This document shows positions 1 to 43,851 of a stretch of DNA of 43,851 bases, in pieces (within the stretch, counting starts at the first letter, position 1; every line of letters begins with the position of its first letter). The notes below the pieces were generated by a model. The model was not told the DNA's origin and searched no databases. It saw nothing but the letters and a program-made list of their open reading frames with translations. The translations under genes and the position numbers were made by a program. Source of the stretch: Melioribacter roseus (GTDB lineage: Bacteria; Bacteroidota; Ignavibacteria; Ignavibacteriales; Melioribacteraceae); assembly GCA_020722085.1 (NCBI GenBank), contig DYLN01000015.1:1-43851 (forward strand), given 5' to 3'.

Positions 1-236
1 GTAATAATAATTATTCCGCATTTGGGTTGATGCTTTTTCAGCAGATTTACCAGATCCAATCCGGATCCGCCTGGGAGCATCAAATCAATCAATGCGCAGT
101 CATATTCATAAAGATGAATTTTTTGTTCGGCAGTTTTAAAATCAGAAGCGCAGTCAGTTAAAAAATTCTCTTTCCCTATGAATTCCACAATTGACTCTGC
201 CAATGCAGCTTCATCTTCTACGATTAATATTTTCAT
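1..236 (-). CDS. Response regulator receiver domain protein (partial, runs off window start)
   Basis: Minus-strand reading from ATG at 234-236 gives MKILIVEDEAALAESIVEF...YDCALIDLMLPGGSGLDL..., a receiver domain with the acidic pocket (ED) and phospho-Asp (DLMLPGGSG). Not in the supplied ORF track. Confidence 0.88.
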   Translation of the reverse strand, partial: MKILIVEDEAALAESIVEFIGKENFLTDCASDFKTAEQKIHLYEYDCALIDLMLPGGSGLDLVNLLKKHQPKCGIIII

Positions 237-324
237 AATAAAAAAATAACTATAAATTCTGAATAAAAACTGAAGATAGGATTAGGCAGGATTGTTCTTT
301 TTGCATGGTTTCAAAAGGAGTATT

Positions 325-2442
325 TTATCTCATCACCCTCATCGCATTCAATATTGCAATAATCGCCACACCCATATCGCCAAACACTGCTTCCCACATT
401 GTGGCAATTCCGAAAGCTCCGAGAAGGATGAAGAATAATTTTACTCCCATTGCAAACATTATATTCTGCCAGACAATCGTTCTTGTCCGCTTCGCAACTT
501 CTATTGACTTTACCACCTGCATTGGCGAGTCTGTCATCAGCACAATGTCAGCTGTTTCTACCGCTGCATCGGAACCAAGCGCGCCCATTGCAATTCCTAC
601 ATCTGCACGGGCAATTACAGGGGCATCATTTATTCCATCCCCAACAAATGCAACTTTACCATCTTTAGTTGAACTCAGTAATTTTTCTATATGCTCAACT
701 TTATTCTCCGGCAGAAGCTCAGAATAAAATTCTTTTATGCCAAGCTTCTTTGCAAAAGCTTCTGCCGCACTTTTGTTATCGCCTGTAAGCATAACTGTGT
801 TTACTTTTAATTTATTAAGCTCAGTGATTGTCTCAACCGCTTCATCTTTTAATGAATCAGAAATTACAATGTATCCGGCATATTTTTTATTTATTGCAAC
901 GTGAACAACTGTTCCTTCTATATCGCATTTGTTATGTTCAATATTTTCCTTATGAAGAAGCTTATCATTTCCAACCATAATTTCATCAGAGTTTACTATC
1001 GCTTTAATGCCGTGTCCGGAAATTTCATTCACTTCACTTATTTCACTTTGATTAATTTTATTTTCATAAGCATCCTGAATTGATTTGGCAATTGGATGAC
1101 TTGAGTTTGCTTCTGCATAAGCAGCATATTTAAGAATTTCTTCTTCCTTGAATCCATTGGCAGAAACAATTTCTGCAACTTTGAATTCTCCTTTTGTAAG
1201 CGTTCCCGTTTTATCGAATACAACTGTTTTAATTTTCGTGAGCGCATCCAGATAGTTAGAACCTTTTACTAAAATTCCTTTTCGTGAAGCTCCGCCGATA
1301 CCGCCGAAGTATCCAAGCGGAATGCTGATTACTAATGCACATGGACAAGAAATTACCAGAACTACCAAAGCTCTGTATATCCAGCCTGCCTGTCCGGTAG
1401 GCAGGTCTGTAAATGTTTGTCCTGCAAAAAATAAAGGTGGTATAACTGCAAGAAGCAGCGCACCGAATACTACAACCGGCGTGTAATATCTTGCAAAAGT
1501 TGTAATGAATTTTTCTGTCTCTGCTTTTTTACTGCTGGCATTTTCAACTAATTCTAAGATTTTGGAGATGGACGATTCACCAAATTCTTTTGTTACTTCA
1601 ATTGTGAGTAGCCCACTTTTATTAATCATTCCCGCTAAAACTGTTTCTTTCTCCTTTACAGAAAGGGGAACAGATTCTCCTGTTAATGCAGAAGTATCAA
1701 CAAAAGAATTACCTTCAATTATATTTCCATCCAAAGGAATTTTTTCTCCGGGCTTAACAACGATTATTTGTCCCGGATGAACTTCCGTCGGCGAGACTCT
1801 TTTAACGTCGCCATTTATTTTGACGTTTGCATAATCCGGTCTTATCTCTAGCAAAGCTTTTACAGATTTTCTTGAGCGGTTTACTGCAATATCCTGGAAC
1901 AGTTCGCCGACAACATAAAACAGCATAACTGCAACTGCTTCAGCCATTTCATCAATTGCCAGTGCGCCGAGAGTTGCAATCGTCATCAAAAAATGTTCAT
2001 TGAATACTTTTCCTTTAACAATGCTTTTTACAGCGCCGCTTAAAACACCCCATCCGCTCAATAAATATGCGGAAATGAAAACCAGATATTCGGCAAGGTG
2101 ATAAGGCGTATTGTGAATTTCCTTTTCGAAAATCATTCCTCCGGCTAAAAGCAATAGCGTCAGAACAATCTTAAATAATTCCTTTTTGTTCTCAGATAAT
2201 TCAGCTTTCATAGCGAATTTTTGGATGGCAAAGATTTCTTCTGTTGTTTCAACTACTTCAACTTCCGGTTCAATTTCTTTTATTTTTTGTTTTACTTCTT
2301 CAATGTCCGGTGCATCAATTTGTAAAGTTGAGTTTGCAAAATTCACGGACACAAACTTTACTTCCGGCATCTTTGAAAGACTGTCTTCTATTTTTGCTGC
2401 ACACGAAGCGCAGTCAATATTTTTTAATTGATATTTTTTCAT
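325..2442 (-). CDS. Heavy-metal translocating P-type ATPase (Cd/Zn/Pb type, CadA/ZntA-like)
   Basis: N-terminal HMA motif (DCASCAAKIE), TGES, SCPCALVISIP (CPC), DKTGTLT, GDGINDAPV motifs in the 705-aa ORF. Confidence 0.95.
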   Translation of the reverse strand: MKKYQLKNIDCASCAAKIEDSLSKMPEVKFVSVNFANSTLQIDAPDIEEVKQKIKEIEPEVEVVETTEEIFAIQKFAMKAELSENKKELFKIVLTLLLLAGGMIFEKEIHNTPYHLAEYLVFISAYLLSGWGVLSGAVKSIVKGKVFNEHFLMTIATLGALAIDEMAEAVAVMLFYVVGELFQDIAVNRSRKSVKALLEIRPDYANVKINGDVKRVSPTEVHPGQIIVVKPGEKIPLDGNIIEGNSFVDTSALTGESVPLSVKEKETVLAGMINKSGLLTIEVTKEFGESSISKILELVENASSKKAETEKFITTFARYYTPVVVFGALLLAVIPPLFFAGQTFTDLPTGQAGWIYRALVVLVISCPCALVISIPLGYFGGIGGASRKGILVKGSNYLDALTKIKTVVFDKTGTLTKGEFKVAEIVSANGFKEEEILKYAAYAEANSSHPIAKSIQDAYENKINQSEISEVNEISGHGIKAIVNSDEIMVGNDKLLHKENIEHNKCDIEGTVVHVAINKKYAGYIVISDSLKDEAVETITELNKLKVNTVMLTGDNKSAAEAFAKKLGIKEFYSELLPENKVEHIEKLLSSTKDGKVAFVGDGINDAPVIARADVGIAMGALGSDAAVETADIVLMTDSPMQVVKSIEVAKRTRTIVWQNIMFAMGVKLFFILLGAFGIATMWEAVFGDMGVAIIAILNAMRVMR
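1385..1405. repeat. Palindromic element CCTGCCTGTCCGGTAGGCAGG inside the ATPase gene, translated in frame as LPTGQAG
   Basis: 7-bp inverted arms CCTGCCT/AGGCAGG around GTCCGGT. It falls at TFTD-LPTGQAG-WIYRAL, just before the CPC helix. Confidence 0.7.
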
Positions 2443-2702
2443 AAGTAATCACCTTCCGATTCTTTAAATGAATACGAGCTAGATAATTGATAGCCAAGAA
2501 AACCAACAATGATTCCAATAATTATTGTACTGAGTGTATGAGCAAAACCGGCAAGTGCAGTTGTGCTCATAGTAAACTTCTCATTCCAATTTTCAGATTT
2601 AGAAAGTGCAACCAATGGAATCCAATGATTCGGAATAGATGCGTGAACTATGCTGAGAAGAAATGCGCCCATTATTATTTGTGATAAACCGGTCATATTC
2701 AA
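2439..2702 (-). CDS. Short UreH/HupN-like integral membrane protein, probably C-terminally truncated
   Basis: 87 aa: MGAFLLSIVHASIPNHWIPLVALSKSENW...TALAGFAHTLSTIIIGIIVGFLGYQL. Resembles the N-terminus of longer multi-TM metal-transport-like proteins. The stop overlaps the ATPase ATG (ATGA). Confidence 0.6.
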   Translation of the reverse strand: MNMTGLSQIIMGAFLLSIVHASIPNHWIPLVALSKSENWNEKFTMSTTALAGFAHTLSTIIIGIIVGFLGYQLSSSYSFKESEGDYL

Positions 2703-2738
2703 GCATCCTATTGTTTTACAAATAAATCATTATGAAAT

Positions 2739-3080
2739 TCAAACGCTTCTCGGTGCATACATAATAACTGCTATGCCTATCAAGCAAATTGCTCCGCCGA
2801 TTAGATCATAATTATCGGGGGCTTTTCCGTCGATTTTCCAACCCCAAAGAATCGACATAACCACAAACACACCGCCGTAAGCCGCGTAAATTCTGCCGAA
2901 GATAGATGAAGACTGCAAAGTTGGAATTATTCCGTAAAGTACTAAGATTATTCCGCCGATTAATCCAAGCCAGATACTTCTGCCTTCACGCAGCCAAAGC
3001 CAAACAAGATAACCGCCGCTTATCTCAGCAAGGCCTGCAAGGAAGAATAAAAATATCGATTTCAGAATGTCTATTTGCAT
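2739..3080 (-). CDS. YnfA/UPF0060 family small membrane protein
   Basis: 113 aa with 4 TM helices; [17 protein letters not shown]...YGIIPTLQ...[23 protein letters not shown] is characteristic. Confidence 0.93.
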
Positions 3081-3125
3081 TTATTATTTCTCCTCATTTT
3101 TTTATTCTTATAATGATATAAAAAC

Positions 3126-3771
3126 TTAACTGCAACAGTCAATCATCATTTGTTGGTATTTTGAATACCTAATTTTGTAATCATTTGAAGCTTTAACCCC
3201 ATTTATATTTTGAGTTATTATTTCATCAGCATCTTTTACAGAAGTCAATTTGCCGAATGCCAAAAGTAAAATAACTCCAAGTGTTACAAAAACATCTGCA
3301 AAATTAAAGATAGGCCAGCGGCTTAAATTGTAGCCAAGAATTTGTAAATCAAAAAAAATCTATATCTATAAAGTCAACAAAAATTTCCTTTAAGCAGCGG
3401 CGCATAACCGAACATAATACCGAAGAAAACACGGTTTATCAAATTTCCAATTGCACCTGCAAGTATTAAAGATAACGGCATTCTTAACCAGAAAGATTCT
3501 TTCCTTATTTTATACAAATAAAACAGCAAACCGAGTGTTGCAATAACAGTGAACAATGTTAAATACTCTTTATTGCTAACGTGGATTCCGAATGCCATTC
3601 CCAGATTTTCTATGAATGTTAACTTCAGAAAATCTCCAAGAATCGGAATGCTTGAAGCATAAGGCATCCCTTCAATTCGGATGCCTACAAAAATAAGTCA
3701 ATTCCTTTTACAAGCAATTTTGTAATAACATCAATTATTACTGCTGCAAAAGTTATATATAGAACACTCAT
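3126..3771 (-). pseudogene. lspA: Lipoprotein signal peptidase (LspA) reading split across three frames by homopolymer indels
   Basis: Frame pieces: MSVLYITFAAVIIDVITKLLVKGIDLF / VGIRIEGMPYASSIPILGDFLKLTFIENLGMAFGI...GNLINRVFFGIMFGYAPLLKGN / VDFIDIDFFDLQILGYNLSRWPIFNFADVFVTLGV...DCCS*. The shifts fall in the A-runs at 3689-3693, 3379-3383 and 3351-3358. Confidence 0.82.
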
Positions 3772-3774
3772 TTA

Positions 3775-4233
3775 TTACAAGCTCTCGATTACTTTTTTCA
3801 ATTTTCCTTGTATTGTTGAAGCTACTTTACCAAGCGTTTCATTCTTTACAGCTTGCATTGATGCAATTGGATCTATTGCCGCAACAACTGTTTCGCTTTT
3901 ATCGTTCACATAAACAATTACATTGCAAGGCAGCATCAGTCCAATTTGTTCTTCCGATTGCAATGCTTTATAAGCAAAAGGCGGATTGCAAGCACCAAGT
4001 ATTTTATACGGCTTGAAATCAACATCGAGCTTCTTCTTTAAGGTTTCTTTAACATCAATTTCGGTCAGAATGCCGAAACCTTCTTTCTTTAATTCTTCGG
4101 TTACCTTCTCTATCGCTTCTTCGTAACCGAGGTTAACTACTTTTGAGAATCCATAATTTGTTTGTTCTCCCGTAAAGCGGGATTTCACTTCGTTCAACAT
4201 TTTATTTTTCCTTTTGTTTTGTATTAAATTCAC
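3775..4233 (-). CDS. DUF302 domain protein
   Basis: GYEEAIEKVTEELKKEGFGILTEIDVKETLKKKL...YKILGACNPPFAYKAL...IGLMLPCNVIVY is typical of DUF302; start possibly the internal MLNEVKSRF. Confidence 0.9.
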   Translation of the reverse strand: MNLIQNKRKNKMLNEVKSRFTGEQTNYGFSKVVNLGYEEAIEKVTEELKKEGFGILTEIDVKETLKKKLDVDFKPYKILGACNPPFAYKALQSEEQIGLMLPCNVIVYVNDKSETVVAAIDPIASMQAVKNETLGKVASTIQGKLKKVIESL

Positions 4234-4261
4234 ATTTAATATTTGTACGTTAATAAGACGA

Positions 4262-4336
4262 TTAAAAAAATATTAAATTGATTGCCACAACAATAGATAT
4301 ACCGACAAGTCTCTCTTTCAATGTATAGTTTACCAT
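4262..4336 (-). other. Possible 24-aa hydrophobic small ORF (MVNYTLKERLVGISIVVAINLIFF) upstream of the DUF302 gene
   Basis: Continuous minus-strand frame ATG...TAA; too short for the supplied track; could be a gene remnant. Confidence 0.3.
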
Positions 4337-4348
4337 TTTTAAATTTCC

Positions 4349-4858
4349 TTATTCCAATTCAAGACCAGCTTGTTTAAATCTATTTTCCAAATCTTTATAT
4401 GCAATTACTTCGTGATTAAATTCAATAAAAATTTGGTTTGAATTTTCATTTAGTTCATATTTACTTATGCCTTTGATGCTTGTTAACAGTTCATTCAACT
4501 TTTTATTCTGCCCAGCTTTTAACTCAGTTAAACAGATAACTGTTTTATTTTCATCAATCACTAAGTTCTTTACTTTATTTCCGTTTTTATTTTTTGCAAT
4601 CTCTGCTTCTAAGTATAGCCCAAAAGGCAGTTCTGTAAGTTTTGTTTCTTTGTTCCGGTATTTCACAGTCATTGTGGTATCAATATTAACCGGCATACAC
4701 GCAGCAGTTCCATAAACACAAATTACAATTTTATCATTGCCCATTTTTTCATTACCAATTGTGCCTTTTATTTTATCAGTTTCTTGTGCAAAGATGCTAG
4801 CGTTTACAAAATAAACCGTAAATATTAACAATATAATTTTATTAAATATTCTATCCAT
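4349..4858 (-). CDS. Secreted protein with heavy-metal-associated (HMA-like) C-terminal domain
   Basis: Signal peptide MDRIFNKIILLIFTVYFVNASIFAQ; C-terminal LLTSIKGISKYELNENSNQIFIEFNHEVIAYKDLENRFKQAGLEL has HMA beta-alpha-beta character. Confidence 0.55.
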   Translation of the reverse strand: MDRIFNKIILLIFTVYFVNASIFAQETDKIKGTIGNEKMGNDKIVICVYGTAACMPVNIDTTMTVKYRNKETKLTELPFGLYLEAEIAKNKNGNKVKNLVIDENKTVICLTELKAGQNKKLNELLTSIKGISKYELNENSNQIFIEFNHEVIAYKDLENRFKQAGLELE

Positions 4859-4889
4859 TAACTCGTCCTCCTATTTCTTATTTTATATC

Positions 4890-5011
4890 GAGGGTGACCA
4901 AAAAGTAAGAATCAACAAAATAATTCGAGAAAATTCCCCGTAAAATACACGGGACAAGCTGCGCAATTCGCGGTTATTGTTCTATTAAAAAGTTACTTTT
5001 TGGTCAGCCTC
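4890..5011. mobile_element. MITE-like element with 19-bp terminal inverted repeats (122 bp)
   Basis: Left end gagggtgaccaaaaagtaa (4890-4908) and right end ttactttttggtcagcctc (4993-5011) are reverse complements with one mismatch; no ORF between them. Confidence 0.65.
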
Positions 5012-5036
5012 AGATTATTAATCATTATTTATTTAA

Positions 5037-5606
5037 TTACCAGCAGCAGCGGTCTCTCATTCCATAATCCATATAATCACAGCCCCAGCCATAGTCTATA
5101 TATCCGTGATTTCTCGTTCCATAATCCATATAGCCGTTGTAATTCCAACCCCAGTTATCACACCAATTATCATAAACTGAGTTGTTATAATAGGGTAATT
5201 GAGTTTTGCCGAATACATTTTTTATTTTATTTGCGGCTTCCTTCTTTAAGCTGAAGACATTATCTTCAATATTTTTCAACTCGGTTTGATATTCTCTTAT
5301 GCGTTGTCTGCTGATTTCATCCTGTTGCCGGTAATTAAAGTATTCATCTCGGACTGAATCATATTTTTCAATTTCTGGTAGAATTAGTTCATCATATTGA
5401 GCTTTTATTTTATCTATCCGGCTTATTTGATCATCACTAAGCCGATACTGTTCCGGAACATTGTTATTCCAGTAAGATGAATCATACTTATGATTCATTG
5501 AGTTATTTTTGTTTGGATGTTCTTGTGCAAATAATGTTAAAGATACAAGCAGAACCACAATTCCTATTGCAATTCCGGCAAACCATTTTTTATTTGAAGT
5601 TAACAT
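5037..5606 (-). CDS. Spy/CpxP-like periplasmic protein with Tyr/Gly/Cys-rich repetitive tail
   Basis: N-terminal TM/signal; LSDDQISRIDKIKAQYDELILPEIEKYD (LTxxQ-like helical protein); tail NGYMDYGTRNHGYIDYGWGCDYMDYGMRDRCCW. Confidence 0.65.
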   Translation of the reverse strand: MLTSNKKWFAGIAIGIVVLLVSLTLFAQEHPNKNNSMNHKYDSSYWNNNVPEQYRLSDDQISRIDKIKAQYDELILPEIEKYDSVRDEYFNYRQQDEISRQRIREYQTELKNIEDNVFSLKKEAANKIKNVFGKTQLPYYNNSVYDNWCDNWGWNYNGYMDYGTRNHGYIDYGWGCDYMDYGMRDRCCW

Positions 5607-5717
5607 TTTGTTACTCCTTGTAATGTTTACAAGTTAGAAATATTATTATACTATTTTAATATTTAATAGATAATTTGAAAAGAGAGAATGTCTGTGCATC
5701 CTCTAAAAAGAGTAGTA

Positions 5718-6062
5718 TTAAATCAGAAAAGTGCTATTGAAAAGATAGATTTTATTTGTTTTTTGTGGTGAGTAAAAACGCTCAGTCACTAACAAATTAT
5801 ATGAAGTATGTTGTATTCTTGGCTCATCTATATTAGAGTAACTAAATGATTTTTCGACTTTCAGTTTAAATAATTCATTTACTGCGCTTTTACCAATTTC
5901 AGTTTTTATTACTTTTACTACCTCACAATAATCTTGTGCTGTGGGTTGTTCCTTTTCGATTGTAAACCGTCCAATTTCAGAGTAAAAGAACCAAGCTAAC
6001 AATGGAGTTAATACCAAAATAGCTACCGACAATACACGATATTTTAATAAATATTTAATCAT
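5718..6062 (-). CDS. Hypothetical protein with N-terminal membrane anchor
   Basis: 114-aa ORF with one TM segment; no family recognised. Confidence 0.5.
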   Translation of the reverse strand: MIKYLLKYRVLSVAILVLTPLLAWFFYSEIGRFTIEKEQPTAQDYCEVVKVIKTEIGKSAVNELFKLKVEKSFSYSNIDEPRIQHTSYNLLVTERFYSPQKTNKIYLFNSTFLI

Positions 6063-6144
6063 TTCTATTTAGTATGATGCAAAAAAATAATAAAAGGTTC
6101 ATAATTATTCTATCCAATTCTGTTTCTCCCTCTGAGTGCTTACT

Positions 6145-6390
6145 TTAGATTGCACTCTCTCCTCTTTCATTCGTTCTTATCTTTACTACGTAGCTGACTT
6201 CAATAACATATATTTTCCCATCGCCCGGATTTCCGGTGTGTGCTGTTCTTTGAATTGTATCAACAATCTCATCAACCAAATCATTACGAACAACAATTTC
6301 AATTTTTACTTTGAGATTTAGATGATGCAGCTTTTCATCAACACTTGCACCTTCTATTTTCCCTTTTGATTTTCCGAATCCTTTTATTGT
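6145..6390 (-). pseudogene. 5'-truncated P-II (GlnB/GlnK-like) regulator remnant
   Basis: Minus-strand open frame without an ATG start: TIKGFGKSKGKIEGASVDEKLHHLNLKVKIEIVVRNDLVDEIVDTIQRTAHTGNPGDGKIYVIEVSYVVKIRTNERGESAI*. Matches the P-II C-terminal two thirds (GFG..KG, KVKIEIVV, A.TG..GDGKI.V, R.RT.ERGE.A). Its 5' end overlaps the stop of the NlpC gene. Confidence 0.8.
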
Positions 6391-7127
6391 TCAAAATAAT
6401 TGTTAATTCTTCTGGCACCAACATAACGACTTTTGTAATAGGGATTATCAAGGTGTGAAACAGTTACTCCAAGAGAGCGGCTGGCATGAACAAACTTTCC
6501 TTCACCAAGATAAATGCCTACGTGTCCGGGAAAGCTTCTTTTTGTTGTATTGAAAAATACAAGATCACCGAATTGCAGTTTATCTTTACTATTGATTTTC
6601 TCGCCGGTTTTATATTGTTCTCTTGCAGTGCGCGGGAGTTCAAGTGAGAGCGAAGTTTCGAAAATTTCTTTCGTAAAAGCTGAGCAGTCGATTCCGTTGT
6701 TTGTACTGCCACCGTATTTATAAGGAGTATCAATAAATTTTATAACTTCGAATAGAACTTTTTCACGCGGGGTTAGAGCCACGTTAAAACTTTTCAGCTT
6801 TTCATAATTTTCTAAAAATTTTTTTGTATAAAGATTCTCATCTGCACCTGCCGGAGGAGGTTCATCAAATTCCGAAGGATTATCGGGAAGATCGTTATAA
6901 ACCGTTATTTCAGTATTGTTTGCATTTTCACTATTTGATGCGGTAGAATTGTCGGCATCGCTCGGAGGTTTATCGTTGTCGGAAGAAAACCTTACATTTT
7001 TAGAATTAGTTTTATGTTCTTCCTTAGGTTTGGAATATCTTTCGCTGTAAGAGGATGATGAGCATGCAGAAGCAGTTATAATTATTATAACTATGATAAA
7101 AAATAATATCGGCTTTACAAATTTCAC
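6384..7127 (-). CDS. NlpC/P60 family cell-wall endopeptidase, lipoprotein
   Basis: Lipobox-like TASACSS; YKYGGSTNNGIDCSAFTKEIF catalytic Cys, GHVGIYLGEGKFVHAS His. Confidence 0.94.
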   Translation of the reverse strand: MKFVKPILFFIIVIIIITASACSSSSYSERYSKPKEEHKTNSKNVRFSSDNDKPPSDADNSTASNSENANNTEITVYNDLPDNPSEFDEPPPAGADENLYTKKFLENYEKLKSFNVALTPREKVLFEVIKFIDTPYKYGGSTNNGIDCSAFTKEIFETSLSLELPRTAREQYKTGEKINSKDKLQFGDLVFFNTTKRSFPGHVGIYLGEGKFVHASRSLGVTVSHLDNPYYKSRYVGARRINNYFEQ

Positions 7128-7137
7128 AATTAATCAA

Positions 7138-7992
7138 TCAGCCTAAATAAGCACGCAAATTTTTGCTTCGCGAGGCATGCCGCAGTCTGCGAATTGCTTT
7201 CTCTTTAATTTGTCTAACTCTTTCGCGCGTAAGGTTAAATTTTTCTCCTATTTCTTCAAGAGTAAGCGAATGTTCTTTATTCAGTCCGAAATACAATTTT
7301 ACTACTTCTGCTTCGCGTTCGCTGAGCGTAGAGAGTGCACGTTCAATTTCACTTCTGAGAGAATCTGACATCAAAACATAATCCGGGGAGGGCTGGTCAG
7401 CATTTTCAAGAATATCGAGCAGCCTATTTTCTTCGCCCTGTGTAAACGGTGCATCCATAGAAATATGCCTGCCGGAAATTCTTAACGTGTCAGATATCTC
7501 GCTAATATCCATATCAAGTTCGGACGCGAGTTCATGAGCACTTGGCTCTCTTTCAAATTCCTGCTCAAGGTTGCTGTAGGCTCTGCCGATTTTATTAAGT
7601 GCACCGACTCTATTTAACGGCAGTCTCACAATTCTCGACTGTTCGGCAAGAGCCTGCAGAATCGACTGCCGGATCCACCAGACAGCATAAGAAATAAACT
7701 TAAACCCTCTTGTTTCATCGAACCTTTTTGCAGCCTTAATTAAACCAAGGTTCCCTTCGTTTATCAGATCGCCTAGGGACAAACCTTGATTTTGGTATTG
7801 TTTAGCAACACTTACAACAAAACGTAAATTAGCTTTAACAAGTTTCTCAAGAGCTCTTTGATCGTTTTTCTTAATTCGAACTGCAAGTTCAATCTCTTCA
7901 TCAGGTGAAAGAAGGTCCACCTTCCCTATTTCCTGCAGGTATTTATCTAAAGATTGGCTTTCTCTATTAGTATATTGTTTGGTGATTTTCAA
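7138..7992 (-). CDS. rpoD: RNA polymerase primary sigma factor (RpoD/SigA, short Bacteroidota-type)
   Basis: 284 aa; [57 protein letters not shown] and [30 protein letters not shown]. Confidence 0.96.
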
Positions 7993-8276
7993 GACACATC
8001 CTCCTTATTAATTCCTATGTTAATCGAATCTACAATACCAACAATTGATGCATCTACCGGTGCCATATCAACATCAAGAGGAATAACGGCTTCGCTAGCA
8101 GTAACGTAATAAATTATTTCTCCCGGACCGGCTCCAATTGTATCAAGAGCAATTATAGGATCTCCAAGCTTTTCACGTTCAGAATTTAGAGGCTGGACAA
8201 GCTGCATTTTATAACCGTTTAGGGCTTCGTATTTTCTTGTCGCCCAGATAGTGCCGATAATCTTACCGAGATACAT
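7989..8276 (-). CDS. EutN/CcmL family bacterial microcompartment vertex (BMC-P) protein
   Basis: 95 aa: [30 protein letters not shown]...[21 protein letters not shown]...[13 protein letters not shown]. Confidence 0.93.
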
Positions 8277-8575
8277 TATGATTCTACAATTTCTTTAAGT
8301 TTCTCTTTAACGCTTACGTCAAGTTTATCAACAATTGCCATAATAACAGCATCGACAGGTTTATTCTTTGTAAAGGTTGTTTGTCTTGCAGATGAGCCCT
8401 GAGCAACCAGCACAACTTCACCTACGCCGGCACCAACAGAGTCAACTGCAACAACGGTTGATTCTTTTGGCGTAAGGTCCAAATTAAGCTGCCGTACAAT
8501 TAAAAATTTTGCCCCCACTAAATTTTCATCTTTACGTGTAGACCAGACTGTTCCGATAACTCTGCCTAATATCAA
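8276..8575 (-). CDS. EutN/CcmL family bacterial microcompartment vertex (BMC-P) protein, second copy
   Basis: 99 aa: MILGRVIGTVWSTRKDENLVGAKFLIVRQL...AVDSVGAGVGEVVLVAQGSSAR...PVDAVIMAIVDKL. Confidence 0.93.
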   Translation of the reverse strand: MILGRVIGTVWSTRKDENLVGAKFLIVRQLNLDLTPKESTVVAVDSVGAGVGEVVLVAQGSSARQTTFTKNKPVDAVIMAIVDKLDVSVKEKLKEIVES

Positions 8576-8576
8576 A

Positions 8577-8969
8577 TTAGCCTCTTAACTCTTTTGATGA
8601 AATAATTTTTAACCCGGTTTTCTTATATCTATTAACTTGATTTGTTAAAATAGTCAGTTTGTTAATTTTTGCAACTGCACAAAGAATTGCATCGCGTACT
8701 GACGCAACTTTATTAAAAAATTCTGAAACGTTCAAACTGTACCGTGAATTTATCCCCAAAATTTTCAGCGACTTCATCAACGAATCGACAGCCTCTTTTT
8801 CATTTTTCTTCTCTGCAAAAAAATAAAGTTCGGAAGAATTTAAAACTGTAGTAAAACATACGCCTTTACTCATAGCAATTTCAAGATCAGCAGGCAAATT
8901 CTCTTTGCTCATTAGATAGTCAATTAAAATATCAGTATCGATTAAATATTCCTGTGTAGAACTCATCAA
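8577..8969 (-). CDS. PIN-domain (VapC-like) nuclease
   Basis: EYLIDTDILIDYL...LNSSELYFFA...SVRDAILCAVAKINKLTILTNQVNRYKK: PIN acidic residues D, E, D present; fourth position N rather than D. Confidence 0.8.
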   Translation of the reverse strand: MMSSTQEYLIDTDILIDYLMSKENLPADLEIAMSKGVCFTTVLNSSELYFFAEKKNEKEAVDSLMKSLKILGINSRYSLNVSEFFNKVASVRDAILCAVAKINKLTILTNQVNRYKKTGLKIISSKELRG

Positions 8970-9247
8970 AATTTAACTTTCTTATTAAAATCAGTATCAG
9001 ACAAACTCCCTTTACAGGTTAAAAATCCATAGACTACCTCGTCGGGTAAAGACTGCAGATTTTTAACCTTTTCAAAAAGTTTACGGTTTACTTTATCTTT
9101 TACCGGATTCGAAAATATATCTACCTTTATTCTGCTCGTTCCGCTTTTTCTTAGTTCATATAATTTTTCTTTCGGTATTTCAAAGCTGCCGTCATTCTTA
9201 ATTTCTGATTCGAAAGATAAAAGAAGTTTTGATTTTTCTTCATCCAT
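8966..9247 (-). CDS. Small protein upstream of PIN gene, possible VapB-like antitoxin
   Basis: 93 aa with N-terminal [24 protein letters not shown] (AbrB/VapB-like flavour) and overlapping start/stop with the PIN gene. Confidence 0.5.
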
Positions 9248-10403
9248 TTAAAAAACTATCTCCTTGCAAATTATTATTAATCTGGAAATAATGGGCTACT
9301 GTTTGTGCAACATCGGAAAAAGTTTTTCTAATTCCCAGATCGGTTCCAAGAACATGTTTGCGGTAATAAAGTAATGGAACATATTCCCTGCTATGGTCTG
9401 TGCTTTTTGATGTCGGGTCGTTTCCATGGTCAGCGGTTATGATCAGTCTGTCTGTCTCATCCATCGCATTAATAATTTCCGGCAGACTGCTGTCAAACTC
9501 CAGTAATGCTTTGTAAAAACCATCAGGGTCCAAACGATGACCATAATAAACATCAAAGTCAACGAGGTTAGCAAAGATGAAACTGTTATGCTCATTTTTC
9601 ATATTTGCAATTATTTTCTGAACGCCTTCTTGATTGCTTTTGGTTTTATCTTTCTTTCTGATTCCGCGGTAATTAAAAAGATCGTTAATCTTTCCGATTG
9701 CAATGGTTTGTATTCCCGCATCGTACAAATAATCTAAAATTGTTGGACCGAAAGGGTCTAATGAAAAATCTCTTCGGTTAGTTGTTCTGCTAAAATTACC
9801 GGGAGTGCCGATAAAAGGACGCGCTATAATTCTTCCCACAGCATCACTGCCGGTAAGAACTTTGTCGCGGGATATTTGACAAATTTCATAAAGACGTTCC
9901 AAAGGGATTACTTCTTCATGTGCTGCAATTTGAAAAACAGAATCGGCAGAAGTATAAACTATTGGATAAGCAGTTCTGATATGCTCTTCACCAAGTTCTT
10001 TTATAATTTCGGTTCCAGAAGCCGGTATGTTGCCGAGTATTCCTTTTACCCCCGTCTCCGCTAAAAACTTATCGATAATTCTCTGAGGAAAGCCTTCAGG
10101 ATACAGCGGAAATTCTTTATCAACTTTCAAACCGCCTAATTCCCAGTGTCCGGTAGTAGAATCTTTTCCGATAGATACTTCAGCCATCTTTCCAAAAGAT
10201 GCCATCGGATATTTTTGTGGGGGCATTCCTTTAATTGGACTAATGTTACCGAGTCCTAATTTTGCAAGATTAGGAAGGGTTAAACCTCCTAATTTTTCGG
10301 CCATGTTACCGAGTGTATTACTTCCCAAATCATTATACTTTTGTGCATCAGGCAGTTCACCGATACCAACCCCATCTAACACTATGACTATAAAATTTTT
10401 CAA
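9240..10403 (-). CDS. deoB: Phosphopentomutase
   Basis: [36 protein letters not shown]...[12 protein letters not shown]...[23 protein letters not shown], DeoB signatures. Confidence 0.96.
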
Positions 10404-10409
10404 CGGATT

Positions 10410-12293
10410 TTAATTTGTAGTTTTAACTGTGTTTCCACCTTTTTCTAGCGCCTTGTTTAATGCAAGTTCTGCATCATAAAGAATTTCGTGGACGTCCGTC
10501 TTTCCCTGTGTAGAACTGACCCCTATTGAAACAGTAAAGGTAGTCTGCTTGGAAACTACCGCAACGGGCTTGCGCGCAATTTTTACGCGTAATTTTTCTG
10601 CCCAAAGAAAAACATCTTTTGCAGAAGTATTAAAGAAATAAACGCCGAATACTCTTTCTTTTAGTCTGCCGAAAAGATTAAGCGGCGTCATTTCGTCTTT
10701 AATCATTTGTGCAACAGCTTTCAAAACTTTCGGGAAAGGATTGCCGTCAAAAAGCGAATCTTGCTCAAGAAATTCATCAATGCTGATTAAGGCAACAGCA
10801 CCCTGAGCATTAAACTCCTTTGCTTTGACCAGATCAACAGCTAATCTTTCAACAAAGGAATTGTAATTCAAAGCTTTGGTTTCTATATCTACCGAGAGGA
10901 GGCTTTTAAATACATTTATAGTCGAATAGGAATACAAAATAAACGCAAACATCTTCATGGAATTTTTAACAAAATTTACATCATCGTTGGAATAAGCGTT
11001 CTTTTTCAGACTTTCAAAACACAATACGCCATAATTCTTCTCGTCGTAAATCATAGGAATTGCAAGAAAAGAGCCGTCAAAACTTACATCTTCCGACTGT
11101 GCAAAACGAGGAAAATCAGAATTTGTTGTATCATCAATTTTCACAGGGATTCCGCTCAATATTGCTTTGCCAACAAGGGTTCTGCTTAGATCGACCTCAA
11201 GGTTTTCTCCAACATATTTAAGCGATGTACGGTTAACAATTTTTGTTGTCTTGAATTTTTGTTCGGATGGGAAATAATAAACAAAAGTAAAGGCGTCCCA
11301 CGGAATTAATCCGCTGACCGCACTTTCAAGAGAAGCAAAAAGTTCGGATTCAGTTTCAAATCTCCTGTCACAGCTTAAGACACTAAGCAAGGCTCTTAAT
11401 CTTTGTTCCGATTGAGTCTCGCTGAACTTCTCTTCGAACATTGAAATTATTATTGAAATTACTCGTACCACTCTCCCGAGAGAAAAAATTGACTCGATAC
11501 CGAAAGCATCGTTTACTTTCGAATCAAGTGCAAGTACACCGGCAAGGGATTTGCCGTAAAATAAAGGAACACCTACAAAACTTTTTATTCCTTGCGGCAC
11601 AGAATAATATCTAATAACATCTCTTTCTGCCAAAGGAGAAATATCGCTCAGTAATTCTGGTTCTTCTTTTTGGATTATCTTGCCTAAGATATCATCCTCA
11701 AGATCAAATTTTTTCTTTGTAATATGATTGGAGCTTGACACAAACCTTTCAAGTGTAAGACGCTTTTTAACTTTGTTATACCAAAAGAAAACTGCAGTGT
11801 GAGCCATAAAAGCATCTTTAACGATGTTGAGAATTTTTTCCAGGACAAAGCCAAATTGTTCATCCTGGTTTACATCATGTGGAAATTCTTCATGAACTAT
11901 TTTATCAAAATGCTCTTTGAAGTCCTCCGGTTTGAAAAAATCTTTCTTTGTGCGAGGTATTGTTTGATTAAAATTCTCCTGTGTTAATATCTCAATATTT
12001 TTGTTTGTCGAAACAATTTTAAATTCTTCACCTTCATTTGTATCATACTCTATTTCTTCGCCGGGAGTATTTTTTCCCGTTTCTTTGGGAAACTCTTCGA
12101 AGTTTTGCTGAGGTGGAGTTATTCCAACTCTTAAAGAATCACGCAAAAAAATTATGAACGCAACATAGATAACCAAAATAAGTGATGAAATAATACGCAG
12201 CATCAAATCATCGGTTAAGAATGGAATAGCAATCAACACCGGGATAAAAATAAATATAAAAAGTCTTTTCTTGTTTTTGTCGGTCATCCGCAA
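10410..12293 (-). CDS. Membrane-anchored double-GAF protein with degenerate GGDEF domain
   Basis: Two N-terminal TM helices; two GAF-like regions; C-terminal FTVSIGVSSTQ...YDAELALNKALEKGGNTV (GGDEF fold) but active motif reads RLKERVFGVYF. Confidence 0.78.
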   Translation of the reverse strand: MRMTDKNKKRLFIFIFIPVLIAIPFLTDDLMLRIISSLILVIYVAFIIFLRDSLRVGITPPQQNFEEFPKETGKNTPGEEIEYDTNEGEEFKIVSTNKNIEILTQENFNQTIPRTKKDFFKPEDFKEHFDKIVHEEFPHDVNQDEQFGFVLEKILNIVKDAFMAHTAVFFWYNKVKKRLTLERFVSSSNHITKKKFDLEDDILGKIIQKEEPELLSDISPLAERDVIRYYSVPQGIKSFVGVPLFYGKSLAGVLALDSKVNDAFGIESIFSLGRVVRVISIIISMFEEKFSETQSEQRLRALLSVLSCDRRFETESELFASLESAVSGLIPWDAFTFVYYFPSEQKFKTTKIVNRTSLKYVGENLEVDLSRTLVGKAILSGIPVKIDDTTNSDFPRFAQSEDVSFDGSFLAIPMIYDEKNYGVLCFESLKKNAYSNDDVNFVKNSMKMFAFILYSYSTINVFKSLLSVDIETKALNYNSFVERLAVDLVKAKEFNAQGAVALISIDEFLEQDSLFDGNPFPKVLKAVAQMIKDEMTPLNLFGRLKERVFGVYFFNTSAKDVFLWAEKLRVKIARKPVAVVSKQTTFTVSIGVSSTQGKTDVHEILYDAELALNKALEKGGNTVKTTN

Positions 12294-12418
12294 CCAAAAG
12301 AATATGTTTTAATAGCCGCTAGATTTAATTTACATTAAATACTGCGTCAATAATAATAAACTTTTTGTAAATATTCATTCTCGGTTTTCTTTGCGGTTAT
12401 ACAGGAAGTGAGAACGTA

Positions 12419-12997
12419 TTAAGCAAAAAATTTTTCTATGCGAAAATCGATTTCTTTTTTGCCTTTTCCCGTAACAGATGAGTAAGTAAGAAGGTTTTCA
12501 TTAAATATCAGTTCGTTGAAATATTCTGTGATTCTGGTTTTTGCTTTTTCAATTTCGGATTGTTTCAATTTATCTATCTTATTAAGAATAACAATGTAGG
12601 GGATTTTAAATTCTTTTAGATAATTGTTAAGCTGAATGTCATTCTGCATTGGTTCATATCTGCTATCTATCAAATGAATAGCAAGCCGATCATTTCGTTT
12701 AAGAAGAAAGAATTTCTCTATTAGACTTTCCCATCGATTTCTTTCCGATTTAGAGACTTTTGCGTAACCGAATCCTGGCAAATCAACCATATAAAATTTT
12801 TCATTAACCAAATAATAATTAATTGATCTAGTTTTACCAGGCGAGGAACTTGTCTTTGCTATTTTCTTACCAAATAGGGAATTAATAAAAGAAGATTTGC
12901 CTACGTTGGATCTGCCGCATAAAATTACTTCCGGCAAAGATTTTTTCGGAAGTTGGTCAATATGATAAACTGATTTTATAAAAGTAATTGTTTTCAT
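12419..12997 (-). CDS. engB: Ribosome biogenesis GTP-binding protein YsxC/EngB
   Basis: GRSNVGKSSFINSL...SSSPGKTRSINYYLV...VDLPGFGYAKVSK...NKIDKLK. Confidence 0.96.
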   Translation of the reverse strand: MKTITFIKSVYHIDQLPKKSLPEVILCGRSNVGKSSFINSLFGKKIAKTSSSPGKTRSINYYLVNEKFYMVDLPGFGYAKVSKSERNRWESLIEKFFLLKRNDRLAIHLIDSRYEPMQNDIQLNNYLKEFKIPYIVILNKIDKLKQSEIEKAKTRITEYFNELIFNENLLTYSSVTGKGKKEIDFRIEKFFA

Positions 12998-13003
12998 ATA
13001 AAC

Positions 13004-13030
13004 AAAAAAAGCAGCCCTACACCGGCTGCT
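13004..13030 (-). terminator. Intrinsic terminator downstream of rplQ
   Basis: Minus strand AGCAGCC-GGTGTAG-GGCTGCT followed by TTTTTT. Confidence 0.9.
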
Positions 13031-13054
13031 CTTTCATTTTAACCACAATTTATT

Positions 13055-13600
13055 TTACTCGTCTTTCTTTTTCTTCGCCGCAGATTTCTTAGCTTTAGTT
13101 TCATTCTTCTCGGTTGTTTCTTCGATCACATTAGCTTCTTCAACTTTTTCTTCTTTCTTTTCCACTTTCTTTTTTTCTTTTTTCTCTTCCTGTTTTTCGG
13201 ATTTTTCTGCTTGTTTACTCTTAGCTTTTTCAAGATTGATGTCGCTGTAATCTACTAGTTCAAGAATTGCAAGCTCGGCAGCATCACCTTTTCGCCTTCC
13301 AAGTTTAACGATTCTCGTATATCCGCCGGGTCTGTCTCCGACTTTTACTGCGACGTCATTAAATAATTCTTTAACAACGTCTTTATCATTAATCTGAGCA
13401 GCAACATATCTCCTTGCATGCACGGAGTCGTTTTTTGCTTTAGTGATAATCGGCTCAACAAAAGACCTCGTTTCTTTAGCTTTGGCAACCGTAGTTTTTA
13501 TTCTTTTATGGCGCAGCAGCGAAACAGCTAAGGTTCTCAATGTAGCCAAACGATGACTGTGTGTTCTCTTAAGTTTTCTTCCTTTAACTCTATGTCTCAT
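13055..13600 (-). CDS. rplQ: 50S ribosomal protein L17 with long Lys/Glu-rich C-terminal tail
   Basis: MRHRVKGRKLKRTHSHRLATLRTLAVSLLRHKRIKTT core; charged tail after ~residue 125. Confidence 0.96.
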   Translation of the reverse strand: MRHRVKGRKLKRTHSHRLATLRTLAVSLLRHKRIKTTVAKAKETRSFVEPIITKAKNDSVHARRYVAAQINDKDVVKELFNDVAVKVGDRPGGYTRIVKLGRRKGDAAELAILELVDYSDINLEKAKSKQAEKSEKQEEKKEKKKVEKKEEKVEEANVIEETTEKNETKAKKSAAKKKKDE

Positions 13601-13621
13601 TAAATTATCTCCAGAAATGAA

Positions 13622-14617
13622 CTATTTTTCTTCGGGAATATTTTTTATGTATTTGTCAACATCCATTCCGAACTCGAGTCCGTAATTTTCAATAATCTCA
13701 ATAAGCTCAGCTAATGATTTTCTTCCGAAATTTCTAAACTTCAGCATTTCGTTCTCGTCTCTTTTAACAAGATCGGCTAAAGTTTTTATGTTGGCAGCTT
13801 TCAGGCAATTATGCGAACGCACACTCAATTCAAGGTCATCAACACTGGTTAATAATATCTTTCTAACACGTTCTGTTTCAGCGTCTTCTTTTTTCTCTAC
13901 TTTTTCTTCTTCCTGGTCGGTATCAAAATTGATGAAGAAATTAATATGGTCTTTTAATATTTTAGCAGCGTTTGATACCGCTTCTTCGGGAGTAATAGAA
14001 CCATCGGTTTTGACCTCGAGAGTTAATTTTTCGTAGTCATTTCTTTCGCCAATTCTAACATTTTCAACATCATATTTCACACTAATGATCGGTGTAAAGA
14101 TCGAGTCAATTGGAATTATCCCGATTGTTTGATCCTGTATTTTTTGTTCATTAGCCGGTACATATCCCTTACCCAGACCGAAGCGAAGTTCCATATTAAT
14201 TTTTGCATCGGCATTTAATTTGGCTATATGCTGGTCAGGGTTTAAAATTTCTATATCTGGACAAGCATTTTGCAATGCTTTTGCTGTAAAATCCATTGGA
14301 CCGGTTAAAGAAATTTCCATTCCAGTGGTCTTTTTGTTAATAATTCTCATTCTCACTTTTTTGAGATTAAGAATTAATTCTGTCATATCTTCGACCACAC
14401 CGGGTATTGTTGAAAACTCGTGCAGGACACCTTCAATTTTAATTGCAATAATAGCAGCACCCGTTAAAGACGAAAGTAAAACTCTGCGCATTGCATTGCC
14501 TAATGTAACACCAAACCCACGTTCCAACGGCTGGAGATACAATTTACCGTAATTGTTAGAACTGGATGACCCTTCTAAAACTACACCTTCCGGCATTTTT
14601 ATAAACGGATAGTTCAT
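13622..14617 (-). CDS. rpoA: RNA polymerase alpha subunit
   Basis: EPLERGFGVTLGNAMRRVLLSSLTGAA; C-terminal CTD NCLKAANIKTLADLVKR. Confidence 0.97.
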   Translation of the reverse strand: MNYPFIKMPEGVVLEGSSSSNNYGKLYLQPLERGFGVTLGNAMRRVLLSSLTGAAIIAIKIEGVLHEFSTIPGVVEDMTELILNLKKVRMRIINKKTTGMEISLTGPMDFTAKALQNACPDIEILNPDQHIAKLNADAKINMELRFGLGKGYVPANEQKIQDQTIGIIPIDSIFTPIISVKYDVENVRIGERNDYEKLTLEVKTDGSITPEEAVSNAAKILKDHINFFINFDTDQEEEKVEKKEDAETERVRKILLTSVDDLELSVRSHNCLKAANIKTLADLVKRDENEMLKFRNFGRKSLAELIEIIENYGLEFGMDVDKYIKNIPEEK

Positions 14618-14643
14618 GTAGAATCCTCTTTATTAATTAGATT

Positions 14644-15270
14644 TTACTTAGAATACAATTCAACGATTAACTGCTCATTTGCATTAAGCGGAATATCTTC
14701 TCTTTCGGGGACATTTAAGAAAGTACCCGAGAGCGTAGCTTTATCGATTGTGAGCCAGTTGTATACGTTATCCTTTGTTCTTCTCAACGAATTGTGAATT
14801 ACATCCAACTTCTTACTCTTATCGCAAACAGCCACAACATCACCGGCAGCTAAAGAATAAGAAGGAATGTCTACAATATGTCCGTTTACGGTAAAATGTC
14901 TATGAAGAACGAGCTGACGTGCAGCTTTGCGTGACGGCGCAAATCCTAATCTATAAACAGTGTTATCCAATCTTTTTTCAAGTAATTTTACCAGATTCGC
15001 ACCAGTTACGCCTTTTTGTCTGTTTGCTTTTTCAAAATAGTTACGGAATTGTGTTTCAACCAATCCATAAATTCTTTTTACTTTTTGTTTTTCCCTCAAT
15101 TGCACACCGTATTCCGAAAATTTGGAACGACGGCTTATTCCGTGCTGTCCAGGAGGATAATTTCTTTTTTCAATCGGACACTTTTCGGAAAAACATTTGC
15201 TGCCTTTCAAAAATAATTTCTGCCTTTCTCTTCTGCATAGTTTACAACTTGAACCTATATATCTTGCCAT
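14644..15270 (-). CDS. rpsD: 30S ribosomal protein S4 (Cys-containing N-terminus)
   Basis: [44 protein letters not shown]. Confidence 0.97.
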
Positions 15271-15285
15271 CTATTTTTTTCTCCT

Positions 15286-15672
15286 TTATACTCTTCTTTT
15301 TTTAGGCGGTCTGCAGCCGTTATGAGGAATAGGTGTGTTGTCTTTAATCGATAAAATTTGGAGTCCCGCTGTACTTAATGCTCTAATAGCAGCTTCTCTT
15401 CCGGCGCCTGGTCCTTTAACAAAAACATCAACTTTTCTCAGTCCTAAATCATAAGCTTCTTTTCCTGCAGCCTCAGCAGTTACCTGAGCGGCAAAGGGAG
15501 TATTTTTTCTTGAACCCTTAAAACCGTTTTTGCCGGCTGAAGACCATGAAATAGTATTGCCGTAAATGTCGGTAATAGTTACAAGTACATTATTAAAAGA
15601 TGCTTTAATATGTGCAACTCCCACTGCATCTACGTGGACTTTCTTTTTTGCTTTTTTAACTACTTTAGCCAA
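15286..15672 (-). CDS. rpsK: 30S ribosomal protein S11
   Basis: [27 protein letters not shown]...[18 protein letters not shown]. Confidence 0.97.
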
Positions 15673-15697
15673 ATTTTTCTCTCCTATTGATAAGTTA

Positions 15698-16081
15698 TTA
15701 CTTCTTAGCCGGAGTTTTCTTTTTGCCGGCTACAGTTTTACGTTTACCTTTTCGTGTACGGGAATTTGTTCTCGTTCTTTGACCTCTTACCGGGAGTCCT
15801 CTTCTGTGCCTAATTCCGCGGTAAGAACCAATATCCATTAGTCTTTTTATGTTCTGCTGAATTTCGCTTCTCAATGCTCCTTCAACTTTATATTCAGCAG
15901 TCATTACCGAACGGATGCGGGCAACTTCTTCCTCGGTCAAATCTTGAACTTTTTTATCCGGGTCGACTTCGGCTTTGGACAAAATACGATACGCTGTATT
16001 CTGACCTATCCCGAAAATGTAAGTCAATCCAATAAAAGCTTTTTTTTGTTTTGGTAAATCGATACCTGCTATACGAGCCAA
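15698..16081 (-). CDS. rpsM: 30S ribosomal protein S13
   Basis: [26 protein letters not shown]...[28 protein letters not shown]. Confidence 0.97.
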
Positions 16082-16104
16082 ATCAGTTACCTCCTAATTA
16101 GGTT

Positions 16105-16218
16105 TTAGCCTTGTCTTTGTTTGTGTTTAGGATTTTTGCAAATAACCCTAACAACACCTTTACGTTTAATTATTTTGCAATGTTCGCAAATCTTTTTGAC
16201 AGATGATCTAACTTTCAT
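16105..16218 (-). CDS. rpmJ: 50S ribosomal protein L36 (37 aa; below ORF-track cutoff; edges approximate to 1 nt)
   Basis: Minus-strand [37 protein letters not shown]. Confidence 0.93.
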
Positions 16219-16232
16219 TTAAGTCCCCGCTG

Positions 16233-16451
16233 CTATTTATATCTGTATGTAATTCTACCTTTATTCAAATCGTAAGGCGAAAGCTCAATGGCTACTTTAT
16301 CGCCAACCAAAATTTTTATGAAGTGCATTCTCATTTTACCGGAGATATGCGCTAAGATCTCATGCCCGTTATCCAATTTAACTTTGAAGTGGGCATTCGG
16401 TAAAGTTTCAGTTACCACTCCGTCAACTTTTATTGAGCCTTGCTTTGCCAT
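16233..16451 (-). CDS. infA: Translation initiation factor IF-1
   Basis: [53 protein letters not shown]. Confidence 0.97.
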
Positions 16452-16454
16452 AAA

Positions 16455-17216
16455 TTAAACCCTTGTTAATATTTCCGGTTTCCCATCTATGATAGCAATA
16501 GTATGCTCAAAATGTGCAGATGGTGAGCCGTCCGATGTATAAACAGTCCACCCATCTTCGGCAATTTTTACTTTATAAGAACCTGCATTAACCATGGGTT
16601 CAATTGCAAGAGTCATACCGTTTTTTAAAACTGCCCCGGACCCTTTCCTACCGAAATTAGGCACTTGAGGATCCTCGTGCAAATATTTTCCAACTCCGTG
16701 TCCACAAAGATCTCTTACGACCGAAAAGCCGTTTTTTTCGACATAGCTTTGCACGGAATTAGAAATATCCCCGACCCGATTTTTTGCTACAGCCTGTTCG
16801 ATTCCGATATAGAGAGATTCTTCCGTAACGCGCAGCAATTCTTTTTTTTCGTTTGAAATCTCTCCAATGGCAACAGTTAATGCTGCATCTCCGAAATAAC
16901 CGTTTTTCTCGACACCAACATCGAGGGAAAGGATTTCCCCTTCTTTCAGAACACGACCGTCGGGAATTCCGTGTACAACCTCATCATCAATTGAAGAACA
17001 AATTGAGCCGGGAAAATCGAAAGAACCGGCTTGCGAGTACCCTTTAAATGCTGCACGGGCATTATTACTCAAAATATAATCTGAAGCAATCCGGTCGAGT
17101 TCAATAGTTTTAACTCCGGGTTTTGCATATTTCTTCAGCAACTGCAAAGTTTCGGCAACTATTAAACAGCTTTCTCTTATTCTATCAATTTCCTGTTTTG
17201 TTTTTATTAAAATCAC
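16455..17216 (-). CDS. map: Methionine aminopeptidase type I
   Basis: SICSSIDDEVVHGIPDGRVLKEGEILSLDVG...CGHGVGKYLHEDPQVPNFG...LAIEPM. Confidence 0.97.
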   Translation of the reverse strand: MILIKTKQEIDRIRESCLIVAETLQLLKKYAKPGVKTIELDRIASDYILSNNARAAFKGYSQAGSFDFPGSICSSIDDEVVHGIPDGRVLKEGEILSLDVGVEKNGYFGDAALTVAIGEISNEKKELLRVTEESLYIGIEQAVAKNRVGDISNSVQSYVEKNGFSVVRDLCGHGVGKYLHEDPQVPNFGRKGSGAVLKNGMTLAIEPMVNAGSYKVKIAEDGWTVYTSDGSPSAHFEHTIAIIDGKPEILTRV

Positions 17217-17227
17217 ATTAGTACTGC

Positions 17228-18565
17228 TTAAAATCTTCTACCTTTCAATTTACCACCTTTCATAAAGCCGTCGTAATGGCGCATAAGTAAATGAGATTCA
17301 ATCTGCTGCAATGTATCAAGCGCAACTCCAACAATAATAAGCAGGCTTGTTCCGCCGAAAAAAGAAGCAAAACTTCCGGATACACCGAAGCGTGAAACAA
17401 AAGCCGGTAGTATTGCAACGATTGCCAGAAAGATTGAACCGGGTAAAGTGATTTTGGTTAAAATATTGTCAATAAACTCGCTGGTTTGTTTGCCAGGACG
17501 AATACCCGGAATAAAACCGCCTTGTTTTTTCATTGTTTCAGCTACTTCCTGTGGATTGAAGGCAATAGCTGTATAAAAATAAGTAAAGAACACAATCATC
17601 AGGGCATATATTGCCGAATATGTAAATGATCTATATGTAAAATACCCCGCAATAGATGCAGCAAATTCACTATTCGGGAAAAATGATAGAATCGTACTCG
17701 GTAAAAACATGATTGCTTGGGCAAAGATAATAGGCATAACTCCAGCAGTGTTAACACGCAGAGGGATATACTGGGTTACACCTCCGTATACTTTTCTTCC
17801 TACAACTCTTTTAGCATATTGAACCGGAATTCTACGAGTACCCTGCGTTACAAGAACAACACCGGCAATTACAAGAACCATGAATGAGATAATAACTACT
17901 TCTATCACCAAATTTCTCTGCCCTGCCGAAAGAAGTCTATATTCATCCAAAATAGCAAACGGGAACCGATTGATAATTCCAATAAAGATTATAAGCGAGA
18001 TCCCATTTCCAATCCCTTTTTCAGTAATTTGTTCACCCATCCACATCATGAAAATTGTGCCTGCAACTAAGAAAATAATTGTTGAAATGGACCAGCCCAA
18101 ACCTCTTATTGCTTCTGGAACGACAGGCATATTATTATAATTCAAACTCAGCAGGTGAATTGTTACACCCCAAGCTTGCATTGCAGAAATAATTACTGTT
18201 CCATACCTAGTCCACTGAGTAATTTTTTTTCTTCCTTCTTCACCTTCCCTTTGCAATTTTTGAATATACGGAATAACTGCACCGGCAAGCTGAAGAATAA
18301 TAGATGCACTTATGTAAGGCATTATACCGAGCGCAAATACTGCTGCATTAGAAAATGCACCGCCTACAAACAAATCATACAGCCCGAATAAATTGTTTGA
18401 TGTTGTATTAGACATCGCTTCCGATAATAAACGAGTATCTATACCGGGAAGTGTAATATGTGCGCCTATTCTAACGATAAGCAGCAAAGCCAGAGTATAA
18501 ATTATTCTCTGCCTTAGTTCATGAATTTTAAAAATATTTCTGAAAGTATCCTGAAATTTGCTCAT
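17228..18565 (-). CDS. secY: Preprotein translocase subunit SecY
   Basis: Multi-TM 445-aa ORF; NIFKIHELRQRIIYTLALLLIVRIGAHITLPGID...GFIPGIRPGKQT. Confidence 0.97.
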   Translation of the reverse strand: MSKFQDTFRNIFKIHELRQRIIYTLALLLIVRIGAHITLPGIDTRLLSEAMSNTTSNNLFGLYDLFVGGAFSNAAVFALGIMPYISASIILQLAGAVIPYIQKLQREGEEGRKKITQWTRYGTVIISAMQAWGVTIHLLSLNYNNMPVVPEAIRGLGWSISTIIFLVAGTIFMMWMGEQITEKGIGNGISLIIFIGIINRFPFAILDEYRLLSAGQRNLVIEVVIISFMVLVIAGVVLVTQGTRRIPVQYAKRVVGRKVYGGVTQYIPLRVNTAGVMPIIFAQAIMFLPSTILSFFPNSEFAASIAGYFTYRSFTYSAIYALMIVFFTYFYTAIAFNPQEVAETMKKQGGFIPGIRPGKQTSEFIDNILTKITLPGSIFLAIVAILPAFVSRFGVSGSFASFFGGTSLLIIVGVALDTLQQIESHLLMRHYDGFMKGGKLKGRRF

Positions 18566-19029
18566 TAATCTTTAATCTCTTTTGTGGTTCCGCCAGCGGA
18601 TTCAATTTTTTGTTTCGCAGAAGAACTAAATGCATTAGCTTCAACATTCAGTTTTGCCTTTAGCTCGCCGTTTCCTAAAATTTTATAGGGAGCGGCAGCT
18701 TTTGAAATAATCCTATTTTTATACAACACGACGGCATTTATAACACCATCTTCAACTTTCTTTTTGTCAATGAGTTCCTGAAGTCTGTTTAAATTAACCA
18801 CCTGGTATTCAATTCTAAACGGATTCTTAAAACCCCGTTTAGGAACTCTTCTCTGCAGCGGCATCTGACCGCCTTCAAACCAAATTTTATATTTTGCACC
18901 GGACCTGGACCTTTGTCCGTTCATACCTCTTGTTGCTGTTCCGCCGTGCCCAGAACCTTCGCCTCGACCGATTCTCTTAACTTTATTTTTTGAACCTTTA
19001 GCATATTTCAAATTACTAAGAATATCCAT
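18565..19029 (-). CDS. rplO: 50S ribosomal protein L15
   Basis: KRIGRGEGSGHGGTATRGMNGQRSRSGAKYKIWFEGGQMPLQRRVPKRGF. Confidence 0.97.
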   Translation of the reverse strand: MDILSNLKYAKGSKNKVKRIGRGEGSGHGGTATRGMNGQRSRSGAKYKIWFEGGQMPLQRRVPKRGFKNPFRIEYQVVNLNRLQELIDKKKVEDGVINAVVLYKNRIISKAAAPYKILGNGELKAKLNVEANAFSSSAKQKIESAGGTTKEIKD

Positions 19030-19038
19030 TTAATCACC

Positions 19039-19230
19039 TTATGCTTCTTTAATTTCTTCAACTTTCAAAAGATGCGATACTTTCCTAATCATTCCACGTA
19101 TTTGGGGTGTATCGTTCTTTATTACATAATAGTTCGGTCTCCCTAATCCAAGCGCCTCAATAGTAAGCTTTTGGTTTTTAGGTCTATCGATAACACTTCC
19201 TGTTTGAATTATTTTCAATTTCTTTGCCAT
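19039..19230 (-). CDS. rpmD: 50S ribosomal protein L30
   Basis: 63 aa: KLKIIQTGSVIDRPKNQKLTIEALGLGRPNYYVIKNDTPQIRGMIRKVSHLLKV. Confidence 0.95.
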   Translation of the reverse strand: MAKKLKIIQTGSVIDRPKNQKLTIEALGLGRPNYYVIKNDTPQIRGMIRKVSHLLKVEEIKEA

Positions 19231-19242
19231 TTAAGTCCTCAA

Positions 19243-19761
19243 TTACGTATTGAATAATTCGCTTACATTCATACCTCTTTTATAAGCCATGCTTCGGGCG
19301 TCTATAATAGAGAGCAAGCCATTCAAAGTTGCTTTAACCTGGTTGTGCGGGTTGCTTGATCCTAGAGACTTAGTCAAAACGTCCTGCACACCGGCAGCTT
19401 CTAAAACTGCACGGACACCACCGCCTGCAATCAGTCCGGTACCTGGCGAAGCCGGTTTCAACAAAACTTTACCTGCACCAAATTTGCCAATTATTTCGTG
19501 AGGAATAGTTCCTTTAATTACCGAAACCCGGTAAACATTTTTCTTAGCATCGTCTATTCCTTTGGAGATTGCATCAGTTACTTCGTTAGCTTTTCCGAGT
19601 CCCACCCCTACGTGTCCGTTACCGTCACCAACTACAACTATTGCATTAAAGCTGAATCTCCTTCCGCCTTTTACTACTTTAGCTACTCTATTGATATGAA
19701 CAATTTTTTCTTTAAGATTTTCAAGACCCGAGATTTTTCTGTTCCTCAAGTTTAACTCCAT
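19243..19761 (-). CDS. rpsE: 30S ribosomal protein S5 (start corrected to MELNLRN; the track's 19821 start runs into tRNA-Gln)
   Basis: [45 protein letters not shown]...[29 protein letters not shown]. Confidence 0.95.
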
Positions 19762-19792
19762 GATTACAATTTTTACTAATAAATTGTTTAAG

Positions 19793-19863
19793 CTGCCGGG
19801 GGAGGATTCGAACCTCCACATACGGCTCCAAAGGCCGCTGTCCTGCCTTTAGACGACCCGGCA
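19793..19863 (-). tRNA. tRNA-Gln (anticodon UUG)
   Basis: Minus TGCCGGGTCGTCTAAAGGCAGGACAGCGGCCTTTGGAGCCGTATGTGGAGGTTCGAATCCTCCCCCGGCAG: acceptor TGCCGGG/CCCGGCA, anticodon arm GCGGC-CTTTGGA-GCCGT, T-arm GGAGG-TTCGAAT-CCTCC; no encoded CCA. Confidence 0.93.
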
Positions 19864-19888
19864 AGAATTTTACTTTCAACCGGGCAGG

Positions 19889-20254
19889 TCAAAACTTTAA
19901 ACCTCCTTCTCTTGCACCATCGGCAACAGCTTTAACTCTACCATGATAAGCATAACCGCCTCTGTCAAAAACGACAGCAGATATTCCTTTTTCAGCAGCT
20001 TTTTGAGCAAGAAGTTTACCTACTAGTTTGCTTTTCTGCACCTTACCCTTAGCGGTTTTTATATCGTTTTGAATTTCTTTAGACAGTGACGAAGCAGAAG
20101 CTAACGTACGACCTTTGGTATCGTCTATTATTTGAGCGTAAATGTGCTTTAGACTCCGAAATACGCTTAAACGCGGACGAGCAGTATCTCCCGATATTTT
20201 TTTGCGTATTCTGATTCGTTTTCTTTCTCTTTTTTTATTATCCTTAATAAACAT
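19889..20254 (-). CDS. rplR: 50S ribosomal protein L18
   Basis: [41 protein letters not shown]...[26 protein letters not shown]. Confidence 0.97.
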
Positions 20255-20275
20255 TTTCTATTAATTCTCCTGCAG

Positions 20276-20812
20276 TTACTTACCGGCTGTTTTCCCGGCT
20301 TTTCTAATTATTGTTTCGTTTGTATACTTAATACCTTTGCCTTTGTAAGGTTCGGGCTTTCTCAACGATCTTATCTTGGCCGCCACCATACCAACCAATT
20401 CTTTGTCATAGCCGGAAATTTTAATTTGTGTTGGTTGTGGTATTTCTATTTTTATTCCATCCGGGGGAACAAAAAATATCGGATGTGAATAACCGAGACT
20501 GAATAAAACACCATTTCCCTTTGCTTCGGCTTTGTAACCAACACCTACAATTTCCAAAGATTTTGAATAACCCGTAGTAACTCCCGTTATCATATTCTGA
20601 ATTATAGCACGCGTCATGCCATGTAATGATTTGTTTTGTTTCGTATCGTCAGGGCGTGCAACTACCAACTCATCATTGTTTATTTCAAGTTTCATATTCG
20701 GGTGTATTTTAGCAGTAAGTTCACCTAATTTACCTTTTACCTTTAAAAGATGGTTATCGTAAGTAACTTGTATGCCTTTAATCTTAACAGGTTTTTTTCC
20801 AACTCTGGACAC
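20276..20812 (-). CDS. rplF: 50S ribosomal protein L6
   Basis: MSRVGKKPVKI...KSLHGMTRAIIQNMITGVTTGYSKSLEIVGVGYKA...EPYKGKGIKY. Confidence 0.97.
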   Translation of the reverse strand: MSRVGKKPVKIKGIQVTYDNHLLKVKGKLGELTAKIHPNMKLEINNDELVVARPDDTKQNKSLHGMTRAIIQNMITGVTTGYSKSLEIVGVGYKAEAKGNGVLFSLGYSHPIFFVPPDGIKIEIPQPTQIKISGYDKELVGMVAAKIRSLRKPEPYKGKGIKYTNETIIRKAGKTAGK

Positions 20813-20833
20813 TTCTTAATCCTCGATTGTTTA

Positions 20834-21229
20834 TTACCAAATATGGCAGACTATTTCACCGCCGACATTTTCTTTTCTTGCTTGTTTATCAGTTAATAAT
20901 CCTTTGGGAGTAGAAATAACTGCAATTCCCAAACCATTTAAAACTCTCGGAAGTTCATCTTTGCCGGTGTATTGCCGCAATCCAGGCTTGCTAATTTTTC
21001 TCAAGCCTGTAATTGAAGGAGTACCATTTACATATTTCAAATGAATTCTCAGAAGATTTTGTTTATTATCTTCTATTACGTTATAGTCTCTTATAAAATT
21101 ATTTGTTTTTAAGATTTCAGCTAAACCTACTTTCATTTTGGAAGAAGGAACATCAACAAATCTTTTTTTAGCTTTAACTGCGTTTCTAATTCTTGTAAGA
21201 AAATCCGAAATCGGATCGTTAATATTCAT
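20834..21229 (-). CDS. rpsH: 30S ribosomal protein S8
   Basis: [29 protein letters not shown]...[35 protein letters not shown]. Confidence 0.97.
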
Positions 21230-21245
21230 TTATTTTCTCCTGCTT

Positions 21246-21515
21246 TTACCAGCTTGATTTTTTTACACCGGGAATTTCGCCTTTAAGTGCCATTTCCCGA
21301 AGAACTAATCTTGAAACACCAAATTTTCTATAAAAACCTCTCGGTCTTCCGGTAAGCAGACATCTGTTATGTACCCTAACAGGCGACGCATTACGCGGAA
21401 TTTTCTGCAAATTTTCGTAGTCACCTTTTTCCTTCAGTTCTTTCCTTAACTGCGCGTATTTCTCGACCAGTTTTCTTCTTTTAATCTCTCTTGCTAACAG
21501 ACTTTTTCTTGCCAT
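21246..21515 (-). CDS. rpsN: 30S ribosomal protein S14 (long, zinc-independent type)
   Basis: 89 aa: [50 protein letters not shown]. Confidence 0.96.
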
Positions 21516-21524
21516 TTTTTCCCT

Positions 21525-22160
21525 TTAGTTAATTTCTTTTTTACGGAACGGAACACCAAATGCAGTAAGAAGTTCATATGCTTCTTTATCGGATTTAGCG
21601 GTAGTTACAAAAGTAATATCCATTCCTAATATTTTTGTTACTTTATCAACATTTATTTCAGGAAAAATTATTTGTTCTTTGATTCCAATTGTATAATTAC
21701 CTCTGCCGTCAAAAGATTTATCGGAAACTCCTCTAAAGTCGCGCACACGCGGCAGGGCAATTGAAATAAACCGATCAAGAAATTCATACATACGTGCTTT
21801 TCTAAGAGTTACTTTAGCACCTATTTTCATCCCTTCACGAAGTTTAAAGTTCGATATCGATTTTCTTGCCGTTCTAACAGAAGGTTTCTGACCGGTTATT
21901 GTTTCCAAATCTTTAACTGCTTCCTCCAATATTTTAGGATCCTGAACTGCTGCACCTACTCCCATATTGATAACAATTTTTTCAAGGTGCGGCACTTGCA
22001 TTACACTTTTATAAGAAAATTGTTCTTTAAGTTTTGGAACGATATCTTTTCTGAACTTTTCATAAAGTCTCGGAGCAGGAGCTGGTTCTACAGCCGCAGC
22101 TTCTTCTGTCTTAACTTCTTTTTTAGCTTTGCTTTGCGGTTTTTCTTTTGCCATCTTCAA
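21525..22160 (-). CDS. rplE: 50S ribosomal protein L5 with N-terminal extension
   Basis: Core [38 protein letters not shown]-terminal [31 protein letters not shown]. Confidence 0.95.
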
Positions 22161-22202
22161 TTATTATTCCTTAAACTTAGTTCTTACATTACTATCTATT
22201 TA

Positions 22203-22526
22203 TTAGAGCATTTCCCCGCTTACTTTGCTGATTCTTGCTCTTTTCTTTTTACCTGTTTTATCGTCAATAATTATTTTTGAACCAACACGGGTAGCCTCGT
22301 TAGTTTTCGGATCAATAATCATAACGTTGGAAACATGAATTGGAGCTTCTTTTTCAATTATACCGCCCTGAGGATTTTTCTGATTAGGCTTGGTATGTCT
22401 TTTTCTGATATTAACTCCTTCAATTATCACTCTATTTTTATCTGTGAATACTTTTAATACTTTTCCGGTTTTACCAATATAATTGCCGGCGATTACAACA
22501 ACATTATCGTTCTTTCTGATTTTCAT
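22203..22526 (-). CDS. rplX: 50S ribosomal protein L24
   Basis: [49 protein letters not shown]. Confidence 0.97.
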
Positions 22527-22542
22527 GATATCAATCCCTCTT

Positions 22543-22911
22543 TTATAATACTTCAGGTGCCAAAGAAATTATTTTCATAAACTTTTTATCTCTCAATTCT
22601 CTTGCCACAGGGCCAAAAATGCGTGTGCCTCTCGGTTCATTCTGAGCATTTAATAAAACGGCAGCATTTTCATCGAATCTAATATAAGAGCCGTCTTCTC
22701 TTCTGACTTCTTTTTTTGTCCGCACTATTACCGCGCGTGAGACTTCACCCTTTTTTACACCTCCTCCGGGCAGTGCAGTTTTAACAGACACAACAACCAA
22801 GTCGCCAACACTTGCATAACGTCTGTTACTGCCGCCGAGAACTCTAATACATTTAACTTTTTTTGCACCGGAGTTATCGGCAACCACTAAATTTGTTTCT
22901 TCTTGTATCAT
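22543..22911 (-). CDS. rplN: 50S ribosomal protein L14
   Basis: [44 protein letters not shown]. Confidence 0.97.
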
Positions 22912-22937
22912 GATCTGAATAATCTCCTGGTAAACCT

Positions 22938-23204
22938 TTATTTCGCCTTTTCAACAATTTCTACTAAACGCCATTTTTTTCTTTTGCTTAAAGGACGGGT
23001 CTCCATAATTTTTACAACATCTCCTATACCCGCCTGGTTAGTTTCATCGTGTGCCATTAATTTGGTTGTTTTCTTAAAATATTTTTTATAAAGCGGATGA
23101 GAGACACGTCTTTCAATAGCAACAACAATACTTTTATTCATTTTGTTGCTGACTACCGTTCCAATCCTAACTTTTCTTACGTTTCTTGCTGTCTGCATAA
23201 GCAA
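22938..23204 (-). CDS. rpsQ: 30S ribosomal protein S17
   Basis: [45 protein letters not shown]. Confidence 0.96.
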
Positions 23205-23219
23205 TAAGGTACTCCTTAA

Positions 23220-23444
23220 TTATTTTTCTTTTCCCGGTTCTGCGGGGGCGGCTGCAGCCGATTGTCTTTGTTTAAGTATTGTCTTAAGTCGGGCGATATC
23301 TTTCTTAACCAACTTAAGCTTTGCAGTATTAGTCAAATTTTTTAATTCGTGCTGAAACCGTAAATCAGTGAGATTTATTTCTTCTTCCAATATTCTTTTT
23401 TTTATTTCTTCAGTGGACATTTCTTTTATTTCATACATTTTCAT
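23220..23444 (-). CDS. rpmC: 50S ribosomal protein L29
   Basis: MKMYEIKEMSTEEIKKRILEEEINLTDLRFQHELKNLTNTAKLKLVKKDIARLKTIL. Confidence 0.95.
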   Translation of the reverse strand: MKMYEIKEMSTEEIKKRILEEEINLTDLRFQHELKNLTNTAKLKLVKKDIARLKTILKQRQSAAAAPAEPGKEK

Positions 23445-23458
23445 GACAAACCTCTACT

Positions 23459-23878
23459 TTATAATTCGTAATCGGTTCTGGCAATAATTTTCGTTTTAAT
23501 CGGAAGTTTATGAGAAGCAATTGTCAATGCTTCGTGAGCCGTTGCTTTATCAATACCGCCCACCTCGAACATAATTCTTCCGGGTTTAACTACTGCGACC
23601 CAAAATTCTGGAGCACCTTTTCCCTTTCCCATTCTTGTTTCAAGAGGCTTTTTAGTAACTGGTTTATCGGGAAAAATTCTGATCCAAACTTTACCATCTC
23701 TTTTCATTTTTCTTGAAAGAGCAACACGGCAAGCTTCAATCTGCCGGCTGGTTATCCATGCAGCTTCGAGTGCCTTAAGACCGAAGTCGCCGAAATTTAC
23801 CAAATGTCCTCGTGTAGCTTTACCTGCTCTTCTTCCTCTATGTGCTTTTCTGAATTTTACTCTTTTTGGCATTAACAT
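23459..23878 (-). CDS. rplP: 50S ribosomal protein L16
   Basis: [38 protein letters not shown]...[16 protein letters not shown]. Confidence 0.97.
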
Positions 23879-23903
23879 GATAAGTACCCCTAAACTTTTT
23901 TAT

Positions 23904-24545
23904 TTATTCAGATAACCTTTTGCCTAAAATTTCACCGCGGCAAATCCACACTTTTACACCGATTGATCCGTAAATTGTTTGTGCAGTTGCTCTGGCATAA
24001 TCAATATCCGCTCTTAAAGTGTGCAGCGGAATTCTGCCTTCTTTATATTGTTCTGTACGAGCCATTTCCGCACCGCCTAATCTCCCCGAACACATTATTC
24101 TAATTCCTTCAGCTCCCATTCTCATCGCCGAAGTAATTGCAGATTTCATTGCCCTTCTGAAAGAGATTCTGCCTTCAATTTGTCGTGCAATATTTTCAGC
24201 TACAAGAAACGCATCCAGCTCGGGTCTTTTGATTTCCGATATTTGTATCTTGACTTCTTTATCAGTAATAGTTTTTAATTCCTGTTCAATTTGAGCAATT
24301 TCTTTTCCGCTTTTACCGATTACAACACCGGGTCTGGAAGTATGAATTGTTATAATAATATTTTTTGAAGTTCTGTCAATAATTATTGAAGATATACCGG
24401 CATTTTGCAGTCTCTTTCTTATATAATCTCTTAACTTTTTATCCTCCAAAAGCTTGGCAGAATAGCTTTTACTTTCGTACCAGTTAGATTCCCATCCTCT
24501 TATTATTCCAACTCTTAAACCTATTGGATGTGTTTTCTGACCCAA
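23904..24545 (-). CDS. rpsC: 30S ribosomal protein S3
   Basis: [23 protein letters not shown]...[11 protein letters not shown]...[13 protein letters not shown]. Confidence 0.97.
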
Positions 24546-24561
24546 AAAAACCTCCTAATAA

Positions 24562-24906
24562 TTAACTTTTTGTTGCAACTACAATAGTTACGTGGTTAGA
24601 TCTTTTTCTTATTCTATAAGCTCTGCCCATCGGTGCCGGAGAAATTCTCTTTAATGTGGGACCAACATTGACATAAGCTTCTTTAATGAGTAATTCAGAA
24701 ATATTGTGTTTATTGCTTTCATCTTTATTCATAAGATTTGATACAGCAGAACGCAAAACCTTTTCGGCATCTTTAGAAGCGTGCTTAGGAGAAAAGTGCA
24801 GTATCTCGATGGCTTCGGCAACAGATTTTCCGCGAATCAAATCAATTAATAATCTCATCTTCCGAGGTGAAGAACCAATATACTTATGTGTTGCTTTTGC
24901 TTCCAT
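24562..24906 (-). CDS. rplV: 50S ribosomal protein L22
   Basis: GSSPRKMRLLIDLIRGKSVAEAIEILHFSPKHASKDAEKVLRSAVSN. Confidence 0.97.
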   Translation of the reverse strand: MEAKATHKYIGSSPRKMRLLIDLIRGKSVAEAIEILHFSPKHASKDAEKVLRSAVSNLMNKDESNKHNISELLIKEAYVNVGPTLKRISPAPMGRAYRIRKRSNHVTIVVATKS

Positions 24907-24925
24907 TATAACATTACCTCAAATT

Positions 24926-25216
24926 TTAGCCCGATACTTTTGCTGCTTTTTCAGCTTTTGTGCCGGGGTGACCTCTAAAAATTCTTGTGGGTGCAAATTC
25001 ACCTAATTTATGACCAACCATATTTTCAGTGATATAAACGGGTATCATTTTATTTCCATTATGAACAGCTATAGTATGACCTACGAATTCAGGTGTAATT
25101 GTAGTTGAACGGGACCATGTTTTAATTATTTTTTTCTGATTGGAATCGTTCAGCTTCTGGATTTTCTTTAATAATTTGATATCTACAAATGGACCTTTTT
25201 TAACTGATCTCGGCAT
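24926..25216 (-). CDS. rpsS: 30S ribosomal protein S19
   Basis: [22 protein letters not shown]...[24 protein letters not shown]. Confidence 0.97.
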
Positions 25217-25224
25217 AACTTACT

Positions 25225-26049
25225 CTATTTTCTTCTCTTAATAATATATTTGTTTGAAGTTTTTCTTCTCTTACGGGTTTTAAGTCCCTTAGCTTTTTGC
25301 CCCCATGGAGAAACAGGATGACCGCCGCCGGAGGTCTTGCCTTCTCCACCTCCCATCGGATGATCAACAGGATTCATTGTTACACCTCTGTTATGAGGTC
25401 TAATTCCAAGCCATCTGCTTCTGCCGGCTTTACCCAAACTTATATTTTCATGGTCAGCGTTGCCAACTATTCCGTAAGTCGCAAGACAATCCAAATCAAC
25501 CATTCTAACTTCACCTGAAGGGAGTTTCAATTGAGCAAACCTTCCTTCTTTTGCAATCAACTGCAGCGAGGTTCCGGCAGAACGACCAAGCTGTCCGCCT
25601 TTGCCAGGACGCAATTCAACATTATGTACAAAACTGCCTAAGGGAATTTCTTTTAAAGGCAAAGCATTGCCAATCTTAATTTCTGAGCCTGCTCCGGATT
25701 GAACCTGATCTCCCACTTTCAGTCCTTCCGGAGCTAGAATATATCTTTTTTCGCCATCTATATAATGCAGCAAAGCTATTCTTGCTGATCTATTCGGATC
25801 GTATTCGATAGAAAATACCTTAGCAGAGATTCCGTGTTTATTTCTCTTAAAGTCTATTATTCTGTACTTTCTTTTATGTCCGCCGCCTCTATGACGTGAA
25901 GTAACTCTCCCTAAATTATTTCTTCCGCCGGATTTATTGAGTGAAACTAACAACGACTTTTCGGGTGTAGTTTTTGTTACCTCCTCGAAGGCAGGGTAAC
26001 TCATAAATCTTGTACCGGGAGTTACAGGTTTTAATTTTCTAATTGCCAT
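25225..26049 (-). CDS. rplB: 50S ribosomal protein L2
   Basis: [25 protein letters not shown]...[34 protein letters not shown]. Confidence 0.97.
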
Positions 26050-26075
26050 TTAAATTTTGCTCCAATTCAGAATAA

Positions 26076-26372
26076 CTATACTTGACTGAAAATATCTATT
26101 GTTTGACCTTCTTTTAAGGTAACCACTGCTTTTTTGAACCTTGGCGACTTACCGGTAAATCTTCCCTTCCTGGTAAATTGAGTTTTAGATTTACCTTTAT
26201 ACTTAATTGTGTTTACAGAAACCACATCCACATTAAATTTTTGTTTTATTGCCTGAGCTATTTGAATTTTATTTGCATTATAAGCAACAACAAACCCAAA
26301 CTTAGTTGCATCTCCAGCACTAATATTCGACATTTTTTCTGTAATCAACGGTTTTATTAAGATATTATGCAT
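26076..26372 (-). CDS. rplW: 50S ribosomal protein L23
   Basis: LIKPLITEKMSNIS...KFGFVVAYNANKIQIAQAIKQKFNVDVVSVNT. Confidence 0.96.
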   Translation of the reverse strand: MHNILIKPLITEKMSNISAGDATKFGFVVAYNANKIQIAQAIKQKFNVDVVSVNTIKYKGKSKTQFTRKGRFTGKSPRFKKAVVTLKEGQTIDIFSQV

Positions 26373-26383
26373 TTTATGACCAA

Positions 26384-27010
26384 TTAATTAAAAGTACTTT
26401 CTAACAATTGCACTGCACTTTTTTGCATAAGCAAAATCTGATTATTTACAAGATCATAAGCAGAGGCTTTATTTGCTTCAAGAATATTTACTTTATTTAT
26501 ATTTCTTCCCGACTTATAAATATTTTCTTTTTTCCCGTTAGTAAGAAATAAAGTTTTCTTACCGGAAATTTTTAAGTTGTTCATCAATTCCACAAATTGC
26601 TTTGTTTTTGGCAAATCGTAATCAAAATCTTCAACAACCATAATCTGATTTGCTTTGGCTTTGTATGACAATGCAGATTTTCTTGCCAAGGCAGCAACCT
26701 TCTTATTTAATTTCTGCCGATAATCTCTGGGCTTGGGTCCAAATATAGAACCGCCGCCCACCCACAGTGGTGAACGCGATGTTCCAGCTCTCGCACCTCC
26801 TCTGCCTTTCTGGCGCCATGGCTTTTTACCGCCGCCTCTAACTTCGTTTCTTTCTTTAGCTTTGTGTGTACCCTGTCTTTGATTAGCTAAGTAAGCCTTA
26901 ACCGACAGATATAAAACATGATCATTCGGTTCTATCTCAAAAATTTCTTTTGACAGATCAATTTTTTCACCAGACTTGGTGCCGTCTATTTTATAAACAT
27001 CTAGTTCCAT
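26384..27010 (-). CDS. rplD: 50S ribosomal protein L4
   Basis: KAYLANQRQGTHKAKERNEVRGGGKKPWRQKGRGGARAGTSRSPLWVGGG. Confidence 0.97.
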   Translation of the reverse strand: MELDVYKIDGTKSGEKIDLSKEIFEIEPNDHVLYLSVKAYLANQRQGTHKAKERNEVRGGGKKPWRQKGRGGARAGTSRSPLWVGGGSIFGPKPRDYRQKLNKKVAALARKSALSYKAKANQIMVVEDFDYDLPKTKQFVELMNNLKISGKKTLFLTNGKKENIYKSGRNINKVNILEANKASAYDLVNNQILLMQKSAVQLLESTFN

Positions 27011-27013
27011 TTT

Positions 27014-27640
27014 TCACACAATTTTATTTATTTCAACAATTGAATTGACTGCGCCGGGAACCGCTCCCTTAACCATAATGATATTTTTTTCAGGGATTAC
27101 TTTAACTACTTTCAAGTTACGAACAGTAACGTTTTCGTGTCCCATTCTTCCCGCCATTCTTTGACCTTTAAAAACACGGGAAGGATAAGAGCTTGCACCA
27201 ATGGATCCAGGTGCTCTTACTCTGTCGCTTTGTCCGTGAGTAGTCATACCAATACCACCAAAACCGTGTCTTCTAACTACACCTTGAAAACCTTTCCCCT
27301 TGCTTTTGCCGGAAACTTTTACTTTATCTCCAACCCGGAACAAATCTGCTTTCAGTTCATCTCCTACTTTGAATTGGGTCGTATCAAAATTCTTAAATTC
27401 TCTCAGCACAGCAGGAATTCTCAGATTTAGTTTTTTATAAATTTCAAGTTGAGGCTTATTAACTTTTTTCTCTTTCTTCTCACCAAATCCGATTTGAAGT
27501 GCATTATAACCGTCTTTATCTTTTGTTCTAATTGAATAAATAGTACAAGGACCTGCTTCCAAAACAGTTACAGGAATAATATTACCATCATCGGAAAAAA
27601 TATTGGTCATATCAATTTTTTTTGCTAACAATCCTGGCAT
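27014..27640 (-). CDS. rplC: 50S ribosomal protein L3
   Basis: KVSGKSKGKGFQGVVRRHGFGGIGMTTHGQSDRVRAPGSIGASSYPSRVFKGQRMAGRMG. Confidence 0.97.
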   Translation of the reverse strand: MPGLLAKKIDMTNIFSDDGNIIPVTVLEAGPCTIYSIRTKDKDGYNALQIGFGEKKEKKVNKPQLEIYKKLNLRIPAVLREFKNFDTTQFKVGDELKADLFRVGDKVKVSGKSKGKGFQGVVRRHGFGGIGMTTHGQSDRVRAPGSIGASSYPSRVFKGQRMAGRMGHENVTVRNLKVVKVIPEKNIIMVKGAVPGAVNSIVEINKIV

Positions 27641-27651
27641 TTCAGTAACCC

Positions 27652-27966
27652 TTATAACTTAATTTCTATATCAACTCCCGCCGGGATTTCCAGTTTACTA
27701 AGTGCATCGACGGTTTTGTTATTAGAATTATGAATATCGATTATTCTTTTATGAGCCCTTATTTCAAACTGTTCGCGCGATTTTTTATCAACATGAGGAG
27801 AACGCAAAACCGTAAAGACAGTACGTTTTGTCGGCAGCGGTATCGGTCCGGATACGATAGCCCCCGTACTTTTAACAGTTTTAATTATCTTCTCAGTTGA
27901 TTTGTCAATCAAAATATGATCATAAGACTTAAGCTTAATTCTTATCTTTTGACCGGGCACAGCCAT
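27652..27966 (-). CDS. rpsJ: 30S ribosomal protein S10
   Basis: [18 protein letters not shown]...[29 protein letters not shown]. Confidence 0.97.
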
Positions 27967-27987
27967 TTCTCCTTTTTCATTTATAAA

Positions 27988-28012
27988 GAAGGGAAAGCAT
28001 TACTTTCCCTTC
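27988..28012 (-). promoter_or_regulatory. 10-bp perfect hairpin in the tuf-rpsJ intergenic space
   Basis: GAAGGGAAAG-CATTA-CTTTCCCTTC; followed on the minus strand only by weakly U-rich sequence. Confidence 0.6.
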
Positions 28013-28030
28013 AAAAAAACCTATACAAAT

Positions 28031-29236
28031 TTATTTGATAATTTTCGTTACTAAACCTGCACCAACCGTCCTGCCTCCTTCGCGAATAGCAAACCGTAAA
28101 CCTTCTTCCATAGCAATTTCAGTAATCAAATCTACTTTCAAATTTACCTTATCACCTGGCATAACCATCTCGGTTCCTTGTGGCAATGTTACGACGCCTG
28201 TTACGTCAGTGGTTCTGAAATAGAACTGCGGTCTGTAGCCTTGGAAGAACGGCGTATGACGTCCACCTTCTTCTTTTGACAGGATATAGACTTCACCTTC
28301 AAAAACAGTGTGCGGAGTAATGGAGCCGGGCTTAGCAATAACCATACCCCTCTCAATTTCCTTCTTATCAATACCTCTTAAAAGAATACCGGCGTTATCT
28401 CCTGCGATGGCAGCATCGAGTTCTTTTCTGAACATTTCAATTCCGGTAACAACTGTTTTCTTATGAACACCAAGACCAATTAATTCCACTTCTTCGCCAA
28501 GTTTAACCTGCCCTCTTTCAACTCTTCCGGTTGCTACGGTTCCACGACCAGTAATAGAGAAAACGTCTTCAACCGGCATGATAAACGGTTTGTCAACATC
28601 TCTTTGAGGAATCGGGACATATTCATCAACAGCCTTCATCAAATCCCAAATGCACTGGTATCTGGGGTCATCTACTGGAGCATTGGAAGTACCTGCTTCC
28701 AAAGCTTTCAAAGCCGAACCTTTAATAATAGGAATTTCATCACCAGGAAATTCGTATTTATTGAGCAGGTCTCTTAATTCAACTTCAACTAATTCAATTA
28801 ATTCGGGGTCGTCTACCATATCTATTTTGTTGAGGAATACAACAATTCTGGGCACACCAACCTGACGAGCTAAAAGAATATGCTCTCTGGTTTGAGGCAT
28901 CGGACCATCAGTAGCAGCTACAACAAGGATTGCACCGTCCATTTGAGCAGCGCCGGTAATCATATTTTTAACATAGTCGGCGTGACCCGGACAGTCAACG
29001 TGTGCATAGTGTCTGTTCTCAGTTGAATATTCAACGTGAGCAGTAGCAATTGTGATTCCTCTTTCTCTTTCTTCAGGTGCGTTGTCAATACTATCGAAAG
29101 TTCTAATCTGGGATAATCCCTTTTTCGCCAATGCCATGGTGATGGCAGCAGTTAAGGTAGTCTTACCATGGTCAACGTGTCCGATAGTACCGATATTAAC
29201 GTGGGGTTTACTACGATCAAATTTTTCTTTTGCCAT
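28031..29236 (-). CDS. tuf: Elongation factor Tu
   Basis: [18 protein letters not shown]...[26 protein letters not shown]...NKIDMV. Confidence 0.98.
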
Positions 29237-29284
29237 CGAATAACTCCTTGTACTTTTATTGTCTAATTAATTATTTGTTTTATA

Positions 29285-31387
29285 CTATAATGTTTCAATA
29301 GACTTTTTTGATTGAGACTTCTCTGTAATTTCTTCAGCTACCGATTTTGGAACTTCGTAATAATGTGAAAACTGCATAGTATAGATAGCTCTGCCCTGAG
29401 TCATTGATCTTAAAGAGGTTGCATATCCGAACATTTCGGCAAGGGGAACGGTAGCTTTAATTACCTGAGCATCTTTTCTTGAAGTAAACCCCTCAATTTT
29501 TCCTCTGCGGGAGTTTAAGTCACCCATTACATCCCCCAGATATTCTTCCGGAGTTATAACCTCAACATTCATAATAGGCTCAAGAATCACAGGTCCGGCT
29601 TTCCGAGCACCGTTCTTAAAAGCAATAGAAGCAGCCACCTTAAAAGAAATTTCATCGGAATCGACTTCATGATAAGAGCCGTCAAATAATTTAGCTTTAA
29701 TATCAACGACCGGATAACCTGCCAGAACCCCATTTCTCATAGCATCATGAATTCCGTTAACAACAGAATTTATATATTCTTTTGGAACGGCGCCTCCGAC
29801 AATTGCATTTTCGAATTCGAATCCTTTACCAGGTTCATTTGGAGAAAATTCTATCCATACGTGTCCGTATTTTCCTCTGCCGCCGCTTTGCTTTATAAAT
29901 TTACCTTCAGCTTCTACAGTTTTTGTAATTGTCTCCCTGTAAGCAACCTGAGGTTTACCAACATTAGCTTCAACCTTAAATTCCCTTTTCATTCTATCGA
30001 CAAGAATTTCAAGGTGAAGCTCACCCATACCGCTTATTAATGTTTGTCCAGTTTCTTCATCTACTTTTACTTTAAAAGTCGGATCTTCATCAGAAAGTTT
30101 AGCAAGCGCATCAGAAAGCTTGTCTTGATCAGCCTTAGTTTTTGGTTCAATAGCAATTTGAATTACAGGTTCAGGGAATGCCATCTTCTCCAAAATAATC
30201 GCATCATCTTCAGTACAAAGAGTGTCACCTGTTTTGGTATATTTCAAGCCGACTATAGCAACAATATCTCCGGCTCTGACCTCATCCATATCTTCCCGAA
30301 AGTTGGCATGCATTTGAAGGATCCTTGCTACTCTTTCTTTTCTGTCCGATACGGAATTGTATACGTATGAACCTGCTTTTAACATGCCCGAATATACTCT
30401 GACGAAAGTTAGTTTGCCCACGTAGGGGTCACTCATAATTTTAAATGCTAGAGCGGCAAATTTTTCATTCGGATCATTTTTTCTTGTAACGTTATCATTC
30501 TTATGAATATGATGTGCATGAAGGTCTTTTAAATCGGAAGGAGAAGGTAAAAAGTCTACCACGGAATCAAGTAATTTCTGCACCCCTTTGTTTTTAAAGG
30601 AAGAACCGCAAAGCACAGGTACAATCTTCAATTCTATTGTGGCTTTTCTTAAAACTGTCTTAACTTCTTCTTCGTGAATTTCTTTTCCTTCAAGATATTT
30701 TTCTAACAAAGTATCGTCCACATCCGAAACAGCTTCAAGCATTAAAGTTCTGTATTTATTTGCAAGCGGCAGTAAATCTGCTGGTATCTCTTTATCTTCA
30801 AAAGTAGCGCCGAAGGTTTCTTCATGATACATTCTTGCTTTCATCGACATAAGATCAATTACACCGGCAAACAAATCACCTTCACCAATTGGGAGTGTAA
30901 TTGGAACTGCATTTGCACTTAATTTATCCTTCATCATTTGAACCGCATTATAAAAATCAGCACCTATTCTATCCATTTTGTTTACAAATGCAATTCTCGG
31001 CACACCATATTTATCGGCTTGACGCCAAACGGTTTCCGATTGAGGTTCCACACCGCCCACGGCACAGAACAATGCTATTGCACCGTCCAAAACTCTTAGA
31101 GATCTCTCTACTTCAACAGTAAAATCCACGTGACCGGGAGTGTCAATAATATTAATTTGATGTCCTCTCCAGAACGTAGTTGTAGCTGCGCTTGTAATTG
31201 TTATACCACGTTCTTTCTCCTGCTCCATCCAATCCATAGTTGCGGCGCCATCATGGACTTCACCGATTCTATGAACTTTACCAGTATAATACAAAATACG
31301 TTCTGTTGTTGTAGTTTTTCCGGCATCAATATGAGCCATAATGCCGATGTTACGAACTTTATCTATTTCAACTCTTTTTTGACTCAT
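29285..31387 (-). CDS. fusA: Elongation factor G
   Basis: [24 protein letters not shown]...[22 protein letters not shown]...[10 protein letters not shown]. Confidence 0.98.
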
Positions 31388-31407
31388 TAGATATCACATC
31401 CTTTCCT

Positions 31408-31875
31408 TTACCACCTGAAATGCGCAAAAGCTTTATTAGCTTCAGCCATTCTATGAGTGTCATCTTTTTTCTTAACAGCATTACCTTCGCCGTTTGAGGC
31501 AGCAATTAATTCTGCAGCAAGTTTTAACGACATAGATTTATCTTTTCTTTCTCTGGCATAAGTCTTAATCCATCTGAGAGCAAGTGCAACTCTTCTTTCA
31601 GGTCTAACCTCCATAGGAACTTGATAAGTAGCACCGCCTACCCTGCGGCTTCTTACTTCCACCAATGGCTGAACATTTTGTAAGGCTTTTTTAAAAACAT
31701 CCAGAGCAGATTTTTTAGTTCTTTGTTCAATCAAATCGAAGCTTTCGTATAATGTTCTTCTTGCTGTTGATTTCTTACCATCCCATAACAGATAGTTAAT
31801 AAATTTTGATACTAATACATCATTGTATTTGGGATCCGGCTTTAGGTATTTTTTTTCTGGTTTCCTTTTTCTCAT
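31408..31875 (-). CDS. rpsG: 30S ribosomal protein S7
   Basis: [38 protein letters not shown]...[19 protein letters not shown]. Confidence 0.97.
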
Positions 31876-31881
31876 AACTGA

Positions 31882-32259
31882 TTACTTAGTTTTTGGTTTT
31901 TTTGTGCCATACTTAGAACGTCCTTTTTTTCTATCTTCCACACCGCTTGTATCAAGCGTGCCGCGAATTACATGATATCTTACCCCTGGCAAATCTTTAA
32001 CTCTACCACCGCGAATCATTACAATTGAGTGTTCCTGTAAATTATGTCCTTCGCCTGGAATATATGCCGTTACTTCAATTCCATTAGTTAATCTTACCCT
32101 TGCTACTTTTCGTAATGCAGAGTTGGGTTTCTTAGGTGTAGTAGTATAAACTCTGGTGCATACCCCGCGTTTTTGTGGGCAAGCTTCAAGTGCCGGTGCC
32201 TTATTTTTCGAAGTAACTGCAATACGTCCTTTCCTTATCAATTGGTTTATTGTTGGCAC
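31882..32259 (-). CDS. rpsL: 30S ribosomal protein S12
   Basis: [12 protein letters not shown]...[34 protein letters not shown]. Confidence 0.98.
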
Positions 32260-32365
32260 GCAAAAATCTCCTAAAAATTAATCTTTTATTAAAAATCAAG
32301 ACTTCTAATTTAGAGTTATTGATATAGATTGTCAAGAAATCTAAGTTATAAATTATAGCGTTTTT

Positions 32366-35300
32366 CTATTTAACCACTTCTTTCTCAGTTACAGTAACCT
32401 CTTCAGGAATCTTTTCCGCCTCAACTGTTTCTTCTTCAGTCAATATAATATTACGATACTTCTTTAATCCGGTACCGGCAGGAATTAAGTGCCCCATTAC
32501 AACGTTTTCTTTTAAACCATTTAGTGAATCAACTTTAGCCGCAATTGCTGCATTAGTTAATACTTTGGTGGTTTCCTGGAAAGACGCTGCAGAGATGAAA
32601 CTTTCTGTGGAAAGAGCTGCCTGAGTAATTCCAAGTAAAATATTTTCGAACGTTGCAGGTTCTGCATCCCTTACAACCATTTGTTTTTTATTTTTTCGGC
32701 TTAAATCAGAATTTATTTCTCTTGCTTTCGATCTTAGTATCAGCTGACCTGCTTTTAATTTACTTTGACCCGGATCCACAACATAAACCATATTTTTTAT
32801 ATTTTCGTTCTCTTCGATGAATTTATTTCTATCGACAAGATCTTCTTCAATAAATTTAGTATCGCCTGAAGAAATAACTTTAAGTTTTTGAAGCATCTGT
32901 TTAACAATCACTTCAATGTGCTTATCATTAATTTTAACACCTTGCAGACGATAAACATCCTGGATTTCATTTACCAAATATTCCTGGACTGCATTAGGAC
33001 CTTTAATCTTCAATATGTCATGAGGGTCTATCGGTCCGTCTGTTATCTTTTCGCCCGCTGGTATTTCGTCACCTTCCTGGACAAGGATATGTTTTCCGTA
33101 AGGAACATTATATACTTTTTCAATTGAACCATCTAAAGAAACTACAATTATTTCTCTTGAACCTTTTTTGCGGGCACCAAATTTTACGATTCCTTCTATT
33201 TCAGAAACAATAGCAGGATCATGAGGACTGCGAGCCTCAAATAATTCGGTTACTCTCGGCAAGCCGCCTGTAATATCACGGGATTTGGAAGTTTGCTTAG
33301 ATATTTTAGCAAGTACGGTGCCTGCATTAATTGTTTCGCCTTCTTCAACCGACAGATATGCACGGGTAGGGATGTTAAACACTTTTTCATTCCCTTTCTC
33401 ATCCACAACAGCAATACTTGGGGTAAGGTTCTTATCTTTGGATTCAATTACGACTTTTTGTACGTGGCCTGTCTGTTCATCGGCTACTTGTTGAATCGTC
33501 ACGTTGTCAATCAAATCAATAAATCTAACCTGTCCATTAATATCAGATAAGATTACAGAATTGTACGGATCGTGATTATATAATGCTTGACCTTTTTTAA
33601 CCGGTTGTTTGTCGTTTACAAGTAATTCTGCTCCGTAAGGAATCTCAAATTTTTTGATTTGTCTATTATCCTCGTCATATACTCCTATCGACCCCCTTCT
33701 ACCAATTACCACTTTTACTTTACCAAAGAAGTCTGTCTTTTCTACATAATTTATTCTATCAAATTTGACTATACCTGAGACATTTGTTTCTACCTGCGAT
33801 TGACTTGCAATTCTAGAAGAAGTACCGCCAAGGTGGAAGGTTCGGAGTGTAAGTTGAGTACCGGGTTCGCCAATTGATTGGGCGGCAATTATTCCAACTG
33901 CCTCGCCTATTTCAACCAAATCACCAGTTGTTAGATTTCTGCCGTAGCATTTTGCACACACTCCGCGTTTCGACTCGCATGTTAAGACCGTTCTGATATA
34001 AACCTGATCAATATTTGCTTCATCGATTCTTTCGGCTTTTTCTTCTGTAATTAATTCACCGGCTTCGACTATTAATTCGTCATTCCGGGGATCATAAATA
34101 TCTTCTTGTGCGGTACGACCTGTAATTCTCTCGGCAAGAGGTTCTCTTTCCAGTTCTATATCTTTTAAAGCGGTTATATACACACCACGAATTGTGCCGC
34201 AGTCGATTTCGGAAACTATTACATCTTGAGCAACATCGCACAATCTCCTGGTAAGGTATCCGGCGTCGGCAGTTTTCAAGGCTGTATCGGCAAGACCTTT
34301 TCTTGCACCGTGAGTTGAAATAAAATATTCGATAACGGAAAGTCCCTCTTTAAAATTTGCAACGATCGGATTTTCAATTATTTCACCAGATTGACCCGTC
34401 AAACTTTTTTGAGGTTTCATCATTAATCCGCGCATACCAGCAAGCTGACGCACCTGCTCCTGTGAACCTCTTGCGCCGGAATCGACCATCATGTGTAAAG
34501 GATTAAAACCTAATTGGTCGGTTTTAATTCTATCCATCAAGTATTTTGCTACATTATTATTTGTGTGGGTCCATACGTCAATAATTTTATTATACCTTTC
34601 GGCATCAGTTATTAAGCCTTGCTCATGCTCACTTAATATACTGTTAACTTTTTTATTCGAATCCTCTATTAATTTTACTTTTTCTTCAGGAATAAGCATA
34701 TCACTAAAACTAATTGATATACCTGCAGCGGTTGCATACCTATAGCCAAGCTCCTTAAGGTCATCGAGGAATTTGGCTGTAACAACATTCCCCATTTTGA
34801 TGAACATTTTGTAAATCAAACCGCTGAAAAATTTCTTAACAAGCAGTTCATTAATATATCCCATTTCTTTTGGAACTATATTATTAAATATCACTCTTCC
34901 CGGCGTGGTCTCGACGAACTGTTCATCAATTTTGACTTTTATTTTAGCATGCAGATCCACAATTTTATTATCATAAGCAATCATCACTTCTTCTCTGCTT
35001 CCAAAAATCTTGCCTTCACCCTTGGCACCGGCTTTAACTTTTGTCAAATAATAGCAGCCAAGTACAATATCCTGAGTAGGAACAACTACAGGGCTTCCGC
35101 TCTGCGGTGACAAAATATTGTGGCTGCTAAGCATTAACAACGCTGCTTCCAGCTGAGCTTCGTAGGATAAGGGCACATGAACAGCCATTTGGTCACCGTC
35201 GAAATCAGCATTGAAAGCCGTACATACCATTGGATGAAGCTGAATCGCCTTGCCGTCAATTAACAACGGCTGGAACGCTTGTATTCCAAGACGGTGCAGA

Positions 35301-36631
35301 GTTGGGGCTCTGTTCAACAATACCGGATGACCCTCAATTAATTTTTCCAGAATCCCCCAAATTATTGGGTCTTTCCTGTCAACAGCTTTTCTTGCACTCT
35401 TGACGGTTTTATAATGCCCGCGTTCGATTAATTTTCTAATGATAAACGGCTTGAACAATTCAACCGCCATATCTTTCGGTAATCCGCATTGATGTAATTT
35501 TAATTCGGGTCCTACAACAATTACAGAACGTCCAGAATAATCGACTCGTTTACCCAAAAGGTTTTGACGAAATCTGCCCTGTTTTCCTTTTAACATATCG
35601 CTCAAAGATTTCAGAGGTCTATTACCGTCGCTTCTTACGGCACTTGCTCTTCTTGAATTGTCAAATAAGGCATCTACTGCCTCTTGAAGCATTCTTTTTT
35701 CATTTCGAAGAATAACCTCAGGTGCTTTTATATCAATTAATCTTTTTAAGCGATTGTTCCTGATTATCACTCTTCTATAAAGATCGTTCAAATCGCTTGT
35801 TGCAAACCTTCCGCCTTCTAATGGGACCAGTGGACGGAGTTCGGGCGGTATAACCGGTATTACGCTAAGAACCATCCATTCGGGTTTATTCAGCACTTTA
35901 CCTTCTTCTTCTTTAAACGCATCCAGTACCCGCAGCCTCTTTAAAATATCATTTCTTTTTTGCTGCGAAGTTTCTATCGCAAGCTGTGCTTTTAACTCAT
36001 AAAAAGTAGCATCAATGTCAGTTCTCTTCAATAATTCTTTAACACCTTCGCCACCGATTTTTGCAACGAATTTTTTAGGATCATTGTCTTCGAGAGCATC
36101 ATTATCGTGCGGCAGAGAACTAAGAATTTCATAATACTGGTCTTCCGAAATCAAATCTTTATAGCTCAATCCGGTTACGCCGGGGTTAATAACAACGTAA
36201 GACTCATAATAAATTATTTTTTCCAATTCTTTTGTCGAAATACCTATAATATTACCAATTTTGGAAGGAAGTGCTTTAAAAAACCAGATGTGAACAACGG
36301 GAACTGCAAGTGAAATGTGTCCCATTCTTTCACGTCTCACACTTTTTAATGTTACTTCGACACCGCATCTGTCACAAACAATTCCTTTATACCGTATTCC
36401 TTTATACTTTCCGCAGGCGCATTCCCAATCCTTAACAGGACCGAAAATTTTCTCGCAGAACAAGCCGTCCTTCTCGGGTCTAAATGATCTATAATTTATC
36501 GTTTCGGGTTTTGTTACTTCCCCGTGCGACCTAGAAAGAATATCATCGGGACTAGCTAAACTGATAGTTATTTGTTCTATTTCTTTTATTTTGGGTTCTT
36601 GGGTTCTTAACCTCATTTTACTCTCCTTCAA
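32366..36631 (-). CDS. rpoC: RNA polymerase beta' subunit
   Basis: Zinc finger [20 protein letters not shown], active site [12 protein letters not shown]; 1421 aa. Confidence 0.98.
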
Positions 36632-36641
36632 ACTAGTTTAA

Positions 36642-39600
36642 CTAGTTAATTTTTATATCAAGGCCTAAACCTTGAAGCTCTTTAATCATAACATTAAAGG
36701 CTTCCGGAATATTAGGTTCAACAATATTTTCGCCTTTAACAATTGACTCATAAGTTTTGGCTCTGCCGGCAACATCGTCACTTTTTACAGTCAAAATTTC
36801 TCTTAAAGTATGTGCCGCTCCGTAGCCTTCGAGAGCCCACACTTCCATTTCACCAAATCTTTGACCACCGAATTGAGCTTTACCACCAAGCGGCTGTTGA
36901 GTTATCAGCGAATATGGTCCTATCGATCTTGCATGAATTTTATCGTCTACCATGTGACCTAATTTCATCATATAGATATAACCGCATGTAACTTTCTGGT
37001 GGAACCTTTCTCCAGTTCTTCCATCATAAAGCCATGTTTTACTTCCCTCGTACAGATTTGCCTTTTTAATCCATTCCTCAACATCATCAACTTTGGCACC
37101 GTCGAATATTGGGGTCTCGAATTTGACACCTAATTTATGTCCCACCCAGCCAAGTGCAGTTTCATATAATTGTCCGAGATTCATTCTTGAAGGCACTCCT
37201 AAAGGATTCAATACGATGTCAACAGGGGTTCCATCCTCGTGATACGGCATATCTTCCACAGGTACAATCTTCGCAACAACACCTTTGTTGCCGTGACGAC
37301 CAGCCATTTTATCTCCGACAGACAATTTTCTTTTTTTAGCTACATATACTTTCGCAAGCTGAACAATCCCCGGAGGCAATTCATCGCCGGACTGAATTTT
37401 TAGTTTTTCTCTTTTAAACTCCTCTTCGATCTCGGACAGCAAATTGAAATAATTCAAATAAAGTTTTTTAACCAATTCGTTCGTCTGTTTACGCTCGAAC
37501 CAATCCTGTGTATAGTCAAGCTTCGTTACGTCTTCAAATGAAGTAAAAGTTGTTTCCTTGATTACAGAGCCGCTTCGCAATACAACAGTACCATCCAAAT
37601 CCCTAATACCCGTGGTTGTTTTTCCGAGCGTAATTTTGGTAAGTTTGTCTACCAATTTATTGTAGTGATTCTTTTTCTTGGTGTCGTATTCGTTATCTAA
37701 AGCATCAAGCTGTTTTTTCTCAATTTTTTTAGATTCAGCATCTTTCCGTTTTCTGCTGAAAAGTCTTGTTTTAATTACCGTTCCTTTTAATCCCGGAGGT
37801 GCTTTTAACGAAGCATCCTTAACGTCGCCTGCTTTGTCACCAAAAATAGCTTTCAATAATTTTTCTTCTGGTGTGGGATCGGTTTCACCCTTAGGTGTAA
37901 TCTTGCCAATTAAAATATCACCTTCTGTTACTTCAGCACCTTCACGTACAATACCAAATTCATCGAGATCTTTTGTAGCTTCTTCGCTAACGTTGGGAAT
38001 ATCCCGTGTCAGTTCTTCTTCACCGCGTTTGGTTTCCCTTACCTGCAATTCAAATTCTTCAATGTGGATTGAAGTAAAGGTATCTTCCGCAACTAGTTTT
38101 TCACTGATTATAATTGCATCCTCAAAGTTGTAACCGCGCCACGGCATGAAAGCAACCGAAACATTTCTACCCAAAGCTAGTTCGCCTTTTTCAATTGCAG
38201 GACCATCAGCAAGCACATCTCCTTTTTTAATCTTTTGCCCTGTAACCACAACAGGTTTCTGGTTAAAACAAGTTTCCTGATTAGTACCAGAAAATTTAGT
38301 TAATGTATAGACAACTTTCCTTTCATCGTCAAAGCTTACAATAGTTTCTGGGTTATCGGTATCAACATCATATTTCACAATAATCTTACTGGCATCTGCA
38401 TATTCAACAACTCCATTATCTTCGGCAACTATAATTGAGCGGGAATCGCGGGCAATTTTCTGTTCCATACCAGTGCCTACAATAGGAGCTTCCGGAACCA
38501 AAAGCGGGACTGCCTGGCGCTGCATGTTTGAACCCATCAAAGCTCTGTTGGCATCGTCATGCTCAAGGAAAGGAATCAAAGCAGCCGCAGCACTAACAAT
38601 TTGTGCAGGCGCAACATCCATATAATGAATTTCTTCAGGTGTAACTACAGGGAATTCGCTGGCATTTCTACATTTTACCCTTTCGTTTACAAACCTTCCC
38701 TGTTCGTCAATGAGCGCATTAGCCTGGGCGATTGTGAATTCATCTTCCTGATCGGCGGTTAAATAGTCTATACTGTTTGTAACTTTTTTATCCTTCACTT
38801 TTCTGTAAGGTGTTTCAAGAAAGCCGTAATTATTTACTCTCGCAAATATTGTTAAGGACGAAATAAGCCCGATATTTGGACCTTCGGGAGTTTCTATAGG
38901 GCAAAGTCTGCCATAATGCGAGTGATGAACATCGCGGACTTCAAACCCTGCTCTTTCTCTTGTTAGACCCCCAGGTCCCAAAGCAGAAACTCTTCTTTTA
39001 TGAGTCAACTCGGAAAGAGGATTGGTCTGATCCATGAACTGCGATAACTGGTTTGTCCCGAAGAAAGCATTTATTACACTGCTGATTGTTCTTGCGTTTA
39101 CCAGATCCTGGGGCTGCATATTTTCGTTATCACGCATATTCATTCTTTCGCGGATAGTTCTTGCCATTCTTGCAAGACCAACATTATACTGCTGCATCAG
39201 TTGTTCGCCGACAGTTCTTACTCTCCTATTACCCAAATGGTCAATATCATCAACCTGCACATTCCCATTTTTCAGTTTAATGATATTTTTCATAATAGCT
39301 ATAATATCTTCGAGAGTGAGTACTCTGATATTATTCGGGATATTGAGATTTAATTTGTCATTCATTCTAAAACGACCAACCTCGCCGAGGTCATATCGTT
39401 TTTCGTTGAAGAACAATTTGTCAATCAATCCTTGAGCTGTTTCCAGATCAGGTGCTTCACCGGACCTTAATTGACGATAAATTGCATAGAGGGCTTCTTC
39501 TTTATTGACTGAAGTATCTTTCTTAAGCGTATTTATAATCAAGTCCTGTTCAAAGGAAGTTTCCCGGCTAATCAATTTAACGGAATGAATAGCCGACTTT

Positions 39601-40421
39601 TTAATATTGTCTATTACCTCTTCGGTCAATTCGCCGTCTCTTGCAACATAAATTTCTCCGGTTTGGGTATCAATAACGTCTTCGGCAGAAATTCTTCCAG
39701 TATGATCGTCAATGTTTAATTTTTTAACAGGTACTTCTTCAATCAAATTAAACAGATTTAAAATCTGTTCGTCTGTCTCATAGCCTAATGCCCTCAACAA
39801 GGTTGTGGAGGGAAATTTCTTTCTTCTATCTATATATACATAGAGAATGTTATTGATATCAGTTGCAAATTCTACCCACGAACCTCTGAAAGGAATAATT
39901 CTAGCTGAGTAGATAGGGGTTCCGTTTGGGTGAACAGTCTGAGCAAATGCAACACCTGGCGAACGATGGAGCTGGCTTACTATTACTCTTTCGGCACCAT
40001 TAATTATAAATGTGCCGCGTTCGGTCATAAACGGCAAGTTACCCAGATAAACTTCCTGTTCTACCGAGTTGACATATTCACCGGTTTCATCATCTTTAGT
40101 TGAAAGTCTTAGCTTTGCTTTTAGGGGCGCCGAATATGTTAAACCGCGTTCTTCACACTCCGGTATTGAAAATCTCGGTTTTTCGATATAATACTCGATA
40201 AAATCGAGCCGGTAGAATTCCTTATTATCAAAAATCGGAAAATTTGTAGTAAATACTGCCTGAAGTCCCTTGTTTTCTCTTTTCGACGGCGGAGTTTTTA
40301 ATTGAAGAAAATCTTCGAAAGATTCCAGTTGAATATTAAGGAGATCCGGAATTTTCAATACAGGAACAATCGAGCTGAATGTAATTCTATTTGTGCTTTT
40401 GTTAATTTTTACTTTTTCCAA
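36642..40421 (-). CDS. rpoB: RNA polymerase beta subunit
   Basis: [68 protein letters not shown]; 1259 aa. Confidence 0.98.
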
Positions 40422-40473
40422 CCCTAACCTCTCACTTTAATTATGGGTTTTCTTTTACTGCCTAATGAAAGAA

Positions 40474-40503
40474 GTGGTAAAGCAGACCAAACTGCTTTAC
40501 CAC
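40474..40503 (-). promoter_or_regulatory. 12-bp perfect hairpin in the rplL-rpoB intergenic space (attenuator or processing site candidate)
   Basis: GTGGTAAAGCAG-ACCAAA-CTGCTTTACCAC. Confidence 0.75.
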
Positions 40504-40540
40504 CATGAGAATTTATTTCAGAATATGTTGGTAGAAAAAA

Positions 40541-40921
40541 TTATTTAACCTGGACTGTCGCGCCTGCTTCTTCTAATTCTTTCTTAATCTTTTCAGCCTC
40601 ATCTTTTGATATACCTTCTTTCACCGGTTTAGGGGCGCCGTCAACTAAATCTTTTGCTTCTTTTAAACCGAGCCCCGTATGAGCACGAACGACCTTGATA
40701 ACATTGATCTTCTTATCGCCTGCAGCCTGAAGAACAACGTCAAATTCTGTTTTTTCTTCGGCGGGAGTCGCAGCAACGCCTGCACCCGGTGCGCCTGCCA
40801 TTACAACAGGGGCAGCAGCAGTAACACCAAACTCATCTTCTAACGCTTTCTTTAGCTCGGAAGCTTCGACCAATGTTAGTCCTTTAATCTTCTCAACAAT
40901 TTCGGCAATTTTTTCTGACAT
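40541..40921 (-). CDS. rplL: 50S ribosomal protein L7/L12
   Basis: [49 protein letters not shown]. Confidence 0.97.
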
Positions 40922-40960
40922 TTTATTACTCCTATATTTTTATTTTGTCTTAATTAAAAT

Positions 40961-41482
40961 TTATGCTGCCTGCTTTTTACTAATTTGATCAACCACATTG
41001 ACCAAATCTCTAAAGACAGCGTTAATTGCACCTACGATACCAGATGCCGGAGCAGCAATGCTCCCGACAATACTCGACATAACTTCCTCTTTAGAAGGCA
41101 TGGATGCCAAAGTATCCAGTTGATCAGCATCGTAGTAAGTAGATTCTATATAGCAGCCTTTGAATGAAAATTTTTTATTTTCATCAAAGTATTTCTTGAT
41201 AATTTTTGCCGGACTCACAAAATTCTCTCCGGCAAAAGCCACACCTGTCATACCAACAAGATTATCATACAACTTATCATATCCGCCAACTTCTTCGAGA
41301 GCTCTCTTAAACAATGTATTTTTCAATACTTTATAAGTAACTCCTTCCTGTTTGAAAGATCTTCGAAGAGAATTAATATCAGTAACATTAACACCAGCAT
41401 AATCAACCAGAAAAACACCGGTGGAATTACCGACCAATTCTTTAATCTGTGATATGATTTCAGTTTTTTCAGTTTTTTTCAT
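40961..41482 (-). CDS. rplJ: 50S ribosomal protein L10
   Basis: FLVDYAGVNVTDINSLRRSFKQEGVTYKVLKNTLFKRAL. Confidence 0.96.
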   Translation of the reverse strand: MKKTEKTEIISQIKELVGNSTGVFLVDYAGVNVTDINSLRRSFKQEGVTYKVLKNTLFKRALEEVGGYDKLYDNLVGMTGVAFAGENFVSPAKIIKKYFDENKKFSFKGCYIESTYYDADQLDTLASMPSKEEVMSSIVGSIAAPASGIVGAINAVFRDLVNVVDQISKKQAA

Positions 41483-41556
41483 CTCACTCCTAATTCTACT
41501 ATTACAAATTAGTCCATAAAGATAGAAGCATTTTTATTTTTTGAGTGCGTAATTTT

Positions 41557-42258
41557 CTATTTCAGTGAAATACTCGGTTCTTCTTTGGTTATTTTTAAAC
41601 CGGGTCCCATTGTTGTAGTTAGATATAAACTTTTTATATACTGTCCCTTAGCTGAAGATGGTTTTAATTTTACTATCGTCTGTAAAAAAGTACGTGTGTT
41701 TTCGATCAACTGCTCGGCACTAAAAGAAAGCTTGCCCAGAGATGCGTGTATAATTCCTGTTTTATCGACTCTAAATTCAATTTTGCCAGCTTTTACTTCC
41801 TTAACAGCTTTTGCAACATCATTAGTCACTGTACCGCTTTTGGGATTTGGCATCAATCCTTTAGGACCAAGCACCCTTCCTAATTTTCCTACTTCACCCA
41901 TTGTATCGGGAGTTGCAACTATTACATCAACATCAGTCCAGCCATTTTTTATCTTTTCGATATATTCTTCAAAACCTGCATAATCTGCGCCGGCTTTAAG
42001 GGCTTCTTCTGCGAGTGAACCCTTAGCAATTACAAGCACACTAACCTTTTTGCCGGTACCATGCGGAAGTGAAACAGTTCCGCGCACCATCTGGTCGGCA
42101 TGTCTTGGATCCACTCCTAGTCTAACTGCACAATCAAGGGATTCAGTAAACTTTACTTTGGATGTTTCCTTCAAAGTTTTTACAGCTTCTTCTAGAGTGT
42201 ATTCTTTTTGAACATCTACATTTTTAATAATGGACTTTGTTCTTTTAGTTACTTTCAT
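41557..42258 (-). CDS. rplA: 50S ribosomal protein L1
   Basis: [29 protein letters not shown]...[19 protein letters not shown]. Confidence 0.97.
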
Positions 42259-42276
42259 TTTTTATTATCCTAAAAA

Positions 42277-42702
42277 TTAATCCTCGACTGTTATTCCCAT
42301 GCTTCTTGCTGTTCCGGCAATCATGCTTGCAGCGTTATCGAGATCATGGGCATTCAAATCTTTCATTTTCATTTCAGCAATTTCTTTTACCTGAGCTTTG
42401 CTAACTTTTGCTACTTTAGTTTTATTTGGTTCAGCCGAACCTTTTTCAATTTTAGCTGCTTTTTTAAGCAGTACTGCAGCAGGAGGAGTTTTTGTAATAA
42501 AAGTAAACGACTTATCAGAAAATACGGTAATTACTACGGGAATTATCAATCCGGCTTTATCTTGAGTTCTTGCGTTAAACTGTTTACAAAATTCCATAAT
42601 ATTAACGCCTTTTTGACCGAGTGCAGGCCCGACCGGCGGGGATGGATTTGCCTGTCCTGCCGGAATTTGCAGTTTGATGTAACCTTCAATTTTTTTTGCC
42701 AT
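42277..42702 (-). CDS. rplK: 50S ribosomal protein L11
   Basis: [38 protein letters not shown]. Confidence 0.97.
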
Positions 42703-42719
42703 AATTCAATCCAATAAAT

Positions 42720-43265
42720 TTATTTTTCTAATTCTGCCTGAACAAAATCTATCTCAACAGGAGTTTTTCTCCCAAAGATTGAGACCATAACTTTTATTTT
42801 CATTTTTTCTTCGTTTACTTCCTGAACTATTCCGGAAAAATTATTAAACGGTCCGTCTATAATTTTTACGAAATCCCCGGCGCGGAAAATTGTCTCCGTT
42901 CTTTCCGTTTCGTCACCCTGTGAAATTCTGCCTACAATTCTTTTAACTTCTTCGGGCTGTAACGGCAGTGGATTATTTTGTGTTCCCAGAAACCCCATAA
43001 CAGAAGGAGTGTTAACAATAAAATCTTTTGCTCTAATATCGAGATCGGCACAAACTAATATATAGCCCGGGAAAAAATTTTTTTTCTTTGTTTTTTTCTT
43101 GCCGTCTTTTACCTCAAAAACTTTTTCCGTAGGGACTAATATTTCCAGAATTCTCGCTCGTAATTCCGCATTATCTTTTAATTCGGACTCAATCAATGAC
43201 TTAACCTTATTTTCGTGACCTGAAAATGTTCTAACCACATACCATTTTGCGTTCTGATTTTCCAA
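42720..43265 (-). CDS. nusG: Transcription termination/antitermination factor NusG
   Basis: KWYVVRTFSGHENKVK...KNFFPGYILV...DFVKIIDGPFNNFSGIVQEVNEEK (KOW). Confidence 0.97.
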   Translation of the reverse strand: MENQNAKWYVVRTFSGHENKVKSLIESELKDNAELRARILEILVPTEKVFEVKDGKKKTKKKNFFPGYILVCADLDIRAKDFIVNTPSVMGFLGTQNNPLPLQPEEVKRIVGRISQGDETERTETIFRAGDFVKIIDGPFNNFSGIVQEVNEEKMKIKVMVSIFGRKTPVEIDFVQAELEK

Positions 43266-43267
43266 AA

Positions 43268-43450
43268 CTAAAATATCCCTTTTAATATTTGAGAAATTGC
43301 CATATCAACCACATAAGTAAAAGCGGCAAGTATTAAACAAACAACTATTACTATCGATGTAGAATCTTTTAACTCTTCTTTTGACGGCCAGGTAACTTTC
43401 TTCATTTCCTTGACCACATCATTAACAAAGTTGATTATTTTTTCTTTCAT
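43268..43450 (-). CDS. secE: Preprotein translocase subunit SecE
   Basis: 60 aa: FVNDVVKEMKKVTWPSKEELKDSTSIVIVVCLILAAFTYVVD. Confidence 0.95.
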   Translation of the reverse strand: MKEKIINFVNDVVKEMKKVTWPSKEELKDSTSIVIVVCLILAAFTYVVDMAISQILKGIF

Positions 43451-43478
43451 GCTTTTTTAAGATAAAAAGTTTCATCTG

Positions 43479-43552
43479 CACGTCAGGAGGGACTCGAACC
43501 CCCAGCCTGCGGTTTTGGAGACCGCTGCTCTAGCCAATTGAGCTACTGACGT
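43479..43552 (-). tRNA. tRNA-Trp (anticodon CCA)
   Basis: Minus ACGTCAGTAGCTCAATTGGCTAGAGCAGCGGTCTCCAAAACCGCAGGCTGGGGGTTCGAGTCCCTCCTGACGTG; anticodon loop CTCCAAA. Confidence 0.95.
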
Positions 43553-43554
43553 AG

Positions 43555-43722
43555 TTATTTAGTTTCCTTAAATATAACGTGCTTACGGGCTACGGGGTCG
43601 TACTTTTTATATTCTGCTCTGCCAGGATGGTTTCTTTTATTTTTAGTCGTTGAATATCTGTAACCTGTACCTGCAGTACTTTCCAACACTACTATTTGTC
43701 TAACATTTTTTGATTTTGCCAT
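43555..43722 (-). CDS. rpmG: 50S ribosomal protein L33 (55 aa; below ORF-track cutoff)
   Basis: Minus [55 protein letters not shown]. Confidence 0.95.
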
Positions 43723-43797
43723 TATTCAACCCATTAAAAAACTACATTGAAATTAATTCACCAGTACTAACTAAAGAGGTAGTCACATGCCTTTTGG

Positions 43798-43851
43798 AGC
43801 TGATGACCGGGATTGAACCGGTGACCTCTTCCTTACCAAGGAAGTGCTCTA
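43798..43851 (-). tRNA. tRNA-Thr (anticodon GGU), truncated by window end
   Basis: Minus ...TAGAGCACTTCCTTGGTAAGGAAGAGGTCACCGGTTCAATCCCGGTCATCAGCT; anticodon arm CTTCC-TTGGTAA-GGAAG. Confidence 0.93.

What the first reader, a model, noticed from the sequence alone, without database searches (positions are those of the whole stretch)
7138..8575. Two microcompartment vertex (BMC-P) genes translationally coupled to the primary sigma factor gene
Seen directly: two tandem EutN/CcmL-family ORFs abut each other (TAATG overlap at 8274-8278), and the second overlaps the rpoD start by ATGA (7989-7992). No hexameric BMC-H shell gene or signature enzyme is in the window. Established: BMC-P proteins normally cap microcompartment vertices and are encoded in shell/enzyme operons. 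Inference: either shell-vertex dosage is tied to housekeeping sigma expression, or these pentamers have a shell-independent role. The two copies are clearly divergent ([15 protein letters not shown] vs MILGRVIGTVWSTRK), so heteromeric assembly is possible.
Basis: partly seen in the sequence, partly recalled or inferred. Interest (0 to 1): 0.75.

Follow-up and report, generated by a model that had tools for sequence, protein, structure and literature searches.

The report
Scattered DNA-sugar organelle genes beside rpoD
Two genes for the corner pieces of a protein-shelled bacterial organelle sit in the operon of the main sigma factor throughout the Ignavibacteria that have this organelle; the rest of the organelle is scattered over other housekeeping operons, and its enzymes point to a job nobody had assigned, breaking down the deoxyribose sugar of DNA.

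Summary
In detail: two divergent BMC-P (PF03319) genes lie directly upstream of rpoD. One detail is wrong: the second junction is TTGA, not ATGA, and that overlap is not conserved (5 of 46 genomes). The gene order is conserved: rpoD directly follows the pair in 46/46 relatives where the pair was found there, in 77/77 testable of 80 named Ignavibacteria loci, and in 17 of 18 DeoB- or GGDEF-linked pairs from the rest of the class. The genome is not shell-less: it also holds two BMC-H, one BMC-T and a third BMC-P in other housekeeping operons, matching the 'FRAG' BMCs of Sutter 2021, whose function was unknown. The pair co-occurs with a DeoC aldolase bearing an N-terminal extension (43/43 versus 0/9) and an acetylating aldehyde dehydrogenase bearing a C-terminal encapsulation peptide (45/46 versus 0/9). 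All three change together in 6/6 independent contrasts; in shell-less relatives the orthologous deoC keeps its operon but has lost the conserved extension. Best reading: vertex proteins of a dispersed, probably constitutive deoxyribose-phosphate metabolosome. A shell-independent role is disfavoured. Regulatory coupling to sigma is neither shown nor excluded; the linkage may be passive. Assembly and cargo loading are untested.

The parts
8276..8575 (-). BMC-P1, shell vertex protein (EutN/CcmL family)
   Evidence: PF03319 113 bits, positions 1-83 of 83; closest solved chain 5v74, E 3.7e-25 (from memory the Haliangium ochraceum BMC-P)
7989..8276 (-). BMC-P2, second divergent shell vertex protein
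   Evidence: PF03319 94 bits; closest solved chain 4i7a, E 3e-14; 62-81% identical across the relatives aligned
7138..7992 (-). rpoD, short primary-type sigma-70 factor (284 aa)
   Evidence: sigma70 r1.2/r2/r3/r4; directly downstream of P2 wherever the pair is found in the order
7989..7992 (-). TTGA overlap: P2 stop / rpoD start; not conserved
   Evidence: read directly; 5 of 46 genomes overlap
8274..8278 (-). TAATG overlap: P1 stop / P2 start
   Evidence: read directly; overlaps in 18 of 46 genomes
9240..10403 (-). deoB phosphopentomutase, supplies deoxyribose-5-phosphate; retained also in shell-less relatives
   Evidence: NCBIfam TIGR01696 490 bits against cutoff 341
8577..8969 (-). PIN-domain protein (toxin-like) between deoB and P1
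   Evidence: PF01850 42.9 bits; present in 38 of 80 loci, so not an essential part
8966..9247 (-). 93-aa partner ORF of the PIN gene (antitoxin-like position)
   Evidence: no Pfam or NCBIfam family
10410..12293 (-). GAF-GGDEF protein, conserved neighbour in the same run of genes
6384..7127 (-). NlpC/P60 protein, conserved downstream neighbour of rpoD
   Evidence: PF00877 109.6 bits

Best explanation
P1 and P2 are two of the three pentameric vertex proteins of a complete bacterial microcompartment whose genes are dispersed over several housekeeping operons (a FRAG-type BMC). Shown by sequence: a full shell set in the genome, conserved operon positions, and co-loss of shell and cargo. [quoted passage not shown] The organelle would thus salvage DNA sugar while containing acetaldehyde. 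Also inferred: placing vertex genes between deoB and rpoD gives low, steady, growth-linked expression instead of substrate induction.
For: Shell set in the genome. Conserved order: 46/46, 77/77 testable, class-wide. Other parts in fixed housekeeping operons: ruvX-H1-H2-ybbR-tmk, ymdB-folD-deoC-trmH, P3 next to dprA, BMC-T next to a PduS/RnfC-like protein. DeoC with extension 43/43 in pair-positive versus 0/9 in pair-negative genomes; AldDh 45/46 versus 0/9. At least 6 independent changes; both traits follow the pair in 6/6 contrasts, p 0.031. In six shell-less relatives with the rpoD locus intact (plus G042, G053 and G298), the syntenic deoC lacks the conserved Cys/GWERN...GAxRI block. Encapsulation-peptide pattern: DeoC 52/55, shuffled 10%; AldDh C-terminus 44/44, shuffled 6%. 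Enzyme identities pass curated cutoffs: deoC 283 vs 117, acetylating acetaldehyde dehydrogenase 645 vs 620, deoB 490 vs 341. A compact SPU locus in a class member (L331) carries RpiB, extended DeoC, BMC-P, AldDh, BMC-H and two more BMC-P matching P2 and P3.
Against: No expression, proteomic or microscopy data. In the window species the first DeoC helix has low 18-residue hydrophobic moment (0.03-0.09); only the pattern test and class-wide homologs look like a classical peptide. No PduL, and no other phosphotransacylase, alcohol dehydrogenase or RpiB was searched for. Two class members break the rule: G288 has extended DeoC and the AldDh but no BMC-P hit; G069 has both, but its only BMC-P genes are in a PVM-like cluster. 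G008 keeps a diverged BMC-H pair and a short EP-like DeoC N-terminus without BMC-P. G296 has the pair without rpoD downstream. The phylogenetic test rests on only 6 contrasts and a quick tree. deoB-rpoD adjacency persists without the shell genes, so the linkage may be passive.
Confidence: 0.78

Rival explanations
1. Specific regulatory coupling: being upstream of rpoD is selected because sigma and vertex-protein levels must track each other, so shell closure follows growth rate.
For: Order kept across a class and dozens of genera; genes nearly contiguous; no terminator-like site between P1 and rpoD.
Against: Other organelle parts are in unrelated housekeeping operons. At least six lineages lost P1/P2 with rpoD unharmed. 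Translational overlap is not conserved. deoB-rpoD-NlpC order is conserved even without P1/P2, so local order is simply stable.
Confidence: 0.15
2. The pentamers have a shell-independent role (for example a sigma or RNA-polymerase accessory factor, or a metabolite sensor).
For: They lie beside rpoD and away from the other shell genes.
Against: Full shell set in the genome; the pair is lost together with the cargo traits; pair-positive genomes carry BMC-H and BMC-T; rpoD persists without the pair.
Confidence: 0.05
3. FRAG shell with another main substrate: for example the class II (fuculose-type) aldolase near BMC-P3 is the real aldehyde source and DeoC is secondary.
For: A class II aldolase gene lies about 3.8 kb from BMC-P3 in a conserved dprA-rarA-ddl neighbourhood; such aldolases define PVM BMCs (PMC8217296).
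Against: That aldolase shows no evident terminal peptide by eye; its distribution was not tested. The DeoC extension tracks the shell, and the AldDh fits the acetaldehyde family over its cutoff.
Confidence: 0.1
4. Passive relic: the shell no longer assembles and the genes are only carried along.
For: Repeated losses in the order; G008 looks partly decayed.
Against: Strong purifying selection on P1/P2 and long-term retention of matching shell and cargo features.
Confidence: 0.04

Closest known systems
FRAG BMCs (FRAG1-7; Sutter et al. 2021, PMC8217296)
   Same: Shell genes in up to six genomic places, BMC-P triplet, reported from Ignavibacteriae, few linked enzymes.
   Different: Function was stated as unknown and the positions as lacking defined locus organisation; here the positions are fixed housekeeping operons, one being rpoD's, and a cargo set is proposed. 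The FRAG subtype was not assigned (supplements not readable here).
SPU (sugar phosphate utilization) BMCs (Axen 2014 PMC4207490; Sutter 2021)
   Same: DeoC-type aldolase plus acetaldehyde-type AldDh, BMC-P triplet, DNA-sugar catabolism proposed.
   Different: SPU genes form one locus with RpiB and often PduL; here they are dispersed, PduL is absent and RpiB was not tested.
HO BMC of Haliangium ochraceum
   Same: BMC-P triplet; some genomes have an unlinked DeoC with EP-like N-terminal extension (PMC8217296); P1's closest solved chain is 5v74.
   Different: HO has a main locus with its own AldDh; no rpoD linkage is reported.
PVM and PVM-like BMCs
   Same: A few relatives (e.g. G117, G210) carry a separate cluster with class II aldolase, AldDh and PduS-like protein.
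   Different: Clustered, different aldolase, and those genomes lack the extended DeoC.

Membership tests
BMC-P (EutN/CcmL, PF03319) | Full-length match to the family profile above the curated cutoff | tested here: met
   113 and 94 bits against 25, profile 1-83 of 83
BMC-P (EutN/CcmL, PF03319) | Forms pentamers that cap shell vertices | not testable with these tools
   no multimer prediction or experiment; homologs of known pentamers by sequence
FRAG BMC | Shell genes spread over several genomic places | tested here: met
   BMC-P1/P2 on C278, P3 on C82, two BMC-H on C137, BMC-T on C123; separate operon contexts in single-contig genomes G009 and G049 too
FRAG BMC | BMC-P triplet | tested here: met
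   three PF03319 genes in this genome; three in most relatives
FRAG BMC | Placement in the FRAG clades of the published shell-protein trees | not tested
SPU BMC | DeoC-type aldolase (PF01791) as candidate cargo | tested here: met
   TIGR00126 283 bits; extension tracks the shell
SPU BMC | Acetaldehyde-type AldDh | tested here: met
   TIGR02518 645 bits against 620; conserved C-terminal peptide
SPU BMC | RpiB-type isomerase (PF02502) with the shell | not tested
   seen only in the compact locus L331; not searched in the window genome
SPU BMC | Genes in one consolidated locus | tested here: not met
   components on separate contigs and operons; hence not filed as SPU, only 'works like'
Canonical metabolosome core | PduL-type phosphotransacylase (PF06130) | tested here: not met
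   absent in G000; found in only 5 of 58 genomes, beside a second BMC gene cluster judging by coordinates

The most novel reading that the evidence does not exclude
A whole bacterial class runs a housekeeping organelle without an organelle locus: vertex supply is transcribed with the primary sigma factor, facet supply with ruvX/tmk and cargo with folD, so that organelle number scales with growth; the FRAG 'dark' BMC would thereby be solved as a constitutive DNA-sugar organelle with expression hard-wired to the core machinery.
Probability: 0.2. Interest if true: 0.8.

Novelty: new variant of a known kind. Interest (0 to 1): 0.62.

Why it matters
FRAG BMCs were catalogued in 2021 as organelles without locus organisation or known function. 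The data here give a specific, testable assignment (deoxyribose-phosphate breakdown by DeoC and an acetylating aldehyde dehydrogenase) and show that the 'fragments' occupy fixed housekeeping operons, one of them the rpoD operon. It also illustrates how to find the cargo of a dispersed organelle: by terminal targeting extensions that appear and vanish with the shell genes.

Tried and rejected
Shell-less or moonlighting pentamers: rejected once BMC-H, BMC-T and the third BMC-P were found. Conserved translational coupling: rejected by junction statistics. PduL as the phosphotransacylase: absent. First DeoC helix as strongly amphipathic by 18-residue moment in this species: not supported; the hydrophobic-pattern test that I then used was chosen after seeing the sequences. 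A first script for helix moments over orthologs failed. Promoter-like sites were no more frequent than in shuffles. Literature searches found no paper linking FRAG BMCs to DeoC or BMC-P genes to rpoD; supplementary files could not be read. No structure prediction was run, since a single-chain model could not test pentamers.

Full report
OBSERVATION. On the minus strand the window holds GAF-GGDEF (10410-12293), deoB (9240-10403), a 93-aa ORF and a PIN-domain gene (8577-9247), BMC-P1 (8276-8575), BMC-P2 (7989-8276), rpoD (7138-7992) and an NlpC/P60 gene (6384-7127), each within about 10 nt of or overlapping the next. The P1/P2 junction is TAATG as reported; the P2/rpoD junction is TTGA, not ATGA. 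The window upstream is the ribosomal/RNA-polymerase gene cluster (nusG, rpoB, rpoC, tuf, rpsK, rpoA, rplQ), closed after rplQ by the longest terminator-like stem on that strand, at 13035-13005. No terminator-like site lies between P1 and rpoD.

THE GENOME HAS A SHELL. A search of the 3.64 Mb assembly (99.9% complete) found three PF03319 genes and four strong PF00936 domains: two BMC-H (one with a long C-terminal extension) and one BMC-T with two domains. They lie on different contigs from the window. The BMC-T gene is next to a PduS/RnfC-like protein. So the absence of shell genes in the window says nothing about function.

CONSERVATION OF THE ORDER. Of 58 genomes in the first comparison, 46 had the pair at the rpoD locus (one near-duplicate, G051, not fetched), and in all 46 rpoD follows P2 (gap -4 to +40 nt, 7-20 nt in 38). 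A scan of GTDB contigs kept 80 loci, titled as Ignavibacteria, Melioribacteraceae, Bacteroidetes/Chlorobiota or 'bacterium' MAGs plus Stygiobacter electus; rpoD directly follows in 77, and the other three end at a contig edge (the script counted 74 and three more were read from its output, where a long open frame hid the rpoD start). The 80 were the best of 254 matches, so they are biased to close relatives. In 20 regions from other families of the class, 17 have GGDEF-(deoB)-P1-P2-rpoD, one (G296) has the pair without rpoD downstream, and two (G069, G117) are unrelated PVM-like clusters. In seven pair-negative relatives the deoB-rpoD order persists without P1/P2. Translational overlap is therefore not the conserved feature; contiguity is.

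OTHER PARTS ARE ALSO IN FIXED HOUSEKEEPING OPERONS. In the members examined of two families, BMC-H1-H2 lies between ruvX and ybbR-tmk-ctpA, deoC in ymdB-folD-deoC-trmH, BMC-P3 beside dprA in a neighbourhood with rarA, ddl and a class II aldolase, and BMC-T-PduS beside an RsbU-like gene, an M64 peptidase gene and pyrE (BMC-T context seen in one family only). Gene names here are from sequence similarity and my own reading of the proteins, not from curated annotation.

CARGO. DeoC of this genome is 291 aa; the curated deoC model begins at residue 72, so about 70 residues are extra. An acetylating acetaldehyde dehydrogenase (645 bits against a cutoff of 620) lies on the same contig as BMC-P3 and ends in a variable linker followed by a conserved helix (GxGISExEIxKIIxEF). 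Both termini fit the hydrophobic pattern of encapsulation peptides far more often than shuffles (52/55 versus 10%; 44/44 versus 6%).

CO-LOSS TEST. Among order-level genomes, every pair-positive genome with a DeoC hit has the extended form (43/43; none found in G026, G030, G040), while none of nine pair-negative genomes (G008, G018, G034, G035, G039, G042, G046, G053, G057) does; the AldDh is in 45/46 versus 0/9. For G042 and G053 absence of the pair was inferred from lack of matching BMC-P genes, not from an intact rpoD locus; G039 has only a distant DeoC. On a five-gene tree the pair changes at least six times, and DeoC extension and AldDh follow in 6/6 independent contrasts (p = 0.031; AldDh 5 or 6 of 6 depending on the pairing). 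Most directly, in G008, G018, G034, G035, G046 and G057 (also G042, G053 and G298) deoC is still in ymdB-folD-deoC-trmH but the conserved block is gone, leaving an unconserved N-terminus of at most about 70 residues. Outside the order the pattern holds in most sampled genomes. Exceptions: G288 (cargo features without a BMC-P hit), G069 (cargo features with only a PVM-like BMC-P cluster), G145, G162 and G279 (no DeoC hit), G210 and G117 (other BMC type, no extension).

A COMPACT RELATIVE. In G135 one locus encodes RpiB with a terminal helix, extended DeoC, BMC-P, AldDh (52% identical), BMC-H and two further BMC-P whose best matches among our three are P2 and P3. This is the SPU arrangement (PMC4207490, PMC8217296) and links the scattered parts functionally.

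WHAT IS KNOWN. Sutter et al. 2021 (PMC8217296) defined FRAG BMCs (dispersed genes, BMC-P triplet, Ignavibacteriae) as enigmatic and expected an environmental correlate to reveal the function; sigma factors are not mentioned in the main text. Axen et al. 2014 (PMC4207490) noted seven BMC-P genes over five loci in Melioribacter and suggested, for other phyla, that unlinked genes may be constitutively expressed. I found no paper assigning DeoC to FRAG or reporting the rpoD linkage, within the open library searched.

VERDICT. P1/P2 are, with high probability, vertex proteins of a dispersed metabolosome; the DNA-sugar function is a strong prediction; a regulatory purpose for the rpoD linkage is open.

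Noticed in passing
window 8577-9247: PIN-domain gene plus 93-aa partner (toxin-antitoxin-like) inserted between deoB and P1; PIN found in 38 of 80 loci, faster evolving than P1/P2.
   Followed up: partly
G000 C80:11136-11993 (L099): Second RpoD-like sigma factor, 75% identical, without BMC neighbours; missing in many relatives whose single copy is the BMC-linked one.
   Followed up: partly
window 7138-7992 and relatives: rpoD starts with TTG or GTG in 41 of 46 genomes, an unusual start for a primary sigma factor.
   Followed up: no
L331 6077-12391 (G135 C4): Compact SPU-type locus in the same class, with an actin-like/HSP70-fold gene and a weak BMC-domain protein between BMC-H and the last BMC-P genes.
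   Followed up: partly
L172 5949-7013 (G008): Diverged BMC-H pair retained at its usual ruvX-ybbR site in a genome without BMC-P, extended DeoC or the AldDh; a possible snapshot of organelle loss.
   Followed up: partly
L286-L310 DeoC N-termini: Between peptide and aldolase, DeoC extensions outside the order carry a conserved Cys motif (CxDGxCxDxxCVxHNK), perhaps metal-binding or redox-active.
   Followed up: no
L010 9934-10710: Second BMC-H has a C-terminal extension of about 180 residues (charged/low-complexity, then a short conserved-looking end).
   Followed up: no
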